The translations under genes and the position numbers were made by a program. This document shows positions 1-58,436 of a stretch of DNA of 58,436 nucleotides, in pieces (position 1 is the first letter of the stretch; every line of letters begins with the position of its first letter). The notes beneath the pieces are model-generated. The model did no database searches, had not been told where the DNA came from, and was given only the letters and a program-made list of their open reading frames with translations. This DNA comes from Flavobacteriaceae bacterium. Lineage in GTDB: Bacteria > Bacteroidota > Bacteroidia > Flavobacteriales > Flavobacteriaceae. The stretch lies in the NCBI GenBank assembly GCA_029939235.1, contig JAOZTG010000002.1:1-58436 (forward strand), read 5' to 3'.

Positions 1-405
1 TTGGTTGCCAGATTTTAGGTTTCAGATTTCAAGTTCAAAGTTTTGGGTTTTATTTTTTGAATTTGAATTGTTCAACTAATTTTTTTTGGTTGTGCATAGA
101 AAATATAGCATTATGTTTTTAAGTACCTGATTAATGATGTTACTCAAAATATCTTTGCGAAACTTTGTGTTTTCTTTGTGTAACTCTATGAAATATTCGC
201 CCGAACGGACGAACAGGGCTATTACACAAAGGAGTCACAAAGGCTCTCACTAAGTTGCACAAAGTCTACAATCTTTTAAAACACAACCATTTTTTTAACT
301 GCTTCTCTCTTAAATAAAACTAGAATAATTAGTACAAAAATTTGTTGCAAAGTCAACGATTTTAAGCCTCTATTTAGAATGGAAGATTGGAGTAATATGG
401 TTTTT
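1..405. other. Intergenic region without a gene
   Basis: I find no convincing coding sequence here. The first 80 bases are a low-complexity tract of TTTCA/TTCAAA-like words resembling the heptamer tract seen inside the YggS gene. Bases 152-265 hold an imperfect inverted repeat, listed separately. The remainder is AT-rich and lies 3' of the minus-strand amidotransferase gene that ends at 406. Confidence 0.7.
152..265. repeat. Imperfect inverted repeat of CTTTGTG words around a small hairpin
   Basis: The left arm (152-183) and the reverse complement of the right arm (222-265) both begin with CTTTG.G.AACTT.GTG and end with CTTTGTGTAA. The right arm carries one additional CTTTGTG word. Between the arms, 196-213 forms an imperfect hairpin, TTCGCCCG / CGGACGAA, with one mismatch (G-U if transcribed from the minus strand). 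There is no coding capacity. The layout suggests a small non-autonomous dispersed element. A related 11-base word recurs at 54174-54184 and a degenerate version at 58311-58340. Confidence 0.55.
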
Positions 406-1269
406 TTAATCTAATTTATATAAAGAAACATCCAGATCTTTATCGATAAATATGGCATGATTTTTTGGGATCTCTTTCCAGTGATCTTTTTTCTCTGTCA
501 AAATTTCTGATGATATTAATGTTGCAGTTCTTTTATTTTTTGGTTTTGAAATCCTTAATTTTCCTTCTTCACATAATTTACAGCTGACTTTATCTGTATA
601 GTAAAGTGTTCTTGTTTCGTTTTCCGGATCTGAGCTATAGCGAGTTGCTATCATTCTTTTTCCGTCGGTTAGTACGATATTGTATAGGGAAATTGTATTT
701 AGTTCATTTGCCTTTTTTAATTCTTCAATATCACTGTAGGTTTTGTTAAAGCAAGCAACTAATTGTTTTGGTTTAGTCAGATTTTTATGATCTAACTTTC
801 TCATATTGGTCATAAAAAGAGCCAAAATATATTGTGTGTCATTTTGTCCCTGAATCCACAAAAAAGCATCTTCATCAAGTAAACTTACAAGATCATATTT
901 TATCTTGTCAAAATCCTCAATTCCTCCATTGTGCATCATTAAAAATTTATTATAACTAAAAGGATGCGTATTTTCATAGGATACATCTCCTACGGTAGCT
1001 GCACGGACATGGGCAAAAAAACATTCAGTTTTGATAAATGAGGCATTGTGCAATAGGTTTTTATCATTCCATGCCGGAGAAATGGATTTGTATATGCCAG
1101 GTTCTTTACGGATTTCCTTTCGATACCAACCAATTCCAAATCCATCACCATTTACAGGATAATCAGTTTCTTCGGCAGAAAAGCTTTGGTGAATTAAAGA
1201 ATTTTTGGGTTTAATAATTATTTCATCAGTTAAAATCGGTGTTCCTAAATAAGCTACTAATCTACACAT
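406..1269 (-). CDS. Class II glutamine amidotransferase (YafJ/EgtC-like)
   Basis: The 287-residue protein starts MCRLVAYLG, placing Cys2 as the N-terminal nucleophile after removal of Met, as in Ntn-type class II glutamine amidotransferases. Other family motifs are visible: a HVRAAT block near residue 87, NTHPF, and MMHNGGI. There is no synthetase domain, so it is a stand-alone amidohydrolase like YafJ or EgtC. EgtC removes a glutamyl group in ergothioneine synthesis, but no ergothioneine genes are nearby, so the substrate is unknown. It is 127 bases downstream of the pRiA4b-like gene on the same strand and could be read with it. The family call is firm; the specific function is not. Confidence 0.85.
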   Translation of the reverse strand: MCRLVAYLGTPILTDEIIIKPKNSLIHQSFSAEETDYPVNGDGFGIGWYRKEIRKEPGIYKSISPAWNDKNLLHNASFIKTECFFAHVRAATVGDVSYENTHPFSYNKFLMMHNGGIEDFDKIKYDLVSLLDEDAFLWIQGQNDTQYILALFMTNMRKLDHKNLTKPKQLVACFNKTYSDIEELKKANELNTISLYNIVLTDGKRMIATRYSSDPENETRTLYYTDKVSCKLCEEGKLRISKPKNKRTATLISSEILTEKKDHWKEIPKNHAIFIDKDLDVSLYKLD

Positions 1270-1396
1270 AACAGAAGATTTTAGGCTATTAAAGTTACGA
1301 ATTCAATTTGAAATAATAAAGTTATTGTGAAATAAAAATAGAGTCTATAATTTTTAAATTGAAAAGAATTGTAATTGGTTAAACAGCGGTTAAATA

Positions 1397-2251
1397 TTAT
1401 CGATCTAGATTTACATCAGGTAATTGGTCTAAATTTTTGACAAATCTTTTCAGATTAAAAGGTTTGCCTTCTTTTACTACACTCATCATTTCAAACGAAA
1501 CGCATTGTGCAATAAGCATTTTTGCTTCAAGATGACTAAAATTTGCATTTAAAAGTCTCTTAAATGTTGCGGCAGTTTCCGGAGGATTATTGCTATCCAT
1601 TTGTTCATTAACAACTTCAAACAATTGATTTTGAAATACTTCTTCAGAATCTTCAGGATCGTCTAAATCATCTAAATCATCAAAATTTTCATATTCATCA
1701 AGATAATAATCTAATTCTTCTAATACTTCATTTACATATTCTATATCAAAATAATCTGGATCAAAATCAATTCCAATCCATTCAATAGTTTCTTTGTATT
1801 CAGGGTGTTTTTTATTTTTAATTACTTTTTTCAGATTTTCATAACCCCAAATTCCTCCACAGTCTTCCGGTGGGCAACTTCGCTTTCCTCTGATACATGT
1901 TGGGTAAATTTTGTTAAGCTGGTATGGAATTATTTTTTCCAGTTGTATGGTATGCATCCAGCCATCCCCAAAATCGTATTCATATTTTATTTTATCACCT
2001 GATTGTTTTAATACCTCATTTATTGTTATAGATGCAGGATCTATAGATTCAATTTCCATCAATTCATCAGGTTCAGCAATGGTATAATCACCTGTTTCAA
2101 ATTGGTACATATGATAGTCATCCCAACCCATTGAAATTTGAATGATATGGTGAAAATCAATGAAAGTGGTATCTGACTCAACTAATATAGTTCTGTATAT
2201 AGATGGCTTTGCATTATCTAAGGATATTTTTATTTGGAAAATATCTTTCAT
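1397..2251 (-). CDS. Plasmid pRiA4b ORF-3-like family protein
   Basis: Residues 1 to about 180 match the pRiA4b ORF-3 family: FQIKISL, a WDDYHMYQF block, EYDFGDGWMH, a cysteine pair in CPPEDCGG, then HPEYKETIEWIG. An extremely acidic linker follows (about residues 180-210), encoded partly by a direct repeat of CTAAATCAT near 1663-1680. The C-terminal 75 residues look helical and unrelated to the main domain. The family has no firmly established biochemical role; its name comes from a plasmid ORF. The start codon lies only 2 bases after the carB stop, so the gene is almost certainly co-transcribed with carB. Family assignment is good; function is unknown. Confidence 0.8.
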   Translation of the reverse strand: MKDIFQIKISLDNAKPSIYRTILVESDTTFIDFHHIIQISMGWDDYHMYQFETGDYTIAEPDELMEIESIDPASITINEVLKQSGDKIKYEYDFGDGWMHTIQLEKIIPYQLNKIYPTCIRGKRSCPPEDCGGIWGYENLKKVIKNKKHPEYKETIEWIGIDFDPDYFDIEYVNEVLEELDYYLDEYENFDDLDDLDDPEDSEEVFQNQLFEVVNEQMDSNNPPETAATFKRLLNANFSHLEAKMLIAQCVSFEMMSVVKEGKPFNLKRFVKNLDQLPDVNLDR

Positions 2252-2253
2252 GA

Positions 2254-5103
2254 TTATTTACTTAAATACATTTTTCTTCTGGAGTACAATTCATAGAATT
2301 GATCATCTTTTAAACTATCAATAAATAAGATACTTTCACCTGTTGATTTCATTTCCGGACCTAAATTTTTATTCACATTAGGAAACTTATCAAAAGAGAA
2401 TACAGGTTGTTTTATGGCATAACCATCCAGTTTTGGTTTGAAATCAAAATCAGTTACTTTATTTTCACGAAGCATTACTTTTGTAGCATAATTCACATAA
2501 GGTTCATTATATGCCTTTGAAATAAAAGGTACTGTTCTTGATGCTCTTGGGTTCGCTTCAATGATAAAAACCGTATCATCTTTTATGGCAAACTGTATAT
2601 TGATCAAACCTACGGTCTTTAAAGCCAAGGCTATTTTTTTGGTATGATCTTTAATTTGTTGCATTACAAATTCACCAATATTAAAAGGGGGTAAAGTGGC
2701 ATTTGAATCTCCTGAATGAACACCGCATGGTTCAATATGTTCCATGATACCAATAATATAAACATTCTCTCCATCACAAATAGCATCTGCTTCAGCTTCA
2801 ATAGCACCATCTAAATAATGGTCAAGAAGTAACACATTATTAGGTATTTTTCTTAAAATATCGATTACATGGTCTTCCAGATCTTTTTTATTGATTACAA
2901 TTTTCATTCCCTGTCCGCCAAGTACATAACTAGGTCTTACTAAAATAGGGAAGTCGAGCTGGTCAGCAACTTTATCCGCTTCTTCAGCTGATGTTGCAGT
3001 TCCAAACTGAGGGAAAGGTATGTCCAATGTGGTTAATAATTCTGAAAATCGCCCTCTGTCTTCTGCTAGATCTAAGGCCTCAAAACTTGTTCCTATTATT
3101 TTTACACCGTGTTTTTCTAATTTTTCAGCTAATTTTAAAGCGGTTTGTCCACCTAATTGAACGATTACTCCTTCTGGCTTTTCCAATTGGATAATATCCC
3201 AGATATGTTCCCAAAAAACCGGTTCGAAATATAATTTATCTGCAATATCAAAATCAGTTGAAACTGTTTCCGGATTACAGTTGATCATAATGGTTTCGTA
3301 ACCACATTCTTTTGCAGACAAAACACCGTGAACACAACAATAATCAAATTCAATTCCTTGCCCAATTCGGTTTGGACCGGAACCTAAAACAACAATTTTT
3401 TTCTTTTTGCTGACAATACTTTCATTTTCAGAATATTCTTTTCCATTTACGATCATATTACTCTCAAAAGTAGAGTAGTAGTACGGGGTCTCTGCAGGAA
3501 ATTCTGCAGCACAAGTATCAACAAGTTTAAACACACGGTTGATATTCATGCTCCTACGTTTTTTATGTACTTTGCTTTCCAAGCACCCAATCATATGCGC
3601 AATTTGTCTGTCGGCAAAACCTTTTTGTTTGGCTTCCAGCAATAATTCTTTTGGCAGGGTATCTAGTGAACTATAAGAACTGATTTCTTTTTCAAGAAGA
3701 TGTAAAGCTTCATATTCTTTTAGAAACCACATATCAATTTTTGTGATCTCATGAATTCTATGTAAAGGAATACCAATCTGAATAGCATCATAGATCACAA
3801 AAACTCTGTCCCAGCTTGGGTATTTTAATTTATGAAGGATCTTTTCATAGTCTTTTATACCTTTACCATCGGCTCCAATTCCATTACGACTTACCTCCAG
3901 AGATTGCGTTGCTTTATGCAGTGCTTCCTGGAAAGATCTTCCGATTCCCATCACTTCACCAACTGATTTCATTTGCAAACCGATGACTCTTTCAGAACCT
4001 TCAAACTTATCAAAGTTCCAACGTGGAATTTTTACGATCACATAGTCTAATGTTGGTTCAAAAAGTGCTGAGGTATTTTTTGTAATTTGATTTTCTAATT
4101 CATCTAAATGATAGCCAATGGCAAGTTTAGATGCAATTTTTGCAATAGGATATCCTGTAGCTTTTGATGCCAGTGCAGATGATCGGGAAACCCGAGGATT
4201 GATCTCAATAGCAATTAATTTCTCTTTTTCATCTGGACTCATTGCAAACTGTACATTGCACCCACCTGCAAAATCACCAATAGATCGCATCATTTTTATT
4301 GCCATATCCCGCATTCTTTGAAAGGCAGTATCACTTAAGGTCATGGCTGGAGCAACGGTAATAGAATCTCCTGTGTGAATTCCCATTGGATCCATATTTT
4401 CAATGGTACAAATGATAACAACATTGTCATTTTTATCGCGCAAAAGCTCTAATTCATATTCTTTCCAGCCGAGTAATGCTTTGTCTATCAATACTTCATG
4501 AATAGGAGAAGCTTCTAGTCCCCGTTCTAGCAACATGTCAAAATCTTCCTTTTTGTATACAATAGAAGCTCCTGTCCCTCCAAGTGTAAAGGATGGTCTG
4601 ATCACCAATGGGAATCCAAATTCCTGCGCAATTTCTTTACCTTGTAAAAAGGAAGTTGCAGTTTTTGAAGGTGCCTGAGGTATACCGATCTTATTCATCA
4701 AATTACGGAATTGTTCTCTGTTTTCCGTAACTTTAATGGCAGCAATATCAACACCAATCATTTCTACATTAAAGTCTTCCCATATACCTTTGTCATCGGC
4801 TTCTATACATAAATTCAATGCAGTTTGTCCTCCCATTGTAGGTAATACAGCATCAATATCATGTTTTTTAAGAATTTCAACAATCGATTTGGTTGTGAGT
4901 GGTTTTAAATAAACATGATCTGCCATTGTCGGATCCGTCATGATGGTTGCTGGATTTGAATTGATCAAAACAACTTCAATTCCTTCTTCACGAATAGAGC
5001 GTATTGCCTGGGTGCCTGAATAATCAAACTCACAGGCCTGACCTATAATGATTGGACCTGAACCTATAATTAAAACGGATTTTATGGATGTATTTTTTGG
5101 CAT
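2254..5103 (-). CDS. carB: Carbamoyl-phosphate synthase large subunit
   Basis: CarB makes carbamoyl phosphate from bicarbonate, ATP and ammonia delivered by CarA, feeding pyrimidine and arginine synthesis. The 949 residues show the duplicated ATP-grasp layout: VLIIGSGPIIIGQACEFDYS at the N-terminus and its counterpart VVLGSGPNRIGQGIEFDYCC near residue 575, with NPRVSRSSALASKATGYPIA and NPRASRTVPF in the two halves. E. coli CarB has about 1073 residues; this protein stops where the C-terminal MGS-like regulatory domain would begin, so the effector-binding domain is missing. No carA lies beside it. It follows the rpmH terminator, so it should have its own promoter, and the pRiA4b-like gene follows after 2 bases. 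Confidence 0.97.
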   Translation of the reverse strand: MPKNTSIKSVLIIGSGPIIIGQACEFDYSGTQAIRSIREEGIEVVLINSNPATIMTDPTMADHVYLKPLTTKSIVEILKKHDIDAVLPTMGGQTALNLCIEADDKGIWEDFNVEMIGVDIAAIKVTENREQFRNLMNKIGIPQAPSKTATSFLQGKEIAQEFGFPLVIRPSFTLGGTGASIVYKKEDFDMLLERGLEASPIHEVLIDKALLGWKEYELELLRDKNDNVVIICTIENMDPMGIHTGDSITVAPAMTLSDTAFQRMRDMAIKMMRSIGDFAGGCNVQFAMSPDEKEKLIAIEINPRVSRSSALASKATGYPIAKIASKLAIGYHLDELENQITKNTSALFEPTLDYVIVKIPRWNFDKFEGSERVIGLQMKSVGEVMGIGRSFQEALHKATQSLEVSRNGIGADGKGIKDYEKILHKLKYPSWDRVFVIYDAIQIGIPLHRIHEITKIDMWFLKEYEALHLLEKEISSYSSLDTLPKELLLEAKQKGFADRQIAHMIGCLESKVHKKRRSMNINRVFKLVDTCAAEFPAETPYYYSTFESNMIVNGKEYSENESIVSKKKKIVVLGSGPNRIGQGIEFDYCCVHGVLSAKECGYETIMINCNPETVSTDFDIADKLYFEPVFWEHIWDIIQLEKPEGVIVQLGGQTALKLAEKLEKHGVKIIGTSFEALDLAEDRGRFSELLTTLDIPFPQFGTATSAEEADKVADQLDFPILVRPSYVLGGQGMKIVINKKDLEDHVIDILRKIPNNVLLLDHYLDGAIEAEADAICDGENVYIIGIMEHIEPCGVHSGDSNATLPPFNIGEFVMQQIKDHTKKIALALKTVGLINIQFAIKDDTVFIIEANPRASRTVPFISKAYNEPYVNYATKVMLRENKVTDFDFKPKLDGYAIKQPVFSFDKFPNVNKNLGPEMKSTGESILFIDSLKDDQFYELYSRRKMYLSK

Positions 5104-5190
5104 TTTAATGGGATTTTTTTAAAAGGGTAAAGTTAATAATTTGTGTGTTAGTTAAAAGGTTTATGAAATTTATTTCTTAACAATGAGATA

Positions 5191-5224
5191 CAAAAAAAGG
5201 TGTTACTAATAAAAGTAACACCTA
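5191..5224 (-). terminator. Rho-independent terminator of rpmH
   Basis: A perfect 9-bp stem, AGGTGTTAC (5199-5207) with GTAACACCT (5216-5224), has an 8-base loop. Read on the minus strand it is followed by a run of seven T. It lies 22 bases past the rpmH stop and separates rpmH from carB. Confidence 0.85.
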
Positions 5225-5246
5225 ATATATTTTTACAAACACATTA

Positions 5247-5405
5247 TTATTTTTTGTGATTTGGTTCAGATGAAACCGAAACCTTATGTCTTCCTTTAGC
5301 TCTTCTTCTTGCTAAGATCTTTCTACCGTTTACACTAGACATTCTCTCTCTAAATCCGTGTTTGTTTTTTCTCTTTCTTCTTGATGGTTGGAATGTTCTT
5401 TTCAT
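5247..5405 (-). CDS. rpmH: 50S ribosomal protein L34
   Basis: This 52-residue ORF reads [19 protein letters not shown], then [19 protein letters not shown], the near-invariant L34 sequence, with a short tail ending EPNHKK. L34 is a small, highly basic protein of the large ribosomal subunit. It has its own promoter with near-consensus Bacteroidota elements just upstream and its own terminator just downstream, so it looks monocistronic. No rnpA or dnaA is adjacent, unlike in many other phyla. The ATG is fixed by the conserved N-terminus. Confidence 0.97.
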
Positions 5406-5456
5406 TTCTAAATATCTTTATTTGGTATATCAGCTTTCTTTTCTCTAAAAGTCCGG

Positions 5457-5486
5457 CAAATATACAAAGAGTTTTAGTTCTGACAA
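5457..5486 (-). promoter_or_regulatory. Promoter of rpmH (Bacteroidota -33/-7 type)
   Basis: On the minus strand TATATTTG (5464-5457) matches the -7 consensus TAnnTTTG, and a TTG (5486-5484) lies 19 bases upstream of it, within the usual spacing for this phylum. The start codon of rpmH is about 50 bases downstream. This is the cleanest promoter in the window. Confidence 0.72.
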
Positions 5487-5571
5487 GCAGGTTTTTTAAA
5501 AAAACTTAACAAAAGGGATTAGTTTTTAACAATTTAAAAATTGTATTTTTACAAAAATAAAAAAATGTACA

Positions 5572-6453
5572 ATGAATTTCAATAAACCAATGTTAAAAGA
5601 AGGGTCTTTAGAGGATCAGGTAATTGTTGTAACTGGTGGAGGAAGTGGCTTAGGTAAGGCAATGACCACCTATTTTTTAGAGCTTGGTGCAAAAGTTGTG
5701 ATTAGTTCAAGAAATATTGATAAATTAAAAAATACAGCCAAAGAATTAGAGGAAAAAACAGGAGGAAAAGTCTTACCTGTTCAGTGTGATGTAAGAAATT
5801 ATAATGAAGTTGAAGCAATGCTGGCTGTAACATTGAAAGAATTTGGCAAAGTGGATGGTTTATTGAACAATGCCGCAGGTAATTTTATTAGTCCCACGGA
5901 AAGATTATCAGCTAATGCATTTGATACCATAATAGATATAGTCTTAAAAGGAACTAAAAACTGTACCCTGGCATTTGGTAAGCACTGGATCGATATCAAG
6001 CAGAAAAAAGCAACAGTTTTAAATATTGTTACAACTTATGCTTTTACAGGTTCAGCATATGTTGTTCCTTCGGCAACAGCTAAGGCAGGGGTTTTGGCTT
6101 TAACACGTTCACTTGCAGTAGAATGGGCTAAATATGGTATTAGATTTAATGCCATTGCACCTGGTCCTTTTCCTACAAAAGGAGCCTGGGATAGATTATT
6201 ACCAGGTGATTTAAAGGAAGAATTTGACATGAAAAAGAAGATTCCTTTAAGAAGGGTAGGAGAGCATCAGGAACTTGCAAATCTGGCAGCATATTTAATG
6301 TCTGATTTCTCTGCTTATATCAATGGAGAGGTAATAGTAATTGATGGTGGAGAATGGTTACAGGGCGCAGGAGAGTTCAATATGCTTGAAAAAATTCCGG
6401 AGCAAATGTGGGATATGCTTGAAATGATGATCAGAAGTAAAAAAAGAAAATGA
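5572..6453 (+). CDS. Short-chain dehydrogenase, 2,4-dienoyl-CoA reductase-like
   Basis: The 293-residue protein has a Rossmann NADP site, VVTGGGSGLGKA at about residues 20-31, and the LLNNAAGNF block. Instead of the usual YxxxK spacing it carries TYAFTGSAYVVPSATAKAGV and FNAIAPGPFPTKGAWDRL. These are the signature segments of the DECR branch, which reduces 2,4-dienoyl-CoA during breakdown of unsaturated fatty acids. The branch match makes that activity likely, though other enoyl or dienoyl thioester substrates are possible. No beta-oxidation genes are adjacent. It is divergent from rpmH and upstream of parA, with a 108-base gap that allows parA its own promoter. Confidence 0.85.
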   Translation: MNFNKPMLKEGSLEDQVIVVTGGGSGLGKAMTTYFLELGAKVVISSRNIDKLKNTAKELEEKTGGKVLPVQCDVRNYNEVEAMLAVTLKEFGKVDGLLNNAAGNFISPTERLSANAFDTIIDIVLKGTKNCTLAFGKHWIDIKQKKATVLNIVTTYAFTGSAYVVPSATAKAGVLALTRSLAVEWAKYGIRFNAIAPGPFPTKGAWDRLLPGDLKEEFDMKKKIPLRRVGEHQELANLAAYLMSDFSAYINGEVIVIDGGEWLQGAGEFNMLEKIPEQMWDMLEMMIRSKKRK

Positions 6454-6561
6454 TATAGATTTATATCATAGTTTATAAATTGTGTGGCTATTGTTAAAAA
6501 CTTCTCTTTTAAAGCTCACAAATAGTTGTATTTTTACGGCGATAATAAATCAATTTATTTA

Positions 6562-7335
6562 ATGGGAAAAATAATAGCAATAGCTAATCAAAAAGGAGGT
6601 GTTGGTAAAACTACCACAACCGTAAATTTAGCAGCAGCTTTGGGTGTTTTAGAGCAAAAAGTATTGCTTGTTGATGCTGATCCACAAGCAAATGCCACAT
6701 CGGGATTAGGTATTGATGTTGAAGCAGTTGAAAATGGAACATATCAGGTTTTAGAGCATGCTGTATCCGCAAAGGAAACAATTGTAAAAACAAACTCACC
6801 AAATGTTGATATTATCCCGGCACACATAGATTTGGTTGCAATTGAGATTGAATTGGTTGATAGAGTTCAAAGGGAGTTTATGTTGAAAAATGCCCTGAAA
6901 GAGATCAAAGATGATTATGATTATATTGTTATTGATTGTGCACCATCCTTAGGTTTGATAACAGTAAATGCATTAACAGCTGCAGATTCGGTTATCATTC
7001 CGATTCAATGTGAGTATTATGCCTTAGAAGGTTTAGGTAAACTTTTAAATACGATAAAAAGTATCCAGAATATTCACAATCCTGATCTGGATATTGAAGG
7101 ATTGTTATTAACAATGTACGATTCGCGATTGAGACTCTCGAATCAGGTGGTTGCAGAAGTTAAAAAACATTTCCATAATATGGTCTTTAAAACGATCATT
7201 CAAAGAAATATCAGATTGGGTGAAGCACCAAGTTTTGGTGAAAGCATTATTGCGTATGATGCTACAAGCAAAGGAGCGATTAATTATATTAATTTGGCAC
7301 ACGAAGTAATAAAAAAGAATACGAAGAATGGCTAA
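6562..7335 (+). CDS. parA: Chromosome-partitioning ATPase ParA/Soj
   Basis: ParA is the DNA-bound ATPase that moves ParB-parS complexes and separates newly replicated origins. The deviant Walker A motif KGGVGKTTT is at about residues 10-18, followed by the A' motif LLVDADPQANAT and Walker B YDYIVIDCAPS. The chosen ATG (6562) gives MGKIIAIANQ and 257 residues, the normal form. The open frame extends 12 codons further upstream, but those residues are not family-like and contain the likely promoter. The gene overlaps parB by 8 bases and opens a block parA-parB-DUF5683-dapB-lepB. Confidence 0.95.
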   Translation: MGKIIAIANQKGGVGKTTTTVNLAAALGVLEQKVLLVDADPQANATSGLGIDVEAVENGTYQVLEHAVSAKETIVKTNSPNVDIIPAHIDLVAIEIELVDRVQREFMLKNALKEIKDDYDYIVIDCAPSLGLITVNALTAADSVIIPIQCEYYALEGLGKLLNTIKSIQNIHNPDLDIEGLLLTMYDSRLRLSNQVVAEVKKHFHNMVFKTIIQRNIRLGEAPSFGESIIAYDATSKGAINYINLAHEVIKKNTKNG

Positions 7336-8224
7336 AGCAACGAAAAAACAAGCCTTAGGTAGAGGCCTATCTGCATTGTTGAATGATACCCGAGAAGATA
7401 TAAATTCGGTTAATGATAAAAATGCTGAAAAACTTGTTGGAAATATTATTGAGATAGAATTAGATCATATTGAAGTGAATCCTTTTCAGCCTCGTACTAA
7501 TTTTAATGAAGAAGCTTTACGTGAACTGGCAAGTTCCATAAATGAACTTGGTGTAATACAGCCAATTACAGTTCGAAAATTAGAGGGAAATAAGTTTCAG
7601 TTAGTTTCGGGTGAAAGAAGGTACAGGGCTTCCAAATTAAATGGTTTTAAAACAATTCCTGCTTATATTCGAATAGCGAATGATCAGGAAATGCTTGAAA
7701 TGGCATTGGTGGAGAATATTCAGAGAAAAGATCTTGATCCGATAGAAATTGCACTTTCTTATCAGCAATTGATCAATGAAGTAAAACTTACGCAGGAAAA
7801 ATTAAGTATTCGTGTTGGTAAAAACAGATCAACGGTTACTAATTTTTTAAGATTGCTAAAATTAGATCCAATTATCCAATCAGGAATCAGAGATGGTTTT
7901 TTGACGATGGGTCATGGTAGAGCATTGATCAATGTTTATGATCCGGATGTGCAATTAGAAATATATCAAAGAATCTTAAAAGATAAATTATCTGTAAGAC
8001 AAACAGAGCAGTTGGTGAAAAATTTAAAAGATGGTAAACCAATTGATAAAAATAATGTAATTCCAAAAGAAGTTCCTACATATATCAAAAAAGGAATCAA
8101 AGAAATAAGTACTTATCTGGGACATAAAGTTGATGTAAAAATTTCTGCAAATGAAAAGGGAAAAATAATTATACCTTTTCACTCGCAAGAAGATTTTATT
8201 AGAATTAAAAAATTATTAGAATAA
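7328..8224 (+). CDS. parB: Chromosome-partitioning protein ParB/Spo0J
   Basis: ParB binds parS sites, spreads along DNA as a CTP-dependent clamp, and stimulates ParA. The 298 residues show a short basic N-terminus with LGRGLSALL (the ParA-contact segment), the ParB nuclease-like fold with NPFQPRTNF and GERRYRA (about residues 95-101), the ALVENIQRKDLDPIE box, and a helix-turn-helix around LSIRVGKNRSTVTNFLRLLK. The C-terminal dimerisation region is short, as is common in this phylum. It overlaps the end of parA and abuts the next gene. I did not see a palindromic parS site near it. Confidence 0.95.
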   Translation: MAKATKKQALGRGLSALLNDTREDINSVNDKNAEKLVGNIIEIELDHIEVNPFQPRTNFNEEALRELASSINELGVIQPITVRKLEGNKFQLVSGERRYRASKLNGFKTIPAYIRIANDQEMLEMALVENIQRKDLDPIEIALSYQQLINEVKLTQEKLSIRVGKNRSTVTNFLRLLKLDPIIQSGIRDGFLTMGHGRALINVYDPDVQLEIYQRILKDKLSVRQTEQLVKNLKDGKPIDKNNVIPKEVPTYIKKGIKEISTYLGHKVDVKISANEKGKIIIPFHSQEDFIRIKKLLE

Positions 8225-8803
8225 ATGCTTAATAAAACGGGCTATCATGTCATTATTTTTTTTTTACTAGTGAACATAAGCTTTGCTCAGGAAACTGTTG
8301 ATGATGTCATTATTATTAAAGACACAACTTTTGTTTCTGAAACTTTAGATCCTTTGAGTCCGGCCAGAGCTGCATTTTATTCTTCTGTACTGCCAGGTTT
8401 AGGGCAGGCATATAATAGGAAGTATTGGAAAATACCGATTGTTTATGCTGCAATAGGTGTAGGTGTTTATTTTTTTGTTGATAATAAAAATGCATACGAA
8501 AGATATCAAACAGCCTATAAATTAAGAATATCGGGAAGAGATGATGAGTTTAACGGACAGGATGGAAATCCCTATGTTAGTGATGATGGATTGATAAGAG
8601 CGCAAACTGTTCTTAAAAAAAATAGAGATCTGGCACTTTTTGCAACTATAGGATTGTATGTATTGAATATTATTGAAGCCAATGTTGATGCGCATCTTGA
8701 TGACAAAGCATTTAGTAAGAATTTATCATTCAGACCAACTCTTTATATAAATCCAATTAATTATCAAACAGTTGCAGGAATCAATTTGACATTTGATTTT
8801 TGA
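8225..8803 (+). CDS. DUF5683 family exported/membrane protein
   Basis: The 192-residue protein has a Sec signal peptide (hydrophobic residues 8-19, ending SFAQ), then SPARAAFYSSVLPGLGQAYN, which is the hallmark of DUF5683, and two hydrophobic segments (about residues 70-85 and 138-152). The C-terminus resembles a beta strand ending in phenylalanine (LTFDF). The function is not known. It begins immediately after the parB stop and overlaps the open frame of dapB, so it belongs to the par-dap-lep transcription unit. That company suggests an envelope role, but this is inference. Confidence 0.8.
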   Translation: MLNKTGYHVIIFFLLVNISFAQETVDDVIIIKDTTFVSETLDPLSPARAAFYSSVLPGLGQAYNRKYWKIPIVYAAIGVGVYFFVDNKNAYERYQTAYKLRISGRDDEFNGQDGNPYVSDDGLIRAQTVLKKNRDLALFATIGLYVLNIIEANVDAHLDDKAFSKNLSFRPTLYINPINYQTVAGINLTFDF

Positions 8804-8835
8804 CTGATTTAAATCAAATAAAGAATAGTAGAAAT

Positions 8836-9558
8836 ATGAAAATAGCCTTGTTAGGATATGGAAAAATGGGTAAAACAATTGAAAGAATTGCTGCAGAGCG
8901 AGGACATGAAGTTGTTTTGAAAATTGATATAGATCATCCTGCTTACGATATTAAAACAGCTGATGTTGCAATTGATTTTAGTCAGCCAAATGCAGCCTAT
9001 GAAAACCTAAAAAATTGTATAGACAATGGTGTTCCTGTAGTGAGCGGTACTACCGGATGGCTATCAAAATATGATGAAATAGTTGATCTTTGCAATCAGA
9101 AAAAAGGGGCTTTTATTTATGCATCTAATTTTAGCATAGGTGTTAATTTGTTTTTTAAGTTAAATGATTATCTGGCTGAACTTATATCGAAAGTCAAAGG
9201 ATATCATGTATCCATAAAAGAAATCCACCACATTCATAAACTGGATGAACCCAGTGGTACTGCCATTAGCTTAGCAGAACAAATATTGAAGAAAACAGCG
9301 TATACTAACTGGCAGCTGGCTAGTAATTCTGATCCTAAGGAGGATCTTTCCGGAACTGATACTATTCCAATAATAGCAGAGAGAGAAGGTGAAGTTCCCG
9401 GAGTTCATGATGTGATGTATAAATCGGAGGTTGATCAAATCAGTATTATTCATGAGGCAAGTTCCCGCAAGGGTTTTGCTCTGGGAGCTGTGATTGCTGC
9501 AGAATGGTTAAAAGGAAAAAATGGAGTTTTTTCTATGAAAGATGTTTTGGGTATATAA
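8836..9558 (+). CDS. dapB: 4-hydroxy-tetrahydrodipicolinate reductase
   Basis: DapB reduces the cyclic product of DapA to tetrahydrodipicolinate in the lysine and peptidoglycan precursor pathway. The 240-residue protein opens with MKIALLGYGKMGKTIE (NAD(P)-binding), continues with VAIDFSQP and SGTTGW, then carries the substrate motif EIHHIHKLDEPSGTA with catalytic His and Lys residues. The frame is open 12 codons further upstream, but the Rossmann motif at the N-terminus fixes ATG 8836. It sits between DUF5683 and lepB in the same direction. Confidence 0.95.
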   Translation: MKIALLGYGKMGKTIERIAAERGHEVVLKIDIDHPAYDIKTADVAIDFSQPNAAYENLKNCIDNGVPVVSGTTGWLSKYDEIVDLCNQKKGAFIYASNFSIGVNLFFKLNDYLAELISKVKGYHVSIKEIHHIHKLDEPSGTAISLAEQILKKTAYTNWQLASNSDPKEDLSGTDTIPIIAEREGEVPGVHDVMYKSEVDQISIIHEASSRKGFALGAVIAAEWLKGKNGVFSMKDVLGI

Positions 9559-9653
9559 ATTAAAAATTTGTTAAAGTAAATTTTATAAGTAACATTTGAT
9601 TTACTTTGCATACTAAATAAATAAGAATAAAATAATTACGAACAGATACGATT

Positions 9654-11189
9654 ATGACATTTCAACAGTGGTTTATATTTTTTTTAATAATTCAGGTAAT
9701 ACATTTTTTAGGAACCTGGAAATTATATGTAAAAGCAGGTAGAAAAGCATGGGAAGCGGCTGTGCCTGTTTATAATGCAATAGTACTTATGCAAATCATT
9801 AACCGATCAAAATGGTGGGTGATCTTACTTTTTATTCCAATTATTAATCTATTAATGTTTCCAATCCTATGGATAGAAACAATTAGAAGTTTTGGAAGGA
9901 ATTCAAATACGGATACTATTTTGGTGGTTGCAACTTTAGGTTTTTATATTTATTATGTAAATTATGTATTAGATGTAAAATATATAGAAAACAGAAGTTT
10001 AAAACCACGTACAGCTACAGGTGAATGGGTTAGCTCTATTGCTTTTGCGATTATTGCGGCAACCATCGTTCATACCTATGTGATGCAACCTTATACCATT
10101 CCAACTTCTTCTTTGGAAAAAACCTTATTAATAGGTGATTTTCTGTTTGTAAGTAAATTCCATTACGGAGCAAGAGTGCCTATGACCACCGTTGCTGCAC
10201 CAATGGTTCATGATACCTTACCTTTTGTAAAGATTAGATCATATTTAAATAAACCACAGTTACCGTATCTTCGATTTCCTGCTATGCAAAAAATAAAACA
10301 AAATGATATTGTTGTATTTAGCTGGCCTGTTGATACGGTGGAGCAATTCTTTAAAAGAACAAACCGAAGGATTAGAAAACCGATCGATAAAAAATCGAAT
10401 TATGTAAAACGCTGCGTTGGTATAGCGGGTGATTCATTAGAGTTAAGAGATGGCTATGTTTATATCAATGGAAAGAAAAATGATTTACCTGAAAGAGCTA
10501 AATTACAGTTTTATTACGATGTAAATACGGAAGGAGCCCAATTGAGTGTTAAAAGTTTAAAATCAAGATACCATGTAAGAGAAGGAGGAAGGTTGCAGGA
10601 TGGAAATTACATCTTGAATCTTGCAAGTGATGATGCTAAACTATTAAAGAATAACCCATCCGTTAAGGGTATGGAAAGAAAAATTTCTCCAAAAGGAGAA
10701 GGAGAAAATGTTTTTCCAAATGTAAGATCACTAAATTGGAATAAAGATAATTTTGGTCCGATATATATTCCTAAAAAAGATGTAACAGTAGCTTTAGACT
10801 TAGAATCTTTACCATTTTATAAGCAGATCATTGTTGAATATGAAAAAAATAAATTGGAAGTAAATGACGGTAAAATAATAATCAACGGTCAGTCAGCAGA
10901 CAGCTATACATTTCGTCAAGACTATTTTTGGATGATGGGGGATAACCGCCACAACTCTGAAGATTCCAGATATTGGGGATTTGTTCCTGAAAATCATGTT
11001 GTTGGAAAGCCTGTTTTTATTTGGTTTAGCTGGAATACTGATGGAAAAGGTCTTAGTAAAGTAAGATGGGAAAGATTATTTACAACTGTAGGCGGAAGTG
11101 GTAAACCGGTTTCCTATTTTTATCCGTTCCTAGCAATTGTTGCCTTGTTATGGGGTTATAGTATTTACCGTAAAAAGAAAAACGCATAG
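9654..11189 (+). CDS. lepB: Signal peptidase I, long Bacteroidota form
   Basis: Signal peptidase I removes Sec and Tat signal peptides at the outer face of the inner membrane. The 511 residues begin with an added hydrophobic region (about 1-105, three or four membrane segments, DUF5684-like) ahead of the transmembrane anchor at 124-140. The catalytic serine lies in TIPTSSLEKTLL (Ser152 or 153) and the general-base lysine in NYVKRCVG (Lys252). The C-terminal box GDNRHNSEDSRYWGFVP is complete. A long insert lies between the lysine and the GDN box. A last transmembrane helix is predicted near 487-504. It follows dapB by 95 bases. Confidence 0.95.
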   Translation: MTFQQWFIFFLIIQVIHFLGTWKLYVKAGRKAWEAAVPVYNAIVLMQIINRSKWWVILLFIPIINLLMFPILWIETIRSFGRNSNTDTILVVATLGFYIYYVNYVLDVKYIENRSLKPRTATGEWVSSIAFAIIAATIVHTYVMQPYTIPTSSLEKTLLIGDFLFVSKFHYGARVPMTTVAAPMVHDTLPFVKIRSYLNKPQLPYLRFPAMQKIKQNDIVVFSWPVDTVEQFFKRTNRRIRKPIDKKSNYVKRCVGIAGDSLELRDGYVYINGKKNDLPERAKLQFYYDVNTEGAQLSVKSLKSRYHVREGGRLQDGNYILNLASDDAKLLKNNPSVKGMERKISPKGEGENVFPNVRSLNWNKDNFGPIYIPKKDVTVALDLESLPFYKQIIVEYEKNKLEVNDGKIIINGQSADSYTFRQDYFWMMGDNRHNSEDSRYWGFVPENHVVGKPVFIWFSWNTDGKGLSKVRWERLFTTVGGSGKPVSYFYPFLAIVALLWGYSIYRKKKNA

Positions 11190-11229
11190 TTTTTTCATTT
11201 TTTGATCAACTCAAAAATACAATAGCACA

Positions 11230-11856
11230 TTGATTGTACAACCTACATTGTTTTCTCCTATAATGCAATATGTAGTCATGGCAAATGCTGAAAATATTGT
11301 CTTTGAGATGGAAGATAATTTTCAGAAACAAACCTATAGAAACAGGTATGAAATTTATGGTGCTAACGGTAAGCAAATTCTTACGGTTCCGGTTATTTAT
11401 TCCCAAAAAGGTGAAAGATTAAAAACAAAGGAAATTAAAATAGATCATCGTGACAATTGGCATAAATTGCATATTCGTTCTCTGCAATCGGCCTACAGGT
11501 CATCACCATTTTATGAATTTTATGAAGATGAGATCTTACCCATATTTTATAAAAAACATCAATATTTAATCGACTTCAATCTTGATTCCTTTGAAATAAT
11601 AGGTGATTGTTTACAAGTTGATCTCCATTATCAAAAAACGGTTGATTATGAAAAAAATATAGATTTGAATCAAGATTTTAGATCTCTTGCCAATGCAAAG
11701 TCAAATAAAAATTTTCAATTGCAAAAATACACGCAGGTTTTTGATGACAAACATGGTTTTAAATCTAACTTGAGTATTTTAGATCTCTTGTTCAATGAAG
11801 GCCCAAATGCACTTATGTATTTAGAAGGGCATAAGCATTTACTTTTTAAGAGCTGA
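11230..11856 (+). CDS. WbqC-like family protein
   Basis: The 208-residue protein matches the WbqC family by its N-terminal strand IVQPTLFSPIMQYVVMANAE, followed by IVFEMEDNFQKQTYRNR and the conserved downstream pattern of HIRSLQSAYRSSPFYEFY. WbqC proteins occur in polysaccharide and unrelated loci and have no settled activity. The start is a TTG at 11230: the frame closes only 27 bases upstream, and the first ATG would cut off the conserved N-terminal strand. It lies 40 bases after lepB. Its last 18 bases overlap the remains of a gene on the other strand. Confidence 0.8.
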   Translation: MIVQPTLFSPIMQYVVMANAENIVFEMEDNFQKQTYRNRYEIYGANGKQILTVPVIYSQKGERLKTKEIKIDHRDNWHKLHIRSLQSAYRSSPFYEFYEDEILPIFYKKHQYLIDFNLDSFEIIGDCLQVDLHYQKTVDYEKNIDLNQDFRSLANAKSNKNFQLQKYTQVFDDKHGFKSNLSILDLLFNEGPNALMYLEGHKHLLFKS

Positions 11857-12005
11857 AAATACCCAGACAATTACGAAAAAACCAATTCCGGTTAAAATAA
11901 GGAGGTAACATTACTTTAGTCGTATAAAAACCCCCAATATAGATCATTAAAATTTCTGTGATTATAAGTAAGATGGCTGAAATGCTGAGAATCTTTTTTT
12001 TATCC
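11839..12005 (-). pseudogene. Remnant of a small two-helix membrane protein (frameshift, no start)
   Basis: On the minus strand, starting next to the 12007 gene stop, one frame reads EDKKKILSISAILLIITEI and continues IYIGGFYTTKVM, a basic N-end plus a transmembrane helix. A different frame then reads LILTGIGFFVIVWVFSALKK and stops at 11839: a second helix with a basic C-end. Joining them needs a frame shift near 11907-11915. No ATG starts the first frame; it opens after an eight-A run that may itself have slipped. Hydrophobicity in both pieces and their order suggest one former gene of about 55 residues. A sequencing error is an alternative explanation. Confidence 0.4.
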
Positions 12006-12006
12006 T

Positions 12007-12639
12007 CTATTCTTTTTTGCCTTTTTTGGAAGAATATTTTTGTTTATTCAATTCATCTTGAAGTTCACGTCTCACTTTTTGTTCTCTTTCCAAAGCTTTA
12101 GCTTTGTAATCTTCAAATTCAGCTTCTGTGTCAACAAGCAATGCGTTTGACTGTTTGGTAATAGCATTGCTGGCTTTGAATCTATAAATAAAGAAAAGTA
12201 AAAATACGAGTAAGCCTGTAATAATCGACCACAATATAGTATTATAGCCTTTTTTTGTCATCGGAAAGCCTAAAAATTTAATACCGTCTTTTTCTTTTGT
12301 AACGATGGTTAAATTATCATTGGTGATTTTCAGATCAGATTTAAGACTGTTTATTTCTGTGTTTTGAGCAAGAACTACTTGTTTCGTGTCATTCAACTCT
12401 TTTTTAAGAGTATTGATCGAATCCAAAACATTAGATTTTATTTTCTGCAGATCCCCTTTTTTAACAGATTTCGTATCTTTATAAGAGTAAGATTTAGCAT
12501 AAATATAGTTGAACTGACTTTCAATAGTTCCTTCATTTAAGGATCCTTTAATTTTTTTTCTTTCTTTTTGTTGACTGTAAGAATTTATCGATAATAATAA
12601 AATTATTGAAGTTGTAAAAAGAACTTTAAAAATTTTCAT
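12007..12639 (-). CDS. Exported coiled-coil single-pass membrane protein, function unknown
   Basis: The 210-residue protein has a signal peptide (residues 1-22, ending NSYSQ), a polar stretch, a coiled coil at about 60-115 (heptads around LKKELNDTKQVVLAQNTEIN), a transmembrane segment at about 133-152 (ILWSIITGLLVFLLFFIYRF), and a charged C-terminal coil (EREQKVRRELQDELNKQK). From memory, similar flavobacterial proteins are sometimes labelled tRNA (guanine-N1)-methyltransferase; nothing here resembles that enzyme. The layout suggests a membrane-anchored structural or scaffold protein. No operon partner is evident other than the damaged small gene just downstream. Confidence 0.65.
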   Translation of the reverse strand: MKIFKVLFTTSIILLLSINSYSQQKERKKIKGSLNEGTIESQFNYIYAKSYSYKDTKSVKKGDLQKIKSNVLDSINTLKKELNDTKQVVLAQNTEINSLKSDLKITNDNLTIVTKEKDGIKFLGFPMTKKGYNTILWSIITGLLVFLLFFIYRFKASNAITKQSNALLVDTEAEFEDYKAKALEREQKVRRELQDELNKQKYSSKKGKKE

Positions 12640-12834
12640 ACGGATTGTTGTTTTGTTAATTAAATTATAACTGATTTTTTCAATAAAAATTGTACAAAAT
12701 TCATTCTTTTTTTAAAGCAATTTTTAATAAGATCCTGTTGCAAATTAGGTGATTAAAATTCAATATTTTAAAAGCATCAGACCTGATTATTTTGAGCGGA
12801 TAAAAATAAAGTAAATATTACATTTTAGCAAAGA

Positions 12835-15747
12835 TTATTTTAAAACTTCTTTTAAGATACTTATTGGGTGTTGTGATGTACGTTTAGTACCATCTTTGAT
12901 CTGATGTCGGCAACTGGTACCTGCAGCAACAATTTTAGTATCTGGCTTTGAATTTCTAATTTTAGGAAATAAAGTATCTTCACCTACCTGCATACTGATG
13001 TCATAATGTTCTTTTTCAAAACCGAAAGAACCTGCCATACCACAGCATCCGGTATTCATTATTGTAACTTTAAAGTTTTCAGGTAAATTCAACATGGCAA
13101 AGGAGGCTCCTGTACCCGAAAGAGATTTTTGATGACAATGACCATGAATTTTAAGTACTTTTTTTTCATTTGTAAAAGAATCAGATGTAATAGTTCCTTT
13201 TTTTATTTCTTTTTCAAAGAATTCTTCCATGGTATAGGCATGCTTTGATAATTCTTTGGCAGTAGCTTTATCATCTGCCAACCGGATATATTCATCTCTA
13301 AAGCCTAAAATTGTGGAAGGTTCTATTCCTACCAATGGGGTGTTTTTAGAGATCAGATCTTTAAAGTGTTTTACATTGAAATCAACTTTTTCTTTGGCTT
13401 TATCTAAAACTCCTTTTGAAATAAAGCTTCTGCCACTTTCTTCATGTTCAGTAATAATTACTTCGTATTTTAGTGCTGATAGTACTTCCATGGCATCAAT
13501 TCCAATATTTACATCGTAAAAATTAGTGTATTCATCCATAAATAAATAGATCTTACCATTGCTGTAATCTCTGTTTGCAAATTTTCTCTTATTTTTTTTA
13601 TACCATTTGAAAAAACTTTTATTAGCTAATTTAGGAATGCTTCTTTTTGGAGCAATTCCCATTATTTTTTTTGCCATCGGAGTGCTTAAAATGGCATTGG
13701 TAAGTGCAGGTGTTATGCTACCAAGTTTATTCCATTTTACATTATCTGCAAATAGTTTAGAACGGAAAGGGATTCCATTTTCTTTATAATACTGGAATAA
13801 AAATTCTGCTTTTAAAGCTGCAATATCCACATTACTAGGACATTCAGATGCACATGCCTTACAGCTCAAGCAAAGATCAAATACTTCTTTTAACTCTTTA
13901 TGATTGAATTTGTTGGTTTGATCACTATTCGTTAAAAATTCTCTTAAGGCATTGGCTCTTGCCCGAGTAGTTTCGGTTTCGTTTTTGGTTGCTCTATAGC
14001 TTGGGCACATAGTTCCCCCGGCAGATACAGGTTTTCTGCAGTCGCCGGAACCATTGCACTTTTCAGCAGCTCTTAGGATTCCCTGAGAATCTGAAAAATC
14101 ATAAATTGTTTCAATTTCAGGTTCTATTCTGTCAGCTTCATACCGAAGTGATTTATCCATTGGTAAAGGGTCAACAATTTTACCTTTGTTAAAAATATTA
14201 TCGGGATCAAAGGTGTATTTTATTTTTCGAAGTAATTCGTAATTTTTTTCTCCAATGATCATAGGAATAAATTCTGAACGTACAATTCCATCCCCATGTT
14301 CACCACTCATAGATCCTCCATATTTTTTCACTAATTGTGCCACATCGGTAGTAATAGTTCTAAAAAGCTTTACATCAGCTTCTTTTTTAAGGTTCAAAAT
14401 GGGGCGCAAATGTAATTCACCTGCACCGGCATGTGCATAATAAACAGCTTCCTGCTCATAATTATCCATCATTTGGCTGAATTCACCAATATAATTTGGA
14501 AGATCCTTTAATTCCACGGCAGTGTCTTCAATACATGCCACCGCTTTATTATCACCTACAATATTACCCAGCAATCCAAGTCCTGCTTTTCGCAAATTAA
14601 CTGCTTTTTGAATATCAGAACCAATTAATTTTGGATGTGCATAGCCCAGCTCATTTTGTTTTAGATCCTCAATCAACTGATCTGCCATTTTTTGTGTTTC
14701 CTCCATTGATTCACTGGAAACCACAAGCATTAGTATTGCTTTGGGATCACCTTCTACAAAAAATCTATTTTTTAATTGTTCACGGTTATTTATGGTGCAA
14801 TCTAAGATGGTTTTATCCATTAATTCCGCCATATACAAATTATGTTTCATGGCAATTACCACAGCTTTCATACTTTCTTCAATAGTTAGAAAGTGTGAAG
14901 CGACCATAATACTTTGCTTAGGTGGCAGGTCATCAACTTTAACCGTAATTTCAGTCATAAAAGCAAGAGTTCCTTCACTTCCACAAAGCATCCTGCCTAA
15001 ATTGATCTTCTCTTCTGAACCACTGAACACTTCTGAATTTAAAAGATCATCCACTGCATATCCGTTATTTCGTCGATGAATGTTACTTTTAGGAAATTCT
15101 TTTACAATTTCATCTCTTACTTCGGGTAGTGAAAGTTCCGTAAATAATGTTTTATAAATAGAATTTTCAAGACTATTCCCTTTTGTTTTTTGAATAAATT
15201 CTGATTTGCTCAAAGAATCAAAAACTGCTATAGACCCATCTGATAGAATTGTTTTTAATGACAAGATTTTATCACGGGTTACACCATATTTTATAGAGGT
15301 TGAACCGGATGAATTGTTTCCTACCATACCTCCGATCATACACCGGTTCGTTGTAGAAGTATCTGGTCCGAAAAAGTACCCATATGGTTTTAAGAAGTCA
15401 TTGAGTTCATCGCGGATTACGCCTGGTTGAACGGTAACTGTTTTATTTTTTTCATCAAAGGCTAAAATTTTTGTAAAGTGTTTTGAAACATCTACAATAA
15501 TGCCATCTCCAATAACTTGTCCGCCAAGAGAAGTTCCGGCAGTTCTTGGAATAAGTGTGATTTTTTCATTTCTGGCAAAAAGTATCAGTGTTTTTATATC
15601 CTCCTCATTCAAAGGGTAGGCTACTGCAGTTGGTAAAATTCTATAAACTGAACCGTCTGTGGCATATATGCTTTTTAATAAATCATCAAAAAACAGTTCA
15701 CCATGGAGGTTGCTTTTTAATTGCTGTAATTTATCATTTGAGACCAT
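12835..15747 (-). CDS. FAD-binding and Fe-S dehydrogenase, YdiJ-like (D-2-hydroxy acid oxidation)
   Basis: This 970-residue fusion oxidises a D-2-hydroxy acid and passes electrons through Fe-S clusters to the membrane pool. Residues about 20-510 form the FAD-linked oxidase part: PRTAGTSLGGQVIGDGIIVD, then CMIGGMVGNNSSG, and the C-terminal cap ending SGEHGDGIVRSEF. A ferredoxin-like region follows with CNGSGDCRK and CLSCKACASECPSNVDI. The C-terminal part has the CCG-type motifs HGHCHQKS and NTGCCGMAGSFG. Length and order match E. coli YdiJ, a D-2-hydroxyglutarate dehydrogenase; D-lactate is the other likely substrate. It is monocistronic by position. The class is firm, the substrate is not. 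Confidence 0.88.
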   Translation of the reverse strand: MVSNDKLQQLKSNLHGELFFDDLLKSIYATDGSVYRILPTAVAYPLNEEDIKTLILFARNEKITLIPRTAGTSLGGQVIGDGIIVDVSKHFTKILAFDEKNKTVTVQPGVIRDELNDFLKPYGYFFGPDTSTTNRCMIGGMVGNNSSGSTSIKYGVTRDKILSLKTILSDGSIAVFDSLSKSEFIQKTKGNSLENSIYKTLFTELSLPEVRDEIVKEFPKSNIHRRNNGYAVDDLLNSEVFSGSEEKINLGRMLCGSEGTLAFMTEITVKVDDLPPKQSIMVASHFLTIEESMKAVVIAMKHNLYMAELMDKTILDCTINNREQLKNRFFVEGDPKAILMLVVSSESMEETQKMADQLIEDLKQNELGYAHPKLIGSDIQKAVNLRKAGLGLLGNIVGDNKAVACIEDTAVELKDLPNYIGEFSQMMDNYEQEAVYYAHAGAGELHLRPILNLKKEADVKLFRTITTDVAQLVKKYGGSMSGEHGDGIVRSEFIPMIIGEKNYELLRKIKYTFDPDNIFNKGKIVDPLPMDKSLRYEADRIEPEIETIYDFSDSQGILRAAEKCNGSGDCRKPVSAGGTMCPSYRATKNETETTRARANALREFLTNSDQTNKFNHKELKEVFDLCLSCKACASECPSNVDIAALKAEFLFQYYKENGIPFRSKLFADNVKWNKLGSITPALTNAILSTPMAKKIMGIAPKRSIPKLANKSFFKWYKKNKRKFANRDYSNGKIYLFMDEYTNFYDVNIGIDAMEVLSALKYEVIITEHEESGRSFISKGVLDKAKEKVDFNVKHFKDLISKNTPLVGIEPSTILGFRDEYIRLADDKATAKELSKHAYTMEEFFEKEIKKGTITSDSFTNEKKVLKIHGHCHQKSLSGTGASFAMLNLPENFKVTIMNTGCCGMAGSFGFEKEHYDISMQVGEDTLFPKIRNSKPDTKIVAAGTSCRHQIKDGTKRTSQHPISILKEVLK

Positions 15748-15778
15748 TTTTTCTTTTTTTGAGATTTAATATAAGACA

Positions 15779-16117
15779 CTATGACACTTTTGTGCCGTTA
15801 TTTGCATTTTTTTGCGTGTACAAAAGTACAACATCTTTCTCATTTTGTATTCCCAAAATCAAGCATTCACTCATAAAATTTGCAATTTGTTTCGGTTTAA
15901 AATTAATAATTGCAATAACTTGTTTATTAATGAGTTGCATCTTTGAATAAAGACTTGTTATTTGAGCACTGGATCCTTTTATGCCTAAGGCTCCAAAATC
16001 AATTCTTAGTTGATAAGCAGGGATTTTGGCTTTCTCAAAATCTTTTACCTCTATAATAGTTCCAATCCGAATATCCACTTTTTGAAAGTCATTGAATGAA
16101 ATGATATCTTTTATCAT
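15779..16117 (-). CDS. csaA: tRNA-binding domain protein CsaA
   Basis: The 112-residue protein is a free-standing EMAP-II/OB-fold tRNA-binding domain: FQKVDIRIGTIIEVKDFEKA at the start, then SSAQITSLY, NKQVIAIINFKPKQIANFMS and a conserved ending before LILGIQNEKDVVLL. In Bacillus CsaA has been linked to secretion as a chaperone and can bind tRNA. The protein is complete at family size. It is divergent from the thioredoxin-like gene, with 39 bases between the two start codons, so the promoters must overlap. Confidence 0.9.
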   Translation of the reverse strand: MIKDIISFNDFQKVDIRIGTIIEVKDFEKAKIPAYQLRIDFGALGIKGSSAQITSLYSKMQLINKQVIAIINFKPKQIANFMSECLILGIQNEKDVVLLYTQKNANNGTKVS

Positions 16118-16125
16118 CTTTTTCT

Positions 16126-16133
16126 TAATTTTG
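16126..16133 (+). promoter_or_regulatory. Candidate -7 element for the thioredoxin-like gene
   Basis: TAATTTTG matches TAnnTTTG 23 bases before the start codon, in the 39-base divergent gap with csaA. I see no TTG at the expected upstream distance, so support is partial. Confidence 0.4.
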
Positions 16134-16156
16134 GAAGATAAATTTATAAAAAAATT

Positions 16157-16711
16157 ATGTCACGTACACCATCAAATATGATTGCATTAAATACGGTAGC
16201 ACTGGATTTTAAATTAATGGATACTGTTTCTGATAAAGAATTATCGTTACAATCATTAAAAGGAAATAAGGCGACGGTTATTTTTTTTATTTGTAATCAC
16301 TGTCCGTTTGTAATTCATGTAAATGACGAACTGGTTAAAATTGCAAATGATTTTCAACATAAAGGAATTTCTTTTGTAGCCATTTCTTCCAATGATGTTG
16401 AAAATTATCCACAGGATGCTCCACATTTAATGAAAAAGGTTGCCGCTGAATGTAAATATCCATTTCCTTATTTATATGATGAAACTCAGGAGGTGGCAAG
16501 CGCCTACGATGCTGCGTGTACTCCTGATATTTATGTTTTTGATAAAGATCTAAAATTGGTTTATCGAGGACAGATCGATGATTCCAGACCTGAAAATGGT
16601 ATTCCGGTAACCGGAAAAGATCTAAGACAAGCCTTGCAAAACCTGTTGGAAGGAAAAGATATTTTAAAAGAGCAAAAGCCGAGTATTGGATGCAATATCA
16701 AATGGAAATAA
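16157..16711 (+). CDS. Thioredoxin-fold redoxin, AhpC/TSA type
   Basis: The 184-residue protein has a thioredoxin fold with CNHCP at residues 46-50 following VIFFI, where thioredoxins carry WCGPC, then FVIHVNDELVKIANDF. The segment YPFPYLYDETQEVASAYDA, then CTPDIYVFDKDLKLVYRGQI, is typical of peroxiredoxin-like redoxins. No signal peptide is present, so it is cytoplasmic. It probably reduces disulfides or peroxides, but its partner is unknown. It stands alone between csaA and the minus-strand lipoprotein gene. Confidence 0.8.
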   Translation: MSRTPSNMIALNTVALDFKLMDTVSDKELSLQSLKGNKATVIFFICNHCPFVIHVNDELVKIANDFQHKGISFVAISSNDVENYPQDAPHLMKKVAAECKYPFPYLYDETQEVASAYDAACTPDIYVFDKDLKLVYRGQIDDSRPENGIPVTGKDLRQALQNLLEGKDILKEQKPSIGCNIKWK

Positions 16712-16781
16712 GAGATGTAATATGATGATAATCATCTGAATAAGTTGTAATAACTCACATAGTTTTAATAAAAATCATACA

Positions 16782-17483
16782 TTAAAAATATTCAATTTTA
16801 TATTGAACATTTTCTGATTCATTAAATTTATAATCGATTCTATTTCTGTTTGCCAATTTTTGCAAATGTGTTGTTTTATGTTCAATTATTGTATCCTTTG
16901 TGGTTCCAATGGTTTGAATAGAATAACCATTTTTATGATATTTGTAAATTTCAATCCAGGGTTCTTTGAAGTTTGGATTGTGATGAATTCTTTTTATTTC
17001 TCTATCTTTATTATCAAAATACACTGTATCAGTTAAAACTAAAGCATCTTCAATTTTTGGATTTTTCTTTGGTGAAAATTCCCAGGAATAGATTTTTTGG
17101 ATTTCTATCCTCTTCATTCGTTTTGTCTCTTTAATAAATCTTATTGCTGAATCAGATTCATAAAGGGTTTGTTTTTCAATACCACTTTTATTATCAAATT
17201 CATATTTAGAAAATGAACGAACAACACAGGTGTCGTGACTTTTGAAGTATTCACAAGATTTTTCAATTACTTTTTGATTGTTTTCAAATTCAGAAGTAGT
17301 TATTCTGTTACTTCTTGAATTTCTAAGACCTTTACTTAAATATTTGTTACCATTTTCATCAAATTTGGTAATGTTTACAGGAATAAATTCATTCCCAATT
17401 TTTTCATAAGTTGTAATTGACTGTATTTTGGGTGAGCAACTAAGTATGGATCCAAGTATTAGTATTAAGATGAATTTCTGCAT
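16782..17483 (-). CDS. Putative lipoprotein, function unknown
   Basis: The 233-residue protein starts with a lipoprotein signal: a basic end, a hydrophobic run and the lipobox ILSC, with the acylated cysteine at residue 16. The mature part is polar and rich in Lys, Glu, Tyr and Asn. It has repeated short segments of the pattern YDFDNK/FDENGNKY/YFDNKDREIKR, reminiscent of the MORN/RHS-like antitoxin repeats often seen in Bacteroidota surface lipoproteins. I do not recognise the family. It follows the YggS gene after 9 bases on the same strand, so the two are probably read together. Confidence 0.6.
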   Translation of the reverse strand: MQKFILILILGSILSCSPKIQSITTYEKIGNEFIPVNITKFDENGNKYLSKGLRNSRSNRITTSEFENNQKVIEKSCEYFKSHDTCVVRSFSKYEFDNKSGIEKQTLYESDSAIRFIKETKRMKRIEIQKIYSWEFSPKKNPKIEDALVLTDTVYFDNKDREIKRIHHNPNFKEPWIEIYKYHKNGYSIQTIGTTKDTIIEHKTTHLQKLANRNRIDYKFNESENVQYKIEYF

Positions 17484-17492
17484 TGTTTTGGT

Positions 17493-18170
17493 TTACGCTA
17501 TATAATTTCTGGCACCAAAAATCTTACTGCCAACTCTAATCATATTGCTGCCATTTTCAATGGCAATTTTATAATCTCCACTCATTCCCATAGATAAAGT
17601 TGAAAGTTGAAAGTTAAAAGTTGAAAGGTTATCGCTCTTAAGTTTATCATAAAATGTTTTGAGAGATTTAAACTCTTTGGCAATTTGGTTGGTATCATCC
17701 GTAAAAGTTGCCATCCCCATCAGCCCTTTGATCTGGATATTTTTTAAAGATTTAAAATCTTCAGAATTCATTATTATCTCAATTTCATCAAAGGTCAATC
17801 CAAATTTTGTTTCTTCTTCAGCAATCCTGGCCTGTAAAAGACAGTTTATAATTCGATCATGCTTTTTAGCTTGTTTATCTATTTCTTTTAAGGTCTTTAA
17901 ACTATCTACACCATGGATCAAATCAACAAAATGAGCCATGTATTTTACCTTGTTTCTTTGCAAATGACCAATCATATGCCATTGGATACTTTTGGGTAAG
18001 ACATCATATTTATTGACCATTTCCTGTATCTTGTTTTCACCAAATATTTGTTGACCTGCATCAAAAGCTTCCTGGATATCACTAACTGGTTTTGTTTTTG
18101 AAACTGCAACCAGTGTAACATGATCAGGAATATCAACTTTTAATGACTCTAAGTTTTGTTCTATAAGCAT
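17493..18170 (-). CDS. PLP homeostasis protein YggS/PLPBP
   Basis: YggS-type proteins bind pyridoxal phosphate without catalysis and keep cellular vitamin B6 in balance. The 225-residue protein shows LVAVSKTKP with the PLP lysine at residue 25, IFGENKIQE, WHMIGHLQRNK, GLMGMATFTD and the C-terminal MGMSGDYKIAIENGSNMIRVG. I chose the ATG at 18170; the frame continues two codons to a TTG that is less likely. Just before MGMSGDY, residues NLSTFNFQLSTLS are encoded by a tract of heptamer repeats (17596-17628) and lengthen a loop compared with E. coli YggS. The lipoprotein gene follows 9 bases later. Confidence 0.92.
   Translation of the reverse strand: MLIEQNLESLKVDIPDHVTLVAVSKTKPVSDIQEAFDAGQQIFGENKIQEMVNKYDVLPKSIQWHMIGHLQRNKVKYMAHFVDLIHGVDSLKTLKEIDKQAKKHDRIINCLLQARIAEEETKFGLTFDEIEIIMNSEDFKSLKNIQIKGLMGMATFTDDTNQIAKEFKSLKTFYDKLKSDNLSTFNFQLSTLSMGMSGDYKIAIENGSNMIRVGSKIFGARNYIA
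17596..17628. repeat. Heptamer tandem tract AAAGTTG inside the YggS gene
   Basis: Four consecutive heptamers, AAAGTTG, AAAGTTG, AAAGTTA and AAAGTTG, are followed by AAAGG. The tract lies within the coding region and is read in frame on the minus strand. It resembles low-complexity TTCAACTTT tracts that occur between genes, and a looser version occupies the first 80 bases of the window. Confidence 0.8.
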
Positions 18171-18184
18171 AATCAAATAAGTAT

Positions 18185-18218
18185 AAAGCTTAACAGATTT
18201 TTAAATCTGTTAAGCTTT
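18185..18218. terminator. Perfect 16-bp inverted repeat after the DUF1015 gene
   Basis: AAAGCTTAACAGATTT (18185-18200) is the exact reverse complement of 18203-18218, with only TT between them. It lies 17 bases past the DUF1015 stop on the minus strand and ahead of the YggS gene. It probably ends the serine-block transcript, although no clear T run follows. Such hairpins may also be dispersed repeats. Confidence 0.6.
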
Positions 18219-18235
18219 GAAAATTTATAAAATAA

Positions 18236-19483
18236 TTAGATTTTATGAATTACCAATCCGGAGCGTAATTTTGGTTCGAACCACGTAACTTTAGGAGGCA
18301 TAATATTACCTGTGTCAGCAATATGCATTAATTGATGCATACTAACCGGAAACAAAGCAAATGCAACCGCCATTTCACCTGAGTCAACACGTTTGCTCAA
18401 TTCACCTAATCCCCTGATTCCACCAACAAACTCAATACGGGTATCGGTTCGTAGATCTTTAATATTTAAAATAGGTTCCAGTATGTATTTTGATAAAACA
18501 CTTACATCCAAACTGTCAAGAGGACTGTTGTCATCAAATGTGTTGGATTTGGCAATTAACTCATACCATTTACCATCTAAATACATAGATAAATTATGCA
18601 ATTTTGCAGGTTTTATTATGGATGTGTTTTGAGAAGCAATATCAAAATTTTCCTTGATCTTATCTAATAACTCATCGGAAGTTAATCCGTTTAGATCTTT
18701 TACAACTCTGTTATAATCAATAATTTGTAATTGATCATCAGGAAAATGAACTGCCATAAAATAATTGTAGGATTCATTACCTGTATGATTTGGATTAGCA
18801 GCACTTCTTTCTGCACCTATTCCTGCAGCAGCAGCAGTTCTGTGATGTCCGTCAGCTACATAGGTATTCGGAACTTTTGTTTTAAATAGCACTTCAATAG
18901 TTTCGTTGGTTTTAGAATCATCTATCACCCAAAAATGATGTCCAAAACCATCTTCCGAAGTAAAATCATAATCTGCTTTATTGTTTGCTACAATATTCTC
19001 TACAATGGCATCGATCTCAGGAACAGCGCGATAAGTAAAGAAAACAGGTTCGATATTGGCATTCAATTTACGGGTTAAAACTTTACGATCCTCCTCTTTA
19101 TCCGGTCGCGTTAATTCATGTTTTAAAATAATACCGTTATCGTAGTCTTTGCAAGCCGCAGCGCCAACAATACCATATTGGGTTTTTCCATTCATGGTTT
19201 GTGCGTAGATATAATACTTCGCTTCTTTATCTTGAACCAAAAAACCTTTTTCCTGAAACTTTTTGAAATTATCTAAAGCTCTTTCATAAATCTTTTCATC
19301 GTGTGGATCGGTTTTTGAATCAAATTCAATTTCAGACCGGGTAATATGAAGCAAAGATTCGGGTTTATTGGATGCCATTTCCAAAGCTTCAGAAGCATTC
19401 ATCACATCATAAGGTAAACATGCTACTTTTTGTACAATATCCTTTGGAGGTCTAAGTCCTTTAAATGGTTTTATAATTGCCAT
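18236..19483 (-). CDS. DUF1015 family protein
   Basis: The 415-residue protein opens with IIKPFKGLRPPKDIVQKVAC, then LPYDV, the DUF1015 start. It continues with a conserved ADGHHRTAAA box near residue 215, and ends with FPVSMHQLMHIADTGNIMPP, then STWFEPK-like residues, as family members do. The activity of the family is unknown. In this window it sits at the end of serC-thioesterase-serA-DUF1015, 89 bases after serA, in the same direction. A link to serine metabolism or to PLP enzymes is plausible from position only. Confidence 0.88.
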   Translation of the reverse strand: MAIIKPFKGLRPPKDIVQKVACLPYDVMNASEALEMASNKPESLLHITRSEIEFDSKTDPHDEKIYERALDNFKKFQEKGFLVQDKEAKYYIYAQTMNGKTQYGIVGAAACKDYDNGIILKHELTRPDKEEDRKVLTRKLNANIEPVFFTYRAVPEIDAIVENIVANNKADYDFTSEDGFGHHFWVIDDSKTNETIEVLFKTKVPNTYVADGHHRTAAAAGIGAERSAANPNHTGNESYNYFMAVHFPDDQLQIIDYNRVVKDLNGLTSDELLDKIKENFDIASQNTSIIKPAKLHNLSMYLDGKWYELIAKSNTFDDNSPLDSLDVSVLSKYILEPILNIKDLRTDTRIEFVGGIRGLGELSKRVDSGEMAVAFALFPVSMHQLMHIADTGNIMPPKVTWFEPKLRSGLVIHKI

Positions 19484-19572
19484 AATTAATCATTTTTAAT
19501 AAAAACTCAATAGTCATATAGTCGAATTTGTGACTAATGAGATTTTAGTGTATATAAATTATTCTCTTATTA

Positions 19573-20523
19573 TTATTTAAGTATTTCTATTATTTGAGAT
19601 GCCAGTTCAGTTCCAATTCTTCCCTGCGCTTCACCTGTTGCACCTCCAATATGAGGTGTTAAAGAAATATTAGGGTTCATTAATAACTGTATTTCCGGAG
19701 TTGGTTCTTTTTCAAAAACATCTAATGCAGCATTTAAAATTTTACCTTCTTCAATCGCTTTCACCAAGGCAACTTCATCAATTACACCACCACGGGCAGC
19801 ATTTATAATTCCGGAGCCTTTTTTCATCATGTCAAATTCTTTTGTAGAAATTACATATTCTTTTTGAGCAGGCATATGCAGGGAAATAAAATCAGCTTGT
19901 TTTAAAACTTCTTCCTTAGAAATAGTGTTGATGGTAAAACTAACCGTTTGTCCGTCGTAAAAATCTAATTCAACATTGGCACTATCAATAAATGGATCAA
20001 ATGCAACAACTTTCATTCCAACACCCAAACCAATTTTTGCGGTAGCCTGACCAATACGGCCAAAACCAAAGATTCCTAAAGTTTTTCCTTTTAGCTCAAC
20101 TCCTTTGGCGTAAGATTTTTTTAATGCTTTAAATTTTGTATCCCCTTCTAAAGGCATATTTTGATTAGAATCATGTAAGAATCTCACCATTCCAAAAAGG
20201 TGTGCAAAAACCAACTCAGCTACTGAGTGGGAAGAAGCAGCAGGTGTATTGATCACTTTTAGTCCTTTTTCCCGGGCATATTCCACATCAATATTATCCA
20301 TTCCAACACCACCACGACCAATGATCTTTAAAGAAGGGCAGGAGTCAATGATATCTTTTCTGACTTTTGTTGCACTTCTAACCAATAAAACATCAATTTT
20401 ATTTTCATTTATATAATCGATTAATTTATCCTGATCTATTGTTTCTAAAATAACTTCAAAATTGGCTTTTTCTAAAGCGTCTACCCCTGAAGTTGCTATT
20501 CCGTCATTTGCTAAAACTTTCAT
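19573..20523 (-). CDS. serA: D-3-phosphoglycerate dehydrogenase
   Basis: SerA oxidises 3-phosphoglycerate with NAD, the first step of serine synthesis. The 316 residues include LLVRSATKV, KIIGRGGVGMDNID, the NAD site LGIFGFGRIGQATAKIG, NAARGGVIDE with the catalytic Arg region, and LTPHIGGATGEAQ with the catalytic His. It is the short form: no ACT domain follows, so serine feedback through ACT is not expected. It follows the thioesterase gene by 13 bases and serC lies upstream in the same unit. Confidence 0.95.
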   Translation of the reverse strand: MKVLANDGIATSGVDALEKANFEVILETIDQDKLIDYINENKIDVLLVRSATKVRKDIIDSCPSLKIIGRGGVGMDNIDVEYAREKGLKVINTPAASSHSVAELVFAHLFGMVRFLHDSNQNMPLEGDTKFKALKKSYAKGVELKGKTLGIFGFGRIGQATAKIGLGVGMKVVAFDPFIDSANVELDFYDGQTVSFTINTISKEEVLKQADFISLHMPAQKEYVISTKEFDMMKKGSGIINAARGGVIDEVALVKAIEEGKILNAALDVFEKEPTPEIQLLMNPNISLTPHIGGATGEAQGRIGTELASQIIEILK

Positions 20524-20536
20524 TGTTTATCTATTT

Positions 20537-20968
20537 TTAATTGTCTGTTCTTAAAATACTAAATGCACATCGTGCAATAGCAATAATTTTTTCTTTGTTA
20601 TGATAAAGTTTGACATCAACTTTAATTATTCTTTTACCATTTTTAATGATTTCTGCTTCAGCGAAAAGATCTTTTGTTTCTGATCCATGTAAATAATCAA
20701 CACGTATATCAATGGTATTTACTTTGTCATTAAAATTTTGCATGCATGTCAAGGCTGCTAAACCTCCCGCTGAATCGGCGATACTGGCTTGAATGCCACC
20801 ATGCCATCTTTTTTGTAAAAAATCTCCAATAAACTCTTCTTTAAATGGAATATGAATTTTGGCAAATCCTTCTTTGAGTTCTAAAATTTTTAGTCCTAGA
20901 TATTTATTTGCAGGCATTTGATCTTCAAATGCCTGCTTTAATAAATTGAATTTTAATTCATTATCCAT
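20537..20968 (-). CDS. PaaI-type hotdog thioesterase
   Basis: The 143-residue protein has the hotdog pattern of PaaI-like thioesterases: a RWHGGIQASIADSAGGLAAL segment, where HGG and the acidic Asp line the active site, and a C-terminal strand region with VDVKLYHNKEKIIAIARCAF. The likely substrate is an acyl-CoA, but none can be named. It is set between serC (6 bases) and serA (13 bases), so it is part of the serine operon although its chemistry has no evident place there. Confidence 0.82.
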   Translation of the reverse strand: MDNELKFNLLKQAFEDQMPANKYLGLKILELKEGFAKIHIPFKEEFIGDFLQKRWHGGIQASIADSAGGLAALTCMQNFNDKVNTIDIRVDYLHGSETKDLFAEAEIIKNGKRIIKVDVKLYHNKEKIIAIARCAFSILRTDN

Positions 20969-20974
20969 TTATAC

Positions 20975-22033
20975 CTATAGCTTTTGCATGATGTCCACCA
21001 ATACCTGAATGCTTTCAATTGGCATGGCATTGTAAATACTTGCTCTATATCCTCCAACAGAACGATGTCCGTTAATACCACTGATACCTGCATCTTTCCA
21101 CATTTGATCAAATCTTTCTTTTTTACTTTCATCTTTCAATAAGAAAGTAACGTTCATATTTGATCTGTCTTCTTTTGCAGCAGCACCTTCAAATAGTGGA
21201 TTGTTGTCAATTTCATTATAAAGTAATTCCGCTTTAGCGATATTTATCTTTTCAATTGCATCAATACCACCCAAATCTTTTAACCATTGTAATGTAAGCA
21301 TAGAAACGTACACAGGGAAAACAGGAGGTGTGTTAAACATACTGTCTTTTGAAATATGCACCTGATAATCAAGCATGGATGGGATTTTTCTTCCGGTTTT
21401 ACCCAAAACTTCCTCTTTTACTACAATCAAGGTTGTTCCGGCCGGTCCCATATTTTTTTGAGCTCCTGCATAAATAAGGTCAAACTGTGAAAAATCTAAT
21501 TTTCTGGAAAAAATATCAGAACTCATATCACACACCAGGAAAGCATCTGTTTTCGGAAATTCTTTTATTTGGGTACCGTAAATAGTATTGTTACTTGTTA
21601 GATGTAAATAATCAACTCCTGAAGGAATAGAAAAGTTCTTAGGAATATAATTATAGTTTTTATCTTTTGAGGATGCAACAACTTCCACATCACCTAATAT
21701 TTTTGCTTCTTTTAAGGCTTTTGAACTCCATGCACCTGTATCTAAGTAGGCGGATTTTCCATTCTCTTTCATTAAGTTATATGGAGTCATTAAAAATTCC
21801 AGACTTGCACCTCCTCCTAAAAACAAAACGGAATAACCTTTGTTTTCAAGATCGAGCAATTCAAGCACTAAAGATCGGGCTTTATCCATAACCTTCACAA
21901 AATCAGCACTTCGATGTGAGATCTCAATAAGAGATAAATCTGAATTATTAAAATTTAAAACAGCTTCTGAAGCTTGTTTTAAAACTTCTTGTGGCAAAAT
22001 ACAAGGGCCTGCACTAAAATTATGTTTTTTCAT
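20975..22033 (-). CDS. serC: Phosphoserine aminotransferase
   Basis: SerC converts 3-phosphohydroxypyruvate and glutamate to phosphoserine; it also serves the PLP pathway in some bacteria. The 352-residue protein starts MKKHNFSAGPCILP, has LFLGGGASLEF (phosphate of PLP), SSDIFSRK and YAGAQKNMGPAG with the PLP lysine, and ends with NGHRSVGGYRASIYNAMP. The frame runs 8 codons further upstream to a TTG, but NFSAGP is the normal N-terminus. It is first in the block serC-thioesterase-serA-DUF1015. No serB was seen in the window. Confidence 0.96.
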   Translation of the reverse strand: MKKHNFSAGPCILPQEVLKQASEAVLNFNNSDLSLIEISHRSADFVKVMDKARSLVLELLDLENKGYSVLFLGGGASLEFLMTPYNLMKENGKSAYLDTGAWSSKALKEAKILGDVEVVASSKDKNYNYIPKNFSIPSGVDYLHLTSNNTIYGTQIKEFPKTDAFLVCDMSSDIFSRKLDFSQFDLIYAGAQKNMGPAGTTLIVVKEEVLGKTGRKIPSMLDYQVHISKDSMFNTPPVFPVYVSMLTLQWLKDLGGIDAIEKINIAKAELLYNEIDNNPLFEGAAAKEDRSNMNVTFLLKDESKKERFDQMWKDAGISGINGHRSVGGYRASIYNAMPIESIQVLVDIMQKL

Positions 22034-22170
22034 ATCTATATGTTTTTGACCATACAAAATTCATCAATTTATTTTATATAATTAGTATAAATCATCTAAA
22101 ATTTAGTTAATATTCTACTTATTTAATAAAATTATAAGTTATTTTTTTATTGGCAAGAAAATATTCTTTA

Positions 22171-23838
22171 TCAGAGCTGCTGATTATCCTTTATCAATCT
22201 GTTTTTGAGTGTTGAATAATCAATATCCTGTAGTGTTTTATTGCTTTTGATAGCTATAGAAGCTGCTGTTGCAGCAGATTGCCCCAAAATCATAAATACA
22301 GGTTCCATTCGAATGGAAGCAAAAGCAATATGTGATGCACTCAAACAAACTGGAACAAGAAGATTTGTGCATTCAGTTTTTTTTGGAATAATGGATCGAT
22401 AACTAATTGGGAATGGTTTATGAACAACCGCCTCCACATTTCCTTCATTAAAAACATGACCTTTTTGTGTGATATATCTTTGAACATGGTGAGAATCCAT
22501 TGTATAGGAAGCTAATCCAATACCATCATTCACTTTTTCAATACCTTCATCATGTTTTTCAGTGATCACCAGGTCACTTACCATTCTTCTGGCCTCTCTG
22601 ATATACAATTGTTGTGGCCATCCGTCTTCTCTTTCAAATTCGTCTTTGCAGGTACCCCATTTTGATACTTCTTCTCTTATTTTTTGAGGTACTCTTTTGT
22701 GATTTGCTAATGTCCACATCAACCCTTTTTGATAATTTCTATGCTCTTCCAATATTTTTTCTCTTTCCTTGTAAGAGGCCTCAGGGTAATTATAATTTTG
22801 TCCGATAAAATCGGTGGAAAAACCACCTTTGTTATTCGTGTCAGTTTTATTGTTGGGTAATTTATTGTTTGACCACGGAACACGGTCATAGCCATTCTCA
22901 AAATTTCTGAACAGCAACTCATAATTCAGCTCCTTATAATTGGCAGGTTTGTCAAATGAAATTTTATTTTCAGTGTGTTTTGTCAGACACATTCTAAAAG
23001 CATACGCCTGAATTTTTTTATCGCCTTTACCATCAATTCCAGGTGAACTTTCATTTATATATGGCAATGTACCACTTGTAGAATCTCCTTTTATAATATA
23101 AGGATCTACTCCGCTAACAAAATTATGAGCTTCACTTAGTTTTGATTTATGTCCGTTTAAGGATTTACCTGTTCTTTTTGTTTGTACACCATTTAATTTT
23201 TCACCATAAACACTATTTGCTTCTCTTCCTATTATATAACTAATTTTTGAAGCAGCCATTAGATCTCCTTCATAGGAAGCATCAATAAACATTTTTCCAT
23301 GATATACTTTCCCTGATTCCATGGTTATTGTAATGATCTTTCCATCTTTCTTTTTAACTCCGGTTTTTCTGTTTAATCTTTGTTTGTAATGAATGGTTAT
23401 TTTATCAGATTTTAACATATCCTGATAGACTTTAAGAGCTGCAGAAGGTTCAAATGTCCACATGGTATCATCATTGCCAGATTTATGTGAATGGCTTGGC
23501 TTATAATCAGATCTATCCTGCCATTTCCAGTTTTCTGAATTGCTGTAGTATTTTTTAATATTTTGATAAAATTCTTTTGAAATGCCACCAATTGTATGTT
23601 TATTTCCGATATCAGTTTGTCCAAGACCGCCGGTTGTTTGACCTCCAATTCTGTTACTTGGTTCTATCATTAAAACAGTATGGTTCATTCTTGCAGCCTG
23701 AATAGCTGCCGTAATTCCTGCGGATGTGGCCCCGTAAACTACAATATCATATTGATTTTTATTTGAATTGTTTTGGGCGTTGCTTTTATAACCAAAAAGG
23801 ACAATGACAACTAAAAATAAAAAGGTATTTGAATTCAT
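22171..23838 (-). CDS. Exported FAD-dependent oxidoreductase
   Basis: The 555-residue protein has a Sec-type signal peptide (residues 1-22, ending KSNAQ) and then a dinucleotide site YDIVVYGATSAGITAAIQAA, with the acidic end of the fold in VLMIEPS, followed by RIGGQTTGGLG. FIDASYEGDLMAASK and the C-terminal QSAATAASIAI complete the pattern of the FAD-dependent oxidoreductase family PF12831, often found in carbohydrate-related loci. The signal has no twin-arginine motif. The substrate is unknown; no sugar-utilisation genes are adjacent. It lies downstream of porX (47 bases) on the same strand and may be co-transcribed. Confidence 0.82.
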   Translation of the reverse strand: MNSNTFLFLVVIVLFGYKSNAQNNSNKNQYDIVVYGATSAGITAAIQAARMNHTVLMIEPSNRIGGQTTGGLGQTDIGNKHTIGGISKEFYQNIKKYYSNSENWKWQDRSDYKPSHSHKSGNDDTMWTFEPSAALKVYQDMLKSDKITIHYKQRLNRKTGVKKKDGKIITITMESGKVYHGKMFIDASYEGDLMAASKISYIIGREANSVYGEKLNGVQTKRTGKSLNGHKSKLSEAHNFVSGVDPYIIKGDSTSGTLPYINESSPGIDGKGDKKIQAYAFRMCLTKHTENKISFDKPANYKELNYELLFRNFENGYDRVPWSNNKLPNNKTDTNNKGGFSTDFIGQNYNYPEASYKEREKILEEHRNYQKGLMWTLANHKRVPQKIREEVSKWGTCKDEFEREDGWPQQLYIREARRMVSDLVITEKHDEGIEKVNDGIGLASYTMDSHHVQRYITQKGHVFNEGNVEAVVHKPFPISYRSIIPKKTECTNLLVPVCLSASHIAFASIRMEPVFMILGQSAATAASIAIKSNKTLQDIDYSTLKNRLIKDNQQL

Positions 23839-23885
23839 GGCTAATTATCTTTTAATTTCAATAAAAATCACAAGTAAAATATAAA

Positions 23886-25433
23886 CTATCTTGGTTCTAA
23901 AGAAATACAGGGAATGATCATTTCTTCCAAAGAAATTCCTCCATGCTGATATGTGTTTTTAAAGTATTTTACAAAATGATGAAATTTATTTGGGTATGCA
24001 AAAAAGTAATCTTCTTTGGCAAAAATAAATGAACTGCTTATATGAATAGAAGGTAATTGTATACTCTTAGGATCTTTAACGGCATATACTTCTTTGTTAT
24101 TATAACTCAGGCTTCTACCTGTTTTATATCTCAGATTAGAACTAATATTTTTATCACCAATAACTTTTGACGGTCGGGTTGTGTTAATGGTACCATGATC
24201 TGTGGTAATGATCAATTTCAGTCCCATTTTTTGAGCTTCTTGGATCATCTCAAACAATGGTGAATTTTTAAACCAGCTAACTGTTAATGATCGGTATGCT
24301 TTATCATCACTTGCCAATTCCTTGATCATATCCATTTCGGTTCTTGAGTGAGAGAGCATATCAACAAAATTATAAACAACAACTGTTAGGTCATTTTCTT
24401 TTAATTTAGCAAAATTATTTACCAGATCTTTACCACTATTGACATTGGTTATTTTATAGTATTCATGTTTAAGAGATAAACCTAAACGTTTAATTTGAGC
24501 GGTTAAAAATTCATTCTCAAATAAATTCTTTCCCCCTTCATCTGTATCATTCTTCCAGTAATCTGGATGTTGCTTCTCCATTTCTAAGGGAGTTAGTCCC
24601 GAAAAAATAGCATTTCTGGCATATTGGGTTGCTGTAGGTAAAATGCTAAAAAATGTTGTTTCATTCACCGTTTTGTAATACTCATTGATGAATGGTTCTA
24701 AAACCCTTAGTTGGTCGTACCTCAAATTATCAATAACAATAAGTAAAGTGCCATTTTCCCTATCCATTTGTGGAACAATAATTTCTTTAAATAAATTGTT
24801 GGATAGAACAGGATGATCTTTTCCTTCAAACCAGCTTTGATAATTTTTCTTGATATATTTAAAAAACATTGAATTGGCTTCGTTTTTCTGACTTTCAAGT
24901 ATCTCTGTCATTCCTACATCTGAAATTGATTCCAGTTGAATTTCCCAGTGAATAAGTTTTCTATAAAGCTCAATCCAGTCATTATAATTGTTTACCATGG
25001 CAAGATCCATAGAGATCTTTCTAAATTCCTGCTGGTAGCTCGAAGTTGTTTTCTCTGAAACCAATCGTGAAGTGTCTAAATTCTTTTTCAGACTTAGTAA
25101 AATTTGATTTGGATTAACAGGTTTGATCAGATAATCTGCAATTTTTGAACCAATTGCTTCCTCCATGATATATTCTTCTTCACTTTTTGTGATCATGATC
25201 ACCGGTAAATTGGGATTCCTTTCCTTAATTTGAGAAAGTGTCTCCAGTCCGGAAAGTCCGGGCATATTTTCATCTAAAAATATAATATCAAAAGATTCTT
25301 CACCTAGTATTTGTATAGCATCAGCTCCATTGGTACAGGGGGTTACATTGTAATTTTTTTTCTCCAAAAAGAGGATGTGAGGTTTAAGTAATTGAATTTC
25401 GTCATCTACCCAAAGTATTTTTGCTATACTCAT
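23886..25433 (-). CDS. porX: T9SS response regulator PorX (receiver plus PglZ domain)
   Basis: PorX regulates the type IX secretion system, working with the sensor PorY. The 515-residue protein has a receiver domain with the acid pair at Asp10-Asp11, the phospho-acceptor Asp54 in IIFLDENMPG, Thr82 and Lys104 (YLIKP). After a helical linker it has a PglZ/alkaline-phosphatase-fold domain with VIDNLRYDQ, PTATQYARNAIF and IITTDHGTINT, which hold the metal-binding residues. There is no DNA-binding domain. It is divergent from the HD-domain gene. A -7-like element lies about 100 bases upstream. No porY is present in this window. Confidence 0.95.
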   Translation of the reverse strand: MSIAKILWVDDEIQLLKPHILFLEKKNYNVTPCTNGADAIQILGEESFDIIFLDENMPGLSGLETLSQIKERNPNLPVIMITKSEEEYIMEEAIGSKIADYLIKPVNPNQILLSLKKNLDTSRLVSEKTTSSYQQEFRKISMDLAMVNNYNDWIELYRKLIHWEIQLESISDVGMTEILESQKNEANSMFFKYIKKNYQSWFEGKDHPVLSNNLFKEIIVPQMDRENGTLLIVIDNLRYDQLRVLEPFINEYYKTVNETTFFSILPTATQYARNAIFSGLTPLEMEKQHPDYWKNDTDEGGKNLFENEFLTAQIKRLGLSLKHEYYKITNVNSGKDLVNNFAKLKENDLTVVVYNFVDMLSHSRTEMDMIKELASDDKAYRSLTVSWFKNSPLFEMIQEAQKMGLKLIITTDHGTINTTRPSKVIGDKNISSNLRYKTGRSLSYNNKEVYAVKDPKSIQLPSIHISSSFIFAKEDYFFAYPNKFHHFVKYFKNTYQHGGISLEEMIIPCISLEPR

Positions 25434-25800
25434 TCTAAATATATTAAATATGATTATTTAAATTAATCCTTTACTTTTGTTTTTCTTATTGAATTTCATC
25501 AAATATGATTTCCGAAAAGTACAAAAAACAAATATATTATTTTTACCAGTATATAAAATTATTAAGGTTTTAATTAACAATAGAATTTATTCATTTTAAA
25601 ATAAACATTTTGAAATAATCTGAAAATAAATAACTTTAAACTCCAGATAATTAGATGGTTATAATTATTTGAAAGTATTGGGTATGATTAGATAGTTTAA
25701 ATTTTCTTTTGAAGCCATAAAATAAATTGGTATGAACACATAAATTTAACTAGATATAATATCGAAAAGTTGATCGATGAAACAATATAAATATTAAAAA
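25434..25800. other. Divergent intergenic region between porX and the HD-domain gene
   Basis: This 367-base gap is very AT-rich and I find no gene in it. On the minus strand TATATTTG (25536-25529) fits a -7 element for porX, without a clear TTG partner. For the plus-strand HD gene I see no good TAnnTTTG. ATCGAT near 25775 is a short palindrome. The gap must contain at least two promoters. Confidence 0.6.
25529..25536 (-). promoter_or_regulatory. Candidate -7 element of porX
   Basis: TATATTTG on the minus strand, about 96 bases before the porX start. It is an exact match to TAnnTTTG, but there is no TTG at the normal distance, so this is a weak call. Confidence 0.4.
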
Positions 25801-27024
25801 GTGAAAAAAATAAAGATCTTTAACGACCCTATATATGGATTTATTTCAGTTAATAATGAATTGATATTTAATTTAATTGAGCATCCTTATTTCCAAAGAT
25901 TGCGCCGTATTTCGCAAATGGGTCTGTCTTATCTGGTTTATCCCGGAGCGCATCATACCAGATTTCATCATGCTTTGGGTTGCGGATTTTTAATGAAAAA
26001 AGCTATTGAAACTTTAAGGCTGAAAGATATTGAAATAAGTGCGGAGGAAGAAGAAGCCTTATATATTGCAATTTTATTGCACGATATGGGTCATGGTCCG
26101 TTTTCACATGCGTTGGAAAATAGTATTGTGGAAAATATGAAGCATGAAGAAATTTCATTAAAATTCATGGAATTTTTAAATATTGAGTTTGATGGAAAAT
26201 TATCATTGGCAATTCAAATATTCAAAGGTAAGTATCATAGAAAATTTATGCATCAATTAATTTCCAGTCAGTTAGATATGGATAGACTTGATTATTTAAA
26301 AAGAGATAGTTTTTACAGTGGAGTTGCGGAAGGCAATATCAATGCCGAGCGACTTATTACTATGTTGTACGTTAAAAATGATAATTTAGTAATAGAGGGA
26401 AAAGGAATTTATTCGGTTGAGAAATTTATAGTGGCCCGGCGGTTAATGTATTGGCAGGTATATTTACATAAAACAGGCTTGGCAGCTGAAAGTGTTTTGG
26501 TTAAAATATTAAAAAGAGCACGAGAGCTAAGTAAAAAGGGAATAGAACTACCAGCGAGTAAAATCTTGAATCATTTTTTAAATACAACTGTTGATAGCAA
26601 TGATTTTAATGATAACGAGTTGGATCTGTTTTCAAAACTGGATGATTTTGATGTGATATCAGCTGTAAAGTTATGGGTTGATCATGATGATTTTGTTTTA
26701 TCTTATTTATGCAATTCAATCATCAATAGGAAATTACCAAAAGTTATCATGCAAATTAACGCTTTTCATAAATCCTTTAAAGAGAAGATAGAAAATGAGA
26801 TACTTAAAAAATTTCCTATCAATAAAGAAGATATTGGTTATCTCGTTTTTAGTGGTAAGGTAAAAAATCAAGCCTATAATACGCAGGCAGAGCAAATTAA
26901 TATTTTATATAAAAATGGTGAAATTAAAGATATTGCCAATGCTTCAGATAACTTAAGTATACAGGCATTATCAAAAACTGTTACCAAATATTTTATTTGT
27001 TATCCTAAGAATTTAGAAGGGTGA
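25801..27024 (+). CDS. HD-domain metal-dependent phosphohydrolase
   Basis: The 407-residue protein belongs to the dGTPase/SAMHD1-like HD family: NDPIYGFISV, FQRLRRISQMG, then HHTRFHHALGCG and the HD pair in LLHDMGHGPFSHALE (His94-Asp95), with a further Asp in SSQLDMDRLDYLKRDS. Such proteins hydrolyse nucleotides, and dNTP triphosphohydrolase activity is possible but not shown. The start is a GTG at 25801 giving MKKIKIFNDP; no ATG lies upstream in the conserved part. It is divergent from porX and followed by lpxD after 50 bases, and may share that transcript. Confidence 0.9.
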   Translation: MKKIKIFNDPIYGFISVNNELIFNLIEHPYFQRLRRISQMGLSYLVYPGAHHTRFHHALGCGFLMKKAIETLRLKDIEISAEEEEALYIAILLHDMGHGPFSHALENSIVENMKHEEISLKFMEFLNIEFDGKLSLAIQIFKGKYHRKFMHQLISSQLDMDRLDYLKRDSFYSGVAEGNINAERLITMLYVKNDNLVIEGKGIYSVEKFIVARRLMYWQVYLHKTGLAAESVLVKILKRARELSKKGIELPASKILNHFLNTTVDSNDFNDNELDLFSKLDDFDVISAVKLWVDHDDFVLSYLCNSIINRKLPKVIMQINAFHKSFKEKIENEILKKFPINKEDIGYLVFSGKVKNQAYNTQAEQINILYKNGEIKDIANASDNLSIQALSKTVTKYFICYPKNLEG

Positions 27025-27035
27025 TTAATTTTTAG

Positions 27036-27043
27036 TATTTTTG
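27036..27043 (+). promoter_or_regulatory. Candidate -7 element upstream of lpxD
   Basis: TATTTTTG, matching TAnnTTTG, lies 31 bases before the TTG start codon of lpxD in the 50-base gap after the HD-domain gene. No TTG is found at the normal upstream distance. Confidence 0.4.
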
Positions 27044-27074
27044 CAGGAATTAAGAGAAAAATAAAAATAGTCGT

Positions 27075-28103
27075 TTGAAATTTACAGCCACACAAATCTC
27101 AGAAATCCTTCAAGGAGAAGTTTTTGGAAACCCCGATCAGGAGGTATTTAAGCTCTCTAAAATTGAAGAAGGAGAAGAAGGATCCCTAACTTTTTTATCC
27201 AATCCCAAGTACAATTCTTATTTGTATACTACTAAAGCATCGATAGCAATTGTTAATAAAGATTTTATTCCTGAAAAGGAGGTAAAGACTACTTTGGTTA
27301 AAGTAGAGGATGCATACAAGGCATTTACAAAACTGTTGGAGTATTACAATGAAATTAAATTAGATAAATCTGGTATTGAAACACCTAGTTTTATTGATAA
27401 AACAGCAGTATATGGTGATAATGTTTATATAGGAGCATTCACTTATTTAAGTCAAAATGTAACTGTTGGAGATAATGTAAAGATCTATCCAAATGTTTTT
27501 ATTGGTGATAATGTTAAAATAGGAGATAATACTACTCTTTTTTCTGGAGCTAAGGTATATTCTGAATCTGAAATTGGTAAAGACTGTACCATTCATTCGG
27601 GTGTGATCATAGGTAGTGATGGATTTGGATTTGTTCCTAATGAAAAAGGAGAATATAACAAAGTGCCTCAAATAGGTAATGTAATTATTGAAGATAATGT
27701 TGATATAGGATCAGGAACTACCATTGACAGGGCGACATTGGGTTCAACATTCATCCGCAAAGGAGTTAAACTGGATAACCAGATTCAAATAGCCCATAAT
27801 GTTGAAGTAGATCAAAATACTGTAATTGCTTCTCAAACCGGAATTGCAGGATCAACAAAAATTGGAAAAAATTGCCAGATTGGAGGGCAAGTAGGAATAG
27901 TTGGGCATATTATTATTGGTAATAATGTGAAGATTCAGGCACAATCGGGTATAGCAAGATCTATTAAAGATAATGAAGTTGTGCAGGGTAGTCCTGCTTT
28001 ACCATATAGTGATTATAATAAATCATATGTTTATTTTAAAAATTTACCTTCATTGGCCAAAAGGATTGATGAATTAGAAAAAAAGATATCTACAAAAGAA
28101 TAA
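27075..28103 (+). CDS. lpxD: UDP-3-O-(3-hydroxyacyl)glucosamine N-acyltransferase
   Basis: LpxD adds the second acyl chain in lipid A synthesis, using acyl-ACP. The 342-residue protein has the N-terminal uridine-binding domain (about 1-105), then a long left-handed beta helix of hexapeptide repeats (for example IGDNVKIGDNTTLFSGAKVY). The core motif GSDGFGFVPNEKGEYNKVPQ is intact, as is KLDNQIQIAHNVEV with the catalytic His. The start is TTG at 27075; no ATG fits. It is first in the run lpxD-lpxC/fabZ-lpxA-efp-second lpxD-like, each spaced by 5-25 bases. Confidence 0.95.
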   Translation: MKFTATQISEILQGEVFGNPDQEVFKLSKIEEGEEGSLTFLSNPKYNSYLYTTKASIAIVNKDFIPEKEVKTTLVKVEDAYKAFTKLLEYYNEIKLDKSGIETPSFIDKTAVYGDNVYIGAFTYLSQNVTVGDNVKIYPNVFIGDNVKIGDNTTLFSGAKVYSESEIGKDCTIHSGVIIGSDGFGFVPNEKGEYNKVPQIGNVIIEDNVDIGSGTTIDRATLGSTFIRKGVKLDNQIQIAHNVEVDQNTVIASQTGIAGSTKIGKNCQIGGQVGIVGHIIIGNNVKIQAQSGIARSIKDNEVVQGSPALPYSDYNKSYVYFKNLPSLAKRIDELEKKISTKE

Positions 28104-28108
28104 TAATT

Positions 28109-29506
28109 ATGAGTGTTAAACAAAGAACAATTAAAAAGGAAGTATCTATACAAGGTATTGGTTTGCATACAGGTAATGTTGTTAAGTTAACATTTAAACC
28201 TGCCGATGTGAATTCAGGGTTGAAATTCAGGAGAACTGATCTCGAAGGTCAGCCTGAATTAGAAGCTATTGCCTGTAATGTTACAGATACACAAAGAGGT
28301 ACCAGTCTAGAAAAGAATGGTGTTGTAATTAATACTTCCGAGCATGTACTTGCAGCAATCATAGGTTTAGATATTGATAATATAATTATTGAGTTAAATG
28401 CTCCTGAACCACCTATAATGGATGGTTCTTCCATATTTTTTATTGAAGCTCTTGAGAAAGCGGGAGTTGTTGAACAGGAAGCTGAAAGAGAGGTTTATGA
28501 AGTAAAAGAGATCATTACTTTTAAAGATGATGAAACAGGAAGTGAGATCATGATCATGCCATCTGATAAATATGAAGTGACCACCATGGTTGACTTTGGT
28601 ACAAAAATATTAGGAACACAAAATGCAAGTATTCATAATATAAGTGAATTTAAAAAAGAAATAGCTGCTGCCAGAACATTTAGTTTTTTGCATGAAATTG
28701 AAATGTTATTGGATAATGATCTGATAAAAGGAGGAGATCTTAATAATGCCATAGTTTATGTTGATAAAAAAATATCAGATGAAACTATGGAAAAATTAAG
28801 TAAAGCTTTTAAGAAAGAATCTGTAAAGGTAAAACCAAATGGAATTCTTGATAATTTAACTTTGCACTGGGCAAATGAAGCAGCAAGGCATAAATTATTA
28901 GATGTAATAGGAGACCTGGCTTTGATAGGTGTAAAAATTAAAGGGAAAGTCATTGCTACAAAACCTGGTCATAAGATAAATACCAGTTTTGCTAAAAAGA
29001 TGAGAACCATGATAAAGATCGAGAAACGAAATAAAGTTCCTCAGTTTGATCTGAACCAGCCACCATTGATGGATATTCACCAAATTATGGAAATCTTGCC
29101 TCATCGCCCACCATTTTTATTGATAGATAGAATTATAGAATTATCTGAAACACATGTTGTTGGGATGAAAAATATAACAATGAACGAACCTTTTTTTGTT
29201 GGTCATTTTCCCGGAGCTCCGGTAATGCCAGGCGTATTGCAGGTAGAAGCAATGGCACAATGTGGCGGGGTTTTGGTGTTGAGTACCGTTCCAGATCCTG
29301 AGAATTATTTGACATATTTTATGAAAATGAATAATGTTAAATTCAAGCAAAAAGTTTTGCCGGGAGACACCTTAATATTTAAGGCAGAATTAATGGGACC
29401 AATACGTCGAGGTATTTGTCATATGCAGGCCTATGGTTATGCAAACAACAAATTAGTTGTAGAAGCTGAGTTGATGGCGCAAATTGTTAGAAATCCCGAC
29501 AAGTAA
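28109..29506 (+). CDS. lpxC/fabZ: Bifunctional UDP-3-O-acyl-GlcNAc deacetylase / 3-hydroxyacyl-ACP dehydratase
   Basis: This fusion joins the committed, zinc-dependent lipid A deacetylase LpxC with the fatty-acid dehydratase FabZ, a Bacteroidota trait. Residues 1 to about 310 are LpxC: GIGLHTG, TSEHVLAAI with a zinc His, DGSS, and RHKLLDVIGDLALIG with the other zinc ligands. Residues about 318-465 are FabZ: MEILPHRPPFLLIDRI with the catalytic His, GHFPGAPVMPGVLQVEAMAQ with the catalytic Glu, and FKQKVLPGDTL. Both halves look complete. The fusion may balance the two pathways that compete for 3-hydroxyacyl-ACP. It lies 5 bases after lpxD and 25 before lpxA. Confidence 0.97.
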   Translation: MSVKQRTIKKEVSIQGIGLHTGNVVKLTFKPADVNSGLKFRRTDLEGQPELEAIACNVTDTQRGTSLEKNGVVINTSEHVLAAIIGLDIDNIIIELNAPEPPIMDGSSIFFIEALEKAGVVEQEAEREVYEVKEIITFKDDETGSEIMIMPSDKYEVTTMVDFGTKILGTQNASIHNISEFKKEIAAARTFSFLHEIEMLLDNDLIKGGDLNNAIVYVDKKISDETMEKLSKAFKKESVKVKPNGILDNLTLHWANEAARHKLLDVIGDLALIGVKIKGKVIATKPGHKINTSFAKKMRTMIKIEKRNKVPQFDLNQPPLMDIHQIMEILPHRPPFLLIDRIIELSETHVVGMKNITMNEPFFVGHFPGAPVMPGVLQVEAMAQCGGVLVLSTVPDPENYLTYFMKMNNVKFKQKVLPGDTLIFKAELMGPIRRGICHMQAYGYANNKLVVEAELMAQIVRNPDK

Positions 29507-29531
29507 ATTTTTCAATTAAAAAATAAAACAA

Positions 29532-30317
29532 ATGAATCAACCATTAGCTTATATTCACCCCGATGCCAAGATAGCAACGAACGTTGTGATAGAGCCTTTT
29601 TCAACCATTCATAACAATGTAGTAATAGGTTCCGGTACCTGGATAGGTTCCAATGTAACGATTATGGAAGGAGCAAGAATTGGTAAAAATTGCAAAATAT
29701 TTCCGGGAGCAGTAATTTCTGCTATTCCACAGGATCTAAAATTTGAAGAAGAAGATTCTTTGGTTGTTATTGGTGATAATGTCACTATAAGAGAAGGTGT
29801 AAGTGTGAACAGAGGAACAAAAGCTTATGGAAAAACAGAAATAGGTGATAATAGTTTGATTATGGCAACAGCACATATTGCACATGATTGTATCATCAAA
29901 AATAATGTAATTATCGTGAATGGAGTGATGCTTGCCGGTCATGTTGAAGTAGGTGAGTATGCGATCATTGGAGGTTTGTCAGGAATACATCAATTTATAC
30001 ACATTGGAAAACATGCAATGATCTCTGGTGGTTCACTAGTAAGAAAAGATGTACCTCCATATGTAAAAGCAGCTAAAGAACCTTTATCTTATATCGGGAT
30101 CAATTCGATAGGTTTACGTCGTCGCGGATATTCACCTGAGAAAATTAATGAAATTCAGAATATATATAGAATTTTATTTCAAAAGAATAACAATACAACA
30201 CAGGCTTCTCGAATTTTAGAAGCAGAAGTGGATGTGAGTCCTGAAAGAGATGAAGTTTTGGAATTTATCAAGAACTCCCAAAGAGGGATAATGAAAGGAT
30301 ATACAAGTAATTTTTAA
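29532..30317 (+). CDS. lpxA: UDP-N-acetylglucosamine O-acyltransferase
   Basis: LpxA performs the first lipid A step, transferring a 3-hydroxyacyl chain from ACP to UDP-GlcNAc. The 261-residue protein is a hexapeptide-repeat trimeric acyltransferase: AYIHPDAKI, IGSNVTIMEGARIGKNCKI, ISAIPQDLKF, and the catalytic His region LIMATAHIAHDC, then GGLSGIHQFIHIGKHAMISG. The C-terminal helical domain begins near residue 190 (INSIGLRRRGYSPEKI). Normal length. It is followed by efp after 22 bases. Confidence 0.96.
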   Translation: MNQPLAYIHPDAKIATNVVIEPFSTIHNNVVIGSGTWIGSNVTIMEGARIGKNCKIFPGAVISAIPQDLKFEEEDSLVVIGDNVTIREGVSVNRGTKAYGKTEIGDNSLIMATAHIAHDCIIKNNVIIVNGVMLAGHVEVGEYAIIGGLSGIHQFIHIGKHAMISGGSLVRKDVPPYVKAAKEPLSYIGINSIGLRRRGYSPEKINEIQNIYRILFQKNNNTTQASRILEAEVDVSPERDEVLEFIKNSQRGIMKGYTSNF

Positions 30318-30339
30318 ATAAAAACAAGAAAAATATATA

Positions 30340-30906
30340 ATGGCAAATACATCAGATATTAAAAAAGGACTTTGTATCGTATACAACAATGATACCTATA
30401 AAGTTATTGAATTTCAACATGTTAAACCAGGAAAAGGTCCTGCTTTTGTTCGTACTAAATTAAGAAGTCTTACTTCTGGAAAAGTATTGGACAATACATT
30501 TTCTGCAGGACATAAAATTGTGGAAGTTAGAGTTGAGACCCGTAAATATCAATATTTATATCCGGAAGGAGATACTTATCATTTTATGAATACTTCTGAT
30601 TATAATCAGATCACTTTAGAAAAAGATTCTTTGGATGCGCCCGATCTGATGAAAGAAGGTGAAATAGTTACAATAATCATTAGAACTGAAGATGAATTAC
30701 CATTATCTGTTGAGATGCCTTCACATGTATATTTAGAAGTGACACATACAGAACCTGGTGTAAAAGGTAATACAGCAACCAATGCTACTAAGCCTGCTGT
30801 TGTAGAAACAGGAGCAAAGATCAATGTTCCATTGTTTATCAACGAGGGTGATAAGATTAAAATCGACACAGAAAAAGGAGCATATTTGGAAAGAGTTAAA
30901 GAATAA
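30340..30906 (+). CDS. efp: Elongation factor P
   Basis: EF-P rescues ribosomes stalled at consecutive prolines. The 188-residue protein has the usual three beta-barrel domains: KKGLCIVYNNDTYKVIEFQH, the tip loop VKPGKGPAF with the modifiable Lys32, YQYLYPEGDTYHFMN, and the C-terminal domain ending KIDTEKGAYLERVKE. Proline flanks the tip-loop lysine as in ordinary EF-P. It is embedded in the lipid A run, between lpxA and the second lpxD-like gene (7 bases), an arrangement that ties translation efficiency and envelope genes in one transcript. Confidence 0.96.
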   Translation: MANTSDIKKGLCIVYNNDTYKVIEFQHVKPGKGPAFVRTKLRSLTSGKVLDNTFSAGHKIVEVRVETRKYQYLYPEGDTYHFMNTSDYNQITLEKDSLDAPDLMKEGEIVTIIIRTEDELPLSVEMPSHVYLEVTHTEPGVKGNTATNATKPAVVETGAKINVPLFINEGDKIKIDTEKGAYLERVKE

Positions 30907-30913
30907 GTTAGTT

Positions 30914-31843
30914 ATGAAATTTCCAAAAACTTACACTTTAAAAGAAGTAGCTCAAATTACAGATACTGAATATGTTGGAGATGATAATTTTCCTGTAAAA
31001 GGTATTAACGAGATTCATGTTGTCGAACCGGGAGATGTAGTTTTTGTCGATCATCCTAAATATTATGATAAGGCATTAAATTCTGCAGCAACTGTTATTT
31101 TGATCAATAAAAATGTAGAATGTCCTGAAGGGAAAGCATTATTGATTTCTGATGATCCATTTAGAGATTTTAATAAACTGTCTGTTTTCTTTAAACCTTT
31201 TCAATCCAGTGATCAAAATTTATCTACCTCTGCAAAAATTGGTAAGAACACCATAATTCAACCAAATACTTTTATTGGTAATAATGTGGTTATTGGTGAT
31301 AATTGTTTGATTCATCCTAATGTAACCATTTATGATAATTGCATTATTGGAAACAATGTTACTATTCATGCGGGAACCGTTCTTGGGGCAGATGCTTTTT
31401 ATTACAAAAACAGACCTGCAGGTTATGATAAATTAATTTCATGTGGACGAGTGGTGATAAAAGACAATGTAGATATTGGCGCAAACTGTACTATTGATAA
31501 AGGTGTAACGGGTGATACTACGATTGGAGAAGGGACAAAATTAGATAATTTAATTCAAATTGCTCATGATACAGTAATTGGTAAAAAGTGTTTAATGGCT
31601 TCTCTGACTGCTGTTGCAGGATGTACGGTTATTGAAGATGAAGTTACCATTTGGGGACAATGTGGTATTGTTAGTGGAATTACAATTGGTAAAAAAGCAG
31701 TTTTAATGGCACAATCTGGAGTGTCGAAATCTATTGAAGGAGGTAAAGTTTACTGGGGTTCTCCGGTAACAGAATTGCGTGATAGACAAAGAGAATTGAT
31801 TGCAATTAGAAAGCTACCAGAGTTACTAAAAAAAATGAAATAA
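30914..31843 (+). CDS. Second LpxD-like N-acyltransferase paralogue
   Basis: The 309-residue protein repeats the LpxD layout: an N-terminal domain (MKFPKTYTLKEVAQITDTEY, EPGDVVFVDHPKYYDKALNS) and a hexapeptide beta helix (for example IGNNVTIHAGTVLGADAF). The catalytic IQIAHD is present after KLDN, but the loop that is GSDGFGF in lpxD reads GADAFYY here, so the acyl chain or sugar may differ. The frame is open 30 codons upstream into efp; ATG 30914 gives the family start. It lies 7 bases after efp and ends the lipid A run. It is a sugar-nucleotide N-acyltransferase-like protein, function not assigned. Confidence 0.85.
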   Translation: MKFPKTYTLKEVAQITDTEYVGDDNFPVKGINEIHVVEPGDVVFVDHPKYYDKALNSAATVILINKNVECPEGKALLISDDPFRDFNKLSVFFKPFQSSDQNLSTSAKIGKNTIIQPNTFIGNNVVIGDNCLIHPNVTIYDNCIIGNNVTIHAGTVLGADAFYYKNRPAGYDKLISCGRVVIKDNVDIGANCTIDKGVTGDTTIGEGTKLDNLIQIAHDTVIGKKCLMASLTAVAGCTVIEDEVTIWGQCGIVSGITIGKKAVLMAQSGVSKSIEGGKVYWGSPVTELRDRQRELIAIRKLPELLKKMK

Positions 31844-31871
31844 ATGTGACCTTCATTCAAAAGCAATATTA

Positions 31872-31879
31872 TACTTTTG
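31872..31879 (+). promoter_or_regulatory. Candidate -7 element of sucD
   Basis: TACTTTTG matches TAnnTTTG, 56 bases before the sucD start in the 92-base gap after the lpxD-like gene. No clear TTG lies upstream. Confidence 0.42.
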
Positions 31880-31935
31880 TATAGTTCAAATTTATTTGAA
31901 TTTCGATAAAAACTAATTTATAAAAATATATTAAA

Positions 31936-32811
31936 ATGAGTGTTTTAGTAAATAAAGATTCAAAAATTATAGTTCAGGGCTTTACAGGTAGTGAAGGTAC
32001 TTTTCATGCCACACAAATGATTGACTACGGAACAAATGTTGTAGGGGGTGTTACTCCCGGTAAAGGAGGTCAGTCTCACTTAGATAAACCAGTTTTTAAT
32101 ACAGTTGCTGATGCAGTAAAAGAAGTTGGAGCAGATACTTCCATTATTTTTGTGCCACCAGCATTTGCAGGTGATGCGATCATGGAGGCTGCTGAAGCAG
32201 GAATCAAAGTGATTATTTGTATTACAGAAGGTATTCCTACAGCTGATATGGTAAAAGTAAAATCGTATGTTGATCAAAGAGATTGCCGTTTGGTTGGTCC
32301 AAACTGTCCGGGAGTTATTACTGCAGATGAAGCAAAAGTTGGTATCATGCCAGGTTTTGTATTTAAAAAAGGTAAAGTAGGTATTGTTTCTAAATCAGGA
32401 ACTTTAACTTATGAAGCGGCAGATCAGGTTGTTAAACAAGGTTTGGGTATCACAACTGCTATTGGTATTGGTGGTGATCCAATTATTGGAACTACTACCA
32501 AAGATGCAATTGAAATGTTTATGAATGATGATGAAACAGAAGCGATTGTAATGATTGGTGAAATTGGTGGTCAATTAGAAGCAGAAGCTGCAAGATGGAT
32601 CAAAGAAGATGGTAACCGTAAACCTGTGATTGGATTTATTGCTGGTCAAACTGCTCCAAAAGGGAGAACCATGGGTCATGCCGGAGCTATTGTTGGTGGA
32701 AAAGACGATACTGCTCAGGCAAAAATGGATATTTTAGCTGCAAATGGAATTTATGTTGTTGAATCTCCTGCTGAGATTGGATTAAAAGTTGCAGAAGTTT
32801 TGAAAAAATAA
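31936..32811 (+). CDS. sucD: Succinyl-CoA ligase, alpha subunit
   Basis: SucD with SucC interconverts succinyl-CoA and succinate with formation of ATP or GTP in the TCA cycle. The 291-residue protein has [20 protein letters not shown] (CoA-binding), [25 protein letters not shown] and GHAGAIVGG with the phosphorylated histidine near residue 247. Full length. No sucC is adjacent, so the beta subunit lies elsewhere. A terminator-like stem follows at 32865-32899. Confidence 0.96.
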
Positions 32812-32864
32812 TGAATGATTAATTTGTTAAACTTATCTTAATAAATTGATTAAATTTTTATGAT

Positions 32865-32899
32865 AGCCTGTTCTTCAATATATTTGAGAGCAGGCTTTT
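32865..32899 (+). terminator. Terminator-like hairpin after sucD
   Basis: AGCCTG (32865-32870) pairs with CAGGCT (32891-32896), and inner bases TTCTTCAA can pair imperfectly with TTGAGAG. A short T run, TTTT, follows before G. It lies 53 bases past the sucD stop, in the gap before fabG. Confidence 0.65.
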
Positions 32900-32949
32900 G
32901 CATGTATTAACCTGATGAATATGATGATTCAGGATAATTTGAAATGAAT

Positions 32950-32984
32950 TTGACATTTTATTTTTGATTGATAAAGTATCTTTG
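32950..32984 (+). promoter_or_regulatory. Candidate promoter of fabG
   Basis: TATCTTTG (32977-32984) matches TAnnTTTG. TTG (32950-32952), inside TTTGACA, lies 24 bases upstream, slightly wider than usual. The fabG start follows 46 bases after the -7 element. Confidence 0.5.
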
Positions 32985-33030
32985 TTAAATTGATTATATT
33001 TGAATTCAATTTTTTTAAAAAATATATAAA

Positions 33031-33771
33031 ATGAAATTACTACAGGATAAAACAGCTATTATTACCGGTGCTGCAAGAGGGATTGGTAAATCAATTGCAT
33101 TAAAGTTCGCCGAACAGGGGTGTAATGTTGCATTTACCGACTTAGCTATTGATGATAATGCTAAAGAGACAGAAAGGGCACTTCTTGAAATGGGAGTAAA
33201 AGCAAAAGCCTATGCATCTGATGCAAGTAGTTATGAAGATACACATAAGGTGGTAGATGAAATTATGAAGGAGTTTGGACAAGTAGATATTTTGGTTAAT
33301 AATGCCGGAATAACAAAAGATACTTTATTGATGCGTATGTCAGAAGAGCAGTGGGATTTAGTAATTAATGTAAATCTGAAATCTGTTTTTAACTTTACAA
33401 AAGCAGTACAACGTATTATGCTTAAGCAGCGTAGTGGCTCTATTATTAATATGAGTTCAGTTGTTGGTCTTAATGGTAATGCAGGTCAAACTAACTATTC
33501 GGCTTCTAAAGCTGGAATTATTGGTTTTACAAAATCGGTTGCTAAAGAGTTTGGTTCTAGGGGAATTAGAAGTAATGCAATTGCTCCGGGTTTTATTATT
33601 ACAGAAATGACAGGAAAACTGCCTGAAGATGTAAGAAAGCAATGGGAGAGTCAAATTCCATTAAGAAGAGGGGGTACACCTGATGATGTTGCTGATGCCT
33701 GTGTATTTTTAGGTTCTGAAATGTCATCATATATTACAGGACAAGTTCTAAGTGTTGACGGTGGAATGTAA
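33031..33771 (+). CDS. fabG: 3-oxoacyl-ACP reductase
   Basis: FabG reduces 3-oxoacyl-ACP with NADPH in fatty-acid elongation. The 246-residue SDR has TGAARGIGKSIA (cofactor), NNAGITKDTLLMRM, the catalytic Ser in NMSSVVGLNGNAGQ, and YSASKAG with Tyr and Lys, then APGFIITEMT. These are the normal FabG marks and length. It lies 219 bases after sucD with a candidate promoter of its own. Another SDR-type reductase with a related product cannot be excluded, as the family is large. Confidence 0.92.
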   Translation: MKLLQDKTAIITGAARGIGKSIALKFAEQGCNVAFTDLAIDDNAKETERALLEMGVKAKAYASDASSYEDTHKVVDEIMKEFGQVDILVNNAGITKDTLLMRMSEEQWDLVINVNLKSVFNFTKAVQRIMLKQRSGSIINMSSVVGLNGNAGQTNYSASKAGIIGFTKSVAKEFGSRGIRSNAIAPGFIITEMTGKLPEDVRKQWESQIPLRRGGTPDDVADACVFLGSEMSSYITGQVLSVDGGM

Positions 33772-33930
33772 ACATAAAATTTGTTAGATAATTATTTTAA
33801 TGAATTGGGTTGCCTGAAAAGTTTATTATTTATATAAATGAGATTCTACCACTTTGGTTGGAATGATATTGTGTATTTCTTTTCAGTCAGCCTATTTCTT
33901 TTTTAAACAAATTGCTTTAAAGTATATTCA

Positions 33931-35943
33931 ATGAATACGGTTACGGTTATTTATTTTGTTTTAGCAATTCTTTTCACTTTTCTGATAGTTTATTTTCAAT
34001 ATTTTTTTAAAGAAAAAAAGTATAGCGATAGAAATATACTGGCTTTTCTTCGGTTTGTAACTTTACTTTCTGTTTTAATATTGTTGATAAATCCCAAAAT
34101 TGTAAGAAATAAGTTTTTAACGGTTAAACCGGAATTGATCATTGCTATTGATAATTCAGAATCTATACAATTGAATAAACAGGATTCTATTGTTCGATCC
34201 TTATCAGAGCAATTGCGAAAGAATAAAGACCTTCAAAACAGATTTCGCATCTCTTCTTATTCATTTGGAGAGGAGCTGAGAAATAATTCAAATCTCACAT
34301 TTCAAGAAAACAGAACCAATATTCATACTGCTTTAACAGAGCTTACTTCTTTATTTAAAAAAGAATTAGCTCCTATAATTATAATGACTGATGGTAATCA
34401 GACCTATGGTAATGAATATAAATATTTAAGATCGAATCAACTGGTTTACCCAATTATTGTTGGTGATACCATACAACCATCAGATTTAAAAATAGACCGG
34501 ATAAATATAAATTCATATTCGTATTTAAATAATAATTTTCCTGTGGAAGTTTTTATTTATTATTCCGGTAAGGAGGAGGTAAGGACAAAATTTATGGTAA
34601 AAGAGAAAGGTAAAACTATTTTCATTAAAAACCTTTTGTTTTCAAAGAATAAGAACAGTGAACTTATCACCTTTAAATTACCTTCAGAAAGTGTTGGAAA
34701 ACATTTATACAGATCGAGTATTGTTCCATTTAGGAATGAGAAAAATACAATTAATAATACAAAGAATTTTTCAGTTGAAGTAATTGATGAACAATCTACT
34801 ATTGGATTGGTTTATGATATGTTACATCCTGATATTGGCATGTTAAAAAGGAGTATTGAAACCAATAAACAACGAAAGGTCCATTTGATAGATCTGAATT
34901 CTTCTGAATCTGTTAAAAACAACAATGATGTGTATATTTTGTACCAGCCAAATGATAAGTTTCAAAGTGTTTTTAAAGAAATTAAAGAATTAAATAAAAA
35001 TTATTTTATCATTACAGGTACACAAACTGACTGGAATTTTTTAAATGAGATACAAAGTGATTTTAAAAGCAATGTAGGACAAACGAACGAAAAATATTTC
35101 CCAATATTTGATATAAAATTCAGTACTTTTTATATGGAAGATATTGGGTTTTCTGAATTTCCTCCATTGGAAAACACTTTTGGTACTGTAAAATTTTTAG
35201 CTCCTATGCACTCGATACTTTTAAATAGTGTAAACGGGATTGAAATAGATTCTCCTATGTTAGCGGTTTATACTGTTGAAAATAACAGAAGAGCTGTGCT
35301 GTTTGGTGAAAATATCTGGAAATGGCGAAGTAGTTACTTTGGCATTCATAATTCATTTATTCCTTTTGATCAGTTTGTCAATGATATCATCCAATATTTA
35401 TCTGTTTTTAACAGGAAAATACCAATTGAACTGGATTATGAACCATTTTATCATGCTAATGAGCAAATTATAATAAAAGCAAAAATCTATGACAGTAATT
35501 TTAATTTTGATACAAATGCTGCACTGGAATTAAGGATCAAAGGAATTGCTGAAATCCTGCCTTTTATTTTAACAGGCTCAAATTACGAAGCAAATGTTTC
35601 CAATTTGAAAAGTGGGAATTATGAATTCTTAGTAAAAGATATTAAAAAAGGTAATCAAATAGCCGGGGCATTTACTATTGGAGAGTTTTCAGTTGAACAG
35701 GAATTTAGTTACTCAAATGTCAATGATCTGAATTTGATTGCAAAAAATTCTGGAGGAAGTTGTTTTTATCCGAATCAGAAGAATAAATTGATTGATCTAT
35801 TGCTGCAAGATAAGAGATTTGTAAGCACGCAGAAGGAGAATAAAATTAAGGTTTCTTTAATAGATTGGAAGTGGCTTTTAGGTTTAATTGTCTTATCTTT
35901 GGCGCTTGAATGGTTTATCCGAAAATATAGAGGTTTGGTGTAA
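33931..35943 (+). CDS. VWA-domain membrane protein, function unknown
   Basis: The 670-residue protein has two N-terminal transmembrane segments (about 6-26 and 38-55), then a von Willebrand factor A-like domain from about 68: a complete MIDAS set is visible, with DNSES at residues 74-78, a Thr in NRTNIHTAL, and TDGNQT near residue 150. A central beta-rich part follows, then a region like the glutaminase-like part found in VWA proteins of this type (DVYILYQPN). A last helix lies at about 645-662 (WKWLLGLIVLSLALEW). It is BatA-like in layout, with an extracytoplasmic adhesion or complex-forming domain. It follows fabG by 159 bases. Confidence 0.75.
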   Translation: MNTVTVIYFVLAILFTFLIVYFQYFFKEKKYSDRNILAFLRFVTLLSVLILLINPKIVRNKFLTVKPELIIAIDNSESIQLNKQDSIVRSLSEQLRKNKDLQNRFRISSYSFGEELRNNSNLTFQENRTNIHTALTELTSLFKKELAPIIIMTDGNQTYGNEYKYLRSNQLVYPIIVGDTIQPSDLKIDRININSYSYLNNNFPVEVFIYYSGKEEVRTKFMVKEKGKTIFIKNLLFSKNKNSELITFKLPSESVGKHLYRSSIVPFRNEKNTINNTKNFSVEVIDEQSTIGLVYDMLHPDIGMLKRSIETNKQRKVHLIDLNSSESVKNNNDVYILYQPNDKFQSVFKEIKELNKNYFIITGTQTDWNFLNEIQSDFKSNVGQTNEKYFPIFDIKFSTFYMEDIGFSEFPPLENTFGTVKFLAPMHSILLNSVNGIEIDSPMLAVYTVENNRRAVLFGENIWKWRSSYFGIHNSFIPFDQFVNDIIQYLSVFNRKIPIELDYEPFYHANEQIIIKAKIYDSNFNFDTNAALELRIKGIAEILPFILTGSNYEANVSNLKSGNYEFLVKDIKKGNQIAGAFTIGEFSVEQEFSYSNVNDLNLIAKNSGGSCFYPNQKNKLIDLLLQDKRFVSTQKENKIKVSLIDWKWLLGLIVLSLALEWFIRKYRGLV

Positions 35944-35986
35944 ATGAATTCAAAATAATCAGATTTTAATCTTTAATTAATTTAAT

Positions 35987-36817
35987 ATGGCACAACAACC
36001 ACAATTACAAGTCCCGAAAGGGGTTTTACCCTTAGTTTTTATAGGGATTTTAGCAATAATATTTATTTCTAAATCAACTGTAACCATAGATTCCGGTGAG
36101 GCCGGTGTTTTATGGAAGCGTTTTGGAGGAGGGGTAGTTACTGATCAACCACCATTAGGTGAAGGTTTTCATTTGGTGGCACCCTGGAATACTGTTATTG
36201 TATATGAAGTAAGACAACAAGAACTTACAGAAAAAATGCAGGTATTATCTTCAAATGGTTTAGATATTCAGTTAGAAGCAACAGCATGGTATCAACCACA
36301 ACAAGAAAAATTAGGGTTTTTACACCAAACCAAAGGTCAAAATTATCTAGACAGGGTTTTAAAACCGGCAATTCGCTCAGCAACCAGATCGGTTGTTGGT
36401 AGATACACTCCTGAACAGATATATTCTTCTAAAAGAGATGCAATTCAGGAAGAGATCTTTGATGAGACAAAAAAAATTGTTGAAGATCAATATATTCAAT
36501 TGAATGATGTTTTGGTGAGAGATGTAACTTTACCAGGAGCGATAAAAGATGCAATTGAAAGAAAATTAGATCAGGAACAACAATCATTAGAATATGAATT
36601 TAGGCTAATAACTGCTCAAAAAGAAGCACAAAAACAAATTATTGAAGCACAAGGTAAAGCAGATGCAAACAAGATTTTAAGTGCATCATTAACTGAAAAA
36701 ATCCTACAGGATAAAGGTATTGAAGCTACATTAAGATTAGCAGAATCTCCTAATGCAAAAGTTGTTATTATTGGTAGTGGAAAAGATGGAATGCCAATTA
36801 TATTAGGTAATAACTAA
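35987..36817 (+). CDS. Prohibitin/SPFH-family membrane protein
   Basis: The 276-residue protein has a transmembrane segment at about 11-28 and an SPFH/prohibitin domain: GEAGVLWKRFGGG, GEGFHLVAPWNTVIVYEVR, LDIQLEATAWYQP and the EQIYSSKRDAIQEEIFDETK segment, followed by a helical coil ending KGIEATLRLAESPNAKVVIIG. SPFH proteins form ring scaffolds in the membrane and often modulate FtsH-type proteases. No partner is adjacent, and a terminator follows at once. The VWA gene upstream is in the same direction, 43 bases away. Confidence 0.88.
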   Translation: MAQQPQLQVPKGVLPLVFIGILAIIFISKSTVTIDSGEAGVLWKRFGGGVVTDQPPLGEGFHLVAPWNTVIVYEVRQQELTEKMQVLSSNGLDIQLEATAWYQPQQEKLGFLHQTKGQNYLDRVLKPAIRSATRSVVGRYTPEQIYSSKRDAIQEEIFDETKKIVEDQYIQLNDVLVRDVTLPGAIKDAIERKLDQEQQSLEYEFRLITAQKEAQKQIIEAQGKADANKILSASLTEKILQDKGIEATLRLAESPNAKVVIIGSGKDGMPIILGNN

Positions 36818-36842
36818 TAGATCATTTCTTTATAAATTGAAT

Positions 36843-36870
36843 AAAGGCTACCATTATGGTGGCCTTTTTA
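36843..36870 (+). terminator. Rho-independent terminator of the prohibitin-like gene
   Basis: AAGGCTACC (36844-36852) pairs with GGTGGCCTT (36858-36866) over 9 bp with one G-U pair; loop ATTAT; then a T run. It is 26 bases past the stop codon. Confidence 0.85.
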
Positions 36871-36906
36871 TTTGTGAGACTCTAAAAATTTATTACAAAT
36901 TTTTGG

Positions 36907-36939
36907 TTAGTCGAACTAATCCCGCTTTTTCAGCGGGAT
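36907..36939. repeat. Two adjacent short hairpins, REP-like
   Basis: TTAGT-CGA-ACTAA (36907-36919) forms a perfect 5-bp hairpin. It shares its last base with ATCCCGC-TTTTTCA-GCGGGAT (36919-36939), a perfect 7-bp GC-rich hairpin that stands out in AT-rich DNA. It lies just after the DUF4105 gene stop, which it may terminate, but neither strand carries a long T run. Confidence 0.65.
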
Positions 36940-36944
36940 CTCAG

Positions 36945-38141
36945 TTATTCAATTTGTAGATTTTGCTCTTTTGTTTTGTTCTTAAAGAATATCCATAAAT
37001 AAATATATCGGGTGTATAAACCAATTAATATTGGAATAAGTCCTATTGCAAATACTTGAAATTGAAAGATCCAAAGAAGAACCAAAATGTCTAATAGGGC
37101 TAATAAAGTGAATATATAATAGTAGCTTATAAGACGATCTTTATTGATTATAAATGCAAAGATCAAATTGGGTGCAAATGCCCAAAGTATATTGAAATTA
37201 TTGGCTGTTGCCGAATGATCTGTTGCAAACCATAGCAATAGCACAATTATACCTGTTATTCCGGTAATACCAAATATGACAGTATCTAAAACTTTATTTC
37301 TTTTGTTGTTTTTATAATCTTTGATGGTTAATAAAATGACGATCAGAGCTAAGAAGCTAAAAATCAAAAAAGGTTTAAATATGGAATTGTTTTGAATTTG
37401 CTCATCTTGATCCAATAGTATTTCTTCTGTACGTTTAACAATTGGCTTCGCCTTTCCATTTTCGTTGATGCTAATTTTTTCAAAAGCACTAAAAACATAA
37501 TCGGGTAAGAACATATATTCTTTTGCTGTTGCCTTTCTGTCAATAACAGAGCCAAGTGCAAGGTCGATACCAAATGAACTCCATGGTAAATATGTAGTGT
37601 ATTGATAGATAAGATCGCGATGTGTATAATCGTGTTCGTCAAAATTATTATCAAACTCAATTTTCTTTCCTAAAACAGTTTCTAAAACATCATACAGTTT
37701 AGTTGAGCAATTATCAAAAAAGAAGTCGTATTTATAAGATCTGTTTTCAGGTTTAGCATTATTTTCCAGGAAATCATATATCTTTTGAACTTCATTGTTT
37801 GTCAGATCTAAAACCTGCCCTTTTACCCATCTGTTTTCTCTGTGATAACCTTGTAAAAAAGCCCCAAAATTATAAGCCCTTAGGTCATATAACAATTTAC
37901 CTTGAGTGAATTTTAAATAGAAATTATCTGTATCAAAATTAAAAGTGCCATAATTGTACACCTTATCGATCTTGTTAGGTATATCATGCACTCTAAAAGC
38001 ACTATGACCAAAGGTTGCATACAATTCATTATATCCCGGACCACAGGTGATCACACTTATTTCTGCATGTGGAGAAAGTTGGATATTTTGCGATTTACCT
38101 GCAAATGAGATAAGGAAAAAAAGTATAACTAATTTTTTCAT
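36945..38141 (-). CDS. DUF4105 / Lnb N-terminal periplasmic domain membrane protein
   Basis: The 398-residue protein has a signal peptide (1-17), then a DUF4105 domain (about 25-175) with TCGPGYNELYATFGHSAFRV, VYNYGTFNF, GYHRENRWVKGQ and FFFDNCSTKLYD. The His of GHSAFR and the Cys of DNCST are conserved in position with a Cys-His type of hydrolase, although I cannot assign an activity. The C-terminal third (about 255-385) has five transmembrane helices. It would thus be an inner-membrane protein with a periplasmic domain. The PorV-like gene lies 8 bases upstream on the same strand, so the two probably form an operon. Confidence 0.8.
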   Translation of the reverse strand: MKKLVILFFLISFAGKSQNIQLSPHAEISVITCGPGYNELYATFGHSAFRVHDIPNKIDKVYNYGTFNFDTDNFYLKFTQGKLLYDLRAYNFGAFLQGYHRENRWVKGQVLDLTNNEVQKIYDFLENNAKPENRSYKYDFFFDNCSTKLYDVLETVLGKKIEFDNNFDEHDYTHRDLIYQYTTYLPWSSFGIDLALGSVIDRKATAKEYMFLPDYVFSAFEKISINENGKAKPIVKRTEEILLDQDEQIQNNSIFKPFLIFSFLALIVILLTIKDYKNNKRNKVLDTVIFGITGITGIIVLLLWFATDHSATANNFNILWAFAPNLIFAFIINKDRLISYYYIFTLLALLDILVLLWIFQFQVFAIGLIPILIGLYTRYIYLWIFFKNKTKEQNLQIE

Positions 38142-38149
38142 ATTTTTAT

Positions 38150-39223
38150 TTATCTAAAATAGCTAAAATCAACTTTAACTGAAAATATATTAGAAAACAA
38201 AGTGCCGCTTGCACCTGCAATATTTGCTAAAGCATAATCTATTTGAATCCCTTTATATCTAAAGCCAACTCCAAAATTAGGTTCAATGGAAGTGGAGGTG
38301 CCACCATCAAAGTCCGTGTAGTTTTGAAGATTATTGATACCGGCCCTTAAAAAAACCATATTTATATAATCAATTTGAAATCCGAATGCCGGATCAATAC
38401 TGATAAATGAGGTAGAGATGAGATCATTGGTTTGTGCAAAGCGCATATTAAGATCAATCTCAGTTAAAATATTAAAATCTCTAAAAATATGAAATGATTT
38501 TGCTACACCAAATTGTGCCTTTGGTTTTGTTAATTCTAAGGTTTCGGGTTCTGTTTGATTTTCTCCCGGAAGGGCATTTTGAATTTTTGCAAATTCATCT
38601 TCATCAACTGTCCAAGCATTGAAAGTAGTTGTGATATCACGAAGCATTAATCCAAATTTCCATTCTGAATCTGTTTGAAACTGAATCGCTGCATCAAGTC
38701 CAAACCCCCAGGAAGAAGCAAAGTCACCTATGATCCTGTGCACGATCTTTCCGTTGAAACCTACATCAAATCCTTTAATAGGTAGTCTTCTTGCATATGC
38801 CAAGTTAAAGGCATAATCTGCTGCCGAAAACATACTGATATTATCATAATTAATATTTCCCTGGTTATCAATTAATTCTGTGGTATTTAAAATATCATCT
38901 ACACCAAACCTTATTAAAGCGATAGCAAAAGTACTTTCTTCATTAATTGGCTTGGCAAAACTTGCATAGTCGTATTTTCCAATTCCCTGAAAATATTCGG
39001 CATGCATCAAAGCACCTTCAAAATCCTCTACATTTACCAATCCGGCAGGATTCCAGTAAATAGAATTCACATCATTACTGGAAGCAATTACCGCTTTTCC
39101 CATTCCGAAAGCAGCAGCATCAACACCAATATTCAAAAACTCATTGGAGTAATTACGTATTGCCTGACCGTAAATTAATTCAGTAAAAAGGAATATAATC
39201 AGAAAATATTTTTTCAAATTCAA
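38150..39223 (-). CDS. PorV/PorQ-family outer-membrane protein
   Basis: The 357-residue protein has a signal peptide (about 1-19, ending YGQ) followed by NIGVDAAAFGMGKAV and NDVNSIYWNPAGLV, the mark of the PorV/PorQ family, whose members form 14-stranded outer-membrane barrels and serve T9SS substrate transfer. The rest is a series of alternating strands ending KVDFSYFR. A third paralogue of this family, often called PorV2, fits better than PorV or PorQ, but that is from memory. The start is TTG at 39223 or the TTG two codons later (giving MKKYFL); there is no ATG. It is followed by the DUF4105 gene after 8 bases. Confidence 0.8.
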   Translation of the reverse strand: MNLKKYFLIIFLFTELIYGQAIRNYSNEFLNIGVDAAAFGMGKAVIASSNDVNSIYWNPAGLVNVEDFEGALMHAEYFQGIGKYDYASFAKPINEESTFAIALIRFGVDDILNTTELIDNQGNINYDNISMFSAADYAFNLAYARRLPIKGFDVGFNGKIVHRIIGDFASSWGFGLDAAIQFQTDSEWKFGLMLRDITTTFNAWTVDEDEFAKIQNALPGENQTEPETLELTKPKAQFGVAKSFHIFRDFNILTEIDLNMRFAQTNDLISTSFISIDPAFGFQIDYINMVFLRAGINNLQNYTDFDGGTSTSIEPNFGVGFRYKGIQIDYALANIAGASGTLFSNIFSVKVDFSYFR

Positions 39224-39238
39224 ATGCTTGATTTTTTA

Positions 39239-39246
39239 CAAAACTA
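39239..39246 (-). promoter_or_regulatory. Candidate -7 element of the PorV-like gene
   Basis: TAGTTTTG on the minus strand, about 15 bases before the TTG start, matches TAnnTTTG. The leader would be very short, which is common in this phylum. No TTG upstream was found. Confidence 0.38.
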
Positions 39247-39283
39247 CATATATTTTTTCATTGTAAATAGATATTATCCCGAA

Positions 39284-40249
39284 TTAAGAATTGCTTAAAA
39301 AATCTATAATCCTGTTTTCTAACCAATGATTATTTGATGTTGATAAACTTGAATTAAAGCCAACATGACCTCCATGATTAGTGAGCTCTAATGTGAAATC
39401 AGGGTTCTTTTTTGCTTCTTCAACAGGAATACAGGATCTTGATAAAAATGGATCATCTTTGGAAGTGATCAATAAAGCTGGTGTTTTAATATGTGGAATA
39501 AACTGTTTGCTGCTGCTTTTCTCCCAGTAATCAAATGCATCTTTAAATCCGTGAGCCGGAGCAGTATATAAATTGTCAAGATCAAAAAAATTACGGGCAT
39601 TTTTAATTTTTTCTATTTCTAAAAATGAATCAGGGAACTGTTTTGATTTTATAATTAATTTCTTTTTCAACGAAATTAAAAATCTTTTCATATATAAATT
39701 ATTCCAAAATTTTGAAAGTTCAACGGAAGAGCCTTTTAAGTCACATGGTGCTGAAACTGTCACAGCTGATTTGATAATTGAATGTGTATCATATATTTGT
39801 TCACCTAAATATTTTAAGATCATATTTCCGCCAAGGCTAAACCCAATCAGGTTTATTTCATCATAAGAATAATCAGATTGTATAAAACGAATCACTTTGT
39901 CAAGATCATCCGTTTTTCCACTGTGATAGGAGCTAAGTTTTCGATTAAGCTCACCGCTGCAACCTCTCAAATTGATTGCCACAACATCAAAATTATGATT
40001 GTTGAGTACACTTGTTAAAGATTTGATATAGTTGGAATTAGAACTTCCTTCCAAACCGTGAATAACTATGGCTATTTTGCTTGAATTTACCAATGAAAAA
40101 TCAAGATCCATAAAATCACCATCTTCCAACTCCAATCTTTTACGAATATATTTTATTTCTAAATTTTGAAATAATGTTCTGTAAATGGTATTAAAATGGT
40201 TGTTTTTAAAAAGAAAATCAGGATTATATGAGGATACTGGCAAAATCAT
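39284..40249 (-). CDS. YheT-type alpha/beta hydrolase
   Basis: The 321-residue protein is an alpha/beta hydrolase of the YheT/ABHD1 type: IVIHGLEGSSNSNYIK (oxyanion region), INLRGCSGELN, the nucleophile in NLIGFSLGGNMIL, the acid near LLITSKDDPFLS and His in TNHGGHVGF. E. coli YheT activity is not well defined; carboxylesterase is the usual guess. Its start overlaps the rmuC stop by 4 bases (ATGA type), so the two genes are translationally coupled. Confidence 0.85.
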   Translation of the reverse strand: MILPVSSYNPDFLFKNNHFNTIYRTLFQNLEIKYIRKRLELEDGDFMDLDFSLVNSSKIAIVIHGLEGSSNSNYIKSLTSVLNNHNFDVVAINLRGCSGELNRKLSSYHSGKTDDLDKVIRFIQSDYSYDEINLIGFSLGGNMILKYLGEQIYDTHSIIKSAVTVSAPCDLKGSSVELSKFWNNLYMKRFLISLKKKLIIKSKQFPDSFLEIEKIKNARNFFDLDNLYTAPAHGFKDAFDYWEKSSSKQFIPHIKTPALLITSKDDPFLSRSCIPVEEAKKNPDFTLELTNHGGHVGFNSSLSTSNNHWLENRIIDFLSNS

Positions 40250-41565
40250 AGATCATTTTTTGCTCTATGTAAGAGATTGTCGGGCAGTGATTTTTTTGTT
40301 TTTGCTCCTAATTTTTTGAGTGTTTCTACTCTTGTAATTAAATTTCCTTTACCATCAGATAATTTATTCATTGCCGCCTTGTAACTATCTTGTGATGCAT
40401 TTATTTGTTTACCCACCTTTAAAAGATCTTGTACAAGCCCTTCAAATTTATCATACAAAGCTCCCGCCTGACGGGCAATTTCAAAAACATTTCTTTTTTG
40501 ATCTTCCTGTTTCCAGATAGATGCTACCGTTGATAAAGTTGCCAAAAGGGTAGAGGTAGAGACTAAAACCACATTTTTATCTAGAGCATCTAAATATAAA
40601 TTATGATCATTTTGTAAAACCAGCATCAATGCAGGTTCAATTGGAACGAACATCAAAACATAGTCAGGGCTATTAATCCCATATAATTCGGTATAATTTT
40701 TTGCGCCTAATTCTTTGATGTGTTTTCTAATACTTATAATATGATTTTTAAGTCCAATGGATTCAGACCCTTCATTTTCAGCATTATAATATTTATCATA
40801 ACCTGTTAAAGAAACTTTTGAGTCAATGATCAAATGCTTGTTATCTGGTAAATTTATAATAAAATCAGGCTTTTTCAAATTATCAGATTCATCTCTAAAA
40901 CCGCCTTGTGTGGTATAATGAATTTCCTTGTGTAAGCCTGCCTTTTCAAGGATGGTTTCCAATTGAAATTCACCCCAGTCTCCTTGCTTTTTTGAATCAC
41001 CTTTTAAGGCTTTCGTCAGATTTACAGCATCTTTGCTCATTTGCTCATTCAAATCTTTTAATCCAAATATTTGCTCTCTGAGAGCGGCATGACGATCAAT
41101 ACTTTCTTTGTGTGATTCTTCTACTTTCTTTTCAAAGGATTGAATTTTTTCCTGTAAAGGGTGTAAGATCTGTTGAATATTCTCTTTGTTCTTTGCTGTA
41201 AATTTAGCTGATTTGTCTTCTAAGATCTTACTGGCAAGAATTTCAAAATCCTTGGAGAATTTCTCCTGCAGTTTTTCAATATCTTCCTTTTGTTCCCGTA
41301 GTTTGCTTTGCAAATATGAAATTTCAGAAACTCTTTTGGTAAGGTCTACATTTATGTTTTCCTTTTCAAATCTCAATTGCTCAAGATCTTTTTTTAGATC
41401 AATAATTGTAATGTCTTTTTCAGATTTTTCATTGAACAAAGCCTTTTCTCTTTCTTCTAATGCCGAGGTTTCTTTTCCAAACTTTAATTTAGTAAAAAAA
41501 TATGCCAGTACAATTCCAATGATGAGAGTAACGATTGGTAAAATATAAAATAGATTATCTTGCAT
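40246..41565 (-). CDS. rmuC: DNA recombination protein RmuC
   Basis: RmuC limits inversion at short repeats and carries a restriction-nuclease-like fold. The 439-residue protein has an N-terminal transmembrane helix (about 5-24), a long coiled coil (about 30-165), then the RmuC domain: GDSKKQGDWGEFQLETILEK, GGFRDES, KPDFIINLPDNKHLIIDSKV and EPALMLVLQNDHNLYLDAL. Full length. It lies first of the pair with the YheT-like gene, and 6 bases after the DsrE-like gene stop, all three on the minus strand and likely one operon. Confidence 0.95.
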   Translation of the reverse strand: MQDNLFYILPIVTLIIGIVLAYFFTKLKFGKETSALEEREKALFNEKSEKDITIIDLKKDLEQLRFEKENINVDLTKRVSEISYLQSKLREQKEDIEKLQEKFSKDFEILASKILEDKSAKFTAKNKENIQQILHPLQEKIQSFEKKVEESHKESIDRHAALREQIFGLKDLNEQMSKDAVNLTKALKGDSKKQGDWGEFQLETILEKAGLHKEIHYTTQGGFRDESDNLKKPDFIINLPDNKHLIIDSKVSLTGYDKYYNAENEGSESIGLKNHIISIRKHIKELGAKNYTELYGINSPDYVLMFVPIEPALMLVLQNDHNLYLDALDKNVVLVSTSTLLATLSTVASIWKQEDQKRNVFEIARQAGALYDKFEGLVQDLLKVGKQINASQDSYKAAMNKLSDGKGNLITRVETLKKLGAKTKKSLPDNLLHRAKNDL

Positions 41566-41571
41566 GTTTTT

Positions 41572-42117
41572 TTAGTTAAAGGTGATCAATTGATATCCTT
41601 CCGATTGGAATTTTACCAGTGCAGTAAGGGCTGATAATGATAATTTTACATCTTTTGACAGATTATTTCTTTTATACCCTTTGTAGGCAAAGGATTGTCC
41701 GCAAACATAAATTTGAACATTTTCTTTTTTTAAAGCTTTGATCAAATCTATATTAGGATTTGAAATATTAAACTCTCTTTTAAAAGCCTTTTCGGAAAGA
41801 ACGTTTTTAGTTGCAGCACCATGTAAAATTAAAACAATATTTAAGTTTTCAGGTTTAATATTGTTTTGTGCATGCATGTTCAAAAATCTGGCTATTGTAT
41901 TGATCGATGCATTTATTTCTTTGATATTTTCTCCATCGGAATAAACATCAAAAATCACTTTGTATTTTTTATCTTTATTCAATAGTAGATCAGGATTCTT
42001 TATTTTATATACTTGTCCAAAATCTTTAATAACCGGACCTTTTATAGTTTTATTTACCTGAGAATAGATAATTGTAGTAAAAAAAAGGGTTAGGCAAAGT
42101 GTAATATATTTTCTCAT
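41572..42117 (-). CDS. Exported DsrE-like family protein
   Basis: I chose the ATG at 42117, giving 181 residues with a Sec signal peptide (residues 1-20, KYITLCLTLFFTTIIYSQ); the open frame 21 codons further upstream is not signal-like. The mature part has a Rossmann-type pattern typical of DsrE/F proteins: KVIFDVYSDGENIKEINASI, NIVLILHGAATKNVL, and VQIYVCGQSFAYKG with a single cysteine at the DsrE active-site position. DsrE-type proteins carry sulfur, but an exported version may do something else. It precedes rmuC by 6 bases and is divergent from the plsC-like gene. Confidence 0.75.
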   Translation of the reverse strand: MRKYITLCLTLFFTTIIYSQVNKTIKGPVIKDFGQVYKIKNPDLLLNKDKKYKVIFDVYSDGENIKEINASINTIARFLNMHAQNNIKPENLNIVLILHGAATKNVLSEKAFKREFNISNPNIDLIKALKKENVQIYVCGQSFAYKGYKRNNLSKDVKLSLSALTALVKFQSEGYQLITFN

Positions 42118-42190
42118 AATTAAAGAATTACTGTTATATTTTACGATATTACAAAAATATTTATAATTTGAACTTAACAATCAGGAATTG

Positions 42191-42754
42191 ATGAAATATA
42201 TTTCAAGGTTTATATTCTACAATATCATGGGATGGAAGATCGTAGGAGATTATCCAAAAGATTTAAAAAAATTCATCATTGTTGGTGCACCTCACACTTC
42301 AAATATAGATTTTGTATTAGGAGCATTAATGAAATATATCAAAGAATTACCTATCAATTTTATAGGGAAACATACTTTATTTAAACCGCCGTATGGGTTC
42401 ATATTCAAAGCTTTAGGAGGCGTTCCTGTTGATAGAAGTAAAAGTTCAAATATGGTGGATGCAATTATCAAGGTTTTTAATGAAAAAGATGAGTTTATTT
42501 TAGCTATTTCACCCGAAGGAACCAGAACAAAAATAGAAAAATGGAAAAGTGGTTTTTATCATATTGCTTTAGGAGCAAATATTCCGATAATTTTTAACAC
42601 ATTTAATTTTGGCAAAAAAGAATATTTGATTTCAAAACCTTATTATTTAACAGGAGATAAAAAGAAAGATTTTTTATTTTTTCATAATTTTTATAAGGAT
42701 GTGAAAGGTAAATTCCCGGATCAGTTTGAGCCTGATTTTCATAAGAATATTTAA
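42191..42754 (+). CDS. 1-acyl-glycerol-3-phosphate acyltransferase-like protein
   Basis: The 187-residue protein carries the PlsC family motifs: HTSNIDF (HX4D) near residue 36, FKPPYGFIFKALGGVPVDRS (block II) and SPEGTR (block III) near residue 117. Its N-terminal segment is hydrophobic. It probably acylates a lysophospholipid or a related lipid, but it is short for PlsC and the substrate is uncertain. The ATG 42191 is chosen; a TTG lies one codon upstream. It is divergent from the DsrE-like gene and convergent with gcvT, with a shared hairpin between. Confidence 0.8.
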   Translation: MKYISRFIFYNIMGWKIVGDYPKDLKKFIIVGAPHTSNIDFVLGALMKYIKELPINFIGKHTLFKPPYGFIFKALGGVPVDRSKSSNMVDAIIKVFNEKDEFILAISPEGTRTKIEKWKSGFYHIALGANIPIIFNTFNFGKKEYLISKPYYLTGDKKKDFLFFHNFYKDVKGKFPDQFEPDFHKNI

Positions 42755-42806
42755 AAATTCAAAATTTAAGATTCAAAATTAATCTTGATTCTTAAATTTT
42801 GAATTT
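42755..42806. terminator. Perfect 17-bp inverted repeat between convergent genes
   Basis: The sequence 42755-42771 (AAATTCAAAATTTAAGA) is the exact reverse complement of 42790-42806, with an 18-base spacer that itself repeats the TTCAAAATT word. It lies directly between the stop of the plsC-like gene (+) and the gcvT stop (-), so it may act as a bidirectional terminator. It also has the look of a dispersed low-complexity element. Confidence 0.6.
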
Positions 42807-42816
42807 CAATTATGTA

Positions 42817-43899
42817 TTAACCTTTGTAAAAAGGTAATCTTACAATAGTGGCAGGTACCGCTTTATTTCTAACCTGAATAAAAAGTTTTGTTCCTAATTT
42901 TGTATGACCCTTATTTACATAACCCATTCCGATTCCTTTTTTTAAACTCGGACTCATGGTTCCTGAAGTTACATGTCCAATTTTAGAGCCATTCTCATCA
43001 ACAATATCATAGCCTTGTCTGGGAATACCTCTTTCGTCTAATTCAAAAGCTTTTAATCTTCTGTTAACACCTTCTTCTTTTTGTAATTTAATTCCTTCAG
43101 AATTGGTAAAATCTTTTGTGAATTTTGTGATCCAACCAAGTCCTGCTTCAATAGGTGAAGTCGTATCATCAATATCATTTCCGTAAAGGCAATAGCCCAT
43201 TTCCAAACGAAGTGTATCTCTGGCAGCAAGTCCGATTGGTTTGATTCCAAAGTCCTTTCCGGCTTCAAATACTTTATTCCATATTTGTTCTGCTTCATCA
43301 TTTTTACAATAAATCTCAAAACCACCGCTTCCGGTATATCCTGTTGCAGAAATAATCACGTGCTCAATTCCTGCAAAATCTCCAATCTTGAATTTGTAAA
43401 ATGGAATAGATGTCAAATCAACAGAAGTTATACTTTGCATGGCTTCTACAGCTTTTGGTCCCTGAATTGCTAATAATGAATAACCTTCAGACAGATCTTT
43501 CATTTCAGCATTTTTATCATTTAAAGAAGAGATCCAGTTCCAGTCCTTTTCAATATTAGAAGCATTTACAACAAGTAAATATCTATTATCTTTAATTCTG
43601 TAAACGATCAGATCATCAACAATTCCACCTGTTGCATTAGGCATGCAACTATATTGAGCGTCGCCAATCTCTAATGTAGAAGCATCATTGGATGTGGCTC
43701 TTTGGATCAGATCCAATGCATTTTCTCCTTCAATTAAAAATTCCCCCATGTGAGAAACATCAAAAACGCCAACGCTATTTCTAACGGTTTCATGTTCTGC
43801 ATTTATTCCTTCATATTGTACGGGCATATTATATCCGGCAAAAGGAACAATTTTAGCTCCTAAAGATTCGTGGATATGCGTTAAGGCTGTATTTTTCAT
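42817..43899 (-). CDS. gcvT: Aminomethyltransferase (glycine cleavage T protein)
   Basis: GcvT transfers the methylene group of glycine to tetrahydrofolate in the glycine cleavage system. The 360-residue protein has [35 protein letters not shown], a central [31 protein letters not shown] and the barrel ending [11 protein letters not shown]. Full length. No gcvH or gcvP is adjacent, so the system is split in this genome. A -7-like element lies about 29 bases before the start. Confidence 0.96.
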
Positions 43900-43927
43900 A
43901 TGATTTATTGTTTATGAATGATTTTAA

Positions 43928-43935
43928 CAAAATTA
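43928..43935 (-). promoter_or_regulatory. Candidate -7 element of gcvT
   Basis: TAATTTTG on the minus strand, 28 bases before the gcvT start, matches TAnnTTTG. No TTG partner seen. Confidence 0.38.
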
Positions 43936-43969
43936 TTGAAAAAATATGATTTTAAATGTATTTCTGAAT

Positions 43970-45601
43970 TTATTTTAGTTTTGATGAATTCATATAAAAG
44001 TTAGGATCTATTTTGAAATTTATGATATTTTCGTTGTTTAATATACTTTGCCATTCCTTGTTCGGAATAATCCATTTTTCTTTTCCATTGATGTAAACCT
44101 TTACAGGAATTTCAAACCCTTTCACTATATTTTTAAATTTAAATTTGAGAGAATTTGCTTTCCATTTGTATTCAAGCACAGGAATTTTTGTTGTTCTTAA
44201 ATATTGATCAAAAAAGGAGGTTAGATCCGGTTTTGTCCTCTTATTTAGAAAATCCTCCATTTCAGCTGAGGTCACGTTTTTATGATAATAAGTCTTATTC
44301 ATTTCCCTTAATAATTCTTTGAATTTTTCATCATCATCAATAAATTGTCTGATCATATGAATCATATTTGCAGCTTTCGGGTACATATCATTTGATCCGT
44401 TCTTATCAACATTATAAGGGCCAATTACTGGTTTGTCGTTTACAATATTATTTCTAATACCAATTGCATAGGCATTCCCTGCTTCTTTGCCATAATGATA
44501 ATCGAGATACAAAGCTTCGCTGTAGGTTGTAAATCCTTCATGTATCCACATATCTGCCACATCTTTGTTGGTGATACTATTGGCAAACCATTCATGCCCT
44601 GATTCATGAATAATGATAAAATCGAATTTTAATCCCCAACCAGTTTTACTAAGATCTCTTCCTAAATATCCATTTTTATATTGATTGCCATAGGTTATTG
44701 AGCTTTGATGTTCCATACCTAAATAAGGAACTTCTACGAGTTTGTAGCCATCATCGTAAAACGGATAGGGTCCAAACCAGTACTCAAATGCTTCCAACAT
44801 TTTGGAAACCTGCTTGAATTGTGATTTTGCTTTTTCTAAATTATAAGAAAGCACATAATAGTCACAATCCAAATCACCATTTTCGCCTTTATAAACTTCA
44901 GAAAAATGTACATAATCAGCTACATTAAAATTAATTGCATAGCTGTTGATAGGATTCTTTACCTGCCATTGATATGTTTTTGTACCATTTTGGTTGTTGA
45001 TTTCTTCAATCAATCTTCCGTTGGAAACATCCATCAAATTTTCCGGAGTTGTAACACTTGTATTAACACCTTGATCAGGTTCATCATAAGGATGATCTTT
45101 ACATGGCCACCAAATACTTGCCCCAATTCCCTGATTTGAATTGGCAATAAAATAATTCTTGTTCTTGTCTTTTTGCCATGTAATTCCGCCATCCCATGGT
45201 GGGTTTAGGGCAATTTTTGGTTTTCCTTTAAAGAATATTTCAAGGTTATTGATCTCCCCCGGAATCTGTTTTTTTAGGAGTTGAATGAAATGAGCATTTC
45301 CTTCATTTTCAATATTTAGTACTTTGCCATCTTGGGTGGCTTTTACGATTTTCATCGGATCTTGTAAGTCGATCTGTAAAACCTGATAGGACTTTAAAAC
45401 TTTATATTGGATAATATTAGATCCGCTAAGAGTTTGGTTTACAGGGTCTACATTTATTTTTAGATCATAATGTTGTAAATCCCACCAAGCTCGTTCTTTA
45501 GTAATGGATCCTTTTAAAGTATCCTGACGAGTGAATTTTTGAGCATAACCATTGCTTAAAAATATGAATGACAATAAAAAAAATAACCACTTATTTTTCA
45601 T
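43970..45601 (-). CDS. Exported M1-family metallopeptidase
   Basis: The 543-residue protein has a signal peptide (about 1-20, ending GYAQ), a beta-rich N-terminal domain, the exopeptidase motif GMEHQ near residue 290 (GAMEN-like), and the zinc site HESGHEWFANSI with the third ligand Glu 18 residues after HESGH (WIHEGFTTYSEA). A C-terminal beta domain follows near residue 450. M1 enzymes cut N-terminal amino acids from peptides; this one acts in the periplasm or outside the cell. No T9SS C-terminal sorting domain is visible. Confidence 0.92.
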   Translation of the reverse strand: MKNKWLFFLLSFIFLSNGYAQKFTRQDTLKGSITKERAWWDLQHYDLKINVDPVNQTLSGSNIIQYKVLKSYQVLQIDLQDPMKIVKATQDGKVLNIENEGNAHFIQLLKKQIPGEINNLEIFFKGKPKIALNPPWDGGITWQKDKNKNYFIANSNQGIGASIWWPCKDHPYDEPDQGVNTSVTTPENLMDVSNGRLIEEINNQNGTKTYQWQVKNPINSYAINFNVADYVHFSEVYKGENGDLDCDYYVLSYNLEKAKSQFKQVSKMLEAFEYWFGPYPFYDDGYKLVEVPYLGMEHQSSITYGNQYKNGYLGRDLSKTGWGLKFDFIIIHESGHEWFANSITNKDVADMWIHEGFTTYSEALYLDYHYGKEAGNAYAIGIRNNIVNDKPVIGPYNVDKNGSNDMYPKAANMIHMIRQFIDDDEKFKELLREMNKTYYHKNVTSAEMEDFLNKRTKPDLTSFFDQYLRTTKIPVLEYKWKANSLKFKFKNIVKGFEIPVKVYINGKEKWIIPNKEWQSILNNENIINFKIDPNFYMNSSKLK

Positions 45602-45680
45602 AAAAACAGGTTAAAAAGAATATCAGAATGATAATCTTAATTCTTGTAAATGTATAAAAAATAGTAATTTAAAAGCTTTT

Positions 45681-46973
45681 CTATTTCAATAAAAATTCTT
45701 TCAACTGTTTATAACTATCAATAAGGCTTGCTTCCTTTTTTTTATTGATAACCTGCTTAATCTGCTCAGGAAAATCAATTTTTTTATCAATTACAGGTTC
45801 AATTACATCCAGAAACTTTACAGGATGAGCTGTTTCAAAAAACACTCCCTGTTTATCAGAGTCATTTTTAAGATATTTCTTTAATCCTAAATATCCTACA
45901 GCGCCATGGGGATCTGTAATATAATTACTGTTTTTGAAAATGGATAAAATAGTTTCTTTGGTTTCTTCATCTGTAAAAGAATAAGAGGAAAGATGTTCTT
46001 TGATCTTTTCGAAATCATTGTTAAAAATATTTTGAATTCGAATAAAATTACTCGGATTTCCAACATCCATTGCATTTGAAATGGTTTGTATTGATTTTAA
46101 CGGAATATAATTTCCGGTTTGCATAAAATTTGGAACAACTCTGTTCACATTTGTAGCTGCAATAAAATGATAGATAGGCAGACCTAATTGTTGTGCCATC
46201 ATACCAGCGCAAATATTACCAAAATTACCACTTGGGATAGAGAAAACAACTTCTTTACTATTGTTTTTTAGTTGTTTATATGCAAAAGCGAAATAAAACA
46301 TTTGAGGGAGCCAACGAGCAACATTGATAGAGTTTGCAGAGGTTAATTGCATTTTATCTGTGATTTCATGATCTAAAAATGCGGTTTTTACCATATCCTG
46401 ACAATCATCAAAAGTTCCTGTAACTTCCAGTGCTTTGATGTTTTGTCCAAGCGTAGTAAGTTGTTTTTCCTGTACTTTGCTTACTTTTCCACTTGGATAT
46501 AAAATAACAACCTGTACACCTTTTACACCCAAAAAACCACTTGCAACTGCCCCGCCAGTATCTCCAGAGGTGGCAACAAGTACTGTTAACTCAGTTGTTT
46601 TGTTCTTGTTGAAATAAGATAGGCACCTAGCCATAAACCTGGCACCCACATCTTTAAAAGCCATGGTCGGACCATGAAACAATTCCAGACTAAAAATATC
46701 TTTTTCGACCTCAACCAAAGGAAAGTCAAAACTCAGCGTATCTTCAATAATTTCTTTGAGTTCCTTTTCAGGAATTTTATCCCCAACAAATTGTTTGATC
46801 AATTCATAAGCAATTTCATTGTTGGAATAATTTTCAATATTTTGGAAAAAATCAACAGGTAAAGCAGAAATGCTCTCCGGGAAATATAAACCTCTGTCGG
46901 GTGCAATACCATTTACTACTGCTTCCTGAAAACTTACGTTCGGCGCTTGATGATTCAGACTGTAAAACTTCAT
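45681..46973 (-). CDS. thrC: Threonine synthase
   Basis: ThrC converts O-phosphohomoserine to threonine with PLP. The 430-residue protein has MKFYSLNHQAPNVSFQEAV, LFHGPTMAFKDVGARFMAR with the PLP lysine near residue 103, VLVATSGDTGGAVASGFLGV (phosphate-binding) and SIPSGNFGNICAGMMA. The ending FFETAHPVKFLDVIEP is also typical. It is last in thrA-thrB-thrC, 22 bases after thrB, under presumed control of the leader region upstream of thrA. Confidence 0.96.
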   Translation of the reverse strand: MKFYSLNHQAPNVSFQEAVVNGIAPDRGLYFPESISALPVDFFQNIENYSNNEIAYELIKQFVGDKIPEKELKEIIEDTLSFDFPLVEVEKDIFSLELFHGPTMAFKDVGARFMARCLSYFNKNKTTELTVLVATSGDTGGAVASGFLGVKGVQVVILYPSGKVSKVQEKQLTTLGQNIKALEVTGTFDDCQDMVKTAFLDHEITDKMQLTSANSINVARWLPQMFYFAFAYKQLKNNSKEVVFSIPSGNFGNICAGMMAQQLGLPIYHFIAATNVNRVVPNFMQTGNYIPLKSIQTISNAMDVGNPSNFIRIQNIFNNDFEKIKEHLSSYSFTDEETKETILSIFKNSNYITDPHGAVGYLGLKKYLKNDSDKQGVFFETAHPVKFLDVIEPVIDKKIDFPEQIKQVINKKKEASLIDSYKQLKEFLLK

Positions 46974-46995
46974 CGTTTTATTAATTTTTAATGTA

Positions 46996-47946
46996 TTATT
47001 GGATGCTTATTATTTTAATTCCTTGTGTATTGATCTTTGATACATAATGATGTGATTCAATATGTGTATTTTTAAATATCAAACTTAATTTATCTGATAT
47101 AATTTCAGCTATTTGTATACCTTTACTAAATGTAAAAATAGAAGGTCCTGACCCTGAAATACCACATCCTAAAGCTCCTTCTTTTAAGGCCGTTTTTTTT
47201 ATTTTATCAAACTCTGGGATCAGTTTTGATCGATGTGGCTCTACAATATAATCCTTTAAAGAATTTGATAAAAGCTCATAATCTTCCGTATGTAATGCAT
47301 GTACAAAAGCACCTACATTAGCCCATTGTTTTACCCCGTCTTTTAAAGGTATTTTGTCGGGTAAAACGGCTCTGGAATCAGCTGTTTTAATTTCGATCTG
47401 AGGATGAATGATGGTTGCGTAAAGATCTTTTAGTGTTGGTAATTGTAATATTTCCAGAGGGGCTGTACTTCTTACTAAAGTGAATCCTCCAAAAATAGCC
47501 GGTGCCACATTGTCGGCTATGGGTGAACCACAGGCAAGTTCTTCTCCTTTTCTGGCAAATTCTACTAATTCTAATTTAGAAAATGGTTTATCGAGTAATT
47601 CATTGATTGCAAAAACAGCACCGGCAGCACTTGCAGCACTACTGCCAATACCACTTCCTGGTTTTATGTTTTTGTATATTTCAATTTCAAAACCACCTTG
47701 ATAATTAGTAAGTTCTTTATTTGATGCTAATTTATCTAAAAGGGCTAAAGCTGCAACACCTGCAACATTGTTGTTGGCTTCATAGGGTAGATCCATACCA
47801 ACTATTTTTGTGATCTTAATTCCCTTTTCAGGAGATTTTCTTATGATCATTTCGTCGCCAATCGTATCTAAACAGCAGCCAAGGACATCAAAGCCGCAAG
47901 AAATATTGGCAATGGTTGCAGGTGCAAAAATTTTTATTTCTTTCAT
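46996..47946 (-). CDS. thrB: Homoserine kinase
   Basis: ThrB phosphorylates homoserine. The 316-residue GHMP kinase has IFAPATIANISCGFDVLGCC, the ATP loop IKPGSGIGSSAASAAGAVFA near residue 95, and the third motif LGCGISGSGPSIFTF near 262. Full length, and placed between thrA (12 bases) and thrC (22 bases). Confidence 0.96.
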   Translation of the reverse strand: MKEIKIFAPATIANISCGFDVLGCCLDTIGDEMIIRKSPEKGIKITKIVGMDLPYEANNNVAGVAALALLDKLASNKELTNYQGGFEIEIYKNIKPGSGIGSSAASAAGAVFAINELLDKPFSKLELVEFARKGEELACGSPIADNVAPAIFGGFTLVRSTAPLEILQLPTLKDLYATIIHPQIEIKTADSRAVLPDKIPLKDGVKQWANVGAFVHALHTEDYELLSNSLKDYIVEPHRSKLIPEFDKIKKTALKEGALGCGISGSGPSIFTFSKGIQIAEIISDKLSLIFKNTHIESHHYVSKINTQGIKIISIQ

Positions 47947-47958
47947 GTGTTTCAGTAT

Positions 47959-50403
47959 CTACTTATTTCCTGTTCTGATAATATCACCAAAAATACCCGA
48001 TGCAGTTACGTCCGCTCCGGCACCTGCACCTTTAATAATCAAAGGCTGTTCTTTGTAGCGATTTGTATAAAACAATACAATATTATCTTTTCCTTCTAAA
48101 TTATAAAAAGGATGATCTTTTGCTATGTGTTGTAAGCCAACTTTTGCTTTACCATTTTTGTATTCGGCAACATATTTTAATCTACAACCTTCTTTTTCGG
48201 CAGCTTCTCTTAGACTTTTAAAATGTTCTTCTTCTTTTTTTAATGTTTCCATAAAATCTGCAACAGAATCTGCATCTAAGGAACTTTGTGGTAAAAATGA
48301 ATGATTTTCAATTTCTTCCAATTCCATTTCGTTGCCGCTTTCACGGGCTAAAATTAAGATTTTTCGCATCACATCAACTCCACTCAGATCAATTCTGGGA
48401 TCAGGTTCAGTATACCCTTCAATTCCGGCTTGTTTTACAACTTCGTAAAAAGAAGTATTTCTATCATACTTGTTAAAAATAAAGTTTAAACTACCTGATA
48501 AAACAGCTTGAATTTCAGTGACCTCATCACCTGAGGCAATCAAATTATTTAATGTGTCGATTATAGGCAATCCGGCTCCTACATTTGTTTCAAACAAAAA
48601 TGGAGCATTGTATTTTCTGGCAAGAAATTTAAGCTTTTTATAATTTTCAATATTTGATGAGCAGGCTATTTTGTTGCAGGCAACTACAGCAACACTATCT
48701 TTTAAGTATTTAGTATATTGTTCCGGAACGTCATTATTTGCAGTGTTATCAACAAAAACACTGTTACGTAAATTAAGCTGTTTGGTCTTTTTATAAAAAA
48801 TATCCAGATCTGCTTTTTCTCCCTTTTTATCTAATGCTTTAGCCCAGGAAGAAAGATTGATGCCTTTTTCATCAAACAACATTTTCCTTGAATTTGCAAG
48901 AGCGATTACTTTAATATCAATATGTAGTTTTTTCAATAAATAGGATTGTTGTTGATGTATTTGATCTAACAATTTACTGCCAACATTTCCAACTCCTACA
49001 ATAAATAAGTTGATACTTTTGATCTGATTTTCAAAAAAGGCGCTATGAAGAGAATTCAAAGCTTTTTTGACATCTTTTTTTGCAATAACTGCTGAGATGT
49101 TTTTCTCTGTAGATCCTTGTGCAATTGCTCTGATATTTACATTGTTATTTCCCAGTTCACTAAACATTTTGCCGCTTATTCCCTGATGAGATTTCATATT
49201 GTCACCAATCAAAGCAATGATAGCAAGATCTTTTTCAACGATTAAGGGATTGACCTTGTTTTGAAAAATTTCAAATTCAAATTGTTTATCAATGGCATTT
49301 TTAGCCTTTGTAGCATCTGCCAGGTCAATTGCAAAACAAATTGAATGTTCACTGGATGCCTGAGTAATAAATTTCACATTGATTAAGTGCAGTGAAAGTG
49401 CTTCAAACAATCGTTTAGAAATTCCAGGAACACCTATCATTCCATTTCCTTCAAGCGTTAATAAGGCAATGTCGTCAATATGGCTGATTCCTTTAACAGC
49501 AGATTTTTTAATACTTTTACCTTTGTGGATCAAAGTTCCCTCTTCATTTGGTGCCAATGTATTTTTAATGATAATTGGAATTTTCTTATTTAAAGCAGGC
49601 TGAATAGTAGGAGGAAAGATAACCTTTGCCCCAAAATGAGAAAGTTCCATCGCTTCCTGATAAGAAATTTCTTTAATGGGTTTGGCTTGTTTTACCAATT
49701 TTGGATTTGCTGTAAACATACCACTTACATCTGTCCATATTTCTAAAACTTCTGCATCTAATGCATTCGCATAAATGGCAGCCGTATAATCTGAACCTCC
49801 TCTTCCTAAAGTAGTAGTTTCACCTTCATCATCGGAAGATATAAAGCCGGCCAATACAGTTATATCATGTTCGTCATTTAAAAAATAGGTATTAATATTC
49901 TCATATGTTAAGTCAAAATTAACTGCGGCATCGGTATAATTTTCATTTGTTTTGATCAATGATCTGCTATCTTTTAAAATAGCATTTAAGCCTTTGTTTT
50001 TCATTGCTTTTGCAATAATAAAAGAAGACAGAATTTCACCGGTGCTAACTATTTTAGCAAGTGATTTCTCAGAAAGGTCATTTAATGTAAATACGCTCTT
50101 AAGCATATCTTTTAACAAATCTAATTTTTTAGATATGAATGTATGGATGTGTTTTTGATCATCATTGCCAAAAAGCTCTTCAATTGTCTCGGTATGTTTA
50201 TTTTGGATCTTTTCTAAAACATCCATGTATTTTTTATTTCCATCTTTCGCAAGATCACTGGCTTCGATCAATAGATTTGTTATGCCACCAAGTGCAGAAA
50301 CTACAACAATGGTTTTTTTATTTTTGTCACCAATAATTTGGATGATTTTTTTGATATTTTTTGCAGAACCAACCGAAGTTCCGCCAAATTTTGAAACGAT
50401 CAT
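47959..50403 (-). CDS. thrA: Bifunctional aspartate kinase / homoserine dehydrogenase I
   Basis: ThrA carries out the first and third steps from aspartate toward threonine. The 814-residue protein has an aspartate-kinase half (SKFGGTSVGSAKNIKKI, AGFISSDDEGETTTLGRGGS, then a TDVSGMFTANPK block), two ACT domains (about 315-460; GNGMIGVPGISKRLFEAL and GDNMKSHQGISGKMFSEL), and a homoserine dehydrogenase half from about 465 (LFIVGVGNVGSKLLDQI, VACNKIACS, NVGAGLPIIDTLNN). E. coli ThrA has the same layout and is inhibited by threonine through the ACT region. It heads the thr operon; its 5' leader contains a short Thr/Ile-rich open frame. Confidence 0.96.
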   Translation of the reverse strand: MIVSKFGGTSVGSAKNIKKIIQIIGDKNKKTIVVVSALGGITNLLIEASDLAKDGNKKYMDVLEKIQNKHTETIEELFGNDDQKHIHTFISKKLDLLKDMLKSVFTLNDLSEKSLAKIVSTGEILSSFIIAKAMKNKGLNAILKDSRSLIKTNENYTDAAVNFDLTYENINTYFLNDEHDITVLAGFISSDDEGETTTLGRGGSDYTAAIYANALDAEVLEIWTDVSGMFTANPKLVKQAKPIKEISYQEAMELSHFGAKVIFPPTIQPALNKKIPIIIKNTLAPNEEGTLIHKGKSIKKSAVKGISHIDDIALLTLEGNGMIGVPGISKRLFEALSLHLINVKFITQASSEHSICFAIDLADATKAKNAIDKQFEFEIFQNKVNPLIVEKDLAIIALIGDNMKSHQGISGKMFSELGNNNVNIRAIAQGSTEKNISAVIAKKDVKKALNSLHSAFFENQIKSINLFIVGVGNVGSKLLDQIHQQQSYLLKKLHIDIKVIALANSRKMLFDEKGINLSSWAKALDKKGEKADLDIFYKKTKQLNLRNSVFVDNTANNDVPEQYTKYLKDSVAVVACNKIACSSNIENYKKLKFLARKYNAPFLFETNVGAGLPIIDTLNNLIASGDEVTEIQAVLSGSLNFIFNKYDRNTSFYEVVKQAGIEGYTEPDPRIDLSGVDVMRKILILARESGNEMELEEIENHSFLPQSSLDADSVADFMETLKKEEEHFKSLREAAEKEGCRLKYVAEYKNGKAKVGLQHIAKDHPFYNLEGKDNIVLFYTNRYKEQPLIIKGAGAGADVTASGIFGDIIRTGNK

Positions 50404-50442
50404 TATTTCAGTTTTATATTTAAAATGTTTTGTTTGATGCTG

Positions 50443-50477
50443 AAAATTTATATGTGCCTTTTATGAATATAAATCTT
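50443..50477 (-). promoter_or_regulatory. AT-rich stem-loop in the thrA leader
   Basis: On the minus strand AAGATTTATAT (50477-50467) pairs with ATATAAATTTT (50453-50443) over 11 bp with one G-U pair, with a 13-base loop. It lies between the leader peptide stop and the thrA start. The 3' arm ends in four T but no longer T run follows, so it is not a textbook terminator. Confidence 0.4.
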
Positions 50478-50506
50478 TTGGACGATGTGATATATAGTGA
50501 ACAACC

Positions 50507-50536
50507 CTAAAGGGTAGTAATTGTAGTAATAACCAT
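50507..50536 (-). CDS. Thr/Ile-rich leader peptide of the thr operon
   Basis: A nine-codon ORF with stop reads MVITTITTL on the minus strand, 103 bases before the thrA ATG. Four of nine residues are Thr and two are Ile. E. coli thrL encodes a leader rich in the same two amino acids, and ribosome stalling there relieves premature termination of the thr operon. A predicted -7 element, TATATTTG, lies 46 bases upstream of the ATG, so the frame is inside the transcript leader. It is too short to be chosen on length; the codon content and exact location are the evidence. The structural switch is not resolved: GTGATA (50578-50573) at the 5' end can pair with TATCAC (50492-50487) after the peptide. 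Confidence 0.75.
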   Translation of the reverse strand: MVITTITTL

Positions 50537-50582
50537 TGAAAGTTGGTTTGTATAGATGCTATTTGTTTCTTGTATCACGCTA

Positions 50583-50590
50583 CAAATATA
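50583..50590 (-). promoter_or_regulatory. Candidate -7 element of the thrABC operon
   Basis: TATATTTG on the minus strand matches TAnnTTTG. It would start RNA near 50576, giving a leader of about 175 bases that includes the Thr/Ile peptide. No TTG was found at the normal upstream distance. Confidence 0.5.
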
Positions 50591-50873
50591 GAGCATTTTT
50601 TTAATTGATAAAAAAATAACTAATTTATTTGATAGATTATTATATTTACCCAAAAGCATTAAATTATTCGTGCTTTTTTCGGTGTTACATTGATAATATA
50701 TAAATCAATTTAAATTTAAATAAGGCAAAACTGGCCTTGTAAATCACAAGACCGCAAAGGGTAATTTAACAAATTATTTTATGTATATTTGGTAAGTTGA
50801 TAAATTATAAGCCTTTATCAATCAAAATCAATTATAAACCAGGCTTGCAATTGTAAGCTAAAAAAAATTTATT
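50591..50873. other. Intergenic region between thr operon promoter and hdeD-like gene
   Basis: No gene is seen. GGCCTTGT (50733-50740) and ACAAGACC (50746-50753) form a hairpin with one mismatch. On the plus strand TATATTTG (50784-50791) matches the -7 consensus and suits the hdeD-like gene, giving a leader of roughly 75 bases. The rest is low-complexity AT-rich DNA. Confidence 0.6.
50784..50791 (+). promoter_or_regulatory. Candidate -7 element of the hdeD-like gene
   Basis: TATATTTG on the plus strand, 82 bases before the start codon, matches TAnnTTTG. No TTG partner is obvious. Confidence 0.45.
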
Positions 50874-51494
50874 ATGACAAATGCAATTTCAAAAGTGGCC
50901 CATTCTGTAAAAAATTGGTGGGTATTATTAATCATGGGAATTTTAATGATTCTGGGAGCTATTTGGATGTTCAAAACTCCTATTGCTAGTTTTGCAGGTA
51001 TAGTTTTCTTTTTTAGTATGCTAATTCTTATTTCCGGAGTTCTAAGCATATTTTTTGCCTTTTCAAATAAGGATGATCTTGATAACTGGGGGCTTTATCT
51101 GGCAGGTGGTGTTCTGGATATTGTTGTTGGATTTATTTTACTGAAACATCCTGCAAAAGCAGTTGTTATTTTTTCTGTATTTATAGGTTTATGGCTATTA
51201 TTTAGAGGGGTTTCTTCTATTTCAGCGGCATTTAAATTGAAAAAAGATGGAGTTGAAAACTGGGGATGGATCTTAGCGGTAGGTATTTTCACTACTATAT
51301 TTGCTATAATGGCAGTTTTATATAAACCGCTATTAGGTGGTGCATATTTGGCATATATGTTAGCATTTGCATTTCTGTTTTTAGGAATTGTTTATGTTTT
51401 TATTTCCTTGCAATTGAAAAAAGTGAAAGGAAGAGTGGGGGATGTAAGAGAAGTGATTGAAGATGATTTAAAAGATCTTAAAACGAAATTATAG
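50874..51494 (+). CDS. HdeD-family (DUF308) membrane protein
   Basis: The 206-residue protein has six hydrophobic segments in pairs (first at about 13-33, WWVLLIMGILMILGAIWMF) with the repeated motif of a glycine-rich turn (GIVFFFSMLILISGVLSI; GVLDIVVGFILLKHPAKAVV). This is the HdeD/DUF308 layout, linked to acid resistance in E. coli but of unknown biochemical activity. The C-terminal tail is acidic and basic (EDDLKDLKTKL). It stands alone, with its own promoter candidate and a strong shared terminator. Confidence 0.85.
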   Translation: MTNAISKVAHSVKNWWVLLIMGILMILGAIWMFKTPIASFAGIVFFFSMLILISGVLSIFFAFSNKDDLDNWGLYLAGGVLDIVVGFILLKHPAKAVVIFSVFIGLWLLFRGVSSISAAFKLKKDGVENWGWILAVGIFTTIFAIMAVLYKPLLGGAYLAYMLAFAFLFLGIVYVFISLQLKKVKGRVGDVREVIEDDLKDLKTKL

Positions 51495-51512
51495 ATAGAA
51501 AAAAGAAATTAT

Positions 51513-51546
51513 AAAAAAAGGTTGTCAATTTTGACAACCTTTTTTT
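51513..51546. terminator. Bidirectional rho-independent terminator
   Basis: AGGTTGTCAA (51519-51528) pairs with TTGACAACCT (51531-51540), flanked by seven A on the left and seven T on the right, so it works on both strands. It lies between the convergent hdeD-like and clpC genes. Confidence 0.92.
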
Positions 51547-51564
51547 ACGCCTGAATTGACTGGA

Positions 51565-54093
51565 TCAATCTGTTTTTTTATTATTTTCAATTTTGAAAAC
51601 CAGTTTATTTGATTTTTTATCCAGATCCATAAAAATAGTATCATTTTCATTTAAATTAGCATTGACAATCTCTTCGGCCAAAGCATCTTCAATATATTTT
51701 TGAATGGCTCTTTTTAACGGTCTTGCACCGTATTGCTTGTCAAACCCTTTGTCAACAATATAATCTTTGGCCTCATCACTTAATTCTAATTTGTAGCCTA
51801 ATTTTAATATTCTTGAAAGAAGTTTTTCTAATTCAATATCAATAATTTTATGGATATCTTTTCTTTCCAGTGAATTAAAAATAACTACATCATCAATTCT
51901 ATTTAAAAATTCAGGAGCAAAACTCTTTTTTAAAGCATTTTCAATAACACTTTTTGCATGAGCTTCTTCCTGTGCCTTTTTTGAAGCAGTTCCAAATCCA
52001 ACTCCAGTTCCAAAATCTTTTAACTGTCGAGAACCAATATTTGAGGTCATGATAATAATAGTATGCCTGAAATCAATTTTTCTTCCCAGACTATCTGTAA
52101 TATAACCATCATCTAAGATTTGTAAAAGCATATTAAAAACATCCGGATGGGCTTTTTCGATCTCATCCAATAGAACAACGGCATATGGTTTACGACGGAT
52201 CTTTTCAGTTAACTGACCACCTTCTTCATAACCAACATAGCCCGGAGGAGCTCCAATAAGTCTTGAAATAGCAAATTTTTCCATATACTCACTCATATCA
52301 ATCCTTACCAATGCATCCTGTGAGTCAAATAATTCACTGGCTAAAACTTTCGCAAGTTGTGTTTTACCAACACCGGTTTGACCCAAAAATATAAATGAGC
52401 CAATAGGTTTGTTAGGATCTTTTAGGCCAATTCTGTTTCGTTGAATTGCTTTCACAACTTTTGCCACAGCTTCATCCTGGCCAATTAATTTACCTTTTAT
52501 TAATTTATGAAGATCTTTCAACCGTTTACTTTCAGCTTCGGCAATTCTGTTAACAGGGATACCTGTCATCATGCTAACTACTTCAGCTACATTGTCTTCA
52601 GTAACAACTTCTTTATGAAGTTTAGAATGTTCTTCCCATTCCATTTGGGCAATACCCAATTCCTTTTCTGTACGTTTTTCATCATCTCGTAATCGTGCCG
52701 CTTCTTCGTACTTTTGGCTTTTAACTACTTCATTTTTTAGTTCTTTGATCTCTTCCAGTTTTTTTTCCAATTCCAAAACCTGTTTAGGAACAACAATATT
52801 TGTAATATGAATTCGAGAACCAGATTCATCCATGGCATCAATAGCTTTATCTGGTAAATAACGATCGGTCATATAACGATTTGTCAAAGTTACGCATGCC
52901 TTGATAGCATCATCAGTGAATTTCACATTGTGATGATCTTCATATTTATTTTTGATATTTTCTAATATCTGGATGGTTTCCTCAACGCTGGTTGGTTCAA
53001 TGATCACTTTTTGAAAACGACGCTCCAGTGCTCCGTCTTTTTCGATATTCTGACGAAATTCATCAAGGGTTGTTGCACCAATACATTGAATATCACCACG
53101 TGCCAGGGCTGGTTTGAACATGTTGGAAGCATCTAATGATCCGGTTGCTCCTCCTGCGCCTACAATGGTGTGAATTTCATCAATAAACAAAATGATATCA
53201 TCATTTTTTTCTAACTCATTCATCAGGGCTTTCATGCGCTCTTCAAACTGACCACGGTATTTTGTGCCGGCAACCAGACTCGCAAGATCCAGGGAAACAA
53301 TTCTTTTATTAAAAAGTATCCTAGAAACCTTTTTTTGGATAATTCTTAAAGCCAGTCCTTCGGCTATAGCCGATTTACCTACACCGGGTTCACCAATCAA
53401 AATTGGATTATTCTTTTTTCGACGACTTAAAATTTGAGAGATGCGTTCAATTTCTTTTTTTCTTCCAACCACAGGATCCAGCTTGCCATTTTCTGCCATG
53501 ATGGTAAGATCCCTGCCAAAATTATCTAGAACAGGAGTTCTTGATTTCTTTACTACCTTGCCTTTGGGACTTTCAAAAGGATTTTTCCTTGGGTCATTAT
53601 ATTCTTCCTGCGGGATGTCTGCTTTAGGTGACTCAACAACATCATCTGATTTTTCTACAAATAATTCTTTAAAGATATCTTTTACATCTTCATAAAAGAT
53701 ATTGAATTTATGTAAAATTTTCGTTGTAGGATCATTTTCATTTCTAAGAATACACAATAATAAATGTGCTGTACTGATAGAATCACTTTTATATAATTTT
53801 GCTTCTAAAAAAGTTGTTTTCAACGCTTTTTCAGCTTGTTTTGTAAGAGATAAGCTCTTTTTTTTATTTTCATCAAATGGTGACCCAGAAGGATTTAACA
53901 GTTCTATTTTTGAACGTAGTGTATTAAAATTTAGTTCAAATGAATTTAATATATCAAAAGCTTCTCCATTTGCCTTACGTAAAATGCCAAGCATTAAGTG
54001 TTCTGTGCCAATAAAATCATGTCCTAAACGTACAGCTTCTTCTTTGCTGTAAGCTATTACATCTTTTACTTTTGGTGAAAAATTATCATCCAT
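51565..54093 (-). CDS. clpC: ATP-dependent Clp protease ATP-binding subunit ClpC
   Basis: ClpC unfolds proteins for ClpP. The 842-residue protein has a double Clp N-domain (about 1-145; GTEHLMLGILRKANGEA and STAHLLLCILRNEND), the first AAA+ domain with PILIGEPGVGKSAIAEGLAL near residue 225, a coiled middle region with a UVR-like part (KYEEAARLRDDEKRTEKEL), and the second AAA+ domain with FIFLGQTGVGKTQLAK near 560. LDEIEKAHPDVFN and the end KQYGARPLKRAIQ are also typical. The middle region with UVR-like residues supports ClpC rather than ClpA or ClpB. It is divergent from gyrA. Confidence 0.94.
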   Translation of the reverse strand: MDDNFSPKVKDVIAYSKEEAVRLGHDFIGTEHLMLGILRKANGEAFDILNSFELNFNTLRSKIELLNPSGSPFDENKKKSLSLTKQAEKALKTTFLEAKLYKSDSISTAHLLLCILRNENDPTTKILHKFNIFYEDVKDIFKELFVEKSDDVVESPKADIPQEEYNDPRKNPFESPKGKVVKKSRTPVLDNFGRDLTIMAENGKLDPVVGRKKEIERISQILSRRKKNNPILIGEPGVGKSAIAEGLALRIIQKKVSRILFNKRIVSLDLASLVAGTKYRGQFEERMKALMNELEKNDDIILFIDEIHTIVGAGGATGSLDASNMFKPALARGDIQCIGATTLDEFRQNIEKDGALERRFQKVIIEPTSVEETIQILENIKNKYEDHHNVKFTDDAIKACVTLTNRYMTDRYLPDKAIDAMDESGSRIHITNIVVPKQVLELEKKLEEIKELKNEVVKSQKYEEAARLRDDEKRTEKELGIAQMEWEEHSKLHKEVVTEDNVAEVVSMMTGIPVNRIAEAESKRLKDLHKLIKGKLIGQDEAVAKVVKAIQRNRIGLKDPNKPIGSFIFLGQTGVGKTQLAKVLASELFDSQDALVRIDMSEYMEKFAISRLIGAPPGYVGYEEGGQLTEKIRRKPYAVVLLDEIEKAHPDVFNMLLQILDDGYITDSLGRKIDFRHTIIIMTSNIGSRQLKDFGTGVGFGTASKKAQEEAHAKSVIENALKKSFAPEFLNRIDDVVIFNSLERKDIHKIIDIELEKLLSRILKLGYKLELSDEAKDYIVDKGFDKQYGARPLKRAIQKYIEDALAEEIVNANLNENDTIFMDLDKKSNKLVFKIENNKKTD

Positions 54094-54316
54094 AATCTAT
54101 ATCATTTATGCTGTAAATTTAGTAGAATTTTTCACTAATTCATTACAAAAGTTATGAGATACTTTAAACATATCACTAAGTTGCTAAAATTCAATCAAAT
54201 AATTACAAAAGATTGTTAATAAATAATGTTAATAAATGTCCATTAGTAACGGTATAAAAATGAGATATATTGTATATTGCTGCTTCAAATTTTACGACAA
54301 AAAATAAATAGATAAA

Positions 54317-56830
54317 ATGGCGGAAAACGATAAAATAATTCCTATCAATATTGAAGATGAAATGAAATCAGCTTACATTGATTATTCAATGTCTGTAATA
54401 GTTTCAAGAGCATTACCAGATGTGAGAGATGGTTTAAAACCTGTGCACAGAAGGGTTTTATTTGGGATGCATGAATTGGGAATTAAAGCAACAGGAGCAC
54501 ATAAAAAATCGGCAAGAGTTGTTGGTGAGGTTTTGGGTAAATATCACCCACATGGTGATACATCAGTTTATGATGCTATGGTGCGTATGGCACAAGACTG
54601 GAGCATGCGTTATGAATTGGTTGACGGGCAGGGAAACTTTGGTTCGCCAGATGGAGATAGTCCTGCGGCAATGAGGTATACAGAGGTGAGAATGAAGAAG
54701 GTATCAGAAGATATGCTTGCAGATATTGATAAAGATACCGTTGATCATCGTTTAAACTTTGATGATACTTTAAAAGAACCTACCGTATTGCCAACCCGTA
54801 TTCCAAGTTTGCTTGTGAATGGTGCATCAGGAATTGCAGTTGGTATGGCAACAAATATGGCGCCACATAATATTAGTGAGGTGATTGATGGAACCATTGC
54901 ATATATTGATGATAATTCCATTGAAATAGAGGAATTGATGCAGCATATCAAGGCACCAGATTTTCCAACTGGTGGAACTATCTATGGTTATGAAGGTGTT
55001 AGAAATGCTTTTTTAACCGGTAGAGGAAGAATTGTAATGCGTGCCAAGGCTAATTTTGAGGAAGTTAACGGTAGAGAATGTATCGTAGTTACCGAATTAC
55101 CATATCAGGTAAATGGTGCAGATCTGATGAAAAAAACAGCAGATCTGATCAATGATAAAAAAATAGATGGAATTTCTACCATCCGTGATGAAACCAGTAG
55201 GAAAGGGCGTAGAATGGTATATGTATTAAAAAGAGATGCAATACCAAATATTGTACTGAATAAATTGTATAAATATACTGCCTTACAAACTTCCTTTAGT
55301 GTAAATAATATCGCTCTGGTCAATGGAAAACCTGAAATGCTTAATTTAAAGGATCTGATCAGACATTTTGTGAATCACCGTCATGATGTGGTTGTACGCA
55401 GAACAAAATTTGAATTAGACAAGGCAGAAGCCCGTGCGCATATATTAGAGGGATTGATCATTGCCAGTGACAATATTGATGAGGTGATCAAATTGATACG
55501 TGCATCAAGTAATGGTGATGAGGCCAGAGCCAAACTGATAGAAAGATTTGAACTGTCCGATATTCAGGCAAGGGCAATTGTTGAAATGAGATTGCGTCAG
55601 CTAACAGGACTGGAACAGGAAAAATTAAGAGCTGAGTTTGAAGAGATCATGAAATTGATTGAAGATTTGAAAGATATTCTTGCCAGTGAATCTCGTAGAA
55701 TGGATATCATTAAAGAAGAATTAATTCAGATCAAAGAAAAATATGGTGATGAGCGTAGATCTGTAATTGAATATGCAGGAGGAGAATTGAATATTGAGGA
55801 TATGATACCGGATTCAAAAGTAGTTATTACTATTTCACATGCAGGGTATATTAAACGTACAGATCTTTCTGAATATAAAACGCAAAACAGAGGTGGCAGA
55901 GGTCAAAAAGGTGTTTCTACCAGAAATGAAGATTTCTTAGAGCATTTGTTTGTTGGTACAAATCACCAGTATATGTTGTTCTTTACACAAAAAGGAAAAG
56001 TATTCTGGATGCGTGTTTATGAAATTCCGGAAGGAGGAAAAACCTCTAAAGGAAGAGCTATTCAAAACCTGATCAATATTGAAAATGACGATATGGTTAA
56101 AGCGTTTTTAGTAACGCAGGATTTGAAAGATGAGGATTATGTGAATAATAATTATGTAGTGATGGTTACCAAAAAAGGGCAAACCAAGAAAACTTCCTTA
56201 GAACAATATTCCCGTCCGAGAACCAATGGTATCAACGCAATAACCATAAGAGAAGGAGACGAATTATTAGAAGCTAAATTAACTAATGGCAAAAGTCAGA
56301 TCATGATCGCTGCAAAATCAGGTAAATCTATTCGATTTGAAGAAGGTAAAACCAGACCAATGGGTAGAAATGCTTCTGGTGTAAGAGGAATTAGATTAAA
56401 AGATGATCAAGATGAAGTAATAGGCATGGTGTCTATTTCTGATGATGAAAGCGATATTTTAGTTGTTTCGGAAAAAGGTTACGGAAAACGATCAAGCCTT
56501 GAAGATTACCGTATCACTAACAGAGGTGGAAAAGGTGTAAAAACCATTAATATTACAGATAAAACAGGAGAATTGGTTGCTATTAAAAATGTGACAGATC
56601 AGGATGATTTAATGATCATCAATAAATCGGGTATCACAATTAGGATGGCAGTTTCAAGTCTTCGTGTTATGGGAAGGGCCACTCAGGGAGTGAAATTAAT
56701 AAACATTAAAGACAATGATTCAATTGCCGCTGTTGCGAAAGTAATGCATGATGATGAGCAAATAGATGAAAATGTTGAAAATGGAGAAAAAAATGATGAA
56801 AATCATGAAAATGATTCGCAAAATTTATAA
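54317..56830 (+). CDS. gyrA: DNA gyrase subunit A
   Basis: GyrA cuts and rejoins DNA during negative supercoiling. The 837-residue protein has the breakage domain with [29 protein letters not shown] and the catalytic Tyr121 in AAMRYTEVR; the quinolone-region position equal to E. coli Ser83 is Thr here, as found naturally in several bacteria, and the Asp87 equivalent is kept. The C-terminal beta-pinwheel has the GyrA box [10 protein letters not shown], which points to gyrase rather than topoisomerase IV. The tail is acidic with repeated Glu-Asn-Asp. No gyrB is adjacent. The TPR gene follows after 35 bases. Confidence 0.96.
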
Positions 56831-56835
56831 TTTTG
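56828..56835 (+). promoter_or_regulatory. Candidate -7 element of the TPR gene
   Basis: TAATTTTG overlaps the gyrA stop codon and matches TAnnTTTG, 30 bases before the TPR protein start. It may let this gene be read separately from gyrA. Confidence 0.38.
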
Positions 56836-56865
56836 CAAAATATTTAATTTAAGATATTAAAACCA

Positions 56866-58125
56866 ATGAAAAAACAAGTATTAGTGCTGTTAGCCTTTTT
56901 ATTAAGTTTAACAACGTTTGCACAAAAGAGTGAGTTAAAAGCAGCTGAAAAAGCTATTAAGAAACAAGATTATGCTGCTGCGCAAGTATCAATTAAACAG
57001 GCAATGCCTTTGATTGAAAATGCAGATGATAAAACAAAAGCTAAATTTTACTATTTACATGCCATGACCTGTTCAGGTTTAGCAAAGACAGATTCAAAAT
57101 ATTATTCAAGTGCAGCAGGTGCATATAATAATTTATTTGAAATTGAAAAGCAGATGGGATCAACTAAGTATACCAAACTTGCTGAACCAACACTTAATAC
57201 TCTGATTACTGATCTGTCAGCAAAAGGAATCAAATCCTATCAGGATAAAAATTATACAGCAGCTAAGGGTGAATTATATGAAGTATATGATTTGAGTAAA
57301 AAAGATACAGTATTTTTAGAGTATGCAGCAAATGCAGCATATTTAGATAAAGACTATGATAAAGCATTAGAGTATTTTAAAACTTTGAAAGATGTTGGTT
57401 ATACTGGTATTGTAACTGAGTATACTGCTAAAAATGTTGCATCTGGAGAAAGAGAAAATATGGGTTCTAAATCTCAAATGGACTTGATGGTAAAATCGAA
57501 GCAATATATTGAACCTAAAACTACTGTTTCTGAATCTAAAACACCTTCTATCATTAAGAATATTGCATTTGTATATGTGGAACAAGGTGATACTGACAAG
57601 GCGATCGAAGCAGTAAAAGAAGCCAGAACAATTGCACCTGATGATGTTAATTTAATTTTAACCGAAGCTAATCTATATATAAAACTTGGAAATAAAGAAG
57701 AATTTGCTAAATTAATGAATGAAGCAATTAAATTAGATCCAAATAATGCATCTTTATATTTCAATTTAGGTGTAATAAACGGAGAGCAGGGTAATACGGA
57801 GAAGGCTAAAGAATACTACCGTAAAGCTATTGAATTGAATCCTGATTATTTTGATGCTTATGTTAATTTAGGTTCTGCTCTTTTAGAAAAGGATAAAGAT
57901 TTGGTAGAAGAAATGAATAATAATCTTAGTGATTTTAAAAAGTATGATGAAATAAAAGCCAGACAGGTTATACTTTATAAAGAGGTTATTCCGGTTTATG
58001 AAAAAGCTTATTCCATTAAATCTGATGATATTGACACAGTTAGAACTTTGATGAGTTTGTATGAAAATGCTGAGATGGATGATAAGTTCCAGAAAATGAA
58101 AGATAAATATGATTCTTTAAAATAA
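56866..58125 (+). CDS. Exported TPR-repeat protein
   Basis: The 419-residue protein has a signal peptide (about 1-19, ending TTFAQ), an N-terminal helical region (KSELKAAEKAIKKQDYAAAQ), and tetratricopeptide repeats in the C-terminal half: NIAFVYVEQGDTDKAIEAVK, LYFNLGVINGEQGNTEKAKE and AYVNLGSALLEKDKD. TPR units build protein-protein contact surfaces. No partner is named by the neighbourhood; it is downstream of gyrA by 35 bases, and a strong terminator follows. Confidence 0.85.
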   Translation: MKKQVLVLLAFLLSLTTFAQKSELKAAEKAIKKQDYAAAQVSIKQAMPLIENADDKTKAKFYYLHAMTCSGLAKTDSKYYSSAAGAYNNLFEIEKQMGSTKYTKLAEPTLNTLITDLSAKGIKSYQDKNYTAAKGELYEVYDLSKKDTVFLEYAANAAYLDKDYDKALEYFKTLKDVGYTGIVTEYTAKNVASGERENMGSKSQMDLMVKSKQYIEPKTTVSESKTPSIIKNIAFVYVEQGDTDKAIEAVKEARTIAPDDVNLILTEANLYIKLGNKEEFAKLMNEAIKLDPNNASLYFNLGVINGEQGNTEKAKEYYRKAIELNPDYFDAYVNLGSALLEKDKDLVEEMNNNLSDFKKYDEIKARQVILYKEVIPVYEKAYSIKSDDIDTVRTLMSLYENAEMDDKFQKMKDKYDSLK

Positions 58126-58144
58126 GAATTCTGATATATAATTG

Positions 58145-58170
58145 AAAGCAGCCTAAGGGCTGCTTTTTTT
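58145..58170 (+). terminator. Rho-independent terminator after the TPR gene
   Basis: AAAGCAGCC (58145-58153) pairs with GGCTGCTTT (58158-58166), loop TAAG, followed by a T run to 58170. It is 20 bases past the stop. Confidence 0.92.
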
Positions 58171-58436
58171 ATGGATTTTTTTAAAAGATTATGATGTACT
58201 CAAGTTTCGCACATATGATTAATTCTTATGTATTGAGTGTGTTATACAATTCTAAATTATTTATCGTACTGATTATCTGGTTTTAAGAATTCCAATTCTT
58301 GCTATTTTTTTCTTTGAGAATACATAAAGCTACACAAAGAGATTTAGTATATTTAAAGAGTTATTATTCTGATATTTTCAAATTGCTAATTAAGTGCAAA
58401 ACTTCAGTGATGTATTTGCTCAATTAATTTTATGAT
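58171..58436. other. Terminal non-coding region with degenerate repeat words
   Basis: No gene is seen. AAGAATT-CC-AATTCTT (58285-58300) is a small perfect hairpin followed shortly by T-rich DNA. Bases 58311-58340 are a degenerate copy of the CTTTGTG inverted-repeat words at 152-265. The rest is AT-rich. Confidence 0.55.

Follow-up and report, generated by a model that had tools for sequence, protein, structure and literature searches.

Leader-peptide attenuation is a textbook mode of control, and its output is mostly an intrinsic terminator. In thrL, the sensor is a ribosome that stalls on Thr and Ile codons; this enteric thr attenuator is the Rfam family Thr_leader (RF00506). In tnaC of E. 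coli, leader attenuation is Rho-dependent and the ribosome stalls in response to excess free Trp. A comparative study by Vitreschak and colleagues (2004) reportedly predicted attenuators for certain operons of Bacteroidetes. The cys leaders of Mycobacterium are described as terminator-less, and Rho has been proposed for them (PMC1262725). In Flavobacterium psychrophilum, the regions upstream of amino-acid operons are reported to show strong signs of leader peptide attenuation, and the conserved elements named in the accessible portions of that report are those of pheA and hisG, not thrA (PMC9723704). Short ORFs reminiscent of leader peptides have been noted in Bacteroides thetaiotaomicron (PMC7366714). 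The phylum lacks Shine-Dalgarno sequences, and the main text of the ribosome profiling paper on F. johnsoniae that makes this point leaves leader peptides and attenuation unmentioned (PMC6847099). A literature search by title and start of abstract, with subscription papers mostly outside its scope, found no description of a thr leader in flavobacteria.

The window analysed here is a 58,436-nucleotide stretch of DNA from a Flavobacteriaceae bacterium that carries a thrABC operon (Table 1). Upstream of thrA lies a match, TATATTTG, to TAnnTTTG, the consensus of flavobacterial sigma A promoters (PMC9723704), and the transcript is expected to start a few bases downstream of it. A sequence-only reading of the window had proposed a nine-codon leader, MVITTITTL, between this element and thrA. 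The peptide is present at that place and six of its nine residues are Thr or Ile, as had been stated, but it forms the C-terminal end of a 23-codon ORF. The ATG that had been taken as the start is most likely an internal Met, because the ORF in relatives starts 2-23 nt after TAnnTTTG. In the window, the GTG at 50578 starts four bases after TATATTTG, and the ORF ends in ATG GTT ATT ACT ACA ATT ACT ACC CTT TAG, with the stop codon at 50509-50507 of the minus strand. The same reading had suggested that GTGATA, near the RNA 5' end, pairs with TATCAC just after the peptide. This six-nucleotide match exists, and its first half is the start of the leader ORF itself, but it is not conserved over 16 genus members. 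The longest complementarity in these is 3-7 nt, compared with 3.3-4.4 in shuffles, and the pairing was rejected.

Table 1. Features of the thr locus in the window. Genes are named as indicated in the last column.
Feature	Position	Strand	Basis
thrA, aspartate kinase / homoserine dehydrogenase, 814 aa	50403 to 47959	minus	ORF; relatives; named by resemblance
thrB, homoserine kinase	47946 to 46996	minus	ORF; named by resemblance and operon order
thrC, threonine synthase	46973 to 45681	minus	ORF; named by operon order only
TATATTTG, match to TAnnTTTG promoter element	50590-50583	minus	Sequence; same position in relatives
thr leader peptide ORF, GTG start, 23 codons VIQETNSIYTNQLSMVITTITTL and TAG	50578 to 50507	minus	Sequence; family-wide test
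Control codons ATT ACT ACA ATT ACT ACC (Ile/Thr run)	50513..50530	minus	Within leader ORF
P1, stop-codon hairpin ACCC-UUUA-GGGU	50504..50515	minus	Motif conservation; ACC 96/96; arm swap in family f22
TATATATCACATCGTCC, AU-rich stretch then YC/CCG-rich motif, 3' of P1	50480..50496	minus	Position profile, alignment
P2, AU-rich hairpin between leader stop and thrA	50443..50479	minus	Sequence; covariation in two clades

The leader was compared across thrA upstream regions from the genus of the window and from its family (f1, taken as Flavobacteriaceae), for which the best 100 new places by E-value among those listed were fetched. Three aspartate kinases judged not to be thrA (L022, L029, L030) were dropped before counting, leaving 127 regions. 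A strict test, which called for TAnnTTTG, an ORF start within 27 nt of it, a length of 14-50 codons, at least five Thr or Ile in 12 residues near the end and at least three Thr, was passed by 96 of the 127. Dinucleotide shuffles passed it 0.15 times on average and once at most over 20 rounds, which bears out the earlier suggestion that the codon content and place of the peptide are unlikely by chance. At least ten of the 31 failures still have a Thr/Ile leader that can be recognised but falls short of a criterion or runs into a contig end. The P1 motif is missing from the last 240 nt in fourteen members, one of which (L207) nevertheless carries a Thr/Ile leader further upstream. Within the genus, the leader was found in 16 of 17 members and P1 in all 17, the sole leader miss (L007) being cut by a contig end.

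The sequence-only reading had proposed to check in relatives whether the small ORF and its Thr/Ile codons persist, and both do so family-wide. The 96 leader peptides have a median of 33 residues and are variable in length and N-terminus, with C-terminal runs such as TTTNITTLWGC, TTTTPLG and TITTL. In the control-codon stretch, Thr makes up 37.5% and Ile 15.8% of residues. As a descriptive comparison, limited to pairs that match in length and are 60% or more identical, pN/pS is 0.57 over the codon run (510 pairs) and 0.80 over whole ORFs (255 pairs). The family-wide conservation of the ORF and its codon run supports the proposal of a Thr/Ile leader peptide upstream of thrABC, probably with ribosome-mediated control. 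We consider it very probable that this is a Thr-sensing leader peptide, and the sensor half of the switch is well supported.

The device also appears to be particular to thrA. A model of the leader tail was built from 40 sequences (six of the genus) out of the 108 of 127 in the tail alignment, and was used to search 22 genus genomes. All 13 matches at E<0.01 lie at thrA, as do 14 of the 15 at E<0.03, where L349 is at thrA and L348 falls in unrelated sequence; five weaker matches showed no leader by eye. Scoring of 150 first-look candidates in each of these 22 genomes gave no further copy at any other operon. The region upstream of ilvD in the window's own genome contains no Ile/Val/Leu leader by eye.

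A short hairpin, P1, lies at the stop codon of the leader. In the window, the last Thr codon forms its 5' arm and the stop codon lies across the loop and 3' arm; in relatives, the stop codon is inside P1 or up to a few codons past it. The motif (ACCC-loop-GGGT) occurs in 108 of 127 members, compared with a shuffled mean of 0.65 and maximum of 3, and its predicted formation probability has a mean of 0.91 and a median of 0.99. The Thr codon that enters P1 is ACC, in frame, in all 96 leaders, while other Thr codons are ACC in 75 of 576 cases. Since ACC is fixed only in P1 and Thr is kept throughout, the codon is constrained only where the hairpin needs it; this pattern separates constraint on the amino acid from constraint on the RNA. 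In four of five leaders of family f22, the arms of P1 have traded places (ACGGG/CCCGT) and the loop holds the stop codon; pairing is kept there through two-sided changes, within one family. Folding of the 96 leaders revealed no strong common pairing partner for the P1 3' arm. Its pairing with the downstream motif was rejected as a candidate, given that the summed probability of 0.52 is spread out, with its best around 21-25 nt, and that such pairing is impossible in f22, where the arms are swapped.

The leader stop and thrA are separated by 103 nt in the window and by a median of 82 nt in the family. An ATATAT stretch lies some 8-14 nt after P1 and is followed by the YC/CCG motif. Beyond it is P2, which corresponds to the AT-rich hairpin noticed earlier near 50443-50477; at the same position, the genus has a covarying hairpin. 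The sequence of P2 differs between clades, its pairing is kept, and no U-tract follows it. RNAalifold on 108 leaders returned two pairs without covariation, since P1 hardly varies and P2 changes from clade to clade, and clade-wise pairing counts were used in its place. In these counts, where structures were drawn from the same sequences that were counted and shuffles ignore relatedness, 14 of the 17 genus members (L007, L016 and L017 left out) have 19 cells changed on both sides compared with a shuffled value of 8.6 (none of 500 shuffles reached 19), and 28 members of a Flavobacterium-like clade have 13 compared with 2.7, above all 500 shuffles. Paired cells amount to 76.8% in the genus and 98.5% in the Flavobacterium-like clade, against at most 51.8% and 51.0% for slid versions, and the covariation score is above all 500 shuffles in both clades. 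There is no excess in the number of pairs with two-sided change (6 vs 5.2 in the genus, reached by 210 of 500 shuffles; 3 vs 1.7 in the second clade, 70 of 500) or in further pair types (325 of 500 in the genus, 463 of 500 in the second clade).

Taken as a whole, the gap is barely more structured than shuffles (mean z −0.44 over the 96 leaders), and the window leader by itself folds no better than its shuffled versions do (z 0.04). The gap is rich in C and poor in G, with C at 0.165, G at 0.090 and C in excess of G in 88 of 96 leaders, compared with 50 of 106 ordinary 5' flanks. This bias is uneven: the ratio is 3.09 right before thrA and 1.1 in the bin 20-40 nt after P1. In ordinary flanks (103 in the binned control), G is likewise lowest right before the gene start.

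The sequence-only reading had found no textbook T-tailed terminator, and none is visible by eye in the window. At a cut-off of −8 kcal/mol or below, a T-tailed hairpin occurs in one of 96 thr leaders, compared with 0-1 of 96 in three shuffle rounds. The same scan was applied to his leaders from the same genomes or from related ones, of which 30 loci were read and the 27 with a leader of at least three His were scored. It recovered a T-tailed terminator in 26 of the 27, and the his leader of the window's own genome also has one. Textbook attenuators therefore exist in these cells, but not at thr. It is likely that the thr output is not a classical intrinsic terminator, and the absence of T-tailed terminators supports the earlier expectation that the switch differs from the enteric model.

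Outside family f1, a Thr/Ile leader was found at 28 of 76 thrA loci; 17 of these have P1 without a terminator, nine have a terminator and two have neither. In family f17, another family of the phylum, each of the seven Thr leaders carries a strong T-tailed terminator (−15 to −22 kcal/mol) and lacks P1. A complete attenuator is present at one locus of family f23 (L307), composed of a P1-like 1:2 hairpin (duplex −9.5) whose loop contains the stop codon, of a 2:3 antiterminator (duplex −18.9) and of a 3:4 T-tailed terminator (fold −25.3 kcal/mol). Given this P1-like 1:2 pairing, P1 is most plausibly equated with the 1:2 hairpin in an attenuator of the classical type whose 3:4 terminator was lost or was never present.

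We propose that thrABC is preceded by a Thr/Ile leader-peptide attenuator without an intrinsic terminator, a reading to which we give about an even chance. The ORF, its codon run, the hairpins P1 and P2 and the missing terminator are read directly from the sequence, and control would presumably act by transcription attenuation. Stalling, the direction of control, pausing and the action of Rho, as we infer them, would proceed as follows. A ribosome would start on the leader ORF near the 5' end of the transcript. When Thr or Ile is scarce, it would stall on the ITT/TTT codons and cover the 5' arm of P1; when both are plentiful, it would reach the stop codon in P1 and leave, and P1 would fold. 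Whether RNA polymerase passes through the untranslated gap before thrA would then depend on the ribosome and on the folding of P1, and Rho would most likely terminate transcription in this C-rich, G-poor stretch once the ribosome has left. P1 may in addition act as a pause hairpin and so coordinate the progress of polymerase and ribosome.

Rho is favoured as the output because a T-tailed terminator is missing, C outweighs G in the gap and the genome encodes rho (TIGR00767, E 2.4e-187, over cut-off). The assignment to Rho in particular is tentative, and we rate it somewhat below even. Several points count against the model: an excess of C over G is no particular mark of Rho, and is uneven along the gap as described above; stalling on the Thr codons would leave the gap itself uncovered by the ribosome, so that the block of Rho is not accounted for; P2, although conserved, is given no role in it; and the gap as a whole is barely more structured than shuffles.

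Alternatively, control could be post-transcriptional, with the ribosome altering initiation of thrA translation or the stability of the leader mRNA and with P1 and P2 as regulatory or protective structures. The missing terminator would suit this explanation, as would the conservation of P1 and P2 in the stretch from the codon run to thrA, and terminator-less leaders have been discussed for Actinobacteria (PMC1262725). Modelled stalling, however, barely shifts the accessibility of the thrA start (mean 0.002, above 0.1 in 4 of 96 leaders), and we regard post-transcriptional control as improbable, if the foremost of the alternatives. Masking of the thrA start was itself dropped as unsupported, the modelled accessibility being equal with or without a stalled ribosome.

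It is also unlikely that this is classical intrinsic attenuation through a weak or unusual terminator, in which P1 with AU-rich RNA, or P2, frees the polymerase without a proper U-tract. Four leaders do reach −6 kcal/mol with a T-tail (L218 at −11.1, L027 at −7.2, L215 at −6.9 and L135 at −6.3 kcal/mol), each building the hairpin with P1 or its 3' arm; the window leader (L001) is not among them. T-rich sequence directly follows P1 in some genus members, a leader of family f22 (L237) shows by eye a 4-bp hairpin and then six T, below the scan threshold, and P2 is a conserved hairpin. Against this, relaxing the cut-off to −6 and −4 kcal/mol yields 4 and 9 of 96 leaders while shuffles yield 2-3 and 5-8, and the scan that does so is the one that recovers nearly all his terminators. 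Furthermore, P1 is only 4-5 bp long and is followed by bases that are AU-mixed, not U-rich.

A third possibility is base pairing between the Ile-Thr codons (ATYACAA) and the 5' arm of P2, by which the position of the ribosome would set P2 formation. The Flavobacterium-like clade gives a weak signal of this kind: its ATTACAA is complementary to TTGTAAT of P2, and L148 and L170 differ at both places (ATCACAA and TTGTGAT). Over 26 of the 28 clade members, the mean longest run is 5.77 compared with 5.48 after swaps among genomes, and 4 of 200 swaps, which ignore relatedness, are as high. Nevertheless, of the eight members listed as having a changed arm, six (L134, L145, L147, L191, L199 and L120) reach a longest run of only 3-5, and no such complementarity is seen by eye in the genus of the window. 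This pairing is quite improbable as the basis of the switch. Finally, the absence of both leader and P1 in 13 of 127 family members makes the device dispensable and would allow the Thr/Ile ORF to be a chance occurrence or a small functional peptide, a most improbable explanation considering the shuffled controls, the retention of the Thr/Ile run and P1 in peptides that otherwise vary, and the Thr leaders with strong terminators in f17.

The preferred reading, a Thr/Ile attenuator without an intrinsic terminator, implies that thr and his of one genome share the same kind of sensor and differ in their outputs, with the classical thr version found in other families. The exchange of one output stage for another hence becomes testable in culturable flavobacteria. 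The thr leader also offers a natural setting for the study of Rho, pausing and coupling in a phylum without Shine-Dalgarno sequences.

Among described systems, the flavobacterial leader resembles enteric thrL in having a Thr/Ile-rich leader peptide directly upstream of thrABC. It differs in that no T-tailed terminator is present, the hairpin overlaps the stop codon and the start codon is near the promoter element, and a cmscan of the window against Rfam gave no family at its gathering score, Thr_leader included. With tnaC it has in common a leader peptide without an intrinsic terminator, Rho being the factor that acts in tnaC; the signal there is excess free Trp, whereas starvation for codon-specified amino acids would be expected at thr, where two hairpins are conserved. 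The cys leaders of Mycobacterium are similar in that a leader peptide lacks an intrinsic terminator. The account of 5' regions in F. psychrophilum, in its accessible portions, describes neither P1, P2 nor a missing terminator (PMC9723704). The his attenuators of the same and related genomes likewise place codons for the operon product upstream of the first gene, and are set apart by their T-tailed terminators. The thr attenuators of f17 and L307 have the same Thr/Ile leader sensor at thrA, together with strong terminators of their own; in L307 the 1:2 hairpin resembles P1 and encloses the stop codon in its loop, and the 2:3 and 3:4 pairings are added. We give about even odds to the reading that the thr leader is a family-wide switch that combines a classical sensor and 1:2 hairpin with an output in which, instead of an intrinsic terminator, P1, the AU/YC motif and P2 gate Rho or another factor, while the his operon of these organisms has the classical terminator.

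The P1 stop-codon hairpin and a recognisable leader are both absent near thrA in 13 members of the Flavobacteriaceae thrA set (L019, L026, L121, L133, L136, L158, L165, L169, L174, L179, L184, L202, and L208), all of which contain thrA. The leader device appears to have been lost or replaced in these members. At another locus, L207, a Thr/Ile leader is located approximately 260 nt upstream.

Two loci, L148 and L170, each carry the Ile codon ATC where their neighbours have ATT, together with TTGTGAT rather than TTGTAAT in the 5' arm of the second hairpin, P2. These paired changes give a weak hint that the codon run may pair with P2. Next to the promoter element, TTATCAATTAAAAAAA lies a short way upstream of TATATTTG in the window and likewise in members of the genus, within which its conservation is striking as judged by eye. 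This stretch may be an extended promoter or a binding site.

Coordinates of the features described
Feature	Locus	Position	Strand
TTATCAATTAAAAAAA	window	50596-50611	minus
Complete classical thr attenuator	L307	about 240-375	

In the window's own genome, the region upstream of hisG (L219) encodes MTKNRLHRHHFHTCPQASVDDM, a his leader peptide, and a T-tailed terminator, ACCCGTTTGAGTATATCAAACGGGTTTTTTTTT, comes after it. Such terminators were found at 26 of the 27 his leaders scored in this and related genomes.

Outside the family, the thr attenuator of L307 (family f23) combines 1:2, 2:3, and 3:4 pairings, with the stop codon inside the 1:2 loop; it is possible that this represents the ancestral form of P1. 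Strong T-tailed terminators are present at seven thr leaders of family f17 (L251, L255, L256, L327, L328, L330, L333). In three of these (L327, L328, L256), the 5' arm of the terminator is complementary to the end of the ORF (GGAGGAAG), an arrangement resembling that of an antiterminator.
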